Both the position numbers and the translations under genes were made by a program. The notes beneath the pieces are model-generated. The model was not told the origin of the DNA. It made no database searches and saw nothing but the letters and a program-made list of their open reading frames with translations. Of a stretch of DNA of 64,000 nucleotides, positions 1-64,000 are shown in pieces. The first letter of the stretch is position 1, and every line of letters starts with the position of its first letter. Source of the stretch: Nocardioides aurantiacus (GTDB lineage Bacteria > Actinomycetota > Actinomycetes > Propionibacteriales > Nocardioidaceae). The stretch covers positions 3,224,001 to 3,288,000 of the forward strand of contig NZ_RKHO01000001.1 of the NCBI RefSeq assembly GCF_003752505.1, read 5' to 3'.

Positions 1-17
1 ACGCAGCGGTGGCCCGC

Positions 18-800
18 CTAGCGCGGGAAGACTCCCGCCAGGTCGCGCCGCACGATCCGGGCGCGGGTCATCAGGCGCAGCATCACGGCGTTGGTGACGG
101 CCTGCCCCGCCATCAGCCCGACCAGCACCAGCACCTGGGCCGAGGCCGCCTCCAGGGGCGTACCGCCGCCGAGCAGCACGCCGATGAAGGCGCCGGGCAG
201 CGTCACCAGGCCGACGGTGCGGGTCTGGTCGATGCCGGGCACCAGTGCCTCCCGGGCCGAGGGCTCGACCACCAGGAAGGCCGCCTCGTGCTGCGGCAGC
301 CCGAGGGCGAGGGCGGCCTCGTAGCGTCCGTGCTGCTGCGCCAGCTCGTCCGACGTACGCCGCCCGGTCAGCGTCGCCGCCGTCATCGTCCCACCGACGA
401 CGATGCCGGCCACCGGCACGATCCCGGCCCCGGAGAACGGGACCACGCCCGACCCGAGGCTGAGCACCAGCACCGGGAGCGCGCCCGCGGCCACGGCCAG
501 GCCGACCCACCCGGCCTGGCGCGCCGGCACGTCGACCCGCCTCGTGGCGGTGGCCACCGCCACGGCGTACATCCCGAGGACGACCAGCAGCGACCACCAG
601 ACCGACGAGAGCGCGGCCGCGATGACCAGCGAGACGGCCGCGAGCTGCACCACCGCCCGCACCGCCGCGACGAGCTGCTCGCGGGCGACGCCGGTGCGGG
701 CCAGGAGCGAGACGCCGACCGCCAGCGCGACGAGCAGAACCAGCACCACGCCCAGCCGCCAGTCCGGTGCCGGCGCGACCGACCCCGCGAGCAGGATCAT
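18..800 (-). CDS. FetB/UPF0014-type ABC transporter permease
   Basis: A 260-residue polytopic inner-membrane protein made almost wholly of hydrophobic helices. It matches the FetB/YbbM (UPF0014) family in length and in the central GIVVGGTMTA and late PGAFIGVLLGG segments. E. coli FetB is the membrane half of an iron-homeostasis exporter with the ATPase FetA; no ATPase is visible here, although one could lie just outside the window. The start codon overlaps the stop of the GNAT gene by 4 bp, so the two are probably cotranslated. The stop (TAG) lies at 18-20, so the gene is complete. The substrate is not readable from sequence. Confidence 0.82.
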   Translation of the reverse strand: MILLAGSVAPAPDWRLGVVLVLLVALAVGVSLLARTGVAREQLVAAVRAVVQLAAVSLVIAAALSSVWWSLLVVLGMYAVAVATATRRVDVPARQAGWVGLAVAAGALPVLVLSLGSGVVPFSGAGIVPVAGIVVGGTMTAATLTGRRTSDELAQQHGRYEAALALGLPQHEAAFLVVEPSAREALVPGIDQTRTVGLVTLPGAFIGVLLGGGTPLEAASAQVLVLVGLMAGQAVTNAVMLRLMTRARIVRRDLAGVFPR

Positions 801-1294
801 GAGCGCAGACCCAGGACGACCGCGGCGCGGCCGTGGACCACGGCCTCCTGCTCGACCCGCAGCCCGACCTTCTCCGCGACCCGGCGCGAGGGCGCGTTGT
901 CCGGGACGACGATCGCGACCACGCGCGACTCCCCCACGGCACCGAGGGCCAGCTCCACACAGGCTCGGGCGGCCTCGGTGGCGTACCCGCGCCCCTGCAG
1001 TGCCGCCACCACGTGGTAGCCGACCTCGAGCACCTGCGCCCCGCCCACCGGTTGCCAGGTCAGCCCGCAGTCACCGACGAACTCACCCTCGTGGGTCTCC
1101 AGGACCCACAGCCCGTGGCCGTGCTCCGCGTAGCCGCGCCGGCTCCAGCGGATCCACTCCAGCGCCTCGTCGCGGGTCTTGGGCGCCGGGTAGAAGCGCA
1201 TCACCTCGGGGTCGCCGAGCAGCGCGGCCATCGCGTCGAGGTCGGCCTCCTCCATCTCGCGGAAGCGCAGACGTTCCGTCGGGGCCGGGATCAC
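797..1294 (-). CDS. GNAT family N-acetyltransferase (RimJ/RimL type)
   Basis: A 165-residue acetyltransferase of the GNAT fold. The N-terminal TERLRFREMEEADLDAM segment is typical of the RimJ/RimL-like subgroup. The acetyl-CoA pyrophosphate loop is seen as QGRGYATEA near residue 100, followed by a C-terminal NAPSRRVAEKVGL helix that usually packs on the cofactor. It probably transfers acetyl from acetyl-CoA to an amine or protein N-terminus; the substrate is unknown. Its 3' end overlaps the FetB-like permease by 4 bp, which suggests a two-gene operon following the hairpin at the end of ychF. Confidence 0.85.
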   Translation of the reverse strand: MIPAPTERLRFREMEEADLDAMAALLGDPEVMRFYPAPKTRDEALEWIRWSRRGYAEHGHGLWVLETHEGEFVGDCGLTWQPVGGAQVLEVGYHVVAALQGRGYATEAARACVELALGAVGESRVVAIVVPDNAPSRRVAEKVGLRVEQEAVVHGRAAVVLGLRS

Positions 1295-1325
1295 GCGGTC
1301 AGGCTAGGCGGAGACGCCCCTCCCC

Positions 1326-1377
1326 CGAGTCGTGTGGTCCAGCGGGCGCGCTGGCGCCCCCTCACCCACACGACTCG
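1326..1377 (-). terminator. nested hairpin downstream of ychF
   Basis: A perfect 12-bp inverted repeat, CGAGTCGTGTGG (1326-1337) with CCACACGACTCG (1366-1377), encloses a second small stem, CCAGCG/CGCTGG. It lies 15 bp past the ychF stop and 32 bp before the GNAT start. No U-tract follows, as is usual for GC-rich actinobacterial terminators. Confidence 0.6.
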
Positions 1378-1392
1378 CTCGCCGCGGACGCC

Positions 1393-2469
1393 TCAGACGT
1401 TGAAGCGGAACTCCACGACGTCGCCGTCGGCCATGACGTAGTCCTTGCCCTCCATGCGCACCTTGCCGGCGCTCTTGGCGGCGGCCATGGAGCCGGCCTC
1501 GACGAGGTCGTCGAAGGAGACGATCTCGGCCTTGATGAAGCCCTTCTGGAAGTCGGTGTGGATGACGCCGGCGGCCTCGGGCGCGGTGGCGCCCTTGCGG
1601 ACCGTCCAGGCGCGCGACTCCTTGGGGCCGGCGGTGAGGTAGGTCTGCAGGCCGAGGGTGTCGAAGCCGACCCGGGCCAGGACGTCGAGCCCGGGCTCGT
1701 CGACCCCGGTCTCGGCGAGCATCTCGCGCGCCTCCTCGTCGTCGCCGAGCTCGACCAGCTCGGCCTCGAACTTCGCGTCGAGGAAGATCGCCTCGGCCGG
1801 CGCGACGATGTCGCGCATCCGCTGCTTGAGCTCCTCGTCGCCGAGCTCGTCGGCGTCGCAGTTGAAGACGTAGATGTAGGGCTTGGCGGTCAGCAGCGAC
1901 AGCTCGCGGACGAGGTCCCGGTCGATCTTCGTCGAGCTGATCGGCGTACCGGCCTCGAGTGCCTCCAGCGCCTCGCGGGCGGCGGCGAGGTTGGCCGCCT
2001 TGGCCTTGTCGCCGCGGGCCTCCTTCTCCAGCCGCGGCACGGCCTTCTCGACCGTCTGCAGGTCGGCGAGGATCATCTCGGTCTGGATGGTGGAGATGTC
2101 CGAGGCGGGGTCGACCTTGCCGTCGACGTGGGTGACGTCCTCGTCGCGGAAGACGCGGGTCACCTGGCAGATGGCCGAGGACTCCCGGATGTGGGAGAGG
2201 AACTTGTTGCCCAGGCCCTCCCCCTGGGAGGCGCCGGCGACGATGCCGGCGATGTCGACGAACTCCACCGTGGCGGGCAGCACCTTGGCCGAGGAGAAGA
2301 TCCCGGCGAGCACGCCGAGACGGCTGTCGGGCACCCCGACGACGCCGACGTTGGGCTCGATCGTCGCGAAGGGGTAGTTCGCCGCGAGCACGTCGTTCTT
2401 GGTGAGCGCGTTGAAGAGGGTCGACTTGCCGGCGTTGGGGAGTCCGACGATCCCGATGGTGAGGGCCAC
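1393..2469 (-). CDS. ychF: redox-responsive ATPase/GTPase YchF (Obg family)
   Basis: A 358-residue TRAFAC P-loop protein of the normal YchF length. The Walker A motif GLPNAGKST begins near residue 9, the ANYPFATIEPNVG switch region follows, and the C-terminal TGS-like domain ends in KDYVMADGDVVEFRFNV, the family hallmark. YchF/OLA1 proteins hydrolyse ATP in preference to GTP, bind ribosomes and modulate translation and oxidative-stress responses. The gene is transcribed alone and diverges from the acyl-CoA ligase across a 110-bp promoter region. In M. tuberculosis the orthologue (Rv1112, from memory) bounds the same conserved block of genes that fills this window. Confidence 0.96.
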   Translation of the reverse strand: MALTIGIVGLPNAGKSTLFNALTKNDVLAANYPFATIEPNVGVVGVPDSRLGVLAGIFSSAKVLPATVEFVDIAGIVAGASQGEGLGNKFLSHIRESSAICQVTRVFRDEDVTHVDGKVDPASDISTIQTEMILADLQTVEKAVPRLEKEARGDKAKAANLAAAREALEALEAGTPISSTKIDRDLVRELSLLTAKPYIYVFNCDADELGDEELKQRMRDIVAPAEAIFLDAKFEAELVELGDDEEAREMLAETGVDEPGLDVLARVGFDTLGLQTYLTAGPKESRAWTVRKGATAPEAAGVIHTDFQKGFIKAEIVSFDDLVEAGSMAAAKSAGKVRMEGKDYVMADGDVVEFRFNV

Positions 2470-2579
2470 GGGCGGCGAGTCTACGAGCGCAGGGTCCGGG
2501 TCGCCGAATCGCCGCCGTACGCCCGGACGGGTGGGACCCGACCGGTGTGGCGCGCGTCACGACGGGGTAGACAAGGGGC

Positions 2580-4076
2580 ATGACGAACCTGGCCGACAAC
2601 CTGACCGCGACCGCCGAGCGGTTCCCCGACCGCCCCGCCATCAAGCTCGACGACCTGGTTCTGACGTGGTCCGACGTGCAGGCCGGGGCCCAGCGCGTCG
2701 CCGGGATGCTGCGCAGCAAGGGCATCGGGCCGGGCGACCGGGTCGGGATGGTGCTGCCCAACGTGCCGCCGTTCCCGGTGATCTTCTACGGCGCCCTCAC
2801 GGTCGGCGCGGTCGTGGTCCCGATGAACCCGCTGCTCAAGGGCCGCGAGGTGAAGTACTACCTCGAGGACTCCGGCGCCTCGATCGTCTTCGCGTGGAAG
2901 GACATGGCCGAGGAGGCCGGCAAGGGCGCCTCGGAGGTCGGCATCGAGTGCGTCGAGGTCGGCACCGACTTCGCCGACGTGCTGGCCCAGCACGACCCCG
3001 TCACCGAGGTGGTCAGCCGCGAGGACGACGACGACGTCGTGCTGCTCTACACCTCCGGCACCACCGGGCAGCCCAAGGGGGCCCAGCTGACGCACCACAG
3101 CATGAGCACCAACGCCGCGACCAGCGCCGAGACCCTCATCGAGATCACCGAGGACGACGTCGTCATGGGCTGCCTGCCCCTCTTCCACGTGTTCGGGCTG
3201 ACCTGCGGTCTCAACGCCTCGGTCCTCAAGGGCTCCTGCCTGACCCTGGTCCCGCGCTTCGACCCCGAGAAGGCGCTCGAGGTCGTGGGCCGCGACAAGG
3301 TCACCGTCTTCGAGGGCGTCCCGACCATGTACGCCGCGCTGCTGCACGCCAAGGGCGCGGACGCAGCCGACATGTCGAGCCTGCGCACCTGCATCTCCGG
3401 CGGCTCGGCCATGCCCGTGGAGGTGATGAAGAGCTTCGAGAAGAAGTTCGACTGCATCGTGCTCGAGGGCTACGGCCTGTCCGAGACCTCCCCGGTCGCC
3501 TCCTTCAACCAGCCCGGCCAGGAGCGCAAGCCCGGCTCGATCGGCACCGAGGTCCGGGGCTGCGAGATGAAGGTCGTCGACGACGACGGCAACGAGGTCC
3601 CCCAGGGCGAGAAGGGCGAGATCGTCATCAAGGGCGAGAACGTCATGAAGGGGTACTGGGGACGGGACGAGGCGACCGCCGAGTCGATCAAGGACGGCTG
3701 GTTCGCCACCGGGGACGTCGCCACCCGTGACGAGGACGGCTACTTCTTCATCGTCGACCGCAAGAAGGACCTCATCATCCGCGGGGGTTACAACGTCTAC
3801 CCGCGCGAGGTCGAGGAGGCGCTCTACGAGCACGAGGCCGTCCGCGAGGTGGCCGTGATCGGCATCAAGGACGACTCGCTCGGCGAGGAGGTCGGCGCCG
3901 CCGTCGCGCTCAAGGAGGGCGCCTCGGTCGAGGTCGAGGAGCTGCAGGCCTTCGCCAAGGACCGGCTGGCCGCCTACAAGTACCCCCGCGCGGTGTGGAT
4001 CGTCGAGGAGCTCCCCAAGGGCCCCACCGGCAAGATCCTGCGCCGCGAGGTCAACGCACCCGAGAACGGATCCTGA
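2580..4076 (+). CDS. long-chain fatty-acid--CoA ligase (AMP-binding)
   Basis: A 498-residue adenylate-forming enzyme of the acyl-CoA synthetase (ANL) superfamily. The P-loop [12 protein letters not shown] lies near residues 158-169, GYGLSETSP near 299 is the A5 motif, [14 protein letters not shown] is A7, [20 protein letters not shown] is A8, and [10 protein letters not shown] carries the C-terminal catalytic lysine (A10). It should convert a carboxylic (probably fatty) acid, ATP and CoA to acyl-CoA, AMP and PPi in the cytoplasm. Its stop overlaps the start of the PHA synthase gene (TGATG), so it heads a coupled operon and may feed acyl-CoA into PHA or beta-oxidation metabolism. Confidence 0.94.
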
Positions 4077-6010
4077 TGACAGCCACGACCGAGAAGCCGG
4101 CCGTCGAGACCCCCGCGCAGCGGGCCTCCGAGGAGCAGCCGGCGCAGAAGAAGCCGGCGGCGAAGAAGTCCTCGCCGACCACGAAGGCAGCTGCGAGGAG
4201 GACGAGCCGGAAGGGCGCGGCCAAGGCGAGCGAGAAGGCGTCGGGGGCGGCGTCGGGGGCGGCGGAACGTCGGATGCACCGCCAGGACGAGTCGCAGGAG
4301 CAGGCCGAGACCTCGGCCAGCACCGCCCTCGCCACCCCCCTCGACCTGCTGCTGGCCGACGCCGGCACCGGGCCGCTGCGGCGGTTCGTGCCCGGGGTCT
4401 CCGGCATCAAGTTCACCGCGGGGCTCGCGCGCCACCCCGGCAAGGTCGTACGCCGCACCACCGGGCTCGCCGCCGAGCTGACCCGGGTCGGCCTGGGCCG
4501 CTCCCGGCTCGCCCCGGCCGAGAAGGACCGCCGCTTCACCGAGGAGGCGTGGGCCCGCAACCCGCTGTTCAAGCGCACCCTCCAGGGCTACCTCGCGCTC
4601 GGCGCGGCCGCCCGCGGCCTGGTCGACGACGCCGCGCTCGAGTGGGGCGACGACCAGCGGATCCGCTTCATCATGGACAACCTGGTCGAGGCGGCCGCAC
4701 CCAGCAACAACCCCTTCCTGAACCCCAAGGTGCTCAAGCGGACCCTCGACACCGGGGGCGGCAACCTCGTCGAGGGCGGCCGTCGGCTGGTGCGCGACTT
4801 CGCGACCCCGCCGCGGGTGCCGTCGATGGTCGAGGCCGACGCCTTCGAGGTCGGCAAGGACATCGCCGTCACCCCGGGTGCCGTCGTGTTCCGCACCGAC
4901 GTCTTCGAGCTGATCCAGTACACCCCGCAGACGCCCAAGGTGCGCGAGGTCCCGGTGCTGATCGTGCCGCCGACGATCAACAAGTACTACGTCATCGACC
5001 TCGCCGAGCAGCGCTCGCTCGTCGAGCACCTCGTGCAGTCCGGCCAGCAGGTGTTCTGCATCTCCTGGCGCAACCCCGACGTGCGTCACGCCGACTGGGG
5101 CCTGGACACCTACGGCCAGGCGATCCTGGAGGCGATGTCGGCCTGCGAGGACATCTCGCGCCAGGACAGGACCGCGATCTTCGGGATCTGCTCCGGCGGC
5201 ATGATCGCCTCGATGGTGCTCGCGCACCTGGCCCGGACCGACCAGCTCGACCGCGTGGCGGCGTACAGCCTGGCGGTGACGGTGCTCGACCAGGAGCGCG
5301 CGGGCGTCACCAGCGCGCTGCTGTCGCACAAGTCGGCGGCCGCTTCGACGCAGGCGTCGAAGGAGAAGGGCTACCTCGACGGGCGCACGCTGGCGGAGAT
5401 CTTCGCTTGGCTGCGGCCCAACGACCTGATCTGGAACTACTGGGTCAACAACTACCTGATGGGCCACGCCCCGAAGGCCTTCGACATCCTCTACTGGAAC
5501 GCCGACCCGGTGCGGATGTCGGCGGCGATGCACCGCGACTTCATGGACCTGGCGATCCGCAACGCCCTGGTCGAGCCCGACGCGGCGACGATCCTCGACA
5601 CCCCCGTGGACCTGTCCCGGGTCACCACCGACGCCTACGTCGTGGCCGGGATCGCCGACCACCTGTGCAAGTGGGAGTCGTGCTACCAGACGACCCAGCT
5701 GCTGGGCGGCGACACCAAGTTCGTGCTGTCGACCAGCGGGCACATCGCCGCCATGGTCAACCCGCCCGGCAACCCCAAGGCCAGCTTCCAGACCTCGCCG
5801 TCCGGAGGTGGCCAGCAGGGCACCGACAACCCGGCCGACGCCGCCGAGTGGCTCGACCGGGCGGTCAAGGTCAAGGGCAGCTGGTGGGACGACTGGACGG
5901 GCTGGCTGGCCGAGCGCACCGGCGAGGAGAGGGCCAAGCCCCGTCGCCTGGGCAACGCGTCCCACGAGCCGCTCGCGGACGCGCCCGGGACCTACGTCCA
6001 TGACCGCTGA
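4076..6010 (+). CDS. phaC: poly(3-hydroxyalkanoate) synthase with Lys/Ala-rich N-terminal tail
   Basis: A 644-residue PHA synthase. The lipase-like box GICSGG holds the nucleophile Cys372, with Asp528 (GIADHLC) and His556 (SGHIAAMVNPPGNP) completing the triad. The WRNPD segment and the GNPKASF end are typical of PhaC. It polymerises (R)-3-hydroxyacyl-CoA at the granule surface. It is longer than usual because residues about 22-65 form a basic low-complexity tail (KKPAAKK, TTKAAARRTSRKGAAK) resembling histone H1 or PhaF-type phasin tails. The start chosen is the ATG overlapping the ligase stop; an upstream in-frame start would only extend into ligase sequence. No PhaE/PhaR partner is seen. Confidence 0.95.
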   Translation: MTATTEKPAVETPAQRASEEQPAQKKPAAKKSSPTTKAAARRTSRKGAAKASEKASGAASGAAERRMHRQDESQEQAETSASTALATPLDLLLADAGTGPLRRFVPGVSGIKFTAGLARHPGKVVRRTTGLAAELTRVGLGRSRLAPAEKDRRFTEEAWARNPLFKRTLQGYLALGAAARGLVDDAALEWGDDQRIRFIMDNLVEAAAPSNNPFLNPKVLKRTLDTGGGNLVEGGRRLVRDFATPPRVPSMVEADAFEVGKDIAVTPGAVVFRTDVFELIQYTPQTPKVREVPVLIVPPTINKYYVIDLAEQRSLVEHLVQSGQQVFCISWRNPDVRHADWGLDTYGQAILEAMSACEDISRQDRTAIFGICSGGMIASMVLAHLARTDQLDRVAAYSLAVTVLDQERAGVTSALLSHKSAAASTQASKEKGYLDGRTLAEIFAWLRPNDLIWNYWVNNYLMGHAPKAFDILYWNADPVRMSAAMHRDFMDLAIRNALVEPDAATILDTPVDLSRVTTDAYVVAGIADHLCKWESCYQTTQLLGGDTKFVLSTSGHIAAMVNPPGNPKASFQTSPSGGGQQGTDNPADAAEWLDRAVKVKGSWWDDWTGWLAERTGEERAKPRRLGNASHEPLADAPGTYVHDR

Positions 6011-6893
6011 GCCGCCGCAGGGAGCCTCCGGCGACGGTGACGTGATGACGCCGCTCCGCCGCGACGTCGTGCGCCAGCTGACGGTGCGCGGCATCACGGC
6101 ACGCGTGTCCGTGCGGCCCGGGGTCGGGTCCTACGCGAGCAAGCCGCCACTGCTGCTGTGCAACGGCATCGGGGTCAGCCTCGAGGCGTTGCAGCCGTTG
6201 GTCGACCAGCTCCACCCCGACCGCGGCCTGGTGCGCTTCGACGTGCCCGGCATCGGCGGGTCGGCGCTGCCGCCCACGCCGTACCCCATCGCCGCGCTGT
6301 CGTCGTGGGTCACCGCCCTGATGGCCAAGCTGGGGCACCGCCGCTTCGACGTCTTCGGGCTGTCGTGGGGCGGTGGCCTGGCCCAGCAGCTGGCGGTGCA
6401 GTCGCCGCGCAAGGTGCACCGCGTGGTGCTGGTCGCCACCGGCACCGGCTGCCTGATGGTGCCCGCCTCGCCGCGGGTGCTCGGCATCATGTCGACGCCG
6501 CGACGCCACCGCGACCCGGAGTACGCCGCTCGGGTGGCCCCCGAGATCTACGGCGGCTCGATGCGCACCGATCCCGAGCGTGGTGCCGCCCTGCTCCACG
6601 CCGCGACCCGGTCGGGCCCGAAGCGGGGCTACTACTACCAGCTCGCCGCGATGGCGGGCTGGACGAGCCTGCCGTTCCTCGGCCTGCTGCGGCAGCCGAC
6701 CCTGGTGATGGGGGGCGACGACGACCCGATCATCCCGGCGGTCAACCCCCGGATGCAGGCGGCGATGATCCCGCGCGCCCGGCTGCACCTCTACCACGGC
6801 GGCCACCTCGGCATCCTGACCGAGGCCGACGAGCTGGCCCCGGTGATCGATGCCTTCCTGGACGAGCCCGACACCCTGAGGAGACCTGCATGA
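6000..6893 (+). CDS. phaZ: alpha/beta hydrolase, intracellular PHA depolymerase-like
   Basis: A 297-residue alpha/beta hydrolase that most resembles the intracellular medium-chain PHA depolymerase (PhaZ) of pseudomonads. It shows PPLLLCNGIG followed by a DVPGIGGS loop, the nucleophile elbow GLSWGGGLAQQ near residues 119-129, an Asp-rich MGGDDDPIIP strand end and the His loop YHGGHLGI. It would hydrolyse stored polymer to 3-hydroxy acids. The ATG at 6000 lies within the last codons of phaC (11-bp overlap), so synthesis and mobilisation enzymes are translationally coupled. A general esterase role cannot be excluded from sequence alone. Confidence 0.85.
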   Translation: MTAEPPQGASGDGDVMTPLRRDVVRQLTVRGITARVSVRPGVGSYASKPPLLLCNGIGVSLEALQPLVDQLHPDRGLVRFDVPGIGGSALPPTPYPIAALSSWVTALMAKLGHRRFDVFGLSWGGGLAQQLAVQSPRKVHRVVLVATGTGCLMVPASPRVLGIMSTPRRHRDPEYAARVAPEIYGGSMRTDPERGAALLHAATRSGPKRGYYYQLAAMAGWTSLPFLGLLRQPTLVMGGDDDPIIPAVNPRMQAAMIPRARLHLYHGGHLGILTEADELAPVIDAFLDEPDTLRRPA

Positions 6894-8086
6894 GCGAGCT
6901 CGACGGCCAGGTGGACGAGTCCCCCTTCTCCGACTTCCTGGGGTTCGAGCTGCTGCTCGAGGAGCAGGACCGCGAGCTGCTCAGCCGGGTGCGGGCGTGG
7001 ATGACCCGTGAGGTCGAGCCGGTCATCAACGACTACTGGACCCGCGCGGAGTTCCCCCACGAGCTGCTGGGTGGCATGGCCGAGCTCGGCATCGCCGGCC
7101 TGGCGTACGACGGCCCCGGCTGTCCCGGCCGCGGCGCTCTCGTCGACGGCCTGGTCGCCATGGAGCTCGCCCGCGTCGACCCCTCGATGGGCACCTTCAT
7201 GGGCGTCCACGGCGGCCTGGCGATGGGCTCGATCCAGCTCGGCGGCTCCGACGAGCAGCGCGAGCGCTGGCTGCCCGCGATGGCGCGGATGGAGCTGATC
7301 GGCGCCTTCGGCCTGACCGAGCCCGAGACCGGCTCGGCCATCTCGCAGGGCCTGGCCACCACCGCGACCCGCGACGGCGACGAGTGGGTCCTCAACGGCG
7401 ACAAGAAGTGGATCGGCAACGCGACCTTCGCCGACCTGATCGTCGTCTGGGCCCGCGACACCGACGACGGCCAGGTCAAGGGCTTCGTCGTCGAGAAGGG
7501 CACCGACGGCGTCGAGCTGGTCAAGCAGGAGGACAAGATCGCCCTCCGCGTCGTCCAGAACGCCGAGATCCACCTGCGCGACGCCCGGGTCCCCGAGGCC
7601 AACCGGCTGCAGCGCGCCGAGTCCTTCCGCACCACCGCCGACGTGCTGCGCGTGACCCGGATGGGCGTGGCCTGGCAGGCCGCCGGGTGCGCCCGCGGCG
7701 CCTTCGAGCACGCGCTGCGCTACACCAAGCAGCGCGAGCAGTTCGGGCGTCCGATCGCCGGCTTCCAGATGGTCCAGGACCTGCTGGTCAAGATGCTGGC
7801 CAACGTCACCGCGTCCACCGCCATGAACGCCCGCGCCTCGCAGCTGCAGGACGCCGGCCAGCTGCGCGACGAGCACGCCTCGCTGTGCAAGGCCCACGCG
7901 ACGGTCCGGATGCGCGAGGCGGTCGGCTGGGCCCGCGAGGTCCTCGGCGGCAACGGCATCCTGCTCGAGCACCACGTCGGCCGCTTCGTGGCCGACGCCG
8001 AGGCGATCTACTCCTACGAGGGCACCCGCGAGATCAACACCCTCATCGTCGGTCGGGCGATCACGGGCGAGAGCGCCTTCGTCTAG
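6890..8086 (+). CDS. acyl-CoA dehydrogenase (glutaryl-CoA dehydrogenase-like)
   Basis: A 398-residue flavin acyl-CoA dehydrogenase. The FAD/substrate loop GAFGLTEPETGS occurs near residues 137-148 and KKWIGNATFAD follows. The catalytic base is Glu377 in YSYEGTREIN, the position used by glutaryl-CoA and several short-chain dehydrogenases. It oxidises an acyl-CoA to an enoyl-CoA, passing electrons to ETF. Its ATG overlaps the depolymerase stop (ATGA), placing it last in the ligase-phaC-phaZ-dehydrogenase operon, where it may degrade the released acids or route intermediates into polymer. The chain-length preference is not determinable here. Confidence 0.93.
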   Translation: MSELDGQVDESPFSDFLGFELLLEEQDRELLSRVRAWMTREVEPVINDYWTRAEFPHELLGGMAELGIAGLAYDGPGCPGRGALVDGLVAMELARVDPSMGTFMGVHGGLAMGSIQLGGSDEQRERWLPAMARMELIGAFGLTEPETGSAISQGLATTATRDGDEWVLNGDKKWIGNATFADLIVVWARDTDDGQVKGFVVEKGTDGVELVKQEDKIALRVVQNAEIHLRDARVPEANRLQRAESFRTTADVLRVTRMGVAWQAAGCARGAFEHALRYTKQREQFGRPIAGFQMVQDLLVKMLANVTASTAMNARASQLQDAGQLRDEHASLCKAHATVRMREAVGWAREVLGGNGILLEHHVGRFVADAEAIYSYEGTREINTLIVGRAITGESAFV

Positions 8087-8131
8087 GGCTGGCCCCCCGC
8101 TGCGGTGGTGGGGCGAGCGGGGTGGCGTGGT

Positions 8132-8175
8132 GCGTCATGCGTCCTCGTCGTCCTGACGACCACCTCGTACGACGC
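8132..8175. repeat. palindromic intergenic repeat, solitary copy (family GCGTCAT...ATGACGC)
   Basis: A 44-bp imperfect palindrome beginning GCGTCATGCG and ending CGTACGACGC. It belongs to the same family as the copies at 33739-33966 and 35028-35072. It lies in the 148-bp gap between the convergent acyl-CoA dehydrogenase and P-loop kinase genes. Confidence 0.65.
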
Positions 8176-8193
8176 TCCGAGGCCCCGCCGCCT

Positions 8194-8220
8194 CCCCGAC
8201 GTCCCCGACGTCCCCGACGT
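8194..8220. repeat. three tandem copies of CCCCGACGT
   Basis: Three exact head-to-tail copies of the 9-mer CCCCGACGT are followed by a degraded fourth (to 8232). They sit immediately past the 3' end of the P-loop kinase gene. This is probably a slipped-strand expansion; no function is evident. Confidence 0.7.
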
Positions 8221-8234
8221 CCCCCCGGACGTCA

Positions 8235-8792
8235 TCAGGATCGTGGTCTGGAGGCCACGATCGCGATGACGTCCCGGGCGAGGGCAGGGACGTCGACGGG
8301 AGCGGAGGTGTCGACCTCGACGACCGGCCAGCCTCCGGCCAGCGGCGCGCGCGCCTCCGGCGGCCACAGCTCGTCCTCGGGGCGGTCGGCGTCGAAGTGA
8401 CCCGGCCCCTTGGTGGCCGCGCGGGCGGCGTACCGCTCCCGCAGCGTCGGTACGTCGACCCGGCAGTGCACCTCGACGTCCACCCCGAGCTCGCCCAGCT
8501 GCTCGAGCGCCCGGGCCCGGTCGACCCACACGCTGTCCAGCACCCCCGACCGCGCCTCCCGGGCGACAGCCAGCAGCGCCACCACCGCGGCCCGTCCCAG
8601 CGCCCGCGAGATCGCGACGTCCGCCGCCCCCAGGACGTCGACCAGTCCCTGCTTCAGGGTGTCCTTGGCCAGCAGCGGCAGCCCGAGCTCGACCGCGAGC
8701 GCGGCCGCGAGGGTGCTCTTGCCGGAGGCGGGCGGACCGGTGAGGACGACGTACACCCGACCATCCCACCGCGCCGGACCACCGGCGTCCAC
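8235..8792 (-). CDS. AAA-type P-loop kinase-like protein
   Basis: A 185-residue protein with an N-terminal Walker A motif GPPASGKST (about residues 19-27), a Lys-Asp containing LLAKDTLKQGL segment after the first helix and a VDVEVHCRVDVP strand. It resembles small nucleotide/sugar kinase-like NTPases such as the gluconate or chloramphenicol phosphotransferase-like folds. The phosphoryl acceptor is unknown. A GTG at 8756 (VYVVLTGPP...) is an equally plausible start and would remove a low-complexity leader. It faces the PHA operon tail-to-tail and lies downstream of the helicase gene, separated from it by a palindromic element. Confidence 0.75.
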   Translation of the reverse strand: MDAGGPARWDGRVYVVLTGPPASGKSTLAAALAVELGLPLLAKDTLKQGLVDVLGAADVAISRALGRAAVVALLAVAREARSGVLDSVWVDRARALEQLGELGVDVEVHCRVDVPTLRERYAARAATKGPGHFDADRPEDELWPPEARAPLAGGWPVVEVDTSAPVDVPALARDVIAIVASRPRS

Positions 8793-8836
8793 GGGTGGCG
8801 GGGCGGCGTACGGACAAGTCGGGCGGCCGGTGCGCC

Positions 8837-8908
8837 GAAACTGCCCGGTGGTGCCCGTTTGCTCCCGGTTTCCCGGGCAGTTTCACCGGCTAGCCGGTGA
8901 AACTGCCC
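8837..8908. terminator. perfect 34-bp palindrome with a third copy of its arm (GAAACTGCCC element)
   Basis: Positions 8875-8908 form an exact 34-bp palindrome (arms GGGCAGTTTCACCGGCT and complement) that ends on the last base of the helicase gene. An additional GAAACTGCCCGG at 8837-8848 is the inverted partner of CCGGGCAGTTTC at 8873-8884, so two mutually exclusive stems can form. It is most simply a helicase terminator, but the three-arm layout is unusual. Confidence 0.6.
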
Positions 8909-11418
8909 TACAGCCGCACCACCCCACCCACGACCAGCACCAGCTCACCGGCGTCGTCGGAGGCGGGGAGGTCGACGGTGGCCGTGATCCGCCAGTCGTG
9001 GTGGCCCTCGGGGTCGGCGAGCACCTGCTGGACCTCCCAGGTCGTCGCCGTCTTCTCGACCTGGAACAGCAGCGGGCTGCGGGCGTCGGCGTCGGTCGCG
9101 ATCCAGGCGTGCTCGTCGAAGTAGGCGACCAGGCCGGCCTCCCAGTCGACGTCGGCGTCGAGCTCCTGCAGGTCGGCGAGGCGCCGCCGGGCCACCAGCT
9201 CGACGCGGCGGAACATCGCGTTGCGCACCAGGACGGTGAAGGCGCGGGTGTTGGCGGTGATCGCCGCCGGCGCGGGCGGCAGCACGTCGGGACCGACCTC
9301 GGCGAGCACGTGGTCGGGGTCGCTGAGCTGCTCCCACTCGTCGAGCAGGCTCGAGTCGGTCTGGCGCACCAGCAGCCCGAGCCACTCCACGATGTCGGTC
9401 AGCTCGTCGGTGCGGACCCGGTCGGGCACGGTCTGGCGCAGGGCGCGGTAGGTGTCGCCGAGGTAGCGCAGCACCAGCCCCTCGGAGCGGGTCAGGCCGT
9501 AGAACGCGACGTACTCCCCGAACGACATCGCCCGCTCGTAGAGGTCGCGCACCACCGACTTCGGCGAGAGCGCGTCCTCGCCGACCCACGGGTGGTGGGC
9601 GCGGTAGAGGCCGAAGGTGTGCTCGAGCAGCTCCTGCAGCGGCTGCGGGTGGGTGACCTCCTCGAGCAGCTCCATCCGCTCGTCGTACTCGATCCCCTCG
9701 GCCTTCATCGCGCCGATCGCCTCGCCCCGCGCCAGGTGCTCCTGCGCGCGCAGCACCGGCCCGGGGTCGTCGAGGGTGGCCTCGATGACCGACAGGATGT
9801 CGAGGGCGTACGTCGCGGACTCGGGGTCGAGGGTGTCCAGCACGTCCAGGGCGTACGCCGAGAGCGGCTGGTTGAGCGCGAAGTCGAGCTGCAGCCCCTC
9901 GGCCAGCCGGACCCGCCGGCCGTCGGGCTCGCGCGGCACCAGCCGCACCACCCCGGCCGCGAGCAGCGAGCGGTGCTGCGCGGCCGCGAGGCGCATCAGC
10001 CGCCGCTGCGAGCGCTCGTCCTCGTGGTTGTCGCGCAGCAGCCGCCGCATCGCCGCCGCCGGGTCGCCCGGCCGGGCGATGACGTTGAGCAGCATCGAGT
10101 GGGTGACCCGCATCCGGGAGACCAGCGGCTCGGGCTCGCCCTCCACGAGTCGGCGGAAGGTGTCCTCGTTCCAGGTCACCTGCCCCTCGGGCGGCTTCTT
10201 GCGCTGCACCCGCTTGAGCTTCTTGGGGTCGTCGCCGGCCTTGGCCACCAACCGGGCGTTCTCCACGACGTGGTCCGGCGCCTGCACCACGACGGTGCCG
10301 GCCGTGTCGTAGCCCGCACGCCCCGCGCGACCGGCGATCTGGTGGAACTCACGCGCCTTGAGCATCCGCTGGCGGCGGCCGTCGTACTTCGTCAGGCCGG
10401 TCAGCACCACCGTCCGGATCGGCACGTTGATGCCGACGCCGAGGGTGTCGGTGCCGCAGATGACCTTGAGCAGGCCGGCCTGGGCGAGCTGCTCGACGAG
10501 GCGGCGGTACTTCGGCAGCATGCCCGCGTGGTGGACCCCGATCCCGGCCTTGAGCAGCCGCGACAGCGTCCGGCCGAAGCCGGGGGCGAACCGGAAGTCG
10601 ACCAGCCGCTCGGCGATCCGGTCCTTCTCCTCGCGGGTCGCGACCTTGACGCTGGTCAGCGCCTGCGCGCGCTCCAGCGCGGATGCCTGCGTGAAGTGGA
10701 CGACGTACGCCGGGGCCTGGTGGGTCGTCAGCAGCTCCTCGATCGTCTCGTGCAGCGGCGTCACGGCCCACTCGTAGGACAGCGGCACCGGCCGCTCGGT
10801 GTGGGTGACCACCGCCGTGGCCCGTCCCGTACGCCGGGTCAGGTCGGCCTCGAAGCGGCTGACGTCGCCCAGCGTCGCGGACATCAGCACGAACTGCGCG
10901 CCGGTGAGCTCCAGCAGCGGCACCTGCCAGGCCCAGCCGCGGTCGGGCTCGGAGTAGTAGTGGAACTCGTCCATCACGACCTGGCCGACGTCGGCCGAGG
11001 ACCCCTCGCGCAGCGCGATGTTGGCCAGCACCTCGGCGGTGCAGCAGATCACCGGGGCCTGCGCGTTGATGGCGGCGTCGCCGGTGAGCATCCCGACGTG
11101 CTCGGGACCGAGCACGTCGACGAGCGCGAAGAACTTCTCCGAGACCAGCGCCTTGATCGGCGCGGTGTAGAACGTCCGGCGGCCCTCGGAGAGCGCGACG
11201 GCGTGCGCCGCCAGAGCGACCAGGCTCTTGCCGGTGCCGGTCGGGGTGGACAGGATCAGGTTGGCCCCGCTGACCAGCTCGATCAGCGACTCCTCCTGCG
11301 CCGGGTAGAGCGTCAGCCCCTGCTCCCCCACCCACGTCGAGAACGCGTCGTACAGCGCATCGGGGTCGGCGGGGACGGGGGCGTCGGGCGAGCCGGGCAG
11401 CAGGTCGAGGAGGCGCAT
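8908..11418 (-). CDS. DEAD/DEAH-box helicase with DUF3516 C-terminal region (Ski2-like)
   Basis: An 836-residue superfamily-2 helicase. It has Walker A STPTGTGKS near residues 55-63, a DEFH box (VVMDEFHYYSEPDRG) as motif II, MSATL as motif III, GVHHAGMLPKYRRLVE and CGTDTLGVGINVPIRTVV in RecA2, and HQIAGRAGRAGYD as motif VI. The roughly 450-residue C-terminal part corresponds to DUF3516, typical of actinobacterial Ski2-like helicases thought to act on RNA or DNA. An open frame extends upstream to 11841 but runs through low-complexity sequence; the ATG giving MRLLDLLPGSP is favoured. Genes for a small basic protein and a DksA-like protein lie upstream on the same strand. Confidence 0.92.
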   Translation of the reverse strand: MRLLDLLPGSPDAPVPADPDALYDAFSTWVGEQGLTLYPAQEESLIELVSGANLILSTPTGTGKSLVALAAHAVALSEGRRTFYTAPIKALVSEKFFALVDVLGPEHVGMLTGDAAINAQAPVICCTAEVLANIALREGSSADVGQVVMDEFHYYSEPDRGWAWQVPLLELTGAQFVLMSATLGDVSRFEADLTRRTGRATAVVTHTERPVPLSYEWAVTPLHETIEELLTTHQAPAYVVHFTQASALERAQALTSVKVATREEKDRIAERLVDFRFAPGFGRTLSRLLKAGIGVHHAGMLPKYRRLVEQLAQAGLLKVICGTDTLGVGINVPIRTVVLTGLTKYDGRRQRMLKAREFHQIAGRAGRAGYDTAGTVVVQAPDHVVENARLVAKAGDDPKKLKRVQRKKPPEGQVTWNEDTFRRLVEGEPEPLVSRMRVTHSMLLNVIARPGDPAAAMRRLLRDNHEDERSQRRLMRLAAAQHRSLLAAGVVRLVPREPDGRRVRLAEGLQLDFALNQPLSAYALDVLDTLDPESATYALDILSVIEATLDDPGPVLRAQEHLARGEAIGAMKAEGIEYDERMELLEEVTHPQPLQELLEHTFGLYRAHHPWVGEDALSPKSVVRDLYERAMSFGEYVAFYGLTRSEGLVLRYLGDTYRALRQTVPDRVRTDELTDIVEWLGLLVRQTDSSLLDEWEQLSDPDHVLAEVGPDVLPPAPAAITANTRAFTVLVRNAMFRRVELVARRRLADLQELDADVDWEAGLVAYFDEHAWIATDADARSPLLFQVEKTATTWEVQQVLADPEGHHDWRITATVDLPASDDAGELVLVVGGVVRL

Positions 11419-11483
11419 CGTGCGTCCAGTCTCCCCGACCCGCGGCCCGGCCGGTGCTGCGGTGGTGCGCTCGACCCCGAGGG

Positions 11484-11675
11484 TCAGCGGCGGCCGCCCA
11501 GCTTGCCGAGCAGGCCGCGCACGCCGCGGCCGATGGCCTCGTCGGAGCTGCGGCGACCGCCGGCGGCCCCGGTGCCGGGTCCCCCGACGCGCCCGGGACC
11601 CGGGGTGCCTCCGGTGCGGCGGCCGCTCGCGGCGCCGCCGGCGACCCTGTTGATGATTCCTCGCAGATTGGCCAT
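11484..11675 (-). CDS. small basic glycine/arginine-rich hypothetical protein
   Basis: A 63-residue protein starting MANLRGIINRVAGG, with a Gly/Pro/Arg-rich middle and a basic GRGVRGLLGKLGGRR end. A good ribosome-binding site (GGGAG, 7 nt before the ATG) supports it. No known domain is recognised. It sits between the DksA-like gene and the helicase, all in the same direction. The amphipathic ends could bind membrane or nucleic acid, but that is speculation. Confidence 0.5.
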   Translation of the reverse strand: MANLRGIINRVAGGAASGRRTGGTPGPGRVGGPGTGAAGGRRSSDEAIGRGVRGLLGKLGGRR

Positions 11676-11759
11676 GACGGTCTCCCTCGTAGTCACCGGG
11701 CCACGTTGCCCGATGAGGTCTCGTGCCCAGGACGCCCGTCTTGATGCATCCGCCCGGCC

Positions 11760-12083
11760 TCAGCGACGGGCGGCGTCGTCCACGCAGAGCACCGCCCACG
11801 GCAGCGCCTCGAGCCGCCCCGCGGGGATCTCCCGACCACACACGTCACAGCGGCCGTAGGAGTCCTCGTCGAGCTTCTCCAGCGCCCGCACGACGTCGGC
11901 CCGGACGCCCTGCAGCTGGTCGTGGACCGCCACCTGCTGCATCCGGTCGATGGCCAGCGACGTCCCCTCGCCGATCCGCTTGCCGAAGGAGATGCCGCCC
12001 GTCTCGGTCGGCGGCCGCTCCATCTCGGTCATCTGCGCGTCGATCTCGGCGAGCTTCTCGGTCAGCGTGCGGCGCGGGTCCAT
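11760..12083 (-). CDS. TraR/DksA-type C4 zinc-finger protein with an altered finger
   Basis: A 107-residue protein of the DksA/TraR class. An N-terminal helical hairpin (TEKLAEIDAQMTEME...VRADVVRALEKLDED) is followed by CDVCGREIPAGRLEALP. The last metal position is altered: the usual CxxC at the end reads CVDD, so only three of four finger cysteines remain. The family binds the RNA polymerase secondary channel or acts as a general transcription factor. The start is the ATG giving MDPRRTL; longer in-frame starts run into sequence antisense to xthA. It is divergent from xthA. Confidence 0.85.
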   Translation of the reverse strand: MDPRRTLTEKLAEIDAQMTEMERPPTETGGISFGKRIGEGTSLAIDRMQQVAVHDQLQGVRADVVRALEKLDEDSYGRCDVCGREIPAGRLEALPWAVLCVDDAARR

Positions 12084-12155
12084 CGGCCCAGCATGCCCTG
12101 CGGTCGCGCCGGGGCAGGGCCGGCGGCGGTCGGTGGCGCGGCATACCCTCGCCCG

Positions 12156-12929
12156 GTGCGCATCGCCACCTGGAACGTCAACTCCCTCCGCAGCCGCATC
12201 GACCGGGTCGAGGCGTTCCTGCAGCGCCACGACGTTGACGTGCTGGCGCTGCAGGAGACCAAGGCCCGCGAGGAGCAGCTGCCGCTGATGGGGCTCACCA
12301 GCCTGGGGTACGACGTCGCCGCAGTCGGCCACGACCAGTGGAACGGCGTCGCGGTGATCAGCCGGGTCGGCATCGAGGACGTGGAGGTCGGGTTCGAGGG
12401 CATGCCCTCCTGGGGCGACCCGGGGGTGGCCGAGGCGCGGGCGCTGGGGGCGACGTGCGGCGGCGTGCGCGTGTGGTCGCTCTACGTGCCCAACGGGCGC
12501 AAGGTCGACGACCCCCACTACGCCTACAAGCTCGACTGGCTGGCGCGGCTGCACGAGGCCTCGCGGTCGATGAGCGGCGACGTCGCGCTCGTCGGCGACT
12601 GGAACATCGCGCCGCAGGACGAGGACGTCTTCGACGTCGCGGCGTTCGCCAGGAGCACCCACGTGACCCGGCCCGAGCGCGCCGCCTTCGAGGCGTTCCT
12701 CGACGACGACTGGGTCGACGTCGTCCGCCCGCACGCGCCGGGGCCCGAGGTCTACACCTACTGGGACTACTACCGGCAGCGCTACGAGCGCAACCGCGGC
12801 ATGCGCATCGACTTCGTGCTCGGCAACCCGTCCTTCGCGGACCGGGTGCGCGGGGCCTTCATCGACCGCGACGAGCGGGCCGGCAAGGGCGCCAGCGACC
12901 ACGCCCCCGTCGTCGTCGACCTCGACTGA
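12156..12929 (+). CDS. xthA: exodeoxyribonuclease III (AP endonuclease)
   Basis: A 257-residue EEP-family nuclease. It has TWNVNSLRSR at the N-terminus, the metal-binding Glu in LQETK, LYVPNGRKVDD, the catalytic GDWNIAP motif (usually GDFNIAP), the late RIDFVLGNP and the terminal SDHAPV histidine. It cleaves DNA 5' to abasic sites and degrades 3' ends during base-excision repair. The GTG start at 12156 gives the standard N-terminus; longer in-frame versions add unrelated sequence. It is followed after 19 bp by the NifS-like gene, probably in one transcript. Confidence 0.93.
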   Translation: MRIATWNVNSLRSRIDRVEAFLQRHDVDVLALQETKAREEQLPLMGLTSLGYDVAAVGHDQWNGVAVISRVGIEDVEVGFEGMPSWGDPGVAEARALGATCGGVRVWSLYVPNGRKVDDPHYAYKLDWLARLHEASRSMSGDVALVGDWNIAPQDEDVFDVAAFARSTHVTRPERAAFEAFLDDDWVDVVRPHAPGPEVYTYWDYYRQRYERNRGMRIDFVLGNPSFADRVRGAFIDRDERAGKGASDHAPVVVDLD

Positions 12930-12948
12930 CCAGGAGCAGGAGACCGCC

Positions 12949-14163
12949 ATGGACGACCTCGACCTCGACCTCGAGCGCGTACGCCGCGCCTTCCCCGCGC
13001 TGGCCGACGGCCGGGCCCGCTTCGACTCCCCCGGCGGCTCGCTGACGCCGACCGTGGTCGCCGACGCCGTCGCCGACACGCTGGTCGCCGGGCTCAGCAA
13101 CCGCGGACCGGTGAACCCCTCGGAGCGTCGGGCCGACGAGGTCGTGACCGCCGCCCGCGCCGCGGTCGCCGACCTGGTGGGCGGCGACCCCCGCGGCGTC
13201 GTCTTCGGCCGCTCGATGACCGAGCTGACCTGGGCGTTGGCCCGCACCCTGGCGGCCGGCTGGGGGCCCGGCGACGAGGTCGTCGTCACCCGGCTCGACC
13301 ACGACGCCGACGTGCGCCCCTGGGTGACGCTGGCCGAGCGCGTCGGTGCGACCGTGCGCTGGCTGGGCTTCGACCGCGACACCGGCGAGCTCGACGACGT
13401 CGCAGGCGTGCTGGGCGAGCGCACCCGGCTCGTCGCGGTCACCGGTGCCTCCAACCTGATCGGCACCCGGCCCGACGTGGCCGCGATCGCGGCCGCGGCC
13501 CACGCGGTCGGCGCGCTCGTCCACCTCGACGCGGTGCACCTCGTGCCGCACGCGGCCGTCGACCTGACGGCCCTCGGCGTCGACCTGCTGGCCTGCTCGC
13601 CCTACAAGTTCTTCGGGCCCCACCACGGCGCGCTGGTCGCCTCGCCCGACCTGCTCGAGACGCTGCGGCCCGACAAGCTGCTGCCCTCGACCGACGCCGT
13701 GCCGGAGCGGTTCGAGCTGGGCACGCTGCCCTACGAGCTGCTCGCCGGCACCACCGCGGCCGTCGACTTCGTGGCCGCGCTGGTCCCCTCCGGAGCCGCG
13801 TCCGAGCCGCCCGCCCGGCGGGAGCGGGTCCTGACCTCGATGGCGGCGGTCGAGCGCCACGAGGCGGCGCTGCTGGCCCGGCTGCTCGACGGCCTCGGGT
13901 CGCTGGGCCACGTGCGCACGCACGGCCGGGCGGCGCGTCGTACGCCCACGGTGCTGCTGGAGGTCGCGGGCCGCTCGGGGCACGAGGTCCACGAGCACCT
14001 CGGGTCGCTGGGGATCCACGCGCCGGCGAGCAACTTCTACGCGATCGAGGCCTCGCGCTGGCTCGGCCTCGGCGACGCCGGAGCGGTGCGGGTCGGGCTG
14101 GCGGCGTACTCCAGCACCGACGACGTCGACCGGCTGCTCGCCGGGCTGGACTCGCTGGGCTGA
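12949..14163 (+). CDS. cysteine desulfurase-like PLP enzyme (class V aminotransferase)
   Basis: A 404-residue fold-type I PLP enzyme of the NifS/SufS-like branch sometimes annotated as VC1184-type. It has DSPGGS at the start, RLDHDADVRPW, SNLIGTRPDV, the cofactor aspartate region HLDAVHLVPH and the Schiff-base lysine in CSPYKFFGPHHG. The C-terminal LGIHAPASNFYAIE helps define this subgroup. Members resemble cysteine desulfurases but lack a clear mobile-loop cysteine, so the substrate is uncertain. The gene ends at a strong hairpin shared with the convergent katG. Confidence 0.88.
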   Translation: MDDLDLDLERVRRAFPALADGRARFDSPGGSLTPTVVADAVADTLVAGLSNRGPVNPSERRADEVVTAARAAVADLVGGDPRGVVFGRSMTELTWALARTLAAGWGPGDEVVVTRLDHDADVRPWVTLAERVGATVRWLGFDRDTGELDDVAGVLGERTRLVAVTGASNLIGTRPDVAAIAAAAHAVGALVHLDAVHLVPHAAVDLTALGVDLLACSPYKFFGPHHGALVASPDLLETLRPDKLLPSTDAVPERFELGTLPYELLAGTTAAVDFVAALVPSGAASEPPARRERVLTSMAAVERHEAALLARLLDGLGSLGHVRTHGRAARRTPTVLLEVAGRSGHEVHEHLGSLGIHAPASNFYAIEASRWLGLGDAGAVRVGLAAYSSTDDVDRLLAGLDSLG

Positions 14164-14169
14164 GCGACG

Positions 14170-14207
14170 CCGGAGCCCGGGCCGACCGTGGTCGACCCGG
14201 GCTCCGG
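14170..14207. terminator. bidirectional terminator between the NifS-like gene and katG
   Basis: Perfect 12-bp arms CCGGAGCCCGGG (14170-14181) and CCCGGGCTCCGG (14196-14207) continue inward as CGACC/GGTCG with a 2-nt loop. The hairpin lies 6 bp past the NifS-like stop and 22 bp past the katG stop, so it can serve both converging transcripts. Confidence 0.8.
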
Positions 14208-14229
14208 GATGCTGCGGTGGACCTGCGGC

Positions 14230-16919
<2,690 letters not shown>

Positions 16920-16979
16920 CGCCCCACCCTCCCGCACTTTCTGGAACGAATCAAGACTAGCGGGGTGCGTGCGCGTGAC

Positions 16980-17187
16980 GTCCCCCGGTAGATCGGGGTT
17001 GTGGACGCACCACTCGCGCTGTGACGGGCTCGAGGCGTCCACAGACCCGCGGAGGACGGGCGAGCGGCCCGCCCGACGGTCGCGGGCCGTACGCCGCGGC
17101 GTACGCGGGGACCTGGCGAGGGTTGTGGACGGTCTCGGGGCGTCACGACCCGTGTGGAGCGTCCACAACCCCGATTTACAAGGGGAC
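16980..17187. mobile_element. 208-bp element with about 70-bp imperfect terminal inverted repeats (MITE-like)
   Basis: The left arm beginning GTCCCCCGGTAGATCGGGG and the reverse complement of the right arm (from 17187) beginning GTCCCCTTGTAAATCGGGG align over about 70 bp at roughly three-quarters identity, including an exact 17-base core ATCGGGGTTGTGGACGC. Each arm itself contains TTGTGGACG...CGTCCACA. The central 60 bp is unrelated GC-rich sequence. No ORF is evident. It occupies most of the 329-bp gap between furA and rmuC. It could be a non-autonomous element or a large regulatory hairpin. Confidence 0.5.
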
Positions 17188-17248
17188 CGCGGCGGCGAGC
17201 AACGCGCGCCCGCCGGGGGCTGTCGGTGGTCGCTGGCACGCTGCGGCC

Positions 17249-18376
17249 ATGGACCTGCTGCTGCCCGTGCTGACCCTGGTGATCGGCCTGCTCCTCGGGG
17301 CGCTCGCGACGCTGGTGTGGTCGCGGCGCGGCGGGGAGCCCGAGGTGCTGCGGGCGCTCGGTGCCCGCGGCGAGGACCAGGCGGTGCTGCGCGACGGCCT
17401 CGACCGGCTCCACGAACGGCTGCGCGACGTGGAGCACCAGCGCGCGTCGTGGCAGGGGCAGCTGCGTCAGCAGGTCGACGACGTCCGGCACAGCACCGAC
17501 CTGCTGCGCCGCGAGACGGGCGCGCTGTCGACGGCGCTGCGGCGCCCGCACGTGCGCGGCCAGTGGGGCGAGCTCCACCTGCGACGCTCGGTCGAGCTGG
17601 CCGGCATGGTCGAGCACTGCGACTTCTCCGAGCAGGTCCACCTCACCGACGGCGACGACCGGCGGCAGCGGCCGGACCTGGTGGTCCGGCTCGCGGGTGG
17701 CCGGTCGGTCGTGGTGGACGCCAAGGTGCCGCTCGACGCCCACCTCGACGCGCTCACCGCCGACGACGAGGACGAGACCCAGGCCCACCTGCGCCGCCAC
17801 GTGCGGCAGGTCCGCACCCACGTCGACGGGCTCTCCTCGAAGGCCTACTGGCGGTCACTGCCGGGCAGCCCGGAGTTCGTCGTCATGTTCGTCCCCGCCG
17901 AGTCCTTCCTGGCCGCGGCGCTGGAGACCGACCCCACCCTCCTGGAGTACGCCGCCGCACGCGACGTCGTCCTCGCGACCCCGACCACCCTGATCGCCCT
18001 CCTGCGCACCGTCGCCCACGGGTGGACCACCGAGCTGCTGGCCGAGCGCACCCGCGAGATCCACGAGCTGGGCCGGGAGCTGCACGCCCGGATCGGGATC
18101 ATGGGCGGCCACCTCGACCGGGTCGGCCGCTCGCTCACCGCCGCCGTCGAGGGCTACAACGCCGCCGTCGGGTCGCTGGAGAGCCGGGTGCTCGTCACCG
18201 CCCGCCAGTTCGAGGACATCGGCGTGGCCCGCGAGGAGCTGTCGCGCCCGCGGTCGGTCACCTCCACCTCGCGGCCGCTGACGGCCGCCGAGCTGCTCGA
18301 CGAGGTCGCCCCCACCCGTCCCGAGCTGCCCCACGACGAGGCCCCGCCCGGCGAGTCGCGCCGCGACACGGCGTGA
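17249..18376 (+). CDS. rmuC: RmuC-family DNA recombination protein
   Basis: A 375-residue RmuC protein. One N-terminal transmembrane helix (LLLPVLTLVIGLLLGALATLVW) is followed by a coiled coil (HERLRDVEHQRASWQGQLRQ) and the conserved nuclease-like core: VRGQWGELHLRRSVELAGM, RPDLVVRLAGGRSVVVDAKVPLDAHLDA and FVVMFVPAESFLAAAL, then LATPTTLIALLRTVAHGW. The family limits inversion at short inverted repeats and has a restriction-endonuclease-like fold. The ATG at 17249 begins at the membrane helix; longer open-frame versions would run through the inverted element. DUF6542 follows. Confidence 0.9.
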   Translation: MDLLLPVLTLVIGLLLGALATLVWSRRGGEPEVLRALGARGEDQAVLRDGLDRLHERLRDVEHQRASWQGQLRQQVDDVRHSTDLLRRETGALSTALRRPHVRGQWGELHLRRSVELAGMVEHCDFSEQVHLTDGDDRRQRPDLVVRLAGGRSVVVDAKVPLDAHLDALTADDEDETQAHLRRHVRQVRTHVDGLSSKAYWRSLPGSPEFVVMFVPAESFLAAALETDPTLLEYAAARDVVLATPTTLIALLRTVAHGWTTELLAERTREIHELGRELHARIGIMGGHLDRVGRSLTAAVEGYNAAVGSLESRVLVTARQFEDIGVAREELSRPRSVTSTSRPLTAAELLDEVAPTRPELPHDEAPPGESRRDTA

Positions 18377-18395
18377 GCCGACCTACGTTGTCGGC

Positions 18396-18851
18396 GTGAG
18401 CGCACCCACCCTGTGGGAAGAGGGACAGCTGAGCGGCAGCCGCGTCGTGCGGTTGGCGGTCCTGGCCGGCCTGCTCGTCCTCGCCGTCGACCTGCTCCTC
18501 GGACCCGAGCTGTCGCTGCTGTTCGACCTCGGCTTCGTGGCGCTCAGCGTCGCCGCCGCGCTGGCGGTGAGGCCGAGCGACTTCTTCCCGGTGGCCGTGC
18601 TGCCGCCCCTGCTGCTGCTCGGCCTGGTGCTGCTCGCCGCGCTGGTCGAGCCCGGCTGGGTCGCGCTGCCCGAGGACACCGTCGTCCAGGCGGTCGTCTC
18701 GGGCCTGGCCCACCGCGCCGGCGGCCTCGCCGCGGCGTACGCCCTGGTGCTGGCGGTGCTGGTGATCCGGATGCGCGTGCAGGCCCGCCACGGGGAGCGC
18801 TACGCGAAGCGCTCGGGGTCGCCGGCGCCCACCCGCGTCACCTCGGGGTAG
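18396..18851 (+). CDS. DUF6542 integral membrane protein
   Basis: A 151-residue protein with four predicted transmembrane helices (about residues 18-37, 40-58, 64-88 and 101-126) and a short basic tail. It matches the actinobacterial DUF6542 family, whose M. tuberculosis member (Rv1111c, from memory) also lies between ispH and ychF. The function is unknown. The GTG start at 18396 follows rmuC by 19 bp. Its last 52 bp overlap the 3' end of the convergent Sua5/YciO gene. Confidence 0.75.
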   Translation: MSAPTLWEEGQLSGSRVVRLAVLAGLLVLAVDLLLGPELSLLFDLGFVALSVAAALAVRPSDFFPVAVLPPLLLLGLVLLAALVEPGWVALPEDTVVQAVVSGLAHRAGGLAAAYALVLAVLVIRMRVQARHGERYAKRSGSPAPTRVTSG

Positions 18852-19420
18852 CCCTCGGAGAAGTCCACGACGGTCGTCGGCTCCTGGCCGCACTCACCGC
18901 TGTCGAGCACCGCGTCGAGCTGGTGGTCGAGCGCCTCCTTGACGGTCCAGCCGTCGGTCATCGGCTCGGTCTCGCCCGGCAGCAGCAACGTGCTGGAGAG
19001 CAGCGGCTCCCCCAGCTCCTCGAGCAGCGCCTGCACGACGGGGTGCTCGGGGATGCGGACGCCGACGGTGCGCTTCTTGGGGTGCATCAGCCGCTTCGGC
19101 ACCTCGGAGGTGGCGGGCAGGATGAAGGTGTAGGGCCCCGGGGTCGCCGACTTCACCGCCCGGAAGGCCGCGTTGTCGAGCTTGACGAGCTGCCCGAGCT
19201 GGGCGAAGTCGCGGCAGACCAGCGTGAAGTGGTGCCGGTCGTCGAGGTCGCGCAGCCGCTTGATCCGGGCGAGCCCGTCACGGTTGCCGAGCTGGATCCC
19301 CAGCGCGTAGCCGGAGTCGGTCGGGTAGGCCAGCAGGCCGTCCTCGCGCAGCAGCGCGACGGCCTGGGCGATCGTGCGCGGCTGCGGGTCGACCGGGTGG
19401 ACGTCGAGGAAGCGGGCCAC
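18800..19420 (-). CDS. Sua5/YciO/YrdC family protein (L-threonylcarbamoyladenylate synthase-like)
   Basis: A 206-residue single-domain YrdC-fold protein of the YciO branch. It has AYPTDSGYALG near residue 32, KRLRDLDDRHHFTLVCRDFAQL, PGPYTFILPATSEVPKRL and VGVRIPEHPVVQALL. The fold binds double-stranded RNA and, in Sua5/TsaC, makes threonylcarbamoyl-AMP for the tRNA t6A modification; whether YciO proteins perform this in vivo is less certain. It lies 3 bp downstream of ispH in the same direction. The convergent DUF6542 gene overlaps its 3' end. Confidence 0.88.
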   Translation of the reverse strand: MARFLDVHPVDPQPRTIAQAVALLREDGLLAYPTDSGYALGIQLGNRDGLARIKRLRDLDDRHHFTLVCRDFAQLGQLVKLDNAAFRAVKSATPGPYTFILPATSEVPKRLMHPKKRTVGVRIPEHPVVQALLEELGEPLLSSTLLLPGETEPMTDGWTVKEALDHQLDAVLDSGECGQEPTTVVDFSEGYPEVTRVGAGDPERFA

Positions 19421-19423
19421 GGC

Positions 19424-20422
19424 TCAGGACTTGCCGGCGGCCCGCAGGTCGCGGCGCAGCTCGGGCGGGAGGGCGAAGATCAGCGACTCCTCGGCCGTGT
19501 GCACCGCCTCGGCGTCGGGGTAGCCGTGCTCGGAGAGCAGCTCCAGCACGCCGACCACCAGCGAGTCGGGCACCGAGGCGCCGGAGGTCACGCTCACCGT
19601 GCGCACGCCCTCGAGCCAGGCCAGGTCGACCTCCCCGGCGTCGTCCACGCGGTAGGCCGCCTTGGCGCCCGCCTCGAGGGCGACCTCGGCCAGCCGCACC
19701 GAGTTCGAGGAGTTGGCCGAGCCCACGACGATGACGAGGTCGGCGTCCTTGCCGATCTCCTTGATCGCCAGCTGGCGGTTCTGGGTGGCGTAGCAGATGT
19801 CGTCGCTCGGCGGGTCCAGCAGCAGCGGGAACCGCTCGCGGATGGCGTCGACGGTGTCCATCGTCTCGTCGACCGAGAGGGTGGTCTGCGAGAGCCAGGC
19901 GACCTTGGCGGGGTCGCGGACCACGATGTTCGGCACGTCGGCCGGGCTCTGCACGAGCTGGATGTTCTCGGGCGCCTCGCCGGCGGTGCCCTCGACCTCC
20001 TCGTGGCCCTCGTGGCCGATGAGCAGGATGTCGTAGTCGTCGGTGGCGAAGCGGCGGGCCTCGTGGTGGACCTTCGTCACCAGCGGGCAGGTCGCGTCGA
20101 TGGTCTTCAGCCCCCGCTCGGCGGCGTCGGTGTGCACCGCCGGGGAGACGCCGTGGGCGGAGAACACCACGGTCTCGCCGGACGGCACCTCGTCGAGCTC
20201 CTCGACGAAGATCGCCCCGCGCGACTCCAGGTCGGCCACGACGTGCTTGTTGTGCACGATCTGCTTGCGCACGTAGACCGGCGAGCCGTAGAGGTCGAGC
20301 GCCTTCTCCACGGTGATCACGGCGCGGTCGACGCCTGCGCAGTAGCCGCGCGGCGCGGCCAGGCGGACGGCGAGGTCGGCCTGGTCGGGCGGGAGGAAGG
20401 TCGGCGTACCCAGGTCGGTCAT
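19424..20422 (-). CDS. ispH: 4-hydroxy-3-methylbut-2-enyl diphosphate reductase
   Basis: A 332-residue iron-sulfur enzyme, last step of the MEP isoprenoid pathway, reducing HMBPP to IPP and DMAPP. The three [4Fe-4S] cysteines lie in [24 protein letters not shown] and [10 protein letters not shown]. Other hallmarks are [25 protein letters not shown] and [10 protein letters not shown]. An alternative ATG lies 9 bp upstream at 20431. The gene diverges from xseA and probably shares a transcript with the Sua5/YciO gene. In M. tuberculosis lytB2/ispH is also next to xseA (from memory). Confidence 0.96.
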
Positions 20423-20478
20423 GGGTCCCATGGTAGGCGGCGACCCTCGCCGTCGGTGCCGGCACCTAGGGTGCGGGC

Positions 20479-21750
20479 ATGGCCCTGGAGACCTCACCCG
20501 AGCACCCAGCGCCCGTCCGCCAGATCAGCCAGGCCATCGGCGCCTGGGTGGAGCGGCTGGGGGCGGTGTGGGTGGAGGGGCAGGTCACGCAGGTCTCGCG
20601 CCGGGGCGGCCTCAACACCGTGTTCCTCACGCTGCGCGACAAGCTGGCCGACGTCTCGGTCTCGGTGACCTGCCCGCGTGGCGTGGTCGACTCGCTGCCC
20701 ACCCCCCTGGTCGAGGGGGCCTCGGTGGTGGTCCACGCCAAGCCGTCGTTCTACCCCACCCGAGGCACCCTGTCGCTGCAGGTCCGCGAGATCCGGCTCG
20801 TCGGCGAGGGCGAGCTGCTGGCCCGCCTGGAGCGCCGTCGTCAGCTGCTCGCCGCCGAGGGGCTCTTCTCCGACGTGCACAAGCGGGCGCTGCCCTTCCT
20901 CCCGCGCGCCGTCGGGCTGGTCACCGCGCAGAACAGCGCGGCCGAGCGCGACGTCCTCGACAACGCGCGGCGTCGCTGGCCGGGCGTCCGCTTCGAGGTG
21001 CGGTACGCCGCGATGCAGGGCGTCCACGCGGCCCGCGAGGTGATGGAGGCGCTGACCGCCCTCGACCGCGACCCGGGCGTCGACGTGGTCGTGATCGCAC
21101 GGGGCGGGGGCTCCGTGGAGGACCTGCTCCCCTTCTCCGACGAGTCGCTGGTCCGCGCCGTGCACGCGGCGACCACCCCGGTCGTCTCGGCCATCGGCCA
21201 CGAGCCCGACTCGCCGCTGCTCGACCTGGTCGCCGACCTGCGGGCCTCCACCCCGACCGACGCCGCCAAGCGGGTCGTGCCCGACGTGGCCGAGGAGGCC
21301 CAACGGGTGCTGACCGCGCGCGAGCGGGGTCGCCGTGCGGTCCGTCAGCTGCTCGACCGCGAGCGCCGCACCCTGGAGTCCCTGCGCTCGCGCCCCAGCC
21401 TCGCCGACCCGCGGGCGGGCCTGGCCGAGCGCGCCCACGAGGTCGACGCGCTGCGCGACCGCGCCCGCCGCAGCTTCGGACACCGGGTCGACCGCGGCGA
21501 GGTCGACCTCGGCCACCAGCTCGCCCGCGTGCGGGCCCTGTCGCCGCTGGCCACCCTGCGCCGGGGCTACGCCGTGATCTCCGACGCCGACGGCCGGGCC
21601 CGCTCCAGCGTCGCCGACCTCGAGCCCGGCGCCACGCTCCACGTCCGCGTCGCCGACGGCCGCATCGGCGCCACCGTCACCGGCGTCGAGCGCGTCGCCC
21701 TCGTCGGCGAGACCGACCAGACCCACCCCCAGGAGGACCCCGATGAGTGA
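20479..21750 (+). CDS. xseA: exodeoxyribonuclease VII large subunit
   Basis: A 423-residue XseA of usual length. The N-terminal OB-fold ([14 protein letters not shown]...VFLTLRD) binds single-stranded DNA, and the nuclease core shows [38 protein letters not shown] and [27 protein letters not shown], with a long coiled-coil after residue 280 that recruits the small subunit. With XseB it degrades single-stranded DNA from both ends. It overlaps xseB by 8 bp, indicating coupling. Confidence 0.96.
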
Positions 21751-21949
21751 GCAGACAGAGGAGCCCGGGCCGCTGAGCTACGAGGAGGCGCGCGACCAGC
21801 TCGTCGAGGTGGTCCGCACCCTCGAGGGCGGCGGCACCAGCCTCGCCGAGTCGCTGGCGCTCTGGGAGCGCGGCGAGGAGCTGGCACGGGTGTGCCAGGA
21901 GGCGCTGGAGGGCGCCCGCGAGCGCCTCGACGCCGCGCTGGAGGACTAG
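21743..21949 (+). CDS. xseB: exodeoxyribonuclease VII small subunit
   Basis: A 68-residue helical-hairpin protein with the family signature [23 protein letters not shown]...[15 protein letters not shown]. It binds the coiled-coil of XseA to assemble exonuclease VII. It overlaps xseA by 8 bp and ends 4 bp from the stop of the convergent DUF4245 gene. Confidence 0.94.
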
Positions 21950-21953
21950 CCCC

Positions 21954-22514
21954 CTAGTCGCCGGTGGTCAGGCCGGCCGCGAAGTCGCGGACCTCGGTGG
22001 GCGGCACCGTCCCCACCACCACGACCGAGCCGCGGCCCCCGGTGGGCTCCTCGACGGTCCGCGCCAGCGCGTAGTCGCCGCCGGCGTCGGTGAAGACCCG
22101 CCACTCCTCGCCCGCCACCGTGACCGTGCCCTCGTCCTCGGCGTCCTCGTCGACGTGCTCCTGCACGAGGTCGTCGATGCTGGCGAGGCGCTCGTAGACG
22201 CCGACGTAGAGCTGCTCGGGGTCGAGTACACCCAGGCGCCAGCTCGGCGCCGTACCGGTCTGGTACGCCGCACTGGTGGCCTTCCAGCCCTCCGGCAGGG
22301 ACCTCGGCGCCGGGACGGTCAGCTTGCCGTCTGCCCGGCCGGCCCGCACCTGGGCCTCCCAGTCGACCCCGGCCACCTCGGAGGTCCGGTCGCCGAAGAC
22401 GAAGGCGCGGAGCGTGACGTAGACGAGCACCAGCACGACGGTGACGACCATGGCGCCGATCAGCCCTCCGGAGCTCCGGCGGTAGCGACCGGGGCTGTTG
22501 GAGGTCTGGCTCAT
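21954..22514 (-). CDS. DUF4245 membrane-anchored protein
   Basis: A 186-residue protein with a short cytoplasmic leader, one transmembrane helix (about residues 17-37, [19 protein letters not shown]) and an extracytoplasmic domain with a [19 protein letters not shown] motif and a YVGVYERLA strand, matching DUF4245. The function is unknown. It is divergent from glpX, as the M. tuberculosis homologue Rv1100 is from Rv1099c (memory). The start has AGGATGGGG upstream; an ATG 9 bp earlier (22523) is possible. Confidence 0.85.
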
Positions 22515-22557
22515 GAGCCCCATCCTGCCAACCTCGCCTGAGGCTACGATCACCACC

Positions 22558-23583
22558 ATGTCCGACAGCCAGCTGCCCGACGCCCTGACCGTCGCCCCGA
22601 CCTACCCCGACCGCAACCTCGCCCTCGAGCTCGTCCGCGTCACCGAGGCCGCCGCGATGGCCGCCGGCCGGTGGGTCGGCAAGGGCGACAAGAACGGCGC
22701 CGACGGGGTCGCGGTCAACGCGATGCGGGTGCTGGTCTCGACCGTCAGCATGCGCGGCACCGTCGTGATCGGCGAGGGCGAGAAGGACGACGCCCCGATG
22801 CTGTTCAACGGCGAGGAGGTCGGCACCGGCGACGGCCCGGAGGTCGACGTCGCGGTCGACCCGATCGACGGCACCACGCTGACCGCGAAGGGCATGGCCA
22901 ACGCCGTCTCGGTGCTGGCGGTCTCGCCCCGCGGCTCGATGTACGACCCCTCCGCGGTGTTCTACATGGAAAAGCTGGTCACCGGGGCCGCCGCGGCCGA
23001 CGTGGTCGACATCCGCTACCCCGTCGCGGAGAACGTCCACCAGGTGGCCAAGGCCAAGGGCACCAAGCCCGGCGACGTGACCGTGGTGCTGCTCGACCGC
23101 CCCCGTCACGAGGGCCTCGCCCAGGAGATCCGCGAGACCGGCGCCCGCATCAAGTTCATCACCGACGGCGACGTCGCCGGCGCCATCATGGCCGCCCGCG
23201 AGGGCACCGGCATCGACCTGCTGCTCGGGATCGGCGGCACGCCCGAGGGCATCATCGCCGCCTGCGCGATGAAGTGCCTCGACGGCGTCATCCAGGGCCG
23301 GCTGTGGCCGACCGACGACGCCGAGCGGGAGCGGGCCGTCGACGCCGGCCACGACCTCGACCGGGTGCTCCTCACCGACGACCTGGTCAGCGGCGACGAC
23401 TGCTTCTTCGTCGCCACCGGCATCACCGACGGCGAGCTGATGCAGGGGGTCCGCTACGTCGCCGGCGGCGCGACGACGCACTCGCTGGTGATGCGCTCGC
23501 GCAGCGGCACGATCCGCTCCATCAAGTCCGAGCACCGGCTCTCCAAGCTCAGTGCCTACGCCGACGTCGACTTCGGCCGGTAG
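22558..23583 (+). CDS. glpX: class II fructose-1,6-bisphosphatase
   Basis: A 341-residue GlpX. Metal and substrate motifs are [13 protein letters not shown], the lithium-sensitive phosphatase signature [16 protein letters not shown], and [18 protein letters not shown]. It dephosphorylates fructose-1,6-bisphosphate in gluconeogenesis and is the main FBPase of actinobacteria. The start is the ATG at 22558 ([10 protein letters not shown]); a longer in-frame version would overlap DUF4245. The PfkB sugar kinase gene follows 8 bp after the stop. Confidence 0.96.
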
Positions 23584-23591
23584 GGCGCGTC

Positions 23592-24506
23592 GTGATCGTC
23601 GTCGCTGGTGAAGCGCTCGTCGACGTCGTGGTGGACCCCGACGGCGACACCTCCGAGACCCCGGGCGGGTCCCCCCTCAACGTGGCGGTCGGGCTGGCCC
23701 GGCTCGACGTCGACGCCACCCTGATCACCCAGGTCGGGCACGACGAGCGCGGCGGCGCGGTGGTCGCCCACGTGACCGCGAGCGGCGCCGAGATCGTGGC
23801 CGTCCCCACCACCTCGGGCCGTACGTCGGTCGCCACCGCCCGGCTCGACGCCGGCGGTGCCGCGGCCTACGACTTCGACCTGGAGTGGTCGCTGCCCGCC
23901 CAGGAGCTGCCGCCCTGCCAGGCGCTGCACGTCGGGTCGCTCGGCACGCTGCTCGAGCCCGGCCGCGACGCGGTCTCCGACCTCGTCGACCAGGCCGTCG
24001 CCCGGGACCTGTTCGTGAGCCTGGACGCCAACCTGCGCGAGACCTTCGTCGACGACCGTGCCCGGGTCTGGGAGGCCGTGCGGGAGCTCGGCTCGCGCTG
24101 CACCCTGGTCAAGCTCAGCGACGAGGACGCCGACCTGCTCGACCCCGGGTCCGACGTCGACGACGTCGCCCGCGAGCTGCTGACCGGCGCCCGCACGCGG
24201 CTGGTGCTGCTCACCCGCGGCGCGGCCGGGGCCACCGCCTTCAGCGCCGAGGGGGAGCACTCCGTCGCCGGCCGGCCGGTCGACGTCGTGGACACCGTCG
24301 GGGCGGGCGACGCCTTCATGGCCGCCACCCTGGCCCAGCTCTCCGACCTCGACGCCTACGACCACCACGCCGGGGACCTGCCGACCGACGAGGCGGCGCT
24401 GCGCCGTCTCGTGGCGGGTGCGATCGAGGTCGCCGCGATCACCTGTGAGCGACGCGGCGCGAACCCACCTCGTCGATCGGAGCTGCCAGGAGGTTGGCCC
24501 GGCTGA
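23592..24506 (+). CDS. PfkB-family carbohydrate kinase (fructokinase-like)
   Basis: A 304-residue ribokinase-fold sugar kinase. It starts at GTG (VIVVAGEALVDVV), has the N-terminal PGGSPLNVAVGLARL motif and the C-terminal signature DTVGAGDAFMAATLAQL with catalytic Asp in GAGD. Closest in feel to fructokinases, but the sugar is not certain. It follows glpX by 8 bp. The last 68 bp are also the 3' end of the convergent lipase-like gene, an unusually long tail overlap. Confidence 0.9.
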   Translation: MIVVAGEALVDVVVDPDGDTSETPGGSPLNVAVGLARLDVDATLITQVGHDERGGAVVAHVTASGAEIVAVPTTSGRTSVATARLDAGGAAAYDFDLEWSLPAQELPPCQALHVGSLGTLLEPGRDAVSDLVDQAVARDLFVSLDANLRETFVDDRARVWEAVRELGSRCTLVKLSDEDADLLDPGSDVDDVARELLTGARTRLVLLTRGAAGATAFSAEGEHSVAGRPVDVVDTVGAGDAFMAATLAQLSDLDAYDHHAGDLPTDEAALRRLVAGAIEVAAITCERRGANPPRRSELPGGWPG

Positions 24507-25302
24507 CCTGCTGGGCCCGCAGCGCGGTCAGCACGTGGTCCATGACCACGGGGTCGACCGCCATGCCGCAGTGGCTGGTGGTCACCTCCACGTGGCGCGC
24601 CGCGGGGTCCAGGCAGGCGCGGTAGTCCACGATGCCGTCGCGGCGTGAGTAGACGGCCGTGAACGCCACCGCGGGGTCGAGCAGCATCCGGCTCTCCTCC
24701 CAGCTCGCACGGGCGCACTCGCCGCCGAAGCAGTCCGCGCTCATCAGGCCACGCAGCCCGGCCGTGCTGAGCCGCGCCAGCAGCCGGGCGTCCCACGCCA
24801 GCAGCCGGTGGACCGCACCGGGGGCGAGCACCGGCGACCCGAGCGCCACGATGCCCTCGACGAGGTCCGGTCGACGGGCGGCCACCCCGCGGGCGAGCAT
24901 GCCGCCGAGGCTGTGGCCCACGATCGTCACCTTGCGACCGCGCTTGACCGCGATCGCCTCGAGCCGCTGCTCGAGCCGGTCGCCGGCCTCGCGGGTGCAG
25001 CCGACGTTGACGTGGATCTGCGAGCGGTAGGTGCGGAACCCCTCCCGGCGCAGGAACGCCGACATCGCCCGCAGCGTCGAGTCGCCGGCCATGAAGCCGG
25101 GCACGAGCACGACGGGGTCGTGGGCGCTGACCCGGTGCGGACCGGCGTACGGCAGGACCGAACGTGCCCTCCGGTCCGTGCGGGTACGACGCAGCAGGCG
25201 CGCCGCCTCGGTCACGGTGCTCGCCTCACGGGCGAGCGCCCGGACCCCGGAGGGACCGCCGAAACCGTCGGGGACCAGGAACGAACCGAGTGGTGAGCTC
25301 AT
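24439..25302 (-). CDS. alpha/beta-hydrolase, PGAP1/lipase-like
   Basis: A 287-residue alpha/beta hydrolase with DPVVLVPGFMAGDSTLRAM near residue 63 and the lipase nucleophile elbow VGHSLGGML near residues 124-132. Candidate acid and base residues lie in YSRRDGIVD and TTSHCGMAVDP. It resembles actinobacterial lipase/PGAP1-like proteins that cleave lipid esters. No signal peptide is evident. It diverges from the hydrolase at 25378 over a 75-bp gap and converges on the PfkB kinase with a 68-bp overlap. Confidence 0.82.
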   Translation of the reverse strand: MSSPLGSFLVPDGFGGPSGVRALAREASTVTEAARLLRRTRTDRRARSVLPYAGPHRVSAHDPVVLVPGFMAGDSTLRAMSAFLRREGFRTYRSQIHVNVGCTREAGDRLEQRLEAIAVKRGRKVTIVGHSLGGMLARGVAARRPDLVEGIVALGSPVLAPGAVHRLLAWDARLLARLSTAGLRGLMSADCFGGECARASWEESRMLLDPAVAFTAVYSRRDGIVDYRACLDPAARHVEVTTSHCGMAVDPVVMDHVLTALRAQQVSRANLLAAPIDEVGSRRVAHR

Positions 25303-25377
25303 TCTCGGACGGTAGCGTGAGTGATCTGTCACGTGGTCGAAATCGCCCACAATCCGGCATGAGGGAAAAGAGGAACG

Positions 25378-26317
25378 ATGACTGGCAATGCCGACGTCCC
25401 GGTCTCGCAGGAGCTGCTCGCGCCGGTCTCCCCCGGGGTCGAGCTGTGCTACCAGACCTTCGGCTCGCCCGACGACGACCCGCTGCTGCTGGTGATGGGC
25501 CTGGGCGGCCCGATGAACTGGTGGGACGACGAGCTGTGCGAGCAGCTCGCCCGCGAGGGCTTCCACGTGGTCCGCTACGACAACCGCGACACCGGCCGCT
25601 CCAGCCGCATCAAGGGACGCGTCGGCCGCGGCCAGCTGGTGCAGGCCTTCCTCGGTCGGCCGGTGCGGGCGCCGTACACGGTCTCGGACATGGCCGGTGA
25701 CGCCGTCGGGCTGATGGACCACCTCGGCTGGGACTCCGCGCACGTCGTCGGCGTCTCGATGGGCGGCATGATCGTGCAGACCCTCGCCGTCGAGCACCCC
25801 GGCCGGGTGCGCTCGATGACCTCGGTGATGTCGACGTTGGGCCGGCGCACCGTCGGCTGGCAGCACCCCTCGCTGCTGCCGATGCTGCTCTCGCCGCGTG
25901 GCAGCGGCAAGGAGGCGTACGCCGACACCTCGGCCAAGATGTGGAACCTCATCGGCTCGCCGCACTTCCCCGTGTCCGAGGAGCGGCTGCGCGAGCGCGC
26001 CGCGGAGACCTTCGACCGGGGCGTCTCGACCTCCGGGGTGATGCGGCAGATGCTGGCGATCGTGAGCCAGCCCGACCGGAGCAGGTCGCTGCGGCGGCTC
26101 ACGATGCCGGTGGCGGTGCTGCACGGCAGCGCCGACAAGATGGTGCACGTCTCGGGCGGGCGGGCCACCGCGCGGGCGGTCCCGGGCGCCGAGCTGCTGG
26201 TGGTCGAGGGGATGGGACACGACCTGCCGCCCCAGCTGTTCGACACGTTCGCCGACCTGGTGCGGCGTACGGCGGACCGGGCGCCTGCGACGCAGGGCAC
26301 CCGGTCCGCCGACGACG

Positions 26318-26328
<11 letters not shown>
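25378..26328 (+). CDS. alpha/beta fold hydrolase
   Basis: A 316-residue alpha/beta hydrolase. LLLVMGLGGPMNWWDDELCE forms the oxyanion region, RYDNRDTGRS is the strand-4 signature, GVSMGGMI the nucleophile elbow, HGSADKMVHVSGG holds the acid and GMGHDLPP the catalytic histidine. It may act as an esterase, epoxide hydrolase or polyketide-like tailoring enzyme; the substrate is unknown. It overlaps the 3' end of the ABC ATPase gene by 11 bp in convergent orientation. Confidence 0.85.
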
Positions 26329-27400
<1,072 letters not shown>

Positions 27401-27472
27401 GCTCTTCTCCTTCACCGGCAGGTACGTGCCGGACGATCCGTCGTGAAGTGGTGCCGGTCACGGTAGGACGAG

Positions 27473-27484
27473 CAAGCGTTTTCG
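27473..27484. promoter_or_regulatory. candidate LacI-family operator 1
   Basis: CAAGCGTTTTCG is an inverted match to the second site at 27542 (shared core AAACGCTT). It lies on the ABC-ATPase side of the divergent intergenic region. It is a likely site for the LacI regulator encoded at 32413, inferred from position and the central CG typical of LacI sites. Confidence 0.45.
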
Positions 27485-27525
27485 TCCAGATGTGACCCCC
27501 GTTACAAGTTCGTGACGCCAAGGCC

Positions 27526-27555
27526 TTGACGCGGACTGGGCGTAAACGCTTTCAT
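27526..27555 (+). promoter_or_regulatory. promoter of the sugar-binding protein operon overlapped by LacI-type operator 2
   Basis: A -35 box TTGACG (27526-27531) and a -10 like TTTCAT (27550-27555) have 18-bp spacing. GTAAACGCTTTCAT (27542-27555) overlaps spacer and -10 and shares AAACGCTT with operator 1. A repressor bound here would block RNA polymerase. Confidence 0.5.
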
Positions 27556-27613
27556 CGGGCGCTAGTCAACCGTTCGGCCCACCCAGGGGCTGTCGACCAG
27601 ATGGAGACTTTCG

Positions 27614-28993
27614 ATGCGAGCAACCAGGAGATCGCGGGGTCTGGCGGCATTCGCCGGGCTCACCACCGCGGCCGTCGTGCTGTCGGCCTGTGGCGGGGGT
27701 GACGGCGACGGCGCGTCCGCCGGCGGCACCTCCCCCGGCGAGGGCAAGGCGGAGTGCGAGGGGCTGACGTCCTTCGGCGACCTGTCCGGCAAGTCGGTCA
27801 GCGTCTACACCTCGATCATCGCGCCCGAGGACAAGGCACAGAAGGCCAGCTACAAGCTGTTCGAGGACTGCACCGGCGCCAGCATCAAGTACGAGGGCTC
27901 CTCGGAGTTCGAGGCGCAGCTCAACGTCCGCGTCCAGGGCGGCAACGCCCCCGACATCGCCTACATCCCGCAGCCCGGCCTGCTCAAGACCCTGGTGCAG
28001 GACACCGGCCAGGTCGTCGAGGCACCCGAGGGCGTCGGCAAGAACGTCGACGAGTTCTGGGGCGAGGACTGGAAGGCCTACGGCTCCGTCGACGACAAGT
28101 TCTACGCGGCGCCCCTCGGCGCCAACGTGAAGTCCTTCGTCTGGTACTCGCCGAAGATGTTCGAGGAGAACGGCTGGGAGGTGCCGACCACCTGGGACGA
28201 GATGATGACCCTCTCCGAGGACATGGCCGCCCAGGACGTCAAGCCCTGGTGCGCCGGCATCGAGTCCGGCGACGCGACCGGCTGGGTGACCACCGACTGG
28301 CTCGAGGACTCGATGCTCCGCGAGGTCGGCCCCGACGTCTACGACCAGTGGGTCAACCACGAGATCCCGTTCGACGACCCGCAGGTCGAGTCCGCCCTGA
28401 AGCGGGTCGGCGAGATCCTCAAGAACGACGACATGGTCAACGGCGGCATCGGTGACGTGAAGTCGATCGCCACCACGGCGTTCCAGGAGGCCGGCCTGCC
28501 GATCCTCAAGGGCGACTGCGGCCTGCACCGCCAGGCGAGCTTCTACGCCGCCCAGTGGCCGGAGGGCACCGACGTCTCGGAGAACGGTGACGTCTTCGCC
28601 TTCTACCTGCCCACCGTGAGCGAGGAGTTCGGCCAGCCCGTGCTCGGTGGCGGCGAGTTCGTCGCCGCGTTCGCGGACCGTCCCGAGGTCCAGGCCTTCC
28701 AGACCTACCTCTCCACCGACACGTGGGCCAACGAGAAGGCCAAGGCCACGCCGGGCGGCGGCTGGGTCAGCGCCAACACCGGGCTCGACATCGCCAACCT
28801 GAGCAGCCCCATCGACAAGCTGTCGGCGGAGACGTTCCAGGACCCCGAGGCCGTGTTCCGCTTCGACGGCTCGGACCAGATGCCCGGCGCCGTGGGCGCC
28901 GACTCCTTCTGGAAGCAGATGACGGCCTGGATCACCGGTCAGGACGACGCCACGACTCTCGAGAACATCGAGAAGTCCTGGCCCTCCTCCTGA
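27614..28993 (+). CDS. carbohydrate ABC transporter substrate-binding lipoprotein (AglE-like)
   Basis: A 459-residue extracellular solute-binding protein. The N-terminus has an Arg-rich n-region, hydrophobic core and lipobox VLSAC (Cys about residue 26), so it is anchored to the outer face of the membrane. The mature part reads as a cluster-B sugar-binding protein, with VRVQGGNAPDIAYIPQPG, GANVKSFVWYSPKMFEENGWEVPTTWDE and PGGGWVSANTGLD, most like the alpha-glucoside binding protein AglE. It is the first gene of the binding protein-permease-permease operon and is followed by a strong hairpin. Confidence 0.93.
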   Translation: MRATRRSRGLAAFAGLTTAAVVLSACGGGDGDGASAGGTSPGEGKAECEGLTSFGDLSGKSVSVYTSIIAPEDKAQKASYKLFEDCTGASIKYEGSSEFEAQLNVRVQGGNAPDIAYIPQPGLLKTLVQDTGQVVEAPEGVGKNVDEFWGEDWKAYGSVDDKFYAAPLGANVKSFVWYSPKMFEENGWEVPTTWDEMMTLSEDMAAQDVKPWCAGIESGDATGWVTTDWLEDSMLREVGPDVYDQWVNHEIPFDDPQVESALKRVGEILKNDDMVNGGIGDVKSIATTAFQEAGLPILKGDCGLHRQASFYAAQWPEGTDVSENGDVFAFYLPTVSEEFGQPVLGGGEFVAAFADRPEVQAFQTYLSTDTWANEKAKATPGGGWVSANTGLDIANLSSPIDKLSAETFQDPEAVFRFDGSDQMPGAVGADSFWKQMTAWITGQDDATTLENIEKSWPSS

Positions 28994-29013
28994 CCCGCAC
29001 CACCCCTGGGTGA

Positions 29014-29049
29014 GGACCGGGCCGCGGCGTACGCGTCGCGGCCCGGTCC
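29014..29049 (+). terminator. intercistronic hairpin between binding protein and permease genes
   Basis: Exact 13-bp arms GGACCGGGCCGCG and CGCGGCCCGGTCC are separated by 10 nt. It lies 20 bp after the lipoprotein stop and 37 bp before the first permease start. It may act as a partial terminator or a 3'-end stabiliser that raises binding-protein mRNA over permease mRNA. Confidence 0.7.
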
Positions 29050-29086
29050 CCCCTCCCCTCCCTCCCCCACGACTCCCGGAGCGGCC

Positions 29087-30049
29087 ATGTCCACCCCAGA
29101 GAAGCTCCTCAACCTCGTCTTCGCCGTCCTGCTCTTCTTCGGCGTGATGGGCGCGATCCTGCTGCTGACCCAGAGACTGCGCTCGCGCAACGGCGAGCGC
29201 GTGCAGATCGCCGCCTTCGTGGGGCCCTCGCTGCTCCTCGTCGCGGTGGGCCTGCTCTACCCGGCCGTCACCACGATCATCCAGTCCTTCAAGAACCGCG
29301 CCCTGACCGAGTTCGTCGGGCTCGAGAACTACCGGGCGATCTTCACCGACGACTCGCAGCTGCAGGTGCTGCGCAACACCGCGATCTGGGTCATCCTCAC
29401 GCCGGTGCTCGCGACCGCGATCGGCCTGGTGTACGCCGTGCTGATCGACAAGGCCCGCTTCGAGCGCTTCGCGAAGACGCTGCTCTTCCTGCCGATGGCG
29501 ATCTCCCTGGTCGGCGCCTCGATCATCTGGAAGTTCGTCTACGACTACAAGGCCACCGAGCAGGACCAGCTCGGCATCCTCAACGCGATCCTGAAGTCGC
29601 TCGGGGTCGACACCTACCGCTTCCTGCTGACCGAGCCGTGGAACACGCTGTTCCTCATCGTCATCTTCATCTGGGTGCAGGCCGGCTTCGCGATGACGCT
29701 GCTCTCCGCGTCCATCAAGGCGATCCCCGACGAGATCAACGAGGCCGCACGCCTCGACGGGGCGAGCTCGCTGAAGATGTTCCGCTTCATCACCATCCCG
29801 AGCATCCGGCCGGCGCTGATCGTCGTGCTCACCACGATCAGCATCGCCACGCTGAAGGTCTTCGACATCGTGCGCACGAGCACGGGTGGCAACTTCGGCA
29901 CCAGCGTCCTGGCCAACGAGTTCTACACGCAGAGCTTCCGCGCCTTCCAGCAAGGACTGGGGGCCGCCCTCGGCACGCTCATCTTCGTGCTGGTGCTCCC
30001 CATCGTCGTCTACAACATCCGCCAGATGCGCAAGCTGGAGTCCCGATGA
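29087..30049 (+). CDS. sugar ABC transporter permease (MalF/AglF-like)
   Basis: A 320-residue CUT1 permease with an extra N-terminal helix (about residues 4-26), as in AglF-type proteins, and about six further membrane spans. The EAA loop that docks the ATPase reads INEAARLDGASSLKMFRFITIPSIRPAL near residue 217. It forms a heterodimer with the next gene product in the inner membrane. Its stop overlaps the next start by 4 bp. Confidence 0.93.
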   Translation: MSTPEKLLNLVFAVLLFFGVMGAILLLTQRLRSRNGERVQIAAFVGPSLLLVAVGLLYPAVTTIIQSFKNRALTEFVGLENYRAIFTDDSQLQVLRNTAIWVILTPVLATAIGLVYAVLIDKARFERFAKTLLFLPMAISLVGASIIWKFVYDYKATEQDQLGILNAILKSLGVDTYRFLLTEPWNTLFLIVIFIWVQAGFAMTLLSASIKAIPDEINEAARLDGASSLKMFRFITIPSIRPALIVVLTTISIATLKVFDIVRTSTGGNFGTSVLANEFYTQSFRAFQQGLGAALGTLIFVLVLPIVVYNIRQMRKLESR

Positions 30050-30999
30050 CCACGACCACGCCCACCATCGCTCCGGCCCAGGTCGAGGAGCCCACGGGCC
30101 CGCCCAAGAGCGCGGCCGCCGCGGCCCACAGCACGCTGACCAGCCGCATCGGCTCGGGTGTCGCGCTGGCCATCGCCGTGCTGTGGACGATTCCCACCTT
30201 CGGCCTGCTGGTCTCCTCCTTCCGCCCGGAGGGCGAGGTCAAGACCAACGGCTGGTGGAACGCCTTCGCCAACCCCTCGTTCACGCTCGACAACTACAAG
30301 GCCGTCATCACCGGCTCCGACGTCGACCTCGCGACCTACTTCGTGAACTCGTTCGTGATCACGATCCCCTCGGTCCTGATCCCGATCAGCCTCGCCACGC
30401 TCGCGGCGTACGCCTTCGCCTGGATGGACTTCAAGGGGCGGCACGCCCTGTTCGTCGCCGTCTTCGCGCTCCAGATCGTGCCGATCCAGGTGACGATGAT
30501 CCCGCTGCTCAAGCTCTACGTGCAGCCGCCGCTGGGCCTCCCCCAGCTGGCCGGCGCCAACGCGGTGGGCGGCGGCTTCTGGACGGTGTGGCTCTCGCAC
30601 TCGATCTTCGCGCTGCCGCTGGCGATCTACCTCATGCACAACTTCATGCGCGAGGTCCCGCGCGAGCTGATCGAGTCGGCCCGGGTCGACGGCGCCGGCC
30701 ACGTGCAGATCTTCACGCGCATCATGCTGCCGCTGCTGACCCCCGCCATCGCGGCGTTCGGCATCTTCCAGTTCCTGTGGGTCTGGAACGACCTGCTGGT
30801 GGCGCTGGTCTTCGCCGGAGGCAACCTCGACGTCTCCCCGCTGACGGTGCGGCTCGCCGCGCTGGCGGGCCAGCGCGGCGAGGACTGGCACCTGCTCAGC
30901 GCCGGCGCGTTCGTCTCGCTCATCGTCCCGCTCATCGTCTTCCTGGCCGGGCAGCGCTACTTCGTCCGGGGTCTGCTGGCCGGAAGTGTCAAGGGCTGA
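30046..30999 (+). CDS. sugar ABC transporter permease (MalG/AglG-like)
   Basis: A 317-residue CUT1 permease with six membrane spans and the EAA motif ELIESARVDGAGHVQIFTRIMLPLL near residue 205. A roughly 35-residue cytoplasmic Thr/Pro/Ala leader precedes the first helix. The ATG start overlaps the upstream stop (ATGA). The ending GQRYFVRGLLAGSVKG is typical of MalG-type proteins, which finish in a short cytoplasmic tail. Its last 11 bp overlap the convergent glycosidase gene. Confidence 0.93.
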   Translation: MTTTTPTIAPAQVEEPTGPPKSAAAAAHSTLTSRIGSGVALAIAVLWTIPTFGLLVSSFRPEGEVKTNGWWNAFANPSFTLDNYKAVITGSDVDLATYFVNSFVITIPSVLIPISLATLAAYAFAWMDFKGRHALFVAVFALQIVPIQVTMIPLLKLYVQPPLGLPQLAGANAVGGGFWTVWLSHSIFALPLAIYLMHNFMREVPRELIESARVDGAGHVQIFTRIMLPLLTPAIAAFGIFQFLWVWNDLLVALVFAGGNLDVSPLTVRLAALAGQRGEDWHLLSAGAFVSLIVPLIVFLAGQRYFVRGLLAGSVKG

Positions 31000-32371
31000 C
31001 GGCCCGAGCCGCCTCCCGGAGGCCGGCCGCCTCGGCGGCCAGCCACCGGTAGGACGCCTTGGGCGTCCGGGTCTGGTCGTCCGGGTCGACGTGGACCAGC
31101 CCGAAGGTCTTGGTGTAGCCCTCGGCCCACTCGAAGTTGTCGAGCAGCGTCCACACGAAGTAGCCGCGCACGTCGGCCCCCTCGCGACGCGCCTGCACGA
31201 CGGCGGCGGTGTGGTCCCGCAGGTAGTCGATCCGGTCCTCGTCCACCACCACCCCGTCCTCGACGCGGTCGTCGGCCATCGCCGCGCCGTTCTCGGTCAC
31301 CACGAGCGGCACGCCGGTGCCGCGGTGGGTGTCGGTGAGGACCTCGGTCAGTCCGGTCGCGTCGATCTCCCAGCCGATGTCGGTGACCGGCTCGCGCACC
31401 ACGAGGTCGAACGGCGCGACGCCCGGGTAGGCCCCGCCCTCGGGGTGGGGGACGCCGTCGGGTCCGGGCACGTCGGGTCGGACCGGGGTGTAGTAGTTGA
31501 CCCCGATCCAGTCCACCGAGCCCCGCACCTTCGCGAGGTCGCCGTCGCGGACGAGCTCGGGGTCGGCGAGCTCGGGTGCGACGCGCAGCAGCGCCTCGCC
31601 GTACTCCCCGTCGACCAGGGGGTCGAGCCAGACCGCGTTGCGGATGGCGTCGATGCCCGCGGCGAGCTCGCGCGCCTCGTCCCGCTCCGGACGGATCGGC
31701 GCCAGGTTGAGCACGACCCCCACGTCGCCGGAGGTGTGGGTGCGCAGCCGTTCCACGGCCAGCCCGTGGGCGAGGTTGAGGTGGTGGGCCGCACGGTGGC
31801 CGGCGGCACCCTCGCGACGACCCGGCGCGTGCACGCCGGCGGCGTACCCCAGGTAGGCGGCACACCAGGGCTCGTTGTGGGTGGCCCACAGACCCACGCG
31901 GTCACCGAGCCGCTCGCCGACCACGTCGGCGTACTCCGCGAAGGCCTCGGGCGTGCTGCGCACCAGCCACCCGCCCTCGTCCTCCAGGGCCTGCGGCAGG
32001 TCCCAGTGGAACAGCGTCGCGCTGGGTGCCAGGCCGCGCTCGAGCATCGCGTCGACGAGGCGGTCGTAGTAGTCCAGGCCCCGTCCCTCGACGCGGCCGC
32101 GTCCCTCGGGCAGGACCCGCGGCCAGGCGATCGAGAAGCGGTAGAACTCCACGCCGAGCCCTCGCACGAGGTCGAGGTCCTCCTCGGAGCGGTGGTAGGA
32201 GTCGCAGGCCGTCGACCCGTCGGAGCCGTCCCGCACCGCGCCGGGGCGAGCGGTGAAGGTGTCCCAGATCGACGCCCCCCGGCCGTCCTCGGTCGTGGCG
32301 CCCTCGATCTGGTAGGCAGCGGTGGCGGCTCCGAGGGCGAACCCTCCGGCGGCAGGCAGTCCGGTCGTCAT
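30989..32371 (-). CDS. glycoside hydrolase family 1 beta-glucosidase
   Basis: A 460-residue GH1 enzyme of the usual length. FALGAATAAYQIEGA opens the barrel, the acid/base glutamate lies in ATHNEPWCAAYLG, NYYTPV contributes to the substrate site and the nucleophile glutamate is in VTENGAAM; WTLLDNFEWAEGYTKTFGLVHVD is the aglycone-side signature. No signal peptide, so it would hydrolyse imported beta-glucosides in the cytoplasm. It is convergent with the permease operon and divergent from the lacI gene 41 bp away. A GTG 6 bp upstream is an alternative start. Confidence 0.93.
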   Translation of the reverse strand: MTTGLPAAGGFALGAATAAYQIEGATTEDGRGASIWDTFTARPGAVRDGSDGSTACDSYHRSEEDLDLVRGLGVEFYRFSIAWPRVLPEGRGRVEGRGLDYYDRLVDAMLERGLAPSATLFHWDLPQALEDEGGWLVRSTPEAFAEYADVVGERLGDRVGLWATHNEPWCAAYLGYAAGVHAPGRREGAAGHRAAHHLNLAHGLAVERLRTHTSGDVGVVLNLAPIRPERDEARELAAGIDAIRNAVWLDPLVDGEYGEALLRVAPELADPELVRDGDLAKVRGSVDWIGVNYYTPVRPDVPGPDGVPHPEGGAYPGVAPFDLVVREPVTDIGWEIDATGLTEVLTDTHRGTGVPLVVTENGAAMADDRVEDGVVVDEDRIDYLRDHTAAVVQARREGADVRGYFVWTLLDNFEWAEGYTKTFGLVHVDPDDQTRTPKASYRWLAAEAAGLREAARAVSP

Positions 32372-32412
32372 GCCCACGAACCTAGTGGGCGCGAGAGCAG
32401 CAGGGGCTCGCG

Positions 32413-33420
32413 ATGACCGGGATCAAGGACGTCGCGACCGAGGTCGGACTCTCCACCGCCACGGTCTCGCGTGCCCTCCGCGGTCAGCCCGGCGTGTCGC
32501 TGGCCAACCGGCGCCTGGTCGAGGAGGCCGCCACCCGGCTGGGGTACGTCGCCTCACGCACCGCCGCGGGCCTGGCCACCGGGCGCACCCGCACCGTGGC
32601 CGTCGTCGTGCCCTACGTGACCCGGTGGTTCTTCGCCGCCGTCATCCACGGCGCCGAGCAGGTCCTGAGCGAGCGCGGCTACGACCTGATGCTGTTCAAC
32701 CTGGCCGGATCCGCCGAGGCGCGGCACCGGGTGCTCGAGACCCACCAGCTCAGCAAGCGGGCCGACGCCCTGATGATCCTCGGCCTCCAGCCCAACGAGC
32801 AGGAGCAGCAGTGGCTGACCGGGCACGACGCCTGCGTCGTCCTCGTCGGCGCCCACGTGCCGCTGTGGCCCAGCGTGCGCATCGACGACCACGAGGTGTC
32901 CCGCACCGCGCTGCACCACCTCACCGAGCTCGGGCACCGGCGCATCGCCTACGTCGGCGGGTCGCCGGAGGAGGCGCTCGACTTCGCGACCCCGAGGGCC
33001 CGCCACCGCGGCTACCTCGACACGGTCGCCGACCTCGGCCTCGACCGCGACCCCTGCCTCGACGTCGTCGGCGGGTTCACCGTCACCGGGGGCCTGGCCG
33101 CGGGGCACCAGCTGCTCGCGCTGGCCGACCGTCCGACCGCGGTCTACTGCGCCTCGGACGAGATGGCGATCGGGGTCCTGCGGGCGGCGCGCGACCGAGG
33201 CGTGCGCGTGCCCGACGAGCTGTCGGTGATCGGGGTCGACGACCACGAGATGGCCGAGCACCTCGACCTCACGACCGTGCGTCAGCCCGTCGTCGAGCAG
33301 GGCCGCACGGCGGCCCAGCAGCTCCTCGGGCTGCTCGACGGCAGCCCCTCCCCACCGGCCCACGTCGTGCTCGACGCCGAGCTCGTGGTGCGGGGCAGCA
33401 CCGGTCCGGCGCCTGCCTGA
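32413..33420 (+). CDS. LacI-family transcriptional regulator
   Basis: A 335-residue LacI/GalR repressor. The helix-turn-helix and hinge occupy residues 2-55 (IKDVATEVGLSTATVSRALRG, LGYVAS), followed by a periplasmic-binding-protein-like effector domain (VAVVVPYVTRWFFAAVIHGAEQVL, AIGVLRAARDRGVRVPDELSVIGVDDHEMAEHLDLTTVRQP). It probably senses the sugar imported by the adjacent transporter and binds the paired AAACGCTT sites at 27473 and 27542. It is divergent from the GH1 gene over 41 bp, which contains CCCAC-N7-GTGGG. Confidence 0.93.
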   Translation: MTGIKDVATEVGLSTATVSRALRGQPGVSLANRRLVEEAATRLGYVASRTAAGLATGRTRTVAVVVPYVTRWFFAAVIHGAEQVLSERGYDLMLFNLAGSAEARHRVLETHQLSKRADALMILGLQPNEQEQQWLTGHDACVVLVGAHVPLWPSVRIDDHEVSRTALHHLTELGHRRIAYVGGSPEEALDFATPRARHRGYLDTVADLGLDRDPCLDVVGGFTVTGGLAAGHQLLALADRPTAVYCASDEMAIGVLRAARDRGVRVPDELSVIGVDDHEMAEHLDLTTVRQPVVEQGRTAAQQLLGLLDGSPSPPAHVVLDAELVVRGSTGPAPA

Positions 33421-33444
33421 CCCCCCGCGGGTGCGGGCGGTCCC

Positions 33445-33678
33445 TCAGGCGTCGAGGTCGCGGTCGACCTTCGGGTCGCGGGCCTCGCCGTCGCGGGTGT
33501 AGTCCTCGTTGCGGTGGTCCTCGGCGCGGGCGCCGGTGCGGGCGTTGGGCCCCTGCCGGCCCTCCTGGACACCGTCGTCGTCGGGCTTGCCCGCCACCGA
33601 CTGGTCGGGCTGGATGTCGCTGCCGTCACCGAGGTTGTCCACCTCGGAGACCTGACCGCCGGACTCCTGCTCGCTCAC
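33445..33678 (-). CDS. small acidic hypothetical protein
   Basis: A 77-residue, highly polar, probably disordered protein (MSEQESGGQVSEVDNLGDGS...NEDYTRDGEARDPKVDRDLDA) with no hydrophobic segment. The GTG start has GAGGAGAG 6 nt upstream, a strong ribosome-binding site that favours expression. No domain is recognised. It lies between lacI (convergent, 24-bp gap) and the palindrome array. Stress-related small acidic proteins of this sort are frequent in Nocardioidaceae (impression, not checked). Confidence 0.6.
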   Translation of the reverse strand: MSEQESGGQVSEVDNLGDGSDIQPDQSVAGKPDDDGVQEGRQGPNARTGARAEDHRNEDYTRDGEARDPKVDRDLDA

Positions 33679-33738
33679 GTGCTCTCCTCGTTCGTCGTGT
33701 GGTCCCGACGGTACCCACCCGCCCCTCGCCGCCCCGGG

Positions 33739-33966
33739 GCGTCGTACGTCCTCGTCGCCCCCCACGACCATGCCGCAGGACGCCTCCAGGGACGTCATAC
33801 GAGGTGGTCGCCCCGACGACCCCGGCGTATGACGCATCGCTGCGTCATACGGGGTGGTCGCCCACGCAGAGCGTCATGCGACCTCGTCGCCCCCACGACC
33901 CCGTCGTACGACGCACGGGCGGACGTCATGCGGAGCGCCTGCCCCGACGACCACCTCGTATGACGC
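33739..33966. repeat. tandem array of about 45-bp palindromic repeats, about 51-bp period
   Basis: Units lie at 33739-33783, 33791-33835, 33842-33869 (left half only), 33871-33914 and 33922-33966. Each full unit starts GCGTCRTRCG or GACGTCATRCG and usually ends CGTAYGACGC, with an inner GGTGGTCG/CGACGACC pair. Spacers are 6-7 bp of unrelated sequence. The array nearly fills the 306-bp gap between the small acidic gene and the AbiEi/DUF559 gene. Further copies lie at 35028 and 8132. Confidence 0.75.
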
Positions 33967-33984
33967 ACCGGTGGGACGGACGGC

Positions 33985-34938
33985 TCAGGAGGCGACTGCG
34001 CCCCCGTCGCTCCAGCCCGCGCGACGCAGCGCCTCCTCCACCTGGTCGAGGAACAGCTCGGGCACCAGACGGAGGCCGAGCACCGGGAGGCGCAGCACCA
34101 CGTCGCCGTCCATCGCGACGGCGTTGTGCCTCACGGCGTCGGCCACGACGTTCTCCACCCAGCCGTGCTGCACCCCGTCGATCTCGAGCACCAGCCCCCA
34201 CCGGACCCAGCGGAAGTCGAGGTAGTAGCTCCCCGAGGACGTACGCCGCAGCACCTGCTGGTCGGGCTCGGGCAGCCCCCGCCCCCGCAACGCGCGGAGC
34301 ACGTCGAGCTCGCCGAGCGACCCGGCACCGCCGGCCAGCTCGAGCACCAGCCCGCCGAGCAGGGCCCGGCGCCGAGCACGCCGGATCCGCAGCAGCTCGG
34401 CCGCCAGCTCCTCGGGCGTGACCAGCCGCTGCTGCACGGCCATCGTCACCACCAGCGTGGCCTGTCGCTCGGTGCGCGCCCACAGACCGGCGCGCACGGC
34501 CGCCACGGCGGTCCGGGTGCGCGGCGGGGACGAGCCCGGCTCGACGTCGCCCGCGTCCCAGCGCCGTGTCTGCCGGATGTCGACCGAGGTGCCGCGGTGC
34601 CGGACGCGGGCGCCGCGTGGCACCGAGACGCGGATGCGCCCCGGGTCGTAGCGGGACAACCCGGCCGCGACCAGCGACGAGTCGCCGTCGAGCACGGCGC
34701 GCGGGCCGCCCTCCAGGACTGCCGACCACAGCCGCGCCAGGTCGGTCAACGGCCCGGTGTGGACGGCGACGCAGTGGCGCCCGACGGACTGCCACCGCTC
34801 GGCCCGCAGCTGCGCGCGCACCTCACCCCGGCTGAACCCGGCGGCGTACAGCTGGGTTCGGCAGAGCACCCCGCCCTGCCGGTCGGCCAGCTCGAGCGCC
34901 AGTCGACGCCGTCGGCGGCGTACCTCCGAGATCTCCAC
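33985..34938 (-). CDS. AbiEi-antitoxin-like N-terminal domain fused to DUF559/Vsr-like nuclease fold
   Basis: A 317-residue protein of a common actinobacterial architecture. Residues about 10-60 (LADRQGGVLCRTQLYAAGFSRGEV...ERWQSVGRHCVAVH) resemble the winged-helix AbiEi-type antitoxin domain. Residues about 210-305 resemble DUF559 (Vsr/restriction-endonuclease fold): YYLDFRWVRWGLVLEIDGVQHG gives Asp, Glu-x-Asp and Gln-His at catalytic positions. No AbiEii toxin partner is adjacent. A palindromic repeat lies 18 bp past its stop and another 90 bp before its start. The function is unknown; DNA or RNA cleavage is inferred from fold only. Confidence 0.72.
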   Translation of the reverse strand: MEISEVRRRRRRLALELADRQGGVLCRTQLYAAGFSRGEVRAQLRAERWQSVGRHCVAVHTGPLTDLARLWSAVLEGGPRAVLDGDSSLVAAGLSRYDPGRIRVSVPRGARVRHRGTSVDIRQTRRWDAGDVEPGSSPPRTRTAVAAVRAGLWARTERQATLVVTMAVQQRLVTPEELAAELLRIRRARRRALLGGLVLELAGGAGSLGELDVLRALRGRGLPEPDQQVLRRTSSGSYYLDFRWVRWGLVLEIDGVQHGWVENVVADAVRHNAVAMDGDVVLRLPVLGLRLVPELFLDQVEEALRRAGWSDGGAVAS

Positions 34939-35027
34939 CGCCGCACCGTGCCGCAGCCGGCCCTGCCGCGAAAGCCCCCGGCCGCGACCTGTGGACGACC
35001 ACGGAGGTGCGGATGGCTCCGCCGCAG

Positions 35028-35072
35028 GACGTCATACAGTGCGGCGGTCCGGACGACCAGCTCGTATGACGC
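35028..35072. repeat. palindromic repeat copy upstream of the AbiEi/DUF559 gene
   Basis: A 45-bp unit starting GACGTCATAC and ending CTCGTATGACGC, a member of the family arrayed at 33739-33966. It lies between the divergent AbiEi/DUF559 and spermidine-synthase-like genes, 27 bp before the latter's start. The rest of this 160-bp gap shows nothing notable. Confidence 0.7.
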
Positions 35073-35098
35073 ACCACAGCACCCACCAGGAGCCCCCC

Positions 35099-35773
35099 AT
35101 GACCGAGTACACCGAGGTGGCGCGGGCGGAGTCCGAGCGGGGCGAGGTCGTCCTGCGCAGGCGTAGGTCGGAGCACGCGGCCGACGTGCTGGAGCTGCGC
35201 GTCAACGGGGTGTTCGTGATGGACACCCAGGAGACCTCGACCGAGGAGGCGCTCGCGGCGAACGCGCTGGCGCTGGTCGAGGACCCCCGCGACGTGGTCG
35301 TCGGTGGGCTGGGGCTCGGCTTCACGGTCCAGCGCCTGCTGGCCGACCCCCGGGTCGAGCGGGTGGCCGTCGTCGAGGTCGAGGAGGCGCTGGTCGGGTG
35401 GATGCGCGACGGCACCGTGCCGCACGGCCCGGCCGTGCTGGCCGACCGGCGGGTGCAGCTGGTGACGGCCGACCTGGTGACGGCGGTCGCCGAGGCGACC
35501 CGGACCTACGACCTGGTGCTGCTCGACGTCGACAACGGGCCGGGCTACCTCGTGCACGACGCCAACGCCGAGGTGTACGACGCCCCGTTCCTCACCGAGG
35601 TGCACGCGCTGCTCGACCCCGGCGGCGTGCTGGTGGTGTGGTCCGCCGACCGGTCGCCCGCGCTGCAGGCGACGCTGCGGACGGTGTTCGGCGACTGCAC
35701 CGAGCAGGCGCTGGACGTCGACCTGCAGGGCCGCGAGGAGTCCTACTACCTCTACGCCGCCCGTCGCGCCTGA
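35099..35773 (+). CDS. spermidine synthase-like SAM-dependent protein
   Basis: A 224-residue Rossmann-fold protein of the spermidine/spermine synthase superfamily. The SAM-type loop is VVVGGLGLGFTVQRLL with an acidic strand end VAVVEVEEALVGWM; YDLVLLDVDNGPGYLVHDANAEVYD occupies the catalytic-loop position. The Asp/Tyr residues for putrescine binding are not clearly conserved, so a true aminopropyltransferase is doubtful; a methyltransferase-like role is possible. A second protein of the superfamily is encoded at 59666. fumC follows 24 bp downstream. Confidence 0.78.
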   Translation: MTEYTEVARAESERGEVVLRRRRSEHAADVLELRVNGVFVMDTQETSTEEALAANALALVEDPRDVVVGGLGLGFTVQRLLADPRVERVAVVEVEEALVGWMRDGTVPHGPAVLADRRVQLVTADLVTAVAEATRTYDLVLLDVDNGPGYLVHDANAEVYDAPFLTEVHALLDPGGVLVVWSADRSPALQATLRTVFGDCTEQALDVDLQGREESYYLYAARRA

Positions 35774-35797
35774 CCCGCACGCGATAGCGTCCGTGCC

Positions 35798-37219
35798 ATG
35801 AACGGCGAGACGACGACCGGCAACGCGAGCGGCACCCCCACCCGCACCGAGCACGACAGCATGGGCGACATCGAGGTCCCCCGCGACGCCCTGTGGCGGG
35901 CGCAGACCCAGCGGGCGGTCGAGAACTTCCCAATCAGCGGCAGCACCCTGGAGGACTCCCACCTCGTCGCCATCGCGCGGGTGAAGAAGTCGGCCGCCCG
36001 GGTCAACGCCGAGCTGGGCATCATCTCGGGCGAGCAGGCCGAGGCGATCACCACCGCCGCCGACGCCGTCATCGCCGGACAGCACTTCGGCGAGTTCCCG
36101 ATCGACGTCTTCCAGACCGGCTCGGGCACCAGCTCCAACATGAACATGAACGAGGTGCTCGCCTCGATCGCCGGCCGCGCGGGCGTCGAGGTCCACCCCA
36201 ACGACCACGTCAACGCCAGCCAGTCCAGCAACGACACCTTCCCGACCTCGATCCATGTCGCCGCCGTCGAGTCGGCCGCCCACCACCTCGTGCCCGCGCT
36301 CGACCGGCTGGCGAGCTCGCTGGAGGCCAAGGCCACCGAGTTCGCCGAGGTCGTGAAGTCGGGTCGCACCCACCTGATGGACGCCACCCCGGTGATGCTC
36401 GGTCAGGAGTTCGGCGGGTACGCCGCGATCGTGCGCTACGGCATCGAGCGCGTCGAGTCCTCGCTGACCCGCGTGGCCGAGCTGCCGCTGGGCGGCACCG
36501 CGGTCGGCACCGGCATCAACACCCCGCCCGGCTTCGCCGAGAAGGTCATCGCCGACATCGCCGCCGAGACCGGGCTGCCGTTCACCGAGGCCCGCAACCA
36601 CTTCGAGGCGCAGGGCTCGCAGGACGCCCTGGTCGAGCTCTCGGGCCAGCTGCGGACCATCGCCGTCGGCCTGACCAAGATCTGCAACGACCTGCGCTGG
36701 ATGAGCTCGGGCCCCACCACCGGCCTCGCCGAGATCCGGCTGCCCGACCTGCAGCCGGGGTCGAGCATCATGCCGGGCAAGGTCAACCCGGTGCTGCCCG
36801 AGGCGACCCTGATGGTGTGCGCCCAGGTCATCGGCAACGACGCCACCGTGGCCCACGCCGGCGCCAGCGGCTCGTTCGAGCTCAACGTGATGCTGCCCGT
36901 GATGGCCCGCAACCTGCTCGAGTCGCTGCGGCTGCTCGGCAACGTCGCCCCGGTGCTCGCCGAGCGCTGCGTCGACGGCATCGAGGCCGACGTCGAGCGC
37001 TGCCGGGCGTACGCCGAGTCCTCCCCGTCGGTGGTCACCCCGCTCAACAAGCACATCGGCTACGAGGCGGCCTCCAAGGTCGCCAAGGCGGCGCTCAAGG
37101 AGGGTCGCACCATCCGCGAGCAGGTGCTCGAGATGGGCTACGTCGAGCGCGGCGAGCTCACGCAGGCCGAGCTCGACGACGCCCTCGACGTCGCGGCCAT
37201 GACCAGCCCGCGGGTCTGA
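35798..37219 (+). CDS. fumC: class II fumarate hydratase
   Basis: A 473-residue fumarase/aspartase superfamily enzyme. It has [33 protein letters not shown] (catalytic Ser/Thr/His region), [21 protein letters not shown] and the signature [15 protein letters not shown] near residue 324. It interconverts fumarate and malate in the TCA cycle without an iron-sulfur cluster. Like M. tuberculosis Rv1098c (from memory) it lies between the glpX and phoH2 anchors. Confidence 0.95.
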
Positions 37220-37246
37220 TCCCGGGCCCCCGGCAGGGCGGCGGGC

Positions 37247-37894
37247 TCAGTACCAGCCGTTGCCCTGCTTGAAGGACTCCGCGCTGCAGGCCGTGCCGTA
37301 GCGGTCGCGGATGTAGCCCAGGCCCCAGCGGATCTGCGTCTCGGGGTTGGTCGCCCAGTCGGGTCCGGCCGAGGCCATCTTGGAGCCGGGCAGCGCCTGC
37401 GGGATGCCGTACGCCGAGGACGTCGGGTTGTCCGCCGTGGTGCTCCACTCCGACTCCCCGGACCACAGGCTGTCCAGGCAGCCGAACTCCGAGGCGCTGA
37501 TGCCGTACTCCGGCATCAGCCTGCGGGCGAGCACCTTGGGGTCGGCCTTCGCGAGGTCCCGGGTGCCGGTGCTGGCACGGCCCGCGGCGCTCGCGAGGTC
37601 GCGGGTCTTGGACCGGTCGGCGACCGGGCGACGCTCGTCGTCGGAGCGCGAGACGTCGCGCTCGCGCTCGGCGAGCTCGTCCGCGCTGAGGTCACCGGCC
37701 GTGGCGGCCGGGCGCGCGAGCGCGGCGGCGGCCCCGTCACCGGGGGCGGAGCCGCTCAGCACGCCGGCGGCGACGACCAGGCCGGTCGCGCCGAGCGCGA
37801 CCGAGGACAGCAACGTCGTACGCCGCAGCGCGCGACGGCGGTGGCCGTCGTGCACGGGCAGGCTGCGGTGCTTGGCGTGGTGGTGGTGCGACAC
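37247..37894 (-). CDS. secreted lytic transglycosylase-like protein
   Basis: A 215-residue protein with a basic N-terminus (KHRSLPVHDGHRRRALRR) and a hydrophobic segment (about residues 27-47), consistent with export. A charged linker leads to a C-terminal lysozyme-like domain: EFGCLDSLWSGESEWSTTADNP, SSAYGIPQALPGSKM and NPETQIRWGLGYIRDRYGT. The catalytic Glu is expected in SGESEW. It would cut or remodel peptidoglycan, a role shared with Rpf-like muralytic proteins. A structured leader precedes the gene. Confidence 0.85.
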   Translation of the reverse strand: MSHHHHAKHRSLPVHDGHRRRALRRTTLLSSVALGATGLVVAAGVLSGSAPGDGAAAALARPAATAGDLSADELAERERDVSRSDDERRPVADRSKTRDLASAAGRASTGTRDLAKADPKVLARRLMPEYGISASEFGCLDSLWSGESEWSTTADNPTSSAYGIPQALPGSKMASAGPDWATNPETQIRWGLGYIRDRYGTACSAESFKQGNGWY

Positions 37895-37908
37895 AGGTGG
37901 GGCCCATC

Positions 37909-37975
37909 GGTTGGCGACAACGTCAACCGCGCTCCGCCATCGGGGACGAACCCACCCGAGAAGGGGGTGGAGCGC
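37909..37975 (-). promoter_or_regulatory. structured 5' leader of the transglycosylase mRNA
   Basis: Read on the minus strand, GCGCTCC (37975-37969) pairs with GGAGCGC (37935-37929), enclosing CACCC/GGGTG pairing, and is immediately followed by GGTTGACGTTGTCGCCAACC, a second hairpin ending at 37909, 14 bp before the start codon. Muralytic genes of actinobacteria are often controlled by c-di-AMP (ydaO/yuaA) riboswitches, but I could not match that consensus, so only a structured leader is claimed. Confidence 0.35.
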
Positions 37976-37999
37976 AGGGGGAAGACACCTTCACCGAAG

Positions 38000-38045
38000 C
38001 ACGCCCGGACGGGTGGTTGCAAGTCGAACGACCCGCCCGGGCGTG
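38000..38045 (-). terminator. terminator hairpin of phoH2
   Basis: Arms CCGGGCGTG (38045-38037, minus sense begins CACGCCCGG) and CACGCCCGG (38000-38008) continue inward with CGGGT/ACCCG pairing. It starts 10 bp after the phoH2 stop and precedes the transglycosylase leader. Confidence 0.6.
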
Positions 38046-38054
38046 TGGTCCTCG

Positions 38055-39410
38055 CTACATCGTGACGTGCTCCAGCATCTCGGTCACGAGGGCCGCGATG
38101 GGCGAGCGCTCGGACCGGGTGAGGGTGGTGTGGGCGAACAGCGGGTGCCCCTTGAGCCGGTCGACGACCGCCACGACGCCGTCGTGACGGCCCACCCGGA
38201 GGTTGTCGCGCTGCGCCACGTCGTGGGTCAGCACCACCTTGGAGTTGGCGCCCATCCGCGAGAGCACGGTCAGCAGCACGTTGCGCTCCAGCGACTGCGC
38301 CTCGTCGACGATGACGAAGGCGTCGTGGAGCGAGCGGCCCCGGATGTGGGTCAGCGGGAGCACCTCGAGCATCCCCCGGTCGAGCACCTCGTCGACGACG
38401 TCGGGGGTGGTGATCGCGCCGAGGGTGTCGAAGACCGCCTGGCCCCAGGGCGACATCTTCTCCGACTCGTTGCCGGGCAGGTAGCCGAGCTCCTGGCCGC
38501 CCACCGCGAACAGCGGGCGGAAGACGACCACCTTCTTGTGCTGGCGCCGCTCGAGCACCGTCTCCAGGCCGGCGCACAGCGCGAGCGCCGACTTGCCGGT
38601 GCCGGCGCGACCGCCGAGGGAGACGATGCCGACCTCGGGGTCGAGCAGCAGGTCGAGCGCGATCCGCTGCTCCGCCGAACGGCCGTGGATGCCGAACGCC
38701 TCGCGGTCGCCGCGCACCAGGTGCACCTGCTTGTCGGCCTTGACCCGCCCCAGCGCGCTGCCGCGCTCGGAGACCAGCACCAGCCCGGTGTGGCAGGGCA
38801 GGTCGCGGGCCTCGTCGAGGTCGATCACCTGGTCGTCGTACAGCTCGTCGAGGTCGGCGCCGGACACCTCCAGCTCGGCCATCCCGGTCCAGCCGGCGTC
38901 GGACTCGTGGATCTGCTCGCCGCGGTACTCCTCCGCGTCGAGGCCCACCGCCGAGGCCTTGATCCGCATCGGCAGGTCCTTGCTGACCAGGGTCACGACG
39001 TGGCCCTCGTCGGCCAGGTTGCGGGCCACGGCCAGGATCCGGGTGTCGTTGTCGCCCAGCCGGAAGCCCGAGGGCAGCGACGTGGCATCGGTGTGGTTGA
39101 GCTCGACGCGGAGGCTGCCGCCGTCCTCCCCCACCGCGACGGGCTGGTCGAGCCGGCCGTTCGCGACGCGGAGCTCGTCGAGCCCCCGCAGCGCCGAGCG
39201 GGCGAAGTAGCCGAGCTCGGGGTGGTGCCGCTTGGCCTCGAGCTCGGTGATCACCACCACCGGGAGCACGACCTCGTGCTCGGCGAACCGGGAGATGGCC
39301 TTCGGGTCGGCGAGGAGCACCGACGTGTCGAGGACGTAGGTGCGACGGGAGTCGACCGGCCCGCCCTCGGGAGCCTGCTGCTGGACAGAGGTGCGCTGTG
39401 CTGGTGCCAC
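38055..39410 (-). CDS. phoH2: PhoH2-type PIN-PhoH fusion ATPase
   Basis: A 451-residue protein. Residues about 22-150 form a PIN ribonuclease domain ([54 protein letters not shown]). Residues about 230-450 form the PhoH P-loop domain (Walker [16 protein letters not shown], Walker [26 protein letters not shown]). Mycobacterial PhoH2 unwinds and cuts RNA and is paired with a small upstream antitoxin gene, phoAT. Here a short ORF lies directly upstream (39456-39533). The GTG start is preceded by AGGGGAAACC. Confidence 0.92.
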
Positions 39411-39455
39411 GGTTTCCCCTAGGTGACCGACGCGCGCACTCAGCGCCCCGGTCCG

Positions 39456-39533
39456 TTAGTAGAGCTGCTCGGACCGGGTGGGGCGCCGGGGACCGGAGTG
39501 CCGGTTCCCGGTGCTGCTGTCGTCGTGGATCAT
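39456..39533 (-). CDS. short ORF upstream of phoH2 (possible leader peptide or PhoAT-like antitoxin)
   Basis: A 25-codon ORF (MIHDDSSTG...TRSEQLY) ends 45 bp before phoH2. AGGAGG lies 18 nt before this ATG and 15 nt before an adjacent in-frame GTG, a strong but somewhat distant ribosome-binding site. The frame stays open upstream to 39707, so a longer version is possible. The composition is polar with His, Arg and Ser. Position recalls mycobacterial phoAT-phoH2, but no sequence similarity to PhoAT could be checked. The rest of the 250-bp gap shows no other gene. Confidence 0.35.
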   Translation of the reverse strand: MIHDDSSTGNRHSGPRRPTRSEQLY

Positions 39534-39660
39534 CACGAAGATGGTCGCCCTCCTGGCATCGGACTGCTTCCCCACAGCCGATTGACCTGAAGGTAGGCCG
39601 GGCCGACGAGCGGTCGTGGACGACACGCCCGTACGCGGCGTGAACGTCGTGTGACGCCGC

Positions 39661-40437
39661 TCAGGAGCCGAAGCGGCGCTCGCGGGCGGCGTACGCCCGG
39701 ACGGCACGGAGGAAGTCGACCTTGCGGAAGTCGGGCCAGTAGGCCTCGCAGAAGTAGAACTCGCTCTGCGCGCTCTGCCACAGCAGGAACCCGCCCAGGC
39801 GCTGCTCGCCGCTGGTGCGGATCACGAGGTCGGGGTCGGGCTGGCCCTTGGTGTAGAGGTGCTCGGCGATGTGCTCGACGTCGATCACCTCGGCGAGCTC
39901 CTCCAGCGTGGTGCCACGGCCGGCGTGCTCGTGGAGCAGCGAGCGCACGGCGTCGGCGATCTCGCGGCGCCCGCCGTAGCCCACGGCGACGTTGACCCAG
40001 ATGCCGTCGACCTCGCGGGTGGACTCGGCGGCGGCCTTGAGCCGCTCGGCGACCGGGGAGGGCAGCAGGTCGAGCGCGCCCACGGGGTTGATCCGCCAGC
40101 GACCCTGCGCGGCGAGCGACTCCACGACGTCGCCGATGATGCCGAGGAGGTCCGTGAGCTCCTCGTCGGGGCGGTTGAGGTTGTCGGTGGACAGCAGCCA
40201 CAGCGTGACCACCTCGACGCCGATCTCCTCGCACCACCCGAGCAGCGGCTCGATGTTGGCGGCACCGGCGCGGTGCCCGTGGGCGGTGTCGGCACCCACC
40301 GACCGGGCCCAGCGACGGTTGCCGTCGAGCATCACCCCGACGTGGTGCGGGATGCGCTCGGGCGGGAGGCGGCGCACGACCCGTGCCTCGTAGGCCGGGT
40401 ACAGCACCCGCCGCAGACCCTGCTTCCACGCCGCCAC
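39661..40437 (-). CDS. uppS: cis-isoprenyl diphosphate synthase (UppS-like, Rv1086-type)
   Basis: A 258-residue cis-prenyltransferase. It has GVMLDGNRRWARSVG with the catalytic Asp, GHRAGAANIEPLLGWCEEIGV, TLWLLSTDNLNRP, and the C-terminal PDLVIRTSGEQRLGGFLLWQSAQSEFYF. It condenses IPP onto allylic diphosphates to make lipid-carrier precursors. Its neighbour is a hemolysin III gene in divergent orientation, the same pair as M. tuberculosis Rv1085c-Rv1086 (from memory), and Rv1086 is the short Z-farnesyl diphosphate synthase; product length here is undetermined. Start codon GTG. Confidence 0.93.
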   Translation of the reverse strand: MAAWKQGLRRVLYPAYEARVVRRLPPERIPHHVGVMLDGNRRWARSVGADTAHGHRAGAANIEPLLGWCEEIGVEVVTLWLLSTDNLNRPDEELTDLLGIIGDVVESLAAQGRWRINPVGALDLLPSPVAERLKAAAESTREVDGIWVNVAVGYGGRREIADAVRSLLHEHAGRGTTLEELAEVIDVEHIAEHLYTKGQPDPDLVIRTSGEQRLGGFLLWQSAQSEFYFCEAYWPDFRKVDFLRAVRAYAARERRFGS

Positions 40438-40532
40438 GGCTGCGACTGTACTCGTCGCGAGGCCGTGTGAGGTCGACCTCAGCGCCCGCCGAAGGCGTGC
40501 CTCGGGGCGCTCCGGCTCCGTACGCTTCGGGC

Positions 40533-41270
40533 ATGGCCCCTGACCGACCGCTGCCCGACCGAGCCCGCGACCGCGTGAGCGAGCGCGGCCACGAGGCCGC
40601 CGAGCAGGTCCGCGACAAGGTCCGCGACGTCGCCGAGGACGTCAAGCCCAAGCTGCGCGGCTGGCTGCACGCCGGCACCGCTCCCCTGGCGCTCGCGGCC
40701 GGCATCGTGCTGCTGGTGCTCTCGCCGACCGTCACCACCCGCGTCGGCTCGGCGATCTTCGCCGGCACCGCGCTGCTGCTGTTCGCGGTCTCCGCGATCT
40801 ACCACCGCGGCACCTGGTCACCCCGCGCGATGGCCTTCCTGCGGCGCTTCGACCACTCCAACATCTTCCTGCTGATCGCGGGCTCCTACACGCCCTTCAC
40901 GCTGATCCTCCTGGAGGACCCCGAGCGCACCGCGCTGCTCGCCATCGTGTGGACCGGCGCGGTCCTGGGCGTGCTGTTCCGGATCTTCTGGAGCCACGCG
41001 CCGCGCTGGATCTACACCCCGATCTACGTCGCGCTGGGCTGGGTGGCGATCTTCTACGCCGGCGACCTCGGCTCCGGCGGTCCCGCCGTCACCACCCTGC
41101 TCGTCGTCGGCGGCGGGCTCTACACGGTGGGGGGCCTGGTCTACGGCCTGAAGAAGCCCGACCCCTTCCCCACCTGGTTCGGCTTCCACGAGGTCTTCCA
41201 CACCCTCACGATCGCGGCCTTCGTCTGCCACTACGTGGCGGCCAGCATCGCGACGTACTCCCTGCGCTGA
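40533..41270 (+). CDS. hemolysin III / PAQR-family membrane protein (TrhA/YqfA)
   Basis: A 245-residue protein with a charged amphipathic N-terminus (residues 1-45, PDRARDRVSERGHEAAEQVRDKVRDVAEDVKPK style) followed by seven transmembrane helices. Family metal-site motifs are SAIYHRGTW near residue 88, RFDHSNIFLLIAGSYTPF and the late FGFHEVFHTLTI. PAQR proteins are probable zinc-dependent hydrolases affecting membrane lipid homeostasis; the hemolysin name is historical. It diverges from uppS over 95 bp and ends at two hairpins. Confidence 0.92.
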   Translation: MAPDRPLPDRARDRVSERGHEAAEQVRDKVRDVAEDVKPKLRGWLHAGTAPLALAAGIVLLVLSPTVTTRVGSAIFAGTALLLFAVSAIYHRGTWSPRAMAFLRRFDHSNIFLLIAGSYTPFTLILLEDPERTALLAIVWTGAVLGVLFRIFWSHAPRWIYTPIYVALGWVAIFYAGDLGSGGPAVTTLLVVGGGLYTVGGLVYGLKKPDPFPTWFGFHEVFHTLTIAAFVCHYVAASIATYSLR

Positions 41271-41280
41271 GGGCGTCGCC

Positions 41281-41327
41281 CCGCTCCCGCTGGTCGGTGC
41301 GCGGCACGCCGTCACCGTCGGGAGCGG
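41281..41327 (+). terminator. hairpin after the hemolysin III gene
   Basis: Exact 9-bp arms CCGCTCCCG (41281-41289) and CGGGAGCGG (41319-41327) begin 10 bp past the stop. The loop is long (29 nt), so confidence is moderate. Confidence 0.5.
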
Positions 41328-41367
41328 CCGCACACCACGCGCACCGAGAACCTCCCGGCAGCACGAC

Positions 41368-41397
41368 GCCCCGCCTCCGGCGAACCGGGGACGGGGC
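41368..41397. terminator. bidirectional terminator between hemolysin III and csbD-like genes
   Basis: GCCCCGCCTCCGG and CCGGGGACGGGGC pair with one mismatch and one wobble around a CGAA tetraloop. It lies 18 bp past the stop of the CsbD-like gene. Confidence 0.75.
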
Positions 41398-41415
41398 GGC
41401 GCTGCGAGGTGGAGG

Positions 41416-41589
41416 TCAGCCCTTGAAGGCGTCCTTCACGTTCTCGCCGGCCTGCTTGGTAGAGGCCTTCGTCTGGTCGGCCTTGCCCTCGGCCTTGAGC
41501 TGGTCGTCGTTCTTGGCGTCGCCCAGCGCCTCCTTGGCCTTGCCCTTGAGGTCTTCAGCGGTGTTCTTGGCCTTGTCGGCGAGTCCCAT
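41416..41589 (-). CDS. CsbD-family stress protein
   Basis: A 57-residue, highly charged helical protein (MGLADKAKNTAEDLKGKAKEALGDAKNDDQ style) matching CsbD/YjbJ, small general-stress proteins of unknown mechanism. It is the most downstream gene of the Asp23 envelope-stress cluster but has its own 65-bp upstream gap with an ECF-like promoter candidate (41604-41628), so it may be an independently transcribed member of the same stress response. Confidence 0.88.
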   Translation of the reverse strand: MGLADKAKNTAEDLKGKAKEALGDAKNDDQLKAEGKADQTKASTKQAGENVKDAFKG

Positions 41590-41603
41590 GATGGTTCCTC
41601 TCG

Positions 41604-41628
41604 TGTCGGGTGTTGGTTGGTGCGTTCC
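41604..41628 (-). promoter_or_regulatory. candidate ECF-type promoter of the csbD-like gene
   Basis: On the minus strand GGAAC is followed after 15 bp by CGACA. A similarly spaced CAACC-N15-CGACA lies upstream of the Asp23 operon (44512-44536). ECF promoters typically carry an AAC -35 core and a CG-containing -10. It is suggestive only. Confidence 0.3.
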
Positions 41629-41654
41629 CCAAACGTCCGGGATCGAACGTGTGG

Positions 41655-42224
41655 TCAGTGGGCGCGGACGAGTCCGCGGCTGCGAGCGGCGACCCGGAGC
41701 TCGACGCTGCAGCGCACGTCGTCCCGGTCGAGCACCTCGCGCAGCTGGGCCGACACGAGGTCGGCCTGCCGCGCGACGACGCCGAGGTCGGCGTCGGGCT
41801 CGATGGTCGCGGTGAGGCGGGCGACCAGCTGGCCGCGGTCGCGCACGACCGTGCCGCGGGCGCTGCGCACACCGATGGTGTCGGCCAGCGCGTCGGCAGC
41901 GGCACCGGCGACCTGGCCCGCGTTGACGTCCAGGCGGCCGCCGGAGCCTGAGCCGGAGAGGTGCAGCCGGGACACCGTGGGCCGACCCAGGTGGGCCAGG
42001 ATCCAGCGCAGGCCGAGCAGCGCCAGCACGATGCCGACGAGCGCGGCGACCCACGGGAACCAGGCGGCCTCCACGGCGTCGCGGACGACCGCGAGGTCGA
42101 GCCGGTCGCCGAACGGGCTGCGCCCGCTCCACCAGTACGCCGCGGCGGCTCCGCCCGCGAGCAGCAGCAGCGAGAGCAGCAGCGTGGCGACGCGGTCGAC
42201 GAACAGGGTGCGTCGGGAGGTCAT
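41655..42224 (-). CDS. AmaP-like membrane anchor of the Asp23 locus
   Basis: A 189-residue protein. Two transmembrane helices (about residues 9-31 and 54-75) are separated by a short extracytoplasmic loop, followed by a cytoplasmic domain with VNAGQVAGAAADALADTIGVRSARG and LVARLTATIEPDADLGVVARQADLVSAQLREVL. It resembles AmaP, the membrane anchor of Asp23 in staphylococci, in size and layout. It overlaps the DUF6286 stop by 4 bp. It probably tethers Asp23-like proteins to the membrane (inference). Confidence 0.75.
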   Translation of the reverse strand: MTSRRTLFVDRVATLLLSLLLLAGGAAAAYWWSGRSPFGDRLDLAVVRDAVEAAWFPWVAALVGIVLALLGLRWILAHLGRPTVSRLHLSGSGSGGRLDVNAGQVAGAAADALADTIGVRSARGTVVRDRGQLVARLTATIEPDADLGVVARQADLVSAQLREVLDRDDVRCSVELRVAARSRGLVRAH

Positions 42225-42808
42225 GACACTCCTTCGTTGCGGACGGAGACCGAGAGCCGGGGGCCGTGCTGCAGCGCGTGCAGCGTCGGCTGGAGCCGGG
42301 ACTCGATGTCGGATCGGATGGTGGCGTCGCGGTCCTTGGCGGCCACGCTGGTGGCGACCACGCGGAGCTTGCGACGCGAGGCCTTGACGCTCACGTCGGT
42401 CACGCCGTCGGTGCCCTCCACCGCCGCCTCGGCGACACGGGAGAGGTCGCCGGTGCGCAGCCGCACGCCGGTCGTGGCGTCGAGCTCGATGGCCTTGCGG
42501 GGGCGACGCTTGAAGGCGATCGGCAGGACCAGCAGGCCGAGCACGATCGCGACGATCGCCACGACGAGGACCACCGGGGTGTCGGAGCGAGTGCCGTCGA
42601 CGGCGTCGACGGCACTCGTGGTCCACGGGGCCTGGCTGATCGCGCCGGTGCTGCTCAGCAGCGCCTGGACGCCGACGGCGCCGAGGGCGATCAGGCCGAG
42701 CGCCACGAGCTGGGCGACGAGCGGCGAGGCGCCCACCCCGACGGGCGGCTTGGCCGCGCGCAGGGCGTCGTCCGCCGGTGGGCGGGTCTCGCTCGCGGAC
42801 TGGGTCAT
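42221..42808 (-). CDS. DUF6286 membrane protein of the Asp23 locus
   Basis: A 195-residue protein with a Pro-rich cytoplasmic leader, two transmembrane helices (about residues 30-54 and 77-98) and a C-terminal domain (RKAIELDATTGVRLRTGDLSRVAEAAVEGTDGVTDVSVKA) that matches DUF6286. It has the same overall layout as the AmaP-like gene product encoded next, and the two probably form a membrane platform. Translation is coupled through a 4-bp overlap. Confidence 0.75.
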   Translation of the reverse strand: MTQSASETRPPADDALRAAKPPVGVGASPLVAQLVALGLIALGAVGVQALLSSTGAISQAPWTTSAVDAVDGTRSDTPVVLVVAIVAIVLGLLVLPIAFKRRPRKAIELDATTGVRLRTGDLSRVAEAAVEGTDGVTDVSVKASRRKLRVVATSVAAKDRDATIRSDIESRLQPTLHALQHGPRLSVSVRNEGVS

Positions 42809-42842
42809 GACGAGAGGTCCTCTCGGGTGGTGGGGGGCCGCG

Positions 42843-43211
42843 TCACAGGACGCGACGGGAGGGGGCGGTGCTGTGGACCACGTCGGCGACGGTGACGTCG
42901 ACCGCCGTGACCTCGACACCGGTGAGGGTGTGGACCCGCTCCCCGACGTGGTCGCGGACGCGCGCGGTGAGCTGGGAGAGCGACGCGGGCCAGACCGCCC
43001 CGACCTCGACGGAGATGCGCGAGGTGCGGCCGGCCACGACGGCCTCGGCGCTGGGGAGCCTGCCGCGGACGAGACGGCCGAAGCCGCCACGCGAGTCCAC
43101 GGTCGACTCGACCTCGCCCGCAGCGGCCGAGGCGATGCGCTCCACGACCCGGTCGGCGATGACCGTGCGGCCGCGCTCCTCGGGGGCCGGCAGGGTCTCG
43201 ACCTCAGCCAC
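42843..43211 (-). CDS. Asp23/Gls24-family envelope stress protein
   Basis: A 122-residue soluble protein with the Asp23 pattern: GRTVIADRVVERIASAAAGEVESTVDS, a central SVEVGAVWPASLSQLTARVRDHVGERVHTLTG and the terminal VEVTAVDVTVADVV strand. Asp23 proteins sit at the cytoplasmic membrane surface and respond to cell-wall stress. The 5' end overlaps the upstream small membrane-protein gene by 8 bp. Confidence 0.85.
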   Translation of the reverse strand: MAEVETLPAPEERGRTVIADRVVERIASAAAGEVESTVDSRGGFGRLVRGRLPSAEAVVAGRTSRISVEVGAVWPASLSQLTARVRDHVGERVHTLTGVEVTAVDVTVADVVHSTAPSRRVL

Positions 43212-43383
43212 GGTCGCGCTTCCCGAACACCTGGCTCAGGTCGACCTCGCCGTCGAAGTGGCCGCCGATGACGTAGCCGGCGGTGCCGAGCACGAGCGCG
43301 ATCAGGAAGCCGACGAGGCCGCCGGCGGCGGCGGCGATGGCCAGCAGGAGGCCGGCGATGAGGCCGATGGTGGAGGTGGTCAT
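43204..43383 (-). CDS. small two-helix membrane protein of the Asp23 locus
   Basis: A 59-residue protein (MTTSTIGLIAGLLLAIAAAA...) with one long or two short transmembrane helices spanning residues 5-42 and an acidic/basic tail GHFDGEVDLSQVFGKRDRG. Similar in size to DUF2273-type proteins found in Asp23 operons of other bacteria, though sequence identity was not checked. It overlaps the following Asp23 gene by 8 bp. Confidence 0.75.
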   Translation of the reverse strand: MTTSTIGLIAGLLLAIAAAAGGLVGFLIALVLGTAGYVIGGHFDGEVDLSQVFGKRDRG

Positions 43384-43436
43384 GTCAGGGACTCCTTGTG
43401 AGGGGACGAGAGGGGCGAGAGGGGTGGTGGGGCAGG

Positions 43437-43754
43437 TCAGAGGTCGGTCCAGCGACGGGCGCCGGGCCAGCCGGGTGGCAGCCGCGAGCGCAGCACTCGG
43501 GTGCGGTGGCCGACCACGCGGCGGGCGCGGGTGGCCCGCCGGGCGAGCGGCTGCCACCGTCCGGGCGGTCGCAGCTCGACCTGGGGTGAGGTGCCGGCCG
43601 GGCCGTCGTAGGCCGCGTCCACGGCCGCCAGCTCCCGCTGGAGCACCTCGGGGTCGCCGCCCACGTCGGGGTGGTGGCGACGGATGACGGCGCGCCGGGC
43701 CGCGGCCCGGGCCCTCTCGGACCCGGGCGACGCGGCCCCGCGCCGGTCGGTCAC
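43437..43754 (-). CDS. small J-domain-like protein
   Basis: A 105-residue basic protein. Residues 14-50 (RARAAARRAVIRRHHPDVGGDPEVLQRELAAVDAAYD style) carry the HPD tripeptide and flanking helices characteristic of DnaJ J-domains, but the domain is truncated at its N-terminus and the remainder is an Arg-rich tail. It might recruit DnaK to the envelope-stress complex (speculative). GTG start; 4-bp overlap with the preceding gene. Confidence 0.65.
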   Translation of the reverse strand: MTDRRGAASPGSERARAAARRAVIRRHHPDVGGDPEVLQRELAAVDAAYDGPAGTSPQVELRPPGRWQPLARRATRARRVVGHRTRVLRSRLPPGWPGARRWTDL

Positions 43755-44056
43755 GCCGGGGACACGTCCTCGACGACGACGTGGACCTCGTCACCGGTGA
43801 CCGCCTCGACGGCGGCACGCACCTGCGTGGCCGCCTCGAGGATGGCCGTGCCCATGGCGACGGTGACGTGGACCTCGGTGACGCCGTCGCGCTGCCGGAC
43901 CCCGGCGACGCTGCGCCCGGGCAGGTAGGTCGCGACCTCGCCGTAGGAACCGGCGTGGAGGCCGGTCACCCCGGGGACGCGGACGACCGCGTCGGCCACC
44001 CGGTCCACGGGGTCCGGCTCACCGGCTGTCTCACCGGGCAGGTCGACGGACGTCAC
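43751..44056 (-). CDS. Asp23/Gls24-like protein (short)
   Basis: A 101-residue protein with PVDRVADAVVRVPGVTGLHAGSYGEVATYLPG and VTEVHVTVAMGTAILEAATQVRAAVEAVTGDEVHVVVEDV, which follow the strand-helix-strand pattern of Asp23/Gls24 proteins. It starts at GTG overlapping the upstream Asp23 stop (GTGA) and overlaps the J-like gene by 4 bp, so the first three genes are strictly coupled. The cellular role is inferred from locus context. Confidence 0.75.
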   Translation of the reverse strand: MTSVDLPGETAGEPDPVDRVADAVVRVPGVTGLHAGSYGEVATYLPGRSVAGVRQRDGVTEVHVTVAMGTAILEAATQVRAAVEAVTGDEVHVVVEDVSPA

Positions 44057-44493
44057 TGGACGCGCGGCTCGCTCGAGGTGTCCTCGGTGCGCTCCTCGGT
44101 CTCCAGGTGCACGTCCTGGATCTCGATGTTGACCTCGGTGACCTCGAGCCCGGTCATGCGCTCGATCGAGGAGATCACGTTGCGGCGGATGCCGGTGGCC
44201 AGGTCGGCCAGGCTCACGCCGTACTCCGCGACCAGCTGCACGTCGACCGCGGCCTGGCGCTCGCCGACCTCGACGGAGACGCCCTGCGAGTGGTTGGTGC
44301 TGCTGCCGGGGATGCGCTCGCGGAGCGCGCCGACGGCGCGGGCGGCGCCGCCACCGAGGGCGTGGACGCCGGCGACCTCACGGGCGGCGATGCCGGCGAT
44401 CTTCGAGACCACGGTGTCGGCGATCGTGGTGCGGCCGTCCTTGCCCACGAGGGTGCTGGGGGTGGCGGTCTTCTCTACGGACTTGTCGGTCAT
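44053..44493 (-). CDS. Asp23/Gls24-family envelope stress protein
   Basis: A 146-residue protein and the best Asp23 match in the window: GRTTIADTVVSKIAGIAAREVAGVHALGG near residue 20, VSVEVGERQAAVDVQLVAEYGVSLADLATGIRRNVISSIERMTGLEVTEVNIEIQDVHL near residues 70-128. It is the first gene of the seven-gene minus-strand operon and diverges from the ECF sigma gene over 171 bp. It probably forms membrane-associated assemblies with the downstream anchors. Confidence 0.92.
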   Translation of the reverse strand: MTDKSVEKTATPSTLVGKDGRTTIADTVVSKIAGIAAREVAGVHALGGGAARAVGALRERIPGSSTNHSQGVSVEVGERQAAVDVQLVAEYGVSLADLATGIRRNVISSIERMTGLEVTEVNIEIQDVHLETEERTEDTSSEPRVQ

Positions 44494-44511
44494 GTGATCC
44501 GTCCTTCGCGA

Positions 44512-44536
44512 TGTCGTGTGTGGTGTACGCAGGTTG
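44512..44536 (-). promoter_or_regulatory. candidate ECF-type promoter of the Asp23 operon
   Basis: On the minus strand CAACC is followed after 15 bp by CGACA, ending 18 bp before the asp23 start codon. The same -10-like pentamer and spacing precede the csbD-like gene (41604-41628). The divergent sigma factor is the obvious candidate to read it. Confidence 0.3.
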
Positions 44537-44567
44537 GACGGGCCGAGGTCGCGGATCGTCACGCTAC

Positions 44568-44583
44568 TGTGACCCACCTCACA
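44568..44583. promoter_or_regulatory. perfect TGTGA-N6-TCACA (CRP/GlxR-type) site
   Basis: TGTGACCCACCTCACA is an exact match to the CRP-family consensus half-sites with 6-bp spacing, extended by a flanking C and G. It lies between the divergent Asp23 operon and the sigma factor gene, 75 bp upstream of the first and 82 bp upstream of the second. A Crp/GlxR-like regulator could link carbon status to this locus. Confidence 0.5.
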
Positions 44584-44600
44584 GGTGCATGCTCGGCGTC

Positions 44601-44649
44601 GCCCTGGGCACACCCAGGGCCGGGGACGAGGCACCGCACCCACGTGCGG
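44601..44649 (+). promoter_or_regulatory. two hairpins in the sigma-factor mRNA leader
   Basis: GCCCTGGG/CCCAGGGC with a CACA loop (44601-44620) and CCGCAC/GTGCGG with a 4-nt loop (44634-44649) precede the ribosome-binding site GGAGGAGG by 1 bp. The second hairpin could limit or time translation initiation. Confidence 0.45.
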
Positions 44650-44664
44650 CGGAGGAGGACGACG

Positions 44665-45264
44665 GTGTCCGACGAGGGTGAGGCGACGACGTCCGACGTC
44701 GCCGCGGCCACGCAGCAGGCGCTCGCACGGCGCGCCGGGCTGGGCGACCGCGCGGCCTACGAGGAGCTGTTCCGTCGGCTCTTCCCCGCCACCTACCGCT
44801 TCGCGCTGCGGATGCTCGACCACGAGACCGCCCTGGCCGACGACGCGGTCCAGGAGGCCTGGGTCAAGGCCTGGCGCGGCCTGCCCGACTTCCGCGGCAC
44901 GTCGACCTTCTCGACCTGGCTGTTCTCGATCGTCTCCCGCGAGGCCCTGGAGGTACGCCGCCGCCGCCGGCCGGTCGCCGTGGACAGCGAGATCCTCGAG
45001 CCGATCATCGACCGCTCCACCCACCGCGCCGCGGCCTCGCAGGACCCGGCCCAGTCGGTGCTGGCCGCGGAGCTGTGGGAGACGTTGAACCTCGCCCTGC
45101 TGGAACTACCGTGGCGACAGCGGGCCAGCTGGCTGCTGCGCGAGCTCGAGGGTTTCTCCTACGACGAGATCGCGCGGGTACTGGACACCACCCCCGGAGT
45201 CGTCCGTGGCCAGCTGCACCGGGCCCGACGAACCCTCGCGATCAGGATGGAGCAGTGGCGATGA
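44665..45264 (+). CDS. ECF-type RNA polymerase sigma factor
   Basis: A 199-residue sigma-70 family protein with regions 2 and 4 only. Region 2: YEELFRRLFPATYRFALRMLDHETALADDAVQEAWVKAWRGLPDFRG; region 4: LELPWRQRASWLLRELEGFSYDEIARVLDTTPGVVRGQLHRARRTL with the DNA-binding helix at the end. The GTG start has GGAGGAGG 7 nt upstream. Its stop overlaps the next gene (ATGA). Divergence from the Asp23 operon suggests it drives that envelope-stress operon. Confidence 0.92.
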   Translation: MSDEGEATTSDVAAATQQALARRAGLGDRAAYEELFRRLFPATYRFALRMLDHETALADDAVQEAWVKAWRGLPDFRGTSTFSTWLFSIVSREALEVRRRRRPVAVDSEILEPIIDRSTHRAAASQDPAQSVLAAELWETLNLALLELPWRQRASWLLRELEGFSYDEIARVLDTTPGVVRGQLHRARRTLAIRMEQWR

Positions 45265-45806
45265 GCGCCTCACCGCACCACCACGACGGGTCCACCCCCC
45301 TCGACCCCGCCGCCGAGGACGTCGCCCCGTCGGGCGCCCGGGCCCTCGACGACGCCACCCGGCTGCTGCGCGAGCAGCCCCCGCACCCCCGCGCCGTGGA
45401 GATCGCCGACCGCGTCCTGCAGCGCTCGCTGCGGACCCCCCGCCCCGCCGAGCTGGTCCGGGGCCGTGGCGCGATGTCCTTCCTGCGCGTCTCCTCGCTC
45501 GTGCTCGTCGAGCGCCTGCGCGAGCACGTCGACGCCCACCTCGACGGCGGCGCCGTCGGCCGGGTGCTGCTCGACGTCGAGCGCGGCGGCCGGCTCGACG
45601 CGGTCACCATCGAGCTGCTGGTGCGCTACGGCTCCGACATCCTCACCCTCGGCGACCGGACCCGCCGGCTGGCGGCCGAGGCGCTCGCCGAGACGCTGGG
45701 GGCGCCGGCCGACGGCACCGAGCTGGTCACGATGGCGGTCAGCCACGTGCACGTCAGCGACGTCACCGTCGGCGACCCCCACCTGGTGGACCCCAGCGAC
45801 GAGTAG
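45261..45806 (+). CDS. Asp23-like protein cotranslated with the sigma factor
   Basis: A 181-residue protein without membrane helices or zinc-binding anti-sigma motif. The C-terminal half (RLDAVTIELLVRYGSDILTLGDRTRRLAAEALAETLG...VSHVHVSDVTVGD) follows the Asp23 pattern seen in the 44053 gene product (AAVDVQLVAEYGVSLADL...VNIEIQDV), and EIADRVLQRSLRTPRPAELVRG corresponds to the N-terminal helix. It starts inside the sigma stop codon, the place where an anti-sigma factor gene normally lies, so it may regulate the sigma factor. The fold assignment is by eye. Confidence 0.7.
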   Translation: MSASPHHHDGSTPLDPAAEDVAPSGARALDDATRLLREQPPHPRAVEIADRVLQRSLRTPRPAELVRGRGAMSFLRVSSLVLVERLREHVDAHLDGGAVGRVLLDVERGGRLDAVTIELLVRYGSDILTLGDRTRRLAAEALAETLGAPADGTELVTMAVSHVHVSDVTVGDPHLVDPSDE

Positions 45807-45828
45807 GCCCGCTCGTTAGGCTGGTGCG

Positions 45829-46215
45829 ATGCCGACCCTCGAGCTGACCGGTGAGAACTTCGAGTCCAGCGTCTCGGAGCACGACGTCCTCTTCGTCGAC
45901 TTCTGGGCGAGCTGGTGCGGCCCGTGCCGCCAGTTCGCCCCGACCTACGAGGCCGCCTCCGAGGCGCACCCGGACCTCGCGTTCGGGTCGGTGAACACCG
46001 AGGAGCAGCACGCGCTGGCCGCCGCGGCCCAGGTGACCTCGATCCCCACGCTGATGGCCTTCCGCGAGGGCGTCCTGGTCTTCTCCCAGCCCGGCGCGCT
46101 GCCGCCGGCCGCGCTCGACCAGCTGATCGCGGCGGTGCGCGACCTCGACATGGACGACGTCCGCCGCCAGCTCGCCCAGCAGCAGCAGTCCGACCAGCCC
46201 GGGCAGCAGGGCTAG
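45829..46215 (+). CDS. trxA: thioredoxin
   Basis: A 128-residue thioredoxin with the active-site motif WASWCGPCRQFAP near residue 30 and the cis-proline loop TSIPTLMAFREG. It reduces protein disulfides in the cytoplasm. The C-terminus carries an extra QQQQSDQPGQQG tail of about 15 residues absent from short thioredoxins. The start lies 22 bp after the sigma partner gene and the stop 4 bp before the methyltransferase, so it may share that transcript. Confidence 0.93.
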   Translation: MPTLELTGENFESSVSEHDVLFVDFWASWCGPCRQFAPTYEAASEAHPDLAFGSVNTEEQHALAAAAQVTSIPTLMAFREGVLVFSQPGALPPAALDQLIAAVRDLDMDDVRRQLAQQQQSDQPGQQG

Positions 46216-46219
46216 GTCC

Positions 46220-46834
46220 GTGGACGCCGCCGCTTGGGACGAGAGGTACGCCGCGGCGCCGCTGGTGTGGTCCGCCGGACCCAACGCCTTCGTCGAGCGC
46301 GACCTCGCCGACCTGACGCCCGGCACCGCCCTCGACCTGGGCTCCGGCGAGGGGCGCAACGCCCGCTGGCTGGCCTCGCGGGGCTGGCACGTCACCGCGC
46401 TGGACTTCTCGCCCGTCGGCCTGGACAAGGGTCGACGGCTGGCCGCCGAGCACGACCCGCCCCTCGAGGTCGACTGGGTGGTCGGCGACGTGCTGAGCGC
46501 CCCGTTGCCGGGCGCGCTCGACCTGGTGGTGGTGGCCTACCTCCAGCTGCCGGCGGCCGAGCGGCGTACGACGCTGCGGCGGGCGTGGGACGCCCTGGCG
46601 CCCGGCGGCACGCTGCACCTCGTCGCGCACGACGCGACCAACCTCCACGAGGGCACCGGCGGGCCGCAGGACGCGCGCGTGCTCTGCACCGCGGCCGACG
46701 TGCTGGAGGACCTCGCCGACCAGGACCCCGAGGTCGTCCACGCGGGCCGGGTGACGCGCACGGTCGCCGCACCCGACGGGCACGGCGACGCAGGCACGGC
46801 GTACGACGCCCTGGTGCACCTGCGCCGCCGCTGA
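46220..46834 (+). CDS. class I SAM-dependent methyltransferase
   Basis: A 204-residue Rossmann-fold methyltransferase of the TehB-like type. Motif I is GTALDLGSGEGRNARWLASRG, the acidic end of strand 2 is TALDFSPVGLDKGRRLA, and motif II/III region VVGDVLSAPLPGALDLVVVAYLQLP follows. The substrate is unknown. It starts at GTG 4 bp after the thioredoxin stop. It converges on the FkbM methyltransferase gene with a 4-bp gap. Confidence 0.88.
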   Translation: MDAAAWDERYAAAPLVWSAGPNAFVERDLADLTPGTALDLGSGEGRNARWLASRGWHVTALDFSPVGLDKGRRLAAEHDPPLEVDWVVGDVLSAPLPGALDLVVVAYLQLPAAERRTTLRRAWDALAPGGTLHLVAHDATNLHEGTGGPQDARVLCTAADVLEDLADQDPEVVHAGRVTRTVAAPDGHGDAGTAYDALVHLRRR

Positions 46835-46838
46835 CCCG

Positions 46839-47690
46839 TCAGCGGCGCTGCCGCGCGTCGTCCACCCGCGTCGACCGGATCGTGGTGACGGCACCGAGCT
46901 CGGCCCGCACGGGCGACGTCACGGCGTAGTCGTGACCGGTCGCGGCCAGCACCTCCAGCACCTCGTGCAGTGGCGACTCGGGGACGTTGTGGTACTCCAT
47001 GTAGATCCGGGCGACGTCGCGCAGTCCTTCGCCCGCACCCCGCAGCGCGCCCAGCTCGGCGCCCTCGACGTCGAGCTTCATCAGGTCGACCGGCTCGTCG
47101 AGGAACTCCGCCAGCGGCGCGACCTGGATCTCGAGCCGGTCGGGTGTGCCGCCGTCCAGCAGCGAGCTCGCGAAGCTGGGGCTGATGGACTGGCTGGAGT
47201 CGGCCACGGCCGGGTTCACGAACAGCACCACCGTCCCGCGCTCCTCGGCGAGGCCGGTGTTGTGGGCGGTGACGCCGGTGATGCCGTTCACCTCGAGGTT
47301 GCGCACCAGGCAGGCGTACGACCGCGGGTCCGGCTCGAAGCACACGATGCGCGCGTCGGGGTGGCGGTCACGGAAGAACAGGGTCGCGAGCCCGATGTTG
47401 GCGCCGGCGTCCACGATCGAGTGCACCGGGACCTCGGGAGGCACCTCGTAGTCGCGGCTCAGGTAGACCTCGCGGAACAACCACCGCAGCGTGGCCAGGT
47501 CGGTGAAGTGGACCGTGTGCCCCGCCACCTCGACCGGGCGGCGACGCCCGGGCTGGACCTTCTCGAGCAGGCGCAGACGCAGGTAGTCGCGCAGCAGGCC
47601 ACGCGCGCCCGGCACGTGGCTCCGGGTCGCGAAGCGGACGTGGAACCGGAGGTGACGCAGGGTCCGACGCAGCTCGCGAGCAGTGGCCAC
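46839..47690 (-). CDS. FkbM-family methyltransferase
   Basis: A 283-residue FkbM-type methyltransferase. SIVDAGANIGLATLFFRD is motif I, VCFEPDPRSYACLVRNLEVNG the second, and VDLMKLDVEGAELGALRGA the FkbM hallmark DVEG. Such enzymes O-methylate sugars or polyketides. A basic N-terminal helix (RELRRTLRHLRFHVRF) precedes the domain. The GTG start is preceded by AGGGGGAACC, closely resembling the phoH2 leader. No glycosylation genes are nearby, so the target is unclear. Confidence 0.87.
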   Translation of the reverse strand: MATARELRRTLRHLRFHVRFATRSHVPGARGLLRDYLRLRLLEKVQPGRRRPVEVAGHTVHFTDLATLRWLFREVYLSRDYEVPPEVPVHSIVDAGANIGLATLFFRDRHPDARIVCFEPDPRSYACLVRNLEVNGITGVTAHNTGLAEERGTVVLFVNPAVADSSQSISPSFASSLLDGGTPDRLEIQVAPLAEFLDEPVDLMKLDVEGAELGALRGAGEGLRDVARIYMEYHNVPESPLHEVLEVLAATGHDYAVTSPVRAELGAVTTIRSTRVDDARQRR

Positions 47691-47808
47691 GGTTCCCCCT
47701 AGGCGAGACGGTGCGCCACGGTAGCGAGGCGGACCGGTCCCCGTCGAGAGCCCGTCCCTGCCGGACCAGCCCGCCCGCGCCCCACGCTCCGCTCCGGCGT
47801 CGCTCCGC

Positions 47809-49248
47809 TCAGGCGGTCCCGAAGAAGTCGGAGAGCGCGGGGACCCGCCGCAGCACGAACCGGTCGAGCAGCAGCACGACCACGAGGCTGACGCCGAACA
47901 CCGGCAGGAACACCGCCAGCGCCACCAGCCCGGCCGCGAGCACCGGCGAGCTACGCACCGGGAGCCGACCTCGCGGGGCGCCCAACCGCGGCCCCGAGGG
48001 CCGGCGCCGCCACCACATCAGCGGCCCCGTCACGCACAGCGCGACCACACCGAGGCAGAACGCCGCGGCGAGCGCCATCGTCCAGCCGCCGAGGCTGCGG
48101 CCCTCGTGGACGCCGATCCCCTGCGAGACGACCTGGGCGAGCAGCGGGTAGTCGTCGTAGCCGTACGCCGACCGCACCTCGCCGTCGAAGCGGTCGACGT
48201 GCACCGTCCGCTCGTCGCTGGGCGCGTCGAAGGCGTAGCCGATCACCGAGAAGGTGCCGTCCTCCTGGGTCGGCAGCGCCACCGTCATCGGGTGGCGCAG
48301 GCCCTCGCCGTCGGCCACCTCGATCGCGGTGTCGACGTTGGCGACCGCCACCGTGCCGTCCTCGTGGGCCTGCGACCGGGGCACCTCGCTCTCCCCCATC
48401 CCCCACGGCACCTCGGCGTGGCTGTGCGGCAGCGACTCGTCCAGCGTCGACAGCGGCGCGGACTCCGCCCCGTGGTCCAGGCTCCACATCGAGGAGCCGG
48501 ACGTGGTGGCGAGCTGCTGCACGGTGCCGCCCCACACGCCGGTCCAGGGCAGCCCGGTGACGACCATGAGCAGCAGCCCGACGCCCACGACCGAGCCGAG
48601 CACGCCGTGGCGGGCGCGCAGCCGGGCGCCGCGCTTGCCGGCCCGGGCACGCCGCCTCCGGGCGGCTCGCCCGCGCACGAACAGGTAGTAGCCGGTCAGC
48701 GACATCACGATCGCCCAGCAGGTGCCGAGCTCCATCACGAGGTCACCGGGCCGGCCCGACATCAGGTCGGCGTGCAGCCGGATCGCGTAGCCGCTGAGCG
48801 TGGTGTCGGGGTCGCGGTCGCCCAGCACCTCGGCGGTCCACGGGTCGACGAAGACGTCGCGGCCCTCGCCGTCGGGCATGGTGACCGAGACGACCGTGCT
48901 GCGCCCGGCGTCGCGCGGCTCGGCCAGCGACACCGGCTCGGCGCCCGGATGGGCCTCCTCGACGGCGCGCAGCTGCCCGGCGTACGGCTGGGCGACGTCG
49001 GTGCCGGCCGGCTTCTCGACCTGCATCAACGCCGGGTTGAGCACCGGCTCGAGCTGGAACCGGAAGAGGTAGATCAACCCGGTGACCGAGAGCACGAGCA
49101 TCACGGGGACGACGACGAACGAGGCGTAGAAGTGCCAGCGCCAGAAGGCGCGGAACAGCCCGCCCGAGGACCGGGGTCGACGGGCGGGGCGGCCGGGACG
49201 GCCGGAGGGTGCGGGTGGTGGTGAGGGGGGACGGGTCTCTACGGACAC
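47809..49248 (-). CDS. PepSY-domain transmembrane protein
   Basis: A 479-residue membrane protein of the PepSY_TM type. A Pro/Arg-rich leader precedes the first helix (WRWHFYASFVVVPVMLVLSVTGLIYLF), a large extracytoplasmic domain with FVDPWTAEVLGD, further helices near residues 180-200 and 216-236, a second extracellular domain and two C-terminal helices. Conserved WRWHFYA and RHGVLG histidines resemble ferric-reductase-like PepSY proteins involved in siderophore-iron or copper handling. The GTG start has AGGAG upstream. A hypothetical membrane gene lies 83 bp upstream on the same strand. Confidence 0.88.
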   Translation of the reverse strand: MSVETRPPSPPPAPSGRPGRPARRPRSSGGLFRAFWRWHFYASFVVVPVMLVLSVTGLIYLFRFQLEPVLNPALMQVEKPAGTDVAQPYAGQLRAVEEAHPGAEPVSLAEPRDAGRSTVVSVTMPDGEGRDVFVDPWTAEVLGDRDPDTTLSGYAIRLHADLMSGRPGDLVMELGTCWAIVMSLTGYYLFVRGRAARRRRARAGKRGARLRARHGVLGSVVGVGLLLMVVTGLPWTGVWGGTVQQLATTSGSSMWSLDHGAESAPLSTLDESLPHSHAEVPWGMGESEVPRSQAHEDGTVAVANVDTAIEVADGEGLRHPMTVALPTQEDGTFSVIGYAFDAPSDERTVHVDRFDGEVRSAYGYDDYPLLAQVVSQGIGVHEGRSLGGWTMALAAAFCLGVVALCVTGPLMWWRRRPSGPRLGAPRGRLPVRSSPVLAAGLVALAVFLPVFGVSLVVVLLLDRFVLRRVPALSDFFGTA

Positions 49249-49331
49249 GGGTGTGCTCCTGGCGTGCGGAGGGAGCGCGCAGCAGCCGCCGGCCCGGGAC
49301 GGGCGGCGGTGGGGCGCGCGGGGACCTGGGT

Positions 49332-50060
49332 TCAGGCAGCCAGGGGTGGCCCGCGGCGGGGCACGCGGCGGGCGTGGAGCTCGGCGAAGCGGGGCGGCGG
49401 GTCGGGCAGCGCCACGGTGCGGCGCACGTCGGTGAGCAGGGTGCGCAGCACGTCCAGCAGCGCCCGCGCCCGCACGGCGAGCAGCACCGCGGCGACCGGG
49501 CGGGTCCACGCCCGGGCGGTGAGGGCGACCAGCTGCCACAGCGCCTGCTCGCCGCGGGCCAGCCACCAGCCGCACGCGGCGGCGGCGAGCAGGTGGGCGA
49601 GGGCCATCACGGGGTGGTCGACGACGTCGGTGAGGGCGTGCAGCAGCGGCGCGGGGAGGGTGAGCGGGTCACCGGAGCCGACCGGCGTCGCGTCGTACGC
49701 CACGTCGTGGAAGGACCCGCGACGCGAACCCGACCCGGCCGGGAGCGGCGGGGGCGCCGCCGCGGGTGCCGCCGTCGGGTCGCCACGGTGGCCGGCCACG
49801 ACGGCCAGCACGGTGTGGACCACGCCCTGGCCGGCAGCGAGCAGCAGCACGACCCGGAGCGTCGAGGCGGGCCGGCGCAGCAGCGGCGCCACGGCGAGCG
49901 CCCCCAGGAGCAGCAGCAGCCCGAGCGCGACCGGGCCCGGCAGCAGGCCGTCGGCCTGGACGTGCGCGACGCCGCCGACCGCGAAGGCCACCGCGGACAG
50001 CGCGAGTGCCCGTCCCCACAGCACCACGCCGGCAGCGCGGGCGGTCGGGACGTGGCTCAT
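49332..50060 (-). CDS. hypothetical polytopic membrane protein
   Basis: A 242-residue protein with about five transmembrane helices (about residues 10-32, 38-58, 66-86, 150-170, 185-205) and a Pro/Ala-rich loop PTAAPAAAPPPLPAG. Histidines recur near the membrane (GGVAHVQAD, GVVHTVLA, HHP-like DHPVMALAHLL), possibly metal ligands. No family recognised; genes of this type often sit next to PepSY and copper-related membrane genes in actinobacteria. It lies on the same strand upstream of the PepSY gene. Confidence 0.7.
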   Translation of the reverse strand: MSHVPTARAAGVVLWGRALALSAVAFAVGGVAHVQADGLLPGPVALGLLLLLGALAVAPLLRRPASTLRVVLLLAAGQGVVHTVLAVVAGHRGDPTAAPAAAPPPLPAGSGSRRGSFHDVAYDATPVGSGDPLTLPAPLLHALTDVVDHPVMALAHLLAAAACGWWLARGEQALWQLVALTARAWTRPVAAVLLAVRARALLDVLRTLLTDVRRTVALPDPPPRFAELHARRVPRRGPPLAA

Positions 50061-50082
50061 CGCTCAGAGGGTCCGGAGCGGC

Positions 50083-50409
50083 TCAGTCGGTGGTGCGGTC
50101 GCGCGGGTCGGCGACCGGGCGCTGCCGCTGCGGGGGCCGCTGGGCCTCGACCCATGCAAGGCGCGCGGCCTCGCGCTCCTCGGCCTCGGCGGCCGCGGCC
50201 GCCTGGGCGTCGGCGCCGAACTTGCCGGCCGCGGTGTTCTCGCGGATCTTGCGCAGGTGGCGGGTGAGGCTCACGCACAGCAGCGCCGTCGCGGCGCACA
50301 GCGCCACGAAGATCCAGAACGCCAGCCAGCCTGCCTTGACGTCCTCGGGCTCGGGCACGGGGTCAGCGGCCGGGAGCAGCAGCAGCGCGTGGGTGAGGAG
50401 GACGGTCAT
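50083..50409 (-). CDS. small membrane protein with charged C-terminus
   Basis: A 108-residue protein with one or two transmembrane helices (residues 3-14 weak and 27-47, WLAFWIFVALCAATALLCVSL) followed by a charged helical tail (RHLRKIRENTAAGKFG...AEAEEREAARLAWVEAQ). It resembles uncharacterised actinobacterial proteins found upstream or downstream of mca. No function is known. It is separated from mca by 66 bp and is on the same strand. Confidence 0.75.
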   Translation of the reverse strand: MTVLLTHALLLLPAADPVPEPEDVKAGWLAFWIFVALCAATALLCVSLTRHLRKIRENTAAGKFGADAQAAAAAEAEEREAARLAWVEAQRPPQRQRPVADPRDRTTD

Positions 50410-50475
50410 GCCTCCATTGTCGCAACCCGCTCCACACCCGGCCCGGGCGGCCTGCAGGACCCCGTCGGGCCCGGG

Positions 50476-51348
50476 TCAGTCCAGGTCGTCGCGGCCGCGG
50501 ACGCCGGCGAACAGGTCGTCCTCGGGCAGCGGCGACTCGACGCGGGAGACGACCAGCTCGAACTCCTCGGTCGGCCACACCTGCTGCTGCAGCGCGATCG
50601 GCGCCTTGAAGAAGAACCCGTCGGGGTCGATCTGGGTGGCGTGGGCGATCAGCGCCCGGTCGCGGACCTCGAAGTACTCCCCGCACGGCACCCGGGTGGT
50701 GATGCGGGCGTCGTGCGCCGGGTCGGCCTTCCACTCCTTGAGCCGCTCGGCGAAGGGCGACTCCAGCCCGGCGGCCTCCATCGCCTCGTGGATCGCCAAC
50801 GAGCGGGGCCGGTTGAAGCCGTGCTGGTAGTAGAGCTTGAAGGGCTTCCAGGGCTCGCCCGCGTCGGGGAACCGGTCGGGGTCGCCGGCCGCCTCGAAGG
50901 CCGCCATGGAGACGAGGTGGCACATGATGTGGTCCGGGTGCGGGTAGCCACCGTTCTCGTCGTACGTCGTCACGACGTGGGGGCGCACCGAGCGGATCAG
51001 CCGGACCAGCGGCTCGGCCGCCTCCTCGGGGTCGACCAGCCCGAAGCAGCCCTCGGGCAGCGGCGGCTTGGGGTCGCCCTCGGGCCAGCCGGAGTCGACG
51101 TAGCCCAACCAGTGCTGGGTGACGCCGAGGATCTCGCGGGCGGCCTCCATCTCGGCGCGACGGATCTCGGTGATGTTGGCCAGGACGTCGGGGCGCTCCA
51201 TCTTGGGGTTGAGGATCGAGCCCCGCTCCCCGCCCGTGCAGGTCACGACGTGCACGTCGACGCCCTCGTGGACGTACTTCACCGTGGAGGCAGCGCCCTT
51301 GCTCGACTCGTCGTCGGGGTGGGCGTGCACGTGCATGAGCCGCAGCAT
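50476..51348 (-). CDS. mca: mycothiol S-conjugate amidase
   Basis: A 290-residue zinc-dependent deacetylase-fold enzyme. Zinc and catalytic motifs are [14 protein letters not shown] at the N-terminus and [10 protein letters not shown] near residue 145; [14 protein letters not shown] and [13 protein letters not shown] are family features. It cleaves mycothiol-toxin conjugates to mercapturic acids and GlcN-Ins, so the organism makes mycothiol. The ATG start gives [14 protein letters not shown]. Divergent from the DUF4307 gene by 38 bp, as for Rv1082 and Rv1081c (from memory). Confidence 0.96.
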
Positions 51349-51386
51349 GCGCCCATCCTAGGGACGGGCCCGCCTGGGAGGATGGG

Positions 51387-51851
51387 GTGGTGACCAGCCC
51401 GAGCAGACCGGAGTCCGGCCCCGGGTCCAGCCCGACGCACGACACCGGCACCGACCTCGCCGAGCGCTACGGCCGCAGCGACGCCGCCCGACGCCGACGC
51501 CTCGTCGTCGCCGTCTCGGGGCTCGTCGGCGTGGTCGCGCTCGCGTGGCTGGGGTGGGTGGCCCTGGACTCCAGCAGCCCGGACGTGCAGTCGCGGCTCA
51601 CGGCGTACGACGTGGTCGACGGGCGGACCGCCCGGGCCACCGTGACCGTCACGCTCGCCGACCCGGACGTCCGTGCCAGCTGCCTGGTGCGGGCCGTGGC
51701 GGTCGACAGCAGCCCGGTCGGCGAGCGCAGCTTCACCGTCACCGGGGTCGAGGGCCCCTCGCGGGTCGTCGTCGACGTCCGCACCGAGCGCGAGGCCGAC
51801 ACCGTCCGGCTGATCGGCTGCACCACGCCGGACCAGTCACGTCCCCGCTGA
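51387..51851 (+). CDS. DUF4307 single-pass membrane protein
   Basis: A 154-residue protein with a cytoplasmic leader containing DLAERYGRSDAARRRR, one transmembrane helix (about residues 39-60) and an extracytoplasmic beta-rich domain (SRLTAYDVVDGRTARATVTVTLADPDVRASCLVRAVA), matching DUF4307. The function is unknown. Two adjacent GTG codons (51387, 51390) could both serve as start after GGAGG. greA follows 144 bp downstream. Confidence 0.85.
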   Translation: MVTSPSRPESGPGSSPTHDTGTDLAERYGRSDAARRRRLVVAVSGLVGVVALAWLGWVALDSSSPDVQSRLTAYDVVDGRTARATVTVTLADPDVRASCLVRAVAVDSSPVGERSFTVTGVEGPSRVVVDVRTEREADTVRLIGCTTPDQSRPR

Positions 51852-51934
51852 TCCCGGCCAGGTGGACGGGGCGATCGACGGGCCGGTCATCGGGCCGCGA
51901 GACGAGGATTTCGGCTCCGGGGCGCCTGCGTTGC

Positions 51935-51940
51935 TAGCAT
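51935..51940 (+). promoter_or_regulatory. extended -10 element upstream of greA
   Basis: TTGCTAGCAT contains a TAGCAT -10 preceded by TGC (extended -10), 55 bp before the greA start. No convincing -35 is seen. Confidence 0.4.
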
Positions 51941-51995
51941 CGCCTACTTGCCCGCACGACCCCCGCTGCACCCCGATGCACCAAAGGAGCACCCG

Positions 51996-52490
51996 ATGAG
52001 CGAGCAGACCTCCGGCGCCGTCTGGCTGACGCAGGCCAAGTACGACGAGCTGAAGGCCGAGCTCGAGGAGCTGCGCGGCCCGACGCGCTCCGACATCGTC
52101 AAGCGCGTCAGCGACGCCCGCGACGAGGGTGACCTCAAGGAGAACGCCGGCTACCACGCCGCGCGCGACGAGCTCGGCAAGATCGACGGCCGGATCCAGC
52201 AGCTCACCGACATGCTCGAGAAGGCCGAGGTCGGCGAGACCCCCGCCGACGACGGCGTCGTCGAGCCCGGCATGAAGGTGACCGTCAACCTCGTCGGCCT
52301 CGACTTCGAGGAGACCTTCCTCTTCGGCGCCCGCGAGATGGCCGGCGACGACATCAAGGTCTACTCGCCGCAGTCCCCGCTGGGCCAGGCCATCCACGGC
52401 TCGCGGCGCGGCGACACCGTCACCTACACCCTGCCCAACGGCAAGGAGCAGAAGGCCGAGATCGTCGAGGCGGTCCCCTACTCCGGCTGA
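51996..52490 (+). CDS. greA: transcription elongation factor GreA
   Basis: A 164-residue GreA. The N-terminal coiled coil with the acidic tip (VSDARDEGDLKENAGYHAARDELG) inserts into the RNA polymerase channel to trigger transcript cleavage, and the C-terminal FKBP-like domain ends IKVYSPQSPLGQAIHGSRRGDTVTYTLPNG. It rescues arrested elongation complexes. The ATG start has AAAGGAG 7 nt upstream. A hairpin follows. Confidence 0.96.
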   Translation: MSEQTSGAVWLTQAKYDELKAELEELRGPTRSDIVKRVSDARDEGDLKENAGYHAARDELGKIDGRIQQLTDMLEKAEVGETPADDGVVEPGMKVTVNLVGLDFEETFLFGAREMAGDDIKVYSPQSPLGQAIHGSRRGDTVTYTLPNGKEQKAEIVEAVPYSG

Positions 52491-52547
52491 TCCGCTGTCG
52501 GCGTACGCCGGCAGGGCCGTCGTCGAGGGCGGCGGTCGAGGATCGCG

Positions 52548-52567
52548 GTCGAGCGCCGAGGCTCGAC
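52548..52567 (+). terminator. hairpin after greA
   Basis: GTCGAGC and GCTCGAC form a 7-bp stem with a 6-nt loop, 58 bp past the greA stop, in the 181-bp gap shared with the convergent ilvA. The rest of the gap shows only scattered GTCGAG repeats. Confidence 0.45.
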
Positions 52568-52671
52568 GCCCCGACGCCTCGCAGGTGGTGCGAGTGGCTC
52601 CTGACCACCCCTCGCCGCGCAGCCGCCACCTCCGCGTGTCCGGGGGGGCCGCTGCGCGCGCCGCGGTCCGG

Positions 52672-53874
52672 TCAGTCGCGCACGGCGTAGCCGTGGTCGC
52701 GCAGCCGCGCGAGCACGGACTCGGCGTGGGGGGCGCCGCGGGTCTCGAGCTGGAGCCGCACCTCCACCTCACCGATGTGCAACGTCGTCGAGGTGCGCTC
52801 GTGCGCGACCTCCAGCACGTTGGCGCCCGAGCCGGCGAGGTCGGCCAGCAGCGTGGCCAGGCCGCCCGGCCGGTCGGGGATGACGCAGCGGATGTTGAGG
52901 TAGCGGCCGCCGGCCGCCATGCCGTGGCGGATCAGGTTGCCGAGCAGCAGCGGGTCGACGTTGCCGCCCGAGAGCACGGCCACCATCGGCGTCTCGAAGG
53001 CCTGCGGCGCGTCGAGGACGGCCGCCACCGCGGCGGCGCCGGACGGCTCGACCACCATCTTGGCGCGCTCGAGCAGCAGCACCAGCGCGCGGGAGAGCGA
53101 GTCCTCGGAGACGGTGACGACCTCGTCGACGCAGCGCTGGATCGCCTCGAAGGGCAGGTCGCCGGGCTTCGCGACGGCGATGCCGTCGGCCATCGTCGCC
53201 ATCCGTTCCAGCGCGACGGGCGCGCCGGTGCGCAGCGACTCGGGGTACGCCGCGGCCTCGGCCGCCTGCACCCCCACCACGCGTACGTCGGGCCGCGAGG
53301 CCTTGATCGCCAGCGCCATCCCCGCCAGCAGCCCGCCGCCCCCGGTGGGGATGAGCACGGTGCGGACCTCGGGCGCCTGCTCGAGCACCTCGAGCCCGCA
53401 GGTGCCCTGGCCGGTCATGATGTCGGCGTGGTCGAAGGGGTGGATGAACACCGCCCCGGTCTCGTCGGAGAACTCCTGGGCGCGCACCAGCGCCTCGGTC
53501 AGCGAGAGCCCGTGGAAGCGCACCTCGGCGCCGTATCCCCGGGTCGCGTTGGCCTTGGGGATCGGGGCACCGTCGGGCATGAAGACGGTGGCCTTGATCC
53601 CCAGCAGCTGCGCGGCCAGCGCGACGCCCTGGGCGTGGTTGCCCGCGGACGCCGCGACCACGCCGCGGGCGCGCTCCTCGGGCGTGAGCCGCGAGAGCCG
53701 CAGGTAGGCGCCGCGGATCTTGAACGAGCCGGTGCGCTGGAGGTTCTCGCACTTGAGCAGCACCCGGCCACCGACCATCGCCTGCAGCCAGCGCGACTCC
53801 TCGACCGGGGTCGTCAGGGCGACCTCCCCCACGACGGCGCGGCAGGCCTCGATGTCGGCGAGCGTGACGCTCAT
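52672..53874 (-). CDS. ilvA: threonine ammonia-lyase with C-terminal ACT domain
   Basis: A 400-residue fold-type II PLP enzyme. The cofactor lysine lies in QRTGSFKIRGA near residue 51, the glycine loop is TGGGGLLAGMA, and SAGNHAQGVA binds substrate. Residues about 325-400 form a small ACT-like regulatory domain (CVIPDRPGGLATLLADLAGSGANVLEV). It deaminates threonine to 2-oxobutyrate for isoleucine synthesis or catabolism. Its start overlaps the stop of the AI-2E transporter gene by 4 bp. Confidence 0.92.
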   Translation of the reverse strand: MSVTLADIEACRAVVGEVALTTPVEESRWLQAMVGGRVLLKCENLQRTGSFKIRGAYLRLSRLTPEERARGVVAASAGNHAQGVALAAQLLGIKATVFMPDGAPIPKANATRGYGAEVRFHGLSLTEALVRAQEFSDETGAVFIHPFDHADIMTGQGTCGLEVLEQAPEVRTVLIPTGGGGLLAGMALAIKASRPDVRVVGVQAAEAAAYPESLRTGAPVALERMATMADGIAVAKPGDLPFEAIQRCVDEVVTVSEDSLSRALVLLLERAKMVVEPSGAAAVAAVLDAPQAFETPMVAVLSGGNVDPLLLGNLIRHGMAAGGRYLNIRCVIPDRPGGLATLLADLAGSGANVLEVAHERTSTTLHIGEVEVRLQLETRGAPHAESVLARLRDHGYAVRD

Positions 53875-55208
53875 GCGGGCTCCCCTCCGGGTTGCAGGGC
53901 CGCGTCGTCCGCCGCGGCCTCCTGGGCGTCCTCGCCCACCGCCGTGTCACGGGCGAGGTGCTGGACCACGGCGTTCAGCGAGGCCGCCAGCGGCACCGCG
54001 ATCAGCGCGCCGGCGATGCCCGCGACGAGCACGCCCATCGCGATCGCGACGATGACCCCGAGCGGGTGCACCGAGACGAAGCGGCCCATCAGGAACGGCT
54101 GCAGCACGTGGGCCTCGAGCTGCTGCACGGCGATCACCACGCCGAGCATGATCGCGGCGGTCACCGGGCCCTGGGCCACCAGCGCGACGAGCACGGCCAC
54201 CGCACCGCTGATGGTGGCGCCGATCATCGGCACGAACGCGCCGAGGAAGACCAGGACCGCGATGGCGCCCACGAACGGCACGCCGAGGACGGCCGCGCCG
54301 ACGGCGATGCCCAGCGCGTCGACGGCGGCGACCAGCACGGTGGCCCGGACGAACTGGGTCAGCGAGGACCACGCGACCCGGCCCGAGGAGTCGGCCTTGA
54401 GCCGCCCGGCCCGCGGGAACAGCCGCACCAGCCAGGTCCAGATGAGCGCGCCGTCGGCGAGGAAGAAGTAGGTCGCGAACAGCACGATGAACACGCCGGC
54501 CAGCACGTGCCCGACGGTGGCGCCGAGCTCGCTGAGGGTGGCGTAGGCGTTGTCACCGAGCGACTGCAGCTGGGCCTGCGACTCCTGCAGCGCGGTGTTG
54601 ATCTGCGAGTCGGTCACGCCGAGCGGCCCGTCGCGCAGCCAGCTGCGGATCTGCTCCAGGCCGCTGCCGACCTGGGTGGACAGGTCGCTGACGCCCTGCG
54701 CGACCTGGTTGCCCACGAAGGTCACCGACAGCGCCACCAGGGCGAGGAGCAGCAGCACCACGATGAGCGCCCCTCCCCCACGGGGCACCCCGAGCCGGCC
54801 GAGCCAGCGGACCACCGGGCTGACGAGCGCGGCGATCAGCAGCGCGATCACGATCGGCAGCACCACGACCATGAAGAACTGCAGCAGGTAGAGGATGATC
54901 AGCCCCGCCGCGCAGACGACCACGAAGCGCCAGGCCCAGGCGGCGGCGAGGTCCATGCCGTAGGGCACCTGGGCGCGCGTGAAGTTGCTGGTGCCGGCGG
55001 CCACCTCGGGGCGCCTCTCCATGGCCCGGCGGGCGGCACGGACCTCGGCCCACTGGGCGGCGATCCGCTCGCGCAGCTCCAGGCTCTCCTGCTCGCGACG
55101 GGCGCGTGCGTCCTGCTCCGCGGCCTCGTCGGCGACCGCTCCCGAGGCCCCGTCGTCGTCCCGGCCGCGCAGCCGCAGCCGGTCCCTCACCCCTCGCGTG
55201 ACTCCCAC
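53871..55208 (-). CDS. AI-2E family transporter (TqsA/PerM-like)
   Basis: A 445-residue polytopic membrane protein. A charged leader (residues 1-70) is followed by about eight helices with the family pattern: LQFFMVVVLPIVIALLIAALVSPVVRWL, VGAAVLGVPFVGAIAVLVFLGAFVPMIGATISGAVAVLVAL and VQQLEAHVLQPFLMGR. Substrates are uncertain for most members. It overlaps the GlmL-like gene by 22 bp and ilvA by 4 bp. The GTG start gives the chosen N-terminus; an alternative start further inside cannot be ruled out. Confidence 0.9.
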   Translation of the reverse strand: MGVTRGVRDRLRLRGRDDDGASGAVADEAAEQDARARREQESLELRERIAAQWAEVRAARRAMERRPEVAAGTSNFTRAQVPYGMDLAAAWAWRFVVVCAAGLIILYLLQFFMVVVLPIVIALLIAALVSPVVRWLGRLGVPRGGGALIVVLLLLALVALSVTFVGNQVAQGVSDLSTQVGSGLEQIRSWLRDGPLGVTDSQINTALQESQAQLQSLGDNAYATLSELGATVGHVLAGVFIVLFATYFFLADGALIWTWLVRLFPRAGRLKADSSGRVAWSSLTQFVRATVLVAAVDALGIAVGAAVLGVPFVGAIAVLVFLGAFVPMIGATISGAVAVLVALVAQGPVTAAIMLGVVIAVQQLEAHVLQPFLMGRFVSVHPLGVIVAIAMGVLVAGIAGALIAVPLAASLNAVVQHLARDTAVGEDAQEAAADDAALQPGGEPA

Positions 55209-56551
55209 GCCGTCAGGCTACGTGCCAGGGCGCCTGCCGCGGCGGCGTGGCTCTCCGCCAGCAGCCCGACCGCGGCGAGCACGTAGTCGCGGTCCACCAC
55301 CACCCGCGGGGACGCCGGCAGCTGCCACCCCTCGGGCGACGTCCCGACCAGGCGCGCGAGCACCGCCTCCGCCTGCCCGGGCGGGGCGTGGCGGAGCACC
55401 CCGCCGGAGCCGACGAGCAGGCCGACCCGGCGCAGGTCGGTGCCGCTGCGCTCCACGACGCGCCCGTCCGGGCCGGTGACGACGCGGGCGCGGCCGGCGT
55501 GGCGGCGGCAGGCCAGGGTCGCGGCGGCGCCGGCCAGCGCGAGGTCGTCGGCGACGTCGTCGGGACCCTCGGGCAGCAGGTCGGGGTGCTCGGCGCGGCG
55601 TACGCCCTGGTCGCGGTCGAAGCCGGGGTCGAGCCCGGCGGCGGTCGCCGCGTCCCAGGTCGAGGCCGCGCTCCACCGCATCCCGAGGTCACCCTCGACG
55701 GTGCGGGTGACCGGCGAGCTCGCGACCACCTCGCGCGAGAGCGTGGCCTCCTCGGGGTCGAGCTGCACCACCGAGTGCACGTCGGTGGTGGCACCGCCGA
55801 CGTCGACCACCACGACGTCCTGGCCGGTGACCGCGGCCAGCACCTCGACCCCGGTCAGCACGAGGTCGGGGGTGGGGCCGCGCACGAGGGAGGCGAGGTC
55901 GACGCGGGTGCTGAGGCCCTTGCCGCCGATGACGTGGGAGAGGAACAGCTCGCGCACCGCCCGGCGGGCGGGGGCGGGGGTGAGGACGCCGATGCGGGGC
56001 AGCACGTTGTCGCTGAGCAGGTACGCCGATCCGCCGGCCGCCAACCTGGCGCCGACCTCCTCGCGGGCCTCGACGTCGCCCGCGACCACGACGGGGCCGT
56101 CCCACCCGGCGGCGGCCAGCGACGCCGCGTCGGCGAGCAGCACCTCGGAGTTGCCGCCGTCGGTGCCGCCGACCAGCAGCACCACGTCGGGCCGGGCCTC
56201 CCGCAGCGTGGCGACCCCGTGCTCCCCCAGGCCGCCGCTGAGCACGGCCGCCACCGTGCCGCCGCTCGACAACGCGACCCGGCGCCCGGCCTCGGCGGTG
56301 ACCAGCTCCTCGGTACCGACGACGGCGATCCGCAGGCCCCCTCCGGCCGAGGAGCAGGCCAGCAGGGCGGCGTCCACGGCCTCCGGGTGGCGCTCCGCCA
56401 GCGCGGCCCGGCAGGCGTCGACGCCGTCCATCACGTCGGTGGCCAGGGTCGTGGGGTGCGACGTGGTGCCCAGCAGGTCACCGGTGTCGCCGTCGACGAG
56501 CGCGGCCTTGGTGAACGTCGACCCGAGGTCGACGCACAGGAGAGGCTCCAC
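55187..56551 (-). CDS. glmL: GlmL/MutL-family protein (glutamate mutase reactivase-like, ASKHA fold)
   Basis: A 454-residue actin/hsp70-fold protein. CVDLGSTFTKAALVDGDTGDLLG is the phosphate-1 loop, LLVGGTDGGNSEVL and VVVDVGGATTDVHSVV the other nucleotide motifs, and GGKGLSTRVD the family signature. GlmL/MutL proteins accompany B12-dependent glutamate mutase in clostridia, probably as reactivation chaperones. No glutamate mutase subunit (glmE/glmS) is within this window, so its partner is unknown. GTG start, 1 bp from the DUF202 stop. Confidence 0.85.
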   Translation of the reverse strand: MEPLLCVDLGSTFTKAALVDGDTGDLLGTTSHPTTLATDVMDGVDACRAALAERHPEAVDAALLACSSAGGGLRIAVVGTEELVTAEAGRRVALSSGGTVAAVLSGGLGEHGVATLREARPDVVLLVGGTDGGNSEVLLADAASLAAAGWDGPVVVAGDVEAREEVGARLAAGGSAYLLSDNVLPRIGVLTPAPARRAVRELFLSHVIGGKGLSTRVDLASLVRGPTPDLVLTGVEVLAAVTGQDVVVVDVGGATTDVHSVVQLDPEEATLSREVVASSPVTRTVEGDLGMRWSAASTWDAATAAGLDPGFDRDQGVRRAEHPDLLPEGPDDVADDLALAGAAATLACRRHAGRARVVTGPDGRVVERSGTDLRRVGLLVGSGGVLRHAPPGQAEAVLARLVGTSPEGWQLPASPRVVVDRDYVLAAVGLLAESHAAAAGALARSLTAWESREG

Positions 56552-56552
56552 C

Positions 56553-56891
56553 TCAGTCCCGGGCCAGCAGCACGTAGGCCGTGGCGACCAGCAGGCTCAC
56601 CACCACCGCGAGGCTGAGCAGGTGCGCCGCGGGACCGGAGCCGATCGGTCGCCCCTCGCGCATCGCGCGCTCCACGCCACGGAAGCGCAGGTAGCCGCCC
56701 ACCGCCGCGATCGCGGAGGTCAGCACGAAGGCCAGCCCGAGCAGCAGCGACAGCGGGCCGCGCTCGAGGAAGTGCACCACCGCCACGGCGGCGGCCAGCA
56801 TCGCGACCGAGGTGCGCTGGTAGGCCAGCAGGGTGCGCTCGTTGGCCAGCGAGAACCGGACGTCCGGCTCCACCGACTCGCCCTCAGCCAA
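56553..56891 (-). CDS. DUF202 family membrane protein
   Basis: A 112-residue membrane protein with three helices and the DUF202 signature DVRFSLANERTLLAYQRTSVAMLAAAVAVVHF at the N-terminus; the middle RFRGVERAMREGRPIG is typical. The function is unknown; yeast Vtc polyphosphate-complex subunits share the fold. It overlaps metB by 8 bp and is followed immediately by the GlmL gene. Confidence 0.88.
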   Translation of the reverse strand: MAEGESVEPDVRFSLANERTLLAYQRTSVAMLAAAVAVVHFLERGPLSLLLGLAFVLTSAIAAVGGYLRFRGVERAMREGRPIGSGPAAHLLSLAVVVSLLVATAYVLLARD

Positions 56892-58056
56892 GGGCCCGGT
56901 CCAGGTCGGCGAGCAGGTCGTCGGCCGTCTCGATGCCGACGCTGAGCCGGATCAGGTCCGAGGGCACCTCGAGGGCGGTGCCGGCGACGCTCGCGTGGGT
57001 CATCCGGCCCGGGTGCTCGATCAGCGACTCGATGCCGCCGAGCGACTCGGCCAGGGTGAACACCTCGGCGCGGGCGCAGGCGTCCAGGGCCGCCTGCTCG
57101 CCGGCGGCGACACGGAAGGACACGATGCCGCCGAACCGCTTCATCTGCCGGGCCGCGACCGCGTGGCCGGGGTGCTCCTCCAGGCCGGGGTAGATCACCT
57201 GCGCCACCTTCGGGTGCCCGGCGAGGAACTCCACCACCCGCTCGGCGTTGTCGCAGTGCCGGTCCATCCGCACGGCCAGCGTCCTCAAGCCGCGCAGCAC
57301 CAGCCAGGAGTCGAAGGGGCCGGCCACCGCACCGATGGCGTTCTGGTGGAACCCGACCCGCTCGGCCAGCTCCAGGTCACGCACGACCAGGGCTCCGCCG
57401 ACGACGTCGGAGTGGCCGCCGGCGTACTTGGTCGTGGAGTGGACCACCACGTCGGCGCCCAGCGTGAGCGGCTGCTGGAGGTAGGAGGAGGCGAAGGTGT
57501 TGTCGACGACCAGCAGCGCCCCGGCGTCATGGGCGACGCCCGCCAGCGCCTCGATGTCGCCGATGTTGAGCAGCGGGTTGGTGGGGGTCTCGACCCAGAC
57601 GAGCCGGGTCCTCCCGGGGCGGATGGCGGCACGGACCGCGTCGACGTCGCTGACCGGCGCCGCGTCGTACTCCAGGCCCCACCCGGTGGCGACCTTGTCG
57701 ACGAGCCGGAAGGTGCCGCCGTAGGCGTCGTCGGGGATGACCACGTGGTCGCCCGGACCGCACACCGAGTGGAGCAGCGTGTCCTCGGCGGCGAGGCCGG
57801 AGGCGAAGGCGAAGGCCCGCTCCCCCTCCTCCAGGGCGGCGAGGTTGCCCTCCAGGGCGGTGCGGGTGGGGTTGCCGGAGCGGCTGTACTCGTAGCCCCC
57901 ACGGAGCCCCCCGACGCCGTCCTGCTTGTAGGTCGAGGTGGCGTAGATCGGCGGGATCACCGCGCCCGTCGCGGCGTCCGGCTCGTAGCCCGCGTGGATC
58001 GCCCGCGTCTCGAAACCGGACTTGGATCGGTGCTGGTCGTGCTGCTCCTGGGTCAC
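56884..58056 (-). CDS. metB: cystathionine gamma-synthase (Cys/Met PLP enzyme)
   Basis: A 390-residue fold-type I PLP enzyme. GFETRAIHAGYEPDAATGAV opens, SRSGNPTRTALE and FASGLAAEDTLL bind PLP phosphate, VDNTFASSYLQQPL holds the aspartate and the Schiff-base lysine is in VHSTTKYAGGHSD. It makes cystathionine from O-succinyl/acetyl-homoserine and cysteine; a gamma-lyase activity is also possible. The GTG giving MTQEQHDQHR is favoured; the frame is open to 58116. In M. tuberculosis metB (Rv1079) is also next to greA (from memory). Confidence 0.93.
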   Translation of the reverse strand: MTQEQHDQHRSKSGFETRAIHAGYEPDAATGAVIPPIYATSTYKQDGVGGLRGGYEYSRSGNPTRTALEGNLAALEEGERAFAFASGLAAEDTLLHSVCGPGDHVVIPDDAYGGTFRLVDKVATGWGLEYDAAPVSDVDAVRAAIRPGRTRLVWVETPTNPLLNIGDIEALAGVAHDAGALLVVDNTFASSYLQQPLTLGADVVVHSTTKYAGGHSDVVGGALVVRDLELAERVGFHQNAIGAVAGPFDSWLVLRGLRTLAVRMDRHCDNAERVVEFLAGHPKVAQVIYPGLEEHPGHAVAARQMKRFGGIVSFRVAAGEQAALDACARAEVFTLAESLGGIESLIEHPGRMTHASVAGTALEVPSDLIRLSVGIETADDLLADLDRALG

Positions 58057-58157
58057 CGGCAGCACGCTACTCGCCGGGAACACCTCGCCGCCCCCTGCCG
58101 TTGTGACCACAGGCACCCGCGGGTGCCACCGCAGTCGGAACCGACGAGAGGACCACG

Positions 58158-58802
58158 ATGTTCGGTCGCACCAAGACCACCCTGCCCACCGCCGACGAGG
58201 CCCTGCGCGGCCGCGAGGAGCGGTGGTTCCCGCTGTCGGAGAAGCACCGCGCGCTCGACGCTCCCCTGGTGACCGACGAGGTGCCCGACGGCTACGAGGT
58301 CGCGGTCTTCGGGCTCGGCTGCTTCTGGGGTGCCGAGGAGATCTTCTGGCAGGTCCCGGGCGTCTGGTCGACGTCGGTCGGGTACGCCGGCGGCCACACC
58401 CCCCACCCGTCGTACGAGGAGGTCTGCAGCGGTCGCACCGGCCACACCGAGGCCGTCCGCGTCGTCTACGACCCGGCGAAGGTGGACTACGCCGAGCTGG
58501 TCGCCCAGTTCTACGAGGTGCACGACCCGACGCAGGGGATGCGCCAGGGCAACGACCTCGGCACGCAGTACCGCTCCGCGATCTACGTCTCCACCCCGGA
58601 GCAGGAGAAGGTCGCCCGCGAGGTGACCGACCGCTACCAGGCCGAGCTCACCCGCCGCGGCTTCGACGCCATCACCACCGAGATCCGCCCCGCCGCGGAC
58701 ACGCCGTACTACTACGCCGAGGACCCGCACCAGCAGTACCTGCTCAAGAACCCCTTCGGCTACCGCTGCCACGCCAAGACGGGCGTCCCCGTCCCCCGCT
58801 GA
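58158..58802 (+). CDS. msrA: peptide methionine (S)-S-oxide reductase
   Basis: A 214-residue MsrA. The catalytic cysteine is in [18 protein letters not shown] near residue 55, with [26 protein letters not shown] and [14 protein letters not shown] binding methionine sulfoxide; a resolving Cys is expected in GYRCHAKTG. It repairs oxidised methionine with thioredoxin (a thioredoxin is encoded at 45829). An approximately 40-residue N-terminal extension ([16 protein letters not shown]) is usual for the long MsrA type. Confidence 0.95.
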
Positions 58803-58832
58803 CCCAGCGGGTCGAGCGCGTCGGGACCCGGT

Positions 58833-58905
58833 CGACGATCAGTTCACCGCCAGCGGACCGGTCCCACGCCTGGGCGACGGCCGCGCAGCGACGAACTGAT
58901 CGTCG
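58833..58905. terminator. inverted repeat between msrA and the sulfotransferase gene
   Basis: Perfect 13-bp arms CGACGATCAGTTC (58833-58845) and GAACTGATCGTCG (58893-58905) flank a 47-nt loop. It lies between converging genes (30 bp past msrA, 32 bp past the sulfotransferase stop), so a bidirectional terminator is likely, though the loop is long. Confidence 0.45.
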
Positions 58906-58937
58906 GTCCGGCGGACCGGGCGACCACGGCGAGCGGG

Positions 58938-59660
58938 TCAGCCCGGCAGGGCGTGCGCCAGGAGGCGCTCGTAGACCGGGAGCGCCGCGTCGTACGCCGC
59001 CCGGAGCCGGCTGTCCTCGTGGCCCGGGGGCGGCGGGGGCGGTCGGAGGTCGCCGAAGCCGGTGCTCCTCGAGGTCGAGGCGTGCCACTCGCCCCACAGC
59101 TCCCACTCCGGGCGCATGCCGGGCTCCCAGGTCAGCGCGGAGGGGTCGTAGGTCACGCCCATCCGCTCGCACCAGTCCTCGACGACGGCGGCGGGGTCGG
59201 CACAGAGCCGGTCGGCGTCGACGACGACCAGCGGCTGGCCGAGGTCCTCGACGAGGTCGGCCGCACGGTCGAGGTCGGCCCACCCGGTCTCCTCGTCGGT
59301 GAAGTCGGGCCACTTGCGGGCCAGCGAGGTCAGCGTCGCGGCCGGGTCGCGCACCAGGAAGGTGTTGCGGAACCGGGCCAGGAACTCGCGGTCGAGCAGC
59401 TCGGTGGGGTGGTAGGCCATGTCCTTGACGAACACCGGCCGCTCCTCGGCGGCCGCCTCGACCTCGGCGAGCACCTGCGTCGCCGCGCTGCCCGGAATGG
59501 TCTCGTCGTAGCGCTGCGATCGGCGGTCCGGGCCGAAGTAGTAGGCCCGCGAGAAGGGCTCGTCGAAGACGGTGTGGTCACCGCGCTCGCTGATCATCCG
59601 CTCGAACGACGTGGACACCGAGCGGGGCACGCTCCACAGGACGGTGATCGGGTGGCTCAC
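58938..59660 (-). CDS. sulfotransferase-family protein
   Basis: A 240-residue P-loop protein of the sulfotransferase fold: ITVLWSVPRSVSTSFERMI is the PAPS 5'-phosphosulfate loop, FVKDMAYHP and FLARFRNTFLVRDPAATLTSLARKWP the 3'-phosphate loop with Arg and Ser. It resembles branched-chain-aminotransferase-like sulfotransferase sequences in actinobacteria. The acceptor is unknown. The GTG start gives MSHPITVL; the gene begins 6 bp after the spermidine-synthase-like stop. Confidence 0.82.
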   Translation of the reverse strand: MSHPITVLWSVPRSVSTSFERMISERGDHTVFDEPFSRAYYFGPDRRSQRYDETIPGSAATQVLAEVEAAAEERPVFVKDMAYHPTELLDREFLARFRNTFLVRDPAATLTSLARKWPDFTDEETGWADLDRAADLVEDLGQPLVVVDADRLCADPAAVVEDWCERMGVTYDPSALTWEPGMRPEWELWGEWHASTSRSTGFGDLRPPPPPPGHEDSRLRAAYDAALPVYERLLAHALPG

Positions 59661-59665
59661 GCCGC

Positions 59666-60460
59666 CTAGCCTGCCGAGTCGACGCCGCCCGGCGGACCGG
59701 GGTCCGCATCGTGGCGCGGCGCCCCGCCGCCGAAGGCATCGGAGACCTCGCGGCCGACGAGCACCCGGTAGGGCGCGGCGTACGACGCGGCACGCCGGCG
59801 CAGCGCGTCGCCCAGCGAGCCGTCGGGACCCGCGACGAGCAGCACGTTGCCGCCCCGACGGCCCTTGAGGGTGGCCGGCTCGGCGCCGAGCACGACGTGC
59901 TCGACCAGCGGGGAGGCGGCCGCGACGACGTCGCGCACCAGCGTGAACGGCGCGGTGTCGCTGAGGTTGGCCACCAGCGTCCCGGTGGGTGCGAGCACCT
60001 CGAGGACGACGGCCAGCGCCTCGGCCGTGACCAGGTCGGCGGGCACCTCGCCGGCGTCGTAGGCGTCGACCAGGACGAGGTCGGCACCCGCGCCGCGCAG
60101 CGCCTCCAGGCCGGGCCGGCCGGCCACCGGACGCACCCGTACGCCGCTGCGGCGCGGCAGCGGCAGCTCCTCGCGGACCCGGGCGGTCAGCGCCTCGTCG
60201 GGCTCGAGGACGACCTGCCACGAGCGCGGGCGCGTCGTGGCGACGTAGCGCGGCAGCGTCAGGCCGGCGCCGCCGACGTGGACGACGCGCAGCGGGTCGC
60301 CGGGGGCGGCGGCCGCGTCGATGACGTCGCCGGTGCGGCGCACGTAGTCGAAGGCCAGCCGGGTCGGGTCGAGCAGGTCGACGACCGACTGGTCGCGGCC
60401 GTCGAGCCGGACGAGCCAGGAGCCCGCCCGGTCGCCCTCGACGATCTCGGGATCGGGCAT
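59666..60460 (-). CDS. spermidine synthase-like protein
   Basis: A 264-residue Rossmann-fold protein of the spermidine-synthase superfamily. VVHVGGAGLTLPRYVATTRPRSWQVVLEPDEALTARVREEL forms the nucleotide-binding loop, and GADLVLVDAYDAGEVPADLVTAEAL the catalytic loop with Asp. Polyamine-binding residues are not clearly retained, so aminopropyl transfer is unproven. A paralogue is encoded at 35099. It lies between the VOC gene (upstream, 10 bp) and the sulfotransferase. Confidence 0.8.
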   Translation of the reverse strand: MPDPEIVEGDRAGSWLVRLDGRDQSVVDLLDPTRLAFDYVRRTGDVIDAAAAPGDPLRVVHVGGAGLTLPRYVATTRPRSWQVVLEPDEALTARVREELPLPRRSGVRVRPVAGRPGLEALRGAGADLVLVDAYDAGEVPADLVTAEALAVVLEVLAPTGTLVANLSDTAPFTLVRDVVAAASPLVEHVVLGAEPATLKGRRGGNVLLVAGPDGSLGDALRRRAASYAAPYRVLVGREVSDAFGGGAPRHDADPGPPGGVDSAG

Positions 60461-60470
60461 CGCGGGCGGC

Positions 60471-60974
60471 TCAGCCCTCGACGAGGCGGCCCGCCGTACG
60501 ACGCCCGCCCCACCGGTCGATCTCGCCGGCGAGGTCGAGCCGCTCGGTGGTGGCGCTGTGCTCGAACTCGCCCCAGTCGGCGCGCGGGAGCATCCACATC
60601 ACCTCGAACTCGTTGCCGTCCGGGTCGACGCCGTAGATGCTCTTGGTCGCGCCGTGGCTGGACTCGCCGGTGTAGGCGTCGAGGCCGGCCAGCGTGGTGC
60701 GGGCCGCCTCGAGGTCCTCCACGGTGTCGACCTGCCAGGCGAGGTGGTAGAGCCCCACCGTCCCGGGCTGCCGGGCCGGGGCGTGCGCCCCGATCCCGAA
60801 CAGACCCAGGTCGTGGTGGTTCTCCGAGCGCGGCATCCGCAGGAAGGCGGCGTTCGCGCGGGGCTCCCGCGCGACCACCTCCACCCCGAACGCCGCGGTG
60901 TAGAAGGCCAGCGCGCGCTCGAGGTCGGACACGAAGAGCACCGCGTGGTTCAGGCGTACGACGGGCACGGTCAT
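60471..60974 (-). CDS. VOC-superfamily (glyoxalase/dioxygenase fold) protein
   Basis: A 167-residue vicinal-oxygen-chelate protein. RLNHAVLFVSDLERALAFYTAAFGVEVV opens, YHLAWQVDTVEDLEAA and VDPDGNEFEVMW supply the second half; metal residues would be His9, the His in YHLAW and the Glu in EFEVMW. It resembles extradiol dioxygenases of the single-domain type. Substrate unknown. The upstream gap to yceI is 35 bp on the same strand, so the two may be cotranscribed. Confidence 0.85.
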   Translation of the reverse strand: MTVPVVRLNHAVLFVSDLERALAFYTAAFGVEVVAREPRANAAFLRMPRSENHHDLGLFGIGAHAPARQPGTVGLYHLAWQVDTVEDLEAARTTLAGLDAYTGESSHGATKSIYGVDPDGNEFEVMWMLPRADWGEFEHSATTERLDLAGEIDRWGGRRTAGRLVEG

Positions 60975-61009
60975 CTCGGGCTCCTGCGGGCTGGTCGGGG
61001 GTGGGTGGG

Positions 61010-61630
61010 TCAGGCGGACTTGATGGCGGAGACGTCGAACTCGAGCTTGATCTTCTCGCTGACGAGCACGCCGCCGGTCTCGAGCGCAGCGTTCCAGGTC
61101 AGGCCCCAGTCCTTGCGGTTGATCGAGGTGGCGCCCTCGAAGCCGATGCGGGTGTTGCCGAAGGGGTCGATCGCGGAGCCGGTGGACTCGAAGTCGATGG
61201 CGACCGACTTGGAGACGCCCTTCATGGCGAGGTCGCCGGTCAGGCGCCACACGTCGTCCTCGACGCGCTCGACCTGGGTGGTGGTGAAGGTGATCTCGGG
61301 GTTGGCGTCGGCGTCGAAGAAGTCGCCCGAGCGCAGGTGGCCGTCGCGGTCGGCGGAGCCGGTGTCGATGCTCGCGGTCTTGATGACGAGCTTCGCGCTG
61401 GAGGCCGAGGGGTTGGCGGTGTCGACGTGGGCGGTGCCCTCGAACTCGCCGAAGGAGCCGCGGACGGTGGTGACCATGGCGTGGCGGGCCGAGAAGCCGA
61501 TGCGGGAGTGGCTGGCGTCGATGACGTAGTCGCCGGAGATGTCGCTCAGGTGGGCGGTGGGGGCGTCGAAGACGGCGGTGGCGGTGGTGCCCGCGTCGGC
61601 GGACTTGTCGGAACGGTTGAACAGACCCAT
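61010..61630 (-). CDS. yceI: YceI-family lipid-binding protein
   Basis: A 206-residue lipocalin-like protein of the YceI family: GDYVIDASHSRIGFSARHAMVTTVRGSFGEFEG, SADRDGHLRSGDFFDADANPEITFTTT, DLAMKGVSKSVAIDFE and NRKDWGLTWNAALETGG. YceI proteins bind polyisoprenoid chains. No signal peptide; a short leader (NRSDKSADAGTTATAV) precedes the domain, so it may be cytoplasmic. A strong promoter with paired operators lies upstream, divergent from the SDR gene. Confidence 0.93.
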   Translation of the reverse strand: MGLFNRSDKSADAGTTATAVFDAPTAHLSDISGDYVIDASHSRIGFSARHAMVTTVRGSFGEFEGTAHVDTANPSASSAKLVIKTASIDTGSADRDGHLRSGDFFDADANPEITFTTTQVERVEDDVWRLTGDLAMKGVSKSVAIDFESTGSAIDPFGNTRIGFEGATSINRKDWGLTWNAALETGGVLVSEKIKLEFDVSAIKSA

Positions 61631-61652
61631 GACGAGCTCCTGGTGGTGTGAG

Positions 61653-61666
61653 GTTGAGACTTCAAC
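61653..61666. promoter_or_regulatory. operator-like inverted repeat O1 (GTTGA-N4-TCAAC)
   Basis: GTTGAGACTTCAAC is a perfect 5-bp-arm inverted repeat. It lies in the yceI leader, downstream of the predicted promoter. Its centre is 40 bp from O2. Confidence 0.5.
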
Positions 61667-61677
61667 TAACAAGGTGG

Positions 61678-61705
61678 ACTCTACACGAGACATTTGAAAA
61701 GTCAA
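61678..61705 (-). promoter_or_regulatory. promoter of yceI
   Basis: On the minus strand a -35 TTGACT (61705-61700) and a -10 TAGAGT (61683-61678) are separated by 16 bp. Operator O2 overlaps the -35. Confidence 0.55.
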
Positions 61706-61706
61706 A
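61693..61706. promoter_or_regulatory. operator-like inverted repeat O2 (TTTGA-N4-TCAAA)
   Basis: TTTGAAAAGTCAAA is a perfect 5-bp-arm inverted repeat covering the predicted yceI -35 box. A further palindrome CAAACGTTTG (61703-61712) overlaps its edge. A MarR-type repressor is a reasonable candidate, but none is encoded here. Confidence 0.5.
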
Positions 61707-61733
61707 CGTTTGGTCCCCGCTAGGTTCGCCCCC

Positions 61734-62594
61734 ATGACCTCCGCTCCCCCCTCCCCCACCCGAACGCTCCGCGACCGCACGATCGTGATGTCCGGCGGCA
61801 GCCGCGGCATCGGCCTGGCCATCGCCCTGCGCGCCGCCCGCGACGGCGCCAACGTGGTGCTGCTGGCCAAGACCGGCGAGCCCCACCCCAAGCTGGAGGG
61901 CACCGTGCACACGGCCGCCGCCGAGATCGAGGCCGCCGGCGGCCAGGCGCTCGCCGTGGTCGGCGACGTGCGCGACGACGCCGACGTCGAGGGCGCCGTC
62001 GCCGCGGCCGTCGAGCGCTTCGGCGGCATCGACGTGGTGGTCAACAACGCCAGCGCGATCGACCTCAGCGGCACCCGCGAGCTGTCGATGAAGAAGTACG
62101 ACCTGATGCAGGACATCAACGCCCGCGGCACGTTCCTGCTCTCCAAGACCGCGCTGCCCCACCTCGAGCGCAGCTCCGGTGCCCACGTGCTCACGCTGTC
62201 GCCGCCGCTCGACCTGCGGCCGCAGTGGGCCGGGCAGTACCTCGGCTACACGATGGCCAAGTACGGCATGAGCCTGGTGACGCTCGGGCTGGCCGAGGAG
62301 CTGCGCGAGGCGGGCGTCGCCGCCAACTCGCTGTGGCCGCGCACCATGATCGCCACCGCCGCGGTCGCCAACCTGCTCGGCGGCGACGAGGCCGTCGCGG
62401 GGTCGCGCACCCCGGAGATGGTCGCGGACGCGGCGTACGCCGTGCTGACGCGTGACCCGCGCACCTGCACCGGCAACTTCTTCATCGACGACGAGGTGCT
62501 GGCGCAGGAGGGGATCACCGACCTCGAGGGCTACCGCGCGGTGCCCGGCGGCGAGGCCCCGCTGCGCGAGGACCTGTTCCTCGACCCGATCTGA
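61734..62594 (+). CDS. SDR-family oxidoreductase (HSDL2-like)
   Basis: A 286-residue short-chain dehydrogenase/reductase. The cofactor loop is MSGGSRGIGLAIALRAARDGANVVLLAKT, the NNAS motif occurs near residue 103 (VVVNNASAI), and the catalytic pair is YTMAK near residue 175. The insertion GEPHPKLEGTVHTAAAEIEAAGGQALAVVGDVRDD resembles the HSDL2 group, often peroxisomal or fatty-acid related. The reaction is NAD(P)-dependent oxidoreduction of an unknown alcohol or ketone. Confidence 0.9.
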   Translation: MTSAPPSPTRTLRDRTIVMSGGSRGIGLAIALRAARDGANVVLLAKTGEPHPKLEGTVHTAAAEIEAAGGQALAVVGDVRDDADVEGAVAAAVERFGGIDVVVNNASAIDLSGTRELSMKKYDLMQDINARGTFLLSKTALPHLERSSGAHVLTLSPPLDLRPQWAGQYLGYTMAKYGMSLVTLGLAEELREAGVAANSLWPRTMIATAAVANLLGGDEAVAGSRTPEMVADAAYAVLTRDPRTCTGNFFIDDEVLAQEGITDLEGYRAVPGGEAPLREDLFLDPI

Positions 62595-62606
62595 GCCGCG
62601 ACCGGC

Positions 62607-63428
62607 TCAGGCGTCGACGCGCCGGCGGGCGCAGGCCAGCTCCGCCGCGAGGTCGAGGCCGTACGTCGGGCCGCCGGTCGCGGCGTACTCCTCGACCCGG
62701 CCGGCCCCGCGCTCGAGCAGCCGGGCCGCGCCGACCGCGTTGCCGCGGGCCGCGTGGGTGAGCGCGACGCACAGCTGGGCCAGGCCCTGCCACAGCGGCC
62801 GCTCGGCCTCCGGGGCGTCCTTCCACCGGGCCTCGAGCACCTCGTGGGCCGAGAACGGGCGTCCCTGCGCGAGCAGCTCGCGCGCGGACGCGACCGTCTC
62901 GAGCGCCGGGAGCGGCTCCTCGGACACCGGCTCGACACCGGTCTCCCCGTAGGGCAGCGGTCGGCCCAGCGCGTCGCGCGGTCGGGCCTGCCGGGCACGC
63001 CCCTCGGGATCCCGGTCGCGGCCCTCGGGCGCCCGGTCGCGGCGCCGCGCCTCGACCCCGGCGTCGTCGCAGAACCCCCCGCCGCTGCGCTTGAGGCAGA
63101 GCAGCCCGAGCAGGGTGCCGCCGTCGTCGACCACCGCCAGCCGGCGTCGCCCGGTGGCCGCCATCTGCTCGAGCAGCTGCGCCACGTCGGCGTCGGGAGA
63201 GGTCGTGCGCCCCTCGAGCTCCGCGACCTCGAGGGCAGGCTGCGCCTCCCCGTCGGCGCGCTCGAGGTCGGACCGGTCGAGGGTGCCGAGGAGCCGGCCG
63301 TCCTCGACGAGGAGCAGCAGGTGGACGTGCGGGTCCTCCAGGGCGACGTGCGCGGCACCGACGGTGAGGTCGGCCGGGTGCACGGTGGGCCGGGTGAGCA
63401 TCGCCCGGGCGGCTGTCAGGGTCGTCAT
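62607..63428 (-). CDS. CBS-domain pair fused to DUF309
   Basis: A 273-residue fusion. Residues about 1-115 look like a CBS-domain pair (TVGAAHVALEDPHVHLLLLVEDGRLLGTLDRSDLE and MAATGRRRLAVVDDGGTLLGLLCL). Residues about 190-270 are DUF309 (LLAQGRPFSAHEVLEARWKDAPEAERPLWQGLAQLCVALTHAARGN), normally a stand-alone helical protein. A linker rich in Arg/Gly/Asp joins them; DUF309-proximal ARQARPRDALGRPLPYG is typical of the stand-alone actinobacterial protein. CBS domains usually bind adenosyl nucleotides. It overlaps the next gene by 4 bp. Confidence 0.82.
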   Translation of the reverse strand: MTTLTAARAMLTRPTVHPADLTVGAAHVALEDPHVHLLLLVEDGRLLGTLDRSDLERADGEAQPALEVAELEGRTTSPDADVAQLLEQMAATGRRRLAVVDDGGTLLGLLCLKRSGGGFCDDAGVEARRRDRAPEGRDRDPEGRARQARPRDALGRPLPYGETGVEPVSEEPLPALETVASARELLAQGRPFSAHEVLEARWKDAPEAERPLWQGLAQLCVALTHAARGNAVGAARLLERGAGRVEEYAATGGPTYGLDLAAELACARRRVDA

Positions 63429-64000
63429 CGGGCGGAACCTCCGAGCTCGTCGAGCCGGCCGGTCCGCGCCCGCTCCACGGCCCGGCCGTCGGCGAGCTCG
63501 TCACGCTCGCGCGGGTGGGTCCGGTAGTGCTCGACCAGGCGGGCGACGAGATCGGGGTCCGAGCGCAGCTCGGGGCCGGGGAGTGCGAGCACGCGTCCGG
63601 AGTACCCCAGGAGCGCCAGCGGTCGCGGTCCGACCCCGGTGAGCGAGCTCCACGGGAGGTGGTCCCGCCCGTCCGGACCGCTCACCTCGACGCCGCTGGC
63701 GTGCAACCGCAACCGGCTGCGCAACCGGCGGCCGGCGAGGACGTGGCGGAGCCCGGCTGTCGCCAGCAGGGCCAGCACCGCGAGCACCGCGACCGGAGCG
63801 GCGGCGTCGAGGGAGGTGGTGCCCGGGGCGAGCGGACCCGGGTCGACCAGGGACAGCACGCCACCGACGAGGGCCAGGACGAGGACGACCGGCGCGGCGA
63901 CGTCGACGGGGCGCGACCACGGCGAGCCCACGACCTCGGTCGTGCCGTCCACGGCGCGGAGGCGGAGCCGGCCGCGCCGCGTGAGCAGGGTGACGAGGAG
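63425..64000 (-). CDS. PH-domain membrane protein (partial, 5' end outside the window)
   Basis: The frame is open from its stop at 63425 to the window edge (192 codons). Visible order is a basic segment (TLLTRRGRLRLRA) joined to VDGTTEVVGSPWSRPVDV, two transmembrane helices (roughly SRPVDVAAPVVLVLALVGGVL and AAAPVAVLAVLALLATAGL) and a PH-like half (RLHASGVEVSGPDGRDHLPWSSLTGVGPR). An internal GTG at 63952 exists, but sequence before it reads like the end of an upstream PH-type domain, so the real start is probably beyond 64000. Similar to the CFP-6/low-molecular-weight antigen PH-domain proteins of actinobacteria. Confidence 0.72.
   Translation of the reverse strand, partial: LLVTLLTRRGRLRLRAVDGTTEVVGSPWSRPVDVAAPVVLVLALVGGVLSLVDPGPLAPGTTSLDAAAPVAVLAVLALLATAGLRHVLAGRRLRSRLRLHASGVEVSGPDGRDHLPWSSLTGVGPRPLALLGYSGRVLALPGPELRSDPDLVARLVEHYRTHPRERDELADGRAVERARTGRLDELGGSAR

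Follow-up and report, generated by a model that had tools for sequence, protein, structure and literature searches.

REPs are common bacterial repeats, and the BIMEs of enterobacteria are tandem intergenic palindromic arrays that bind gyrase or IHF. In one survey (Di Nocera et al. 2013, PMC3733652), an enzyme is linked only to the GTAG-tagged REPs, and the CGTC-tagged REPs, which seem to have no dedicated transposase, are left without one. The CGTC REPs described there (families 1-4) have an 8-9 bp stem, a 4-5 nt loop, a single unpaired tag and a CCA tail, occur mostly in alpha-Proteobacteria and prefer unidirectional and convergent gaps. Among proteins with a Vsr-like or DUF559 domain, Caulobacter VsrA is discussed as a mismatch-repair nuclease in PMC12907096. 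Our search of the open-access literature (titles and the starts of abstracts of the papers listed) found no link of DUF559 with palindromic or inverted repeats.

The window that we analysed is a stretch of 64,000 nucleotides, positions 3224001-3288000 of the 4.06-Mb single-contig genome of Nocardioides aurantiacus (the host). A preliminary description had reported a family of palindromic repeats in it, in tandem and flanking one gene. The copies were confirmed where it had placed them, with four full copies and one half copy in an array, another copy at 35029-35072 and a solitary one at 8132-8175. The features concerned are as follows:

33739-33783, plus strand: palindrome copy A, 45 nt, with a one-base insertion in the core
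33792-33835, plus strand: palindrome copy B, 44 bp
33842-33863, plus strand: half copy C, a single arm
33871-33914, plus strand: palindrome copy D, 44 bp
33923-33966, plus strand: palindrome copy E, 44 bp, forming the 3' bracket 18 bp past the end of the nuclease gene
33985-34938, minus strand: candidate cognate nuclease gene, 317 aa, with an AbiEi-like N-terminal part and a DUF559 C-terminal part
35029-35072, plus strand: palindrome copy F, 44 bp, forming the 5' bracket 90 bp ahead of the nuclease start codon
8132-8175, minus strand: solitary class-1 palindrome, between convergent genes
8229-8272, plus strand: class-2 palindrome, ACGTCATC..GATGACGT, which has the 44-bp architecture of class 1 and adjoins the solitary copy

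The starts of successive array members lie 53, 50, 29 and 52 bp apart, the step of 29 bp coming after the half copy. The class-2 palindrome beside the solitary copy had been overlooked. When one mismatch was allowed, CGTCATACG was found 28 times in the window compared with 12.5 expected, a count reached in none of 100 shuffles. A scan of the window with Rfam matched an msiK RNA alone (27401-27459, minus strand, 58.2 bits), leaving the palindromes without an Rfam match.

The gene at 33985-34938 lies between the array at 33739-33966 and copy F at 35029-35072. That copies flank one gene had been noticed in the preliminary description, which passed over the gene itself as a likely partner of the repeats. 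The N-terminal part of its product matched a PADLOC AbiEi model (E 1.2e-16), and Pfam AbiEi_4 matched in five of 12 orthologs; Foldseek returned 6y8q for the same part at E 1e-5, with a poor superposition (TM 0.33). The C-terminal DUF559 part, which we take to be a Vsr-like PD-(D/E)XK nuclease, was present in all 12 orthologs, and residues E210, D241, E252, D254 and H258, invariant in the 12 aligned sequences, are likely to have a catalytic role. The structure model was poor over the DUF559 part, a PDB sequence search gave weak matches only (best E 0.22), and the window protein had no match in the plasmid collection. Its three window neighbours are a LacI protein, a small protein without assignment and a spermine-synthase-like protein, among which the PADLOC models identified no AbiEii toxin partner at E up to 0.01 and gave weak mad1/mad2 matches (best 7e-5). 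In a profile search of 341 genomes, members of the subfamily mostly scored above 300 bits and paralogs below 200, with a few partial copies between them, among the matches listed. Y1_Tnp (PF01797) was absent from the host genome, and five of 14 control genomes were positive; a REP driven by a RAYT is thus unlikely here, given the lack of a Y1_Tnp match in the host and the DUF559 identity of the bracketed gene.

Searches of the host genome indicated that the palindromes belong to a sizeable family. The pattern CGTCAT-N30-ATGACG occurred at 27 exact places, compared with none for the reversed control, and a two-ended pattern gave 21 forward and 12 reverse matches (control 0). With spans of 40-50 allowed, elements ended by ACGTCAT/ATGACGT were 44 bp, a few chance matches of other lengths aside. 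A covariance model, R1, was built from 22 host copies picked by a pattern fixing the ends, and at an E threshold of 0.001 it gave 75 strand matches, which merged to 38 places at about 21 loci, so that many intergenic copies were added to those of the window. In each imperfect palindrome the outer stem is followed by a block of 3 nt, as a rule mismatched, and then by an inner stem and a short core, and the elements stand in short tandem arrays with periods of 49-52 bp, two of them of 62 bp. A second sub-class, with the interior ACGTCATCAGGATCGTGG.., occurred at six places in the host genome, mixed among the class-1 copies. Its interior resembles the nuclease brackets in G221 (0.70), G314 (0.67) and G118 (0.63); no bracketed class-2 nuclease was found in the host genome, from which the class-2 enzyme may have been lost.

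The preliminary description had also held that the inner arms co-vary as stems. This was not borne out among host copies, as the 22 class-1 copies had both-side changes in two pairs (shuffle mean 2.2), with no excess of covariation and with arms that vary independently; excess covariation was likewise not found in the class-2 copies of the host and G009. The claim did hold across species, for the bracket palindromes described below.

We classed 22 host sites by hand from the called genes, some weak copies and one class-2 site included, and obtained 14 convergent, five co-directional and three divergent sites. The convergent share (14/22) compared with 27/181 for ordinary gaps, drawn from the rest of the genome with a minimum length of 60 bp and with genes called under slightly stricter settings (binomial p 2.6e-7). 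One host pair (2891931/2892964), about 1 kb apart, encloses another gene than the nuclease.

R1 matches were present in at least 15 of 24 genomes of the genus and at least 131 of 341 genomes of the host's own family; a class-wide draw gave matches in 16 of 394 genomes, all of them from this family. In the close relative G009, whose flanks were 83-95% identical to those of the host in most alignments, 14 of 18 host loci aligned to stretches that hold copies, with copy numbers changed, and 15 of 19 host-G009 junctions were readable. Regarding the other four loci, one shared a class-2 site only, one aligned without a copy, one lay in a 2.5-kb difference and one was not located. These intergenic copies, the tandem arrays, the sites shared with the sister species at different copy numbers and the own-family matches of the class-wide draw support the direction of the earlier proposal that the repeats are REP/BIME-like and specific to this lineage. 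The gpm-phoU gap, for instance, has two copies in the host and four in G009, and the element was absent from all 14 other genus members with a readable gap, some of which carry other palindromes. In G005, G011 and G012 this gap holds another repeat-like sequence, of the GGTTTCGACA.. type, which G011 also has in inverted orientation.

A comparison of G000 with G009 yielded no clean case of one insertion facing an intact empty site, the differences being array changes or larger indels. L295, a site with a copy in G009 only, was rejected as an empty site since the aligned host site keeps the hairpin with a decayed tag, and L258 and L093 were rejected because larger replacements were involved; for L266, L294 and L298, no counterpart was found in the host stretches examined. 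Two further forms of the repeat were observed. In host locus L496 (118-138 kb), an orthologous palindrome at about 15960-16100 has kept its stem and has decayed tags, and in G007 (L354, 1802-2004) five direct half-sites 31-33 bp apart are followed by full palindromes, forming a tandem array of half units.

In distant genera, R1 matched pairs of elements separated by about 1 kb. An ortholog of 33985-34938 lay inside each of five such pairs, for whose choice the spacing of about 1-1.2 kb was the sole criterion; another pair with copies about 1 kb apart, in G118 (L357), encloses other genes. To score brackets, we required a 44-bp palindrome with at most one mismatch per 7-nt end within about 260 bp of the gene. 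Among 50 orthologs (the best 30 returned, the next 14 listed and six taken out of rank, of which G248 had a known nearby match), 47 had palindromes on both sides, one on a single side and two on neither, compared with both-side brackets in none of 16 paralogs. Twelve of the 50 were known beforehand, and 36 of the 38 new ones were bracketed on both sides. A further 19 distinct loci, some picked for known flanks, gave 14 with both sides, two with one and three with none, such that five of all 69 distinct ortholog loci have no bracket and three are one-sided. The 50 loci have 26 neighbour settings, the commonest being shared by ten. At both element ends the CGTC tag is followed by AT, and three tag base pairs were unchanged in 47 of 47 brackets, although tag and length are partly built into the bracket scans; the model R1, for which host copies alone had been used, also recovered the bracket pairs of other genera. 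In Nocardioides albidus (L098), the ortholog at 11232-12116 has palindromes on both sides, and the other loci of the 80 from a fumarase scan, which brought up few close relatives, had neither ortholog nor palindromes in the stretch examined. In G008 (L350, 3902-4824), a genome with 44 exact palindromes, the ortholog is split over two frames, by mutation or sequencing error, and is still bracketed.

The nuclease and the palindromes also co-occur across genomes. Six candidates were scored per genome, and a best E up to 1e-60 defined 117 of the 341 genomes as nuclease-positive and 224 as negative. At least one exact palindrome was present in 116 of the 117 positive genomes and in 98 of the 224 negative ones, and the median number of exact copies was 15 (brackets included) with the nuclease and 0 without; the reversed-pattern control matched one genome of 341. 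Five or more copies were found in 92/117 positive and 30/224 negative genomes (Fisher p 2e-33). The association computed within each of three genera was 7/7 versus 3/17 in genus g1 (p 3e-4), 7/10 versus 1/39 in g2 (p 1e-5) and 74/95 versus 23/120 in g18 (p 2e-18), all these p values being given without full phylogenetic correction. Sixteen nuclease-negative genomes hold at least 10 exact copies, and eight positive genomes hold none or one; such exceptions would need loss, incomplete assemblies (four of the 16 are less than 90% complete), missed candidates or another enzyme. Genome G319 has 76 exact palindromes and no ortholog above the paralog range among the matches listed.

Comparisons of the brackets indicated that each nuclease tends to have palindromes of its own. 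The identity of bracket interiors was 0.73 within a locus and 0.47 between loci (permutation p 5e-4), and the own partner bracket ranked first, ties included, in only 25 of 47 loci. Two paralogs in one genome carry different brackets, and in eight genomes with two systems identity was 0.60-0.90 for brackets of the same locus (1-9 pairs each) and 0.18-0.50 for brackets of different loci. The nearest nucleases in other species mostly had similar palindromes, as in G031b-G029 (protein 0.89, palindrome 0.83); G089 (protein 0.60, palindrome 0.23) and G221b (0.66, 0.43) shared no palindrome with the nearest nuclease. Overall, nuclease and palindrome similarity were correlated (Mantel r 0.37, p 2e-4), but only weakly at protein identities under 70% (r 0.12). 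For seven systems, dispersed copies taken from the palindrome places listed, with G031 left out and a G025 copy kept, matched their own brackets best in 23 of 35 cases (exact permutation p 4e-4). An earlier version of this comparison, in which two G031 copies and one G025 copy were dropped and the G031 copies had been sorted by eye, which is circular, gave the own system as the single best match for 17 of 39 among the places listed.

The covariation across species was seen in 47 distinct upstream and 47 distinct downstream brackets, where nine and eight, respectively, of 15 interior pairs beat shuffles that ignore the relatedness of the species (p up to 0.01). Columns 11-38 were CG in 38, GC in six and AT in one of 47 brackets, and columns 13-36 were paired in only 17 and 19 of 47. 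This covariation fits a hairpin and fits equally a dyad read by a dimer.

Together, these data led us to consider, with a probability of roughly 0.7, a REP-like system in which the palindromes form the non-autonomous, dispersed component and the bracketed AbiEi-DUF559 nuclease serves as the dedicated protein. Nuclease and palindromes are linked, they co-occur and they have diverged as cognates; from this we infer that the nuclease mobilises the palindromes. The AbiEi-like part would recognise the species-specific interior of the palindrome and the nuclease domain would cut or nick at the constant CGTC/GACG tag, after which break repair or aberrant replication could spread or duplicate the palindromes. 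Tandem arrays may grow and shrink through slippage or recombination between units. Copies would be retained at places where a hairpin does no harm or is of use, chiefly at convergent gene ends, where they might act as bidirectional terminators or 3'-end hairpins.

Much of the same evidence bears on other explanations. If the AbiEi-like protein were a repressor or a chromosome-binding protein, the brackets would be autoregulatory operators and the scattered copies its other binding sites. The resemblance of the N-terminal part to an AbiEi antitoxin (the PADLOC match and the poorly superposed 6y8q) and the arms that vary independently within the genome, like binding half-sites, are consistent with such a protein. 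We consider it unlikely, as the host sites lie so often between convergent genes (14/22 versus 27/181) and not at promoters, brackets also stand downstream of the gene, array copy number changes between close species and the acidic residues of the DUF559 part are invariant. The convergent enrichment itself (p 2.6e-7) would be expected if the repeats were only hairpins useful to the host, bidirectional terminators or stabilisers of mRNA 3' ends that arose by ordinary duplication, with the nuclease as a passenger. The gpm-phoU gap, which lacks the element in 14/14 readable genus members and has other palindromes in some, and the host site that keeps its stem with a decayed tag agree with a useful hairpin. 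Yet a terminator requires neither the CGTCAT tag, nor a length of 44 bp, nor co-divergence with one nuclease, and we regard this explanation as slightly less probable again than that of operators.

The matches of PADLOC AbiEi models to the N-terminal part also raise the question of a defence or toxin-antitoxin unit, in which AbiEi-DUF559 would be an anti-phage or addiction nuclease that the palindromes mark or silence. This is the least credible of the explanations and very improbable, in view of the three window neighbours without an AbiEii match, the many dispersed copies per genome and the 26 neighbour pairs in 50 loci. The REP-like system with a dedicated nuclease is our preferred reading.

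DUF559 loci outside the family were studied in a small, partly related sample of 17 hand-chosen loci, comprising 16 of 38 plasmid-collection records and E. coli ycjD, four of which were chosen after the first twelve had been seen and which include two Sinorhizobium, three Deinococcus and three Azospirillum loci. Matching hairpins of other types, often CCCCTCCC..GGGAGGGG, stood on both sides in 10 of the 17. They were not found on both sides of L469, L457, L459, L460 (Neisseria), L466, L468 and ycjD (L390), and L469 was negative because its annotated start covers hairpins, of which two stand on each side. Controls from the same replicons, available for nine loci, gave bracketing of 8/9 DUF559 genes versus 3/219 other genes, and one of those three directly adjoins a DUF559 gene. 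One hairpin type occurred at no fewer than 40 places in its record, and bracketed units were observed between sufB and sufC (Sphingomonas) and between paaD and paaZ (Deinococcus). A broader speculation, to which we give even odds, is that bacteria at large have a second REP system that does not depend on RAYTs. In it, palindromic repeats with tags other than GTAG would have their missing dedicated enzymes in DUF559 nucleases, every nuclease would have a palindrome of its own, and bracketed units would be able to insert within operons.

In their arrangement, the palindromes of the window resemble enterobacterial BIMEs, since both form tandem intergenic palindromic arrays of variable copy number. 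Generic REP features, namely a short palindrome, many intergenic copies and location at gene 3' ends, were all found here. Like the REP/REPIN-RAYT (TnpA-REP) systems, some features of which are described in PMC3733652, the family consists of short constant-tag palindromes with many intergenic copies at gene 3' ends, in pairs and arrays, and has a dedicated enzyme gene whose bracketing repeats match the dispersed ones. The enzyme is unrelated, AbiEi-DUF559 here and a Y1 HUH transposase there, and the palindromes differ in their length of 44 bp and in having CGTCAT, in place of GTAG, as the tag at each end. With the CGTC REPs, as described in PMC3733652, the family shares many copies and a CGTC tag followed by AT, and differs in its 44-bp length, its tags at both ends, its occurrence in another bacterial family and its bracketed enzyme gene; we keep the two apart because size, tail and single tag do not fit. 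With E. coli YcjD and Caulobacter VsrA (for the latter, PMC12907096), the protein has in common a DUF559 or Vsr-like domain, which differs from that of VsrA in being joined to an AbiEi-like part and associated with palindromes. A bracketed protein that co-evolves with its repeats is a direct, testable enzyme candidate for CGTC-tagged palindromes and a functional lead for DUF559, and the genomes with two systems offer built-in controls of specificity. Taken together, the bracketing of one nuclease gene and its joint evolution with the repeats suggest a partnership of repeat and enzyme like that of the REP-transposase pairs, with an unrelated enzyme.
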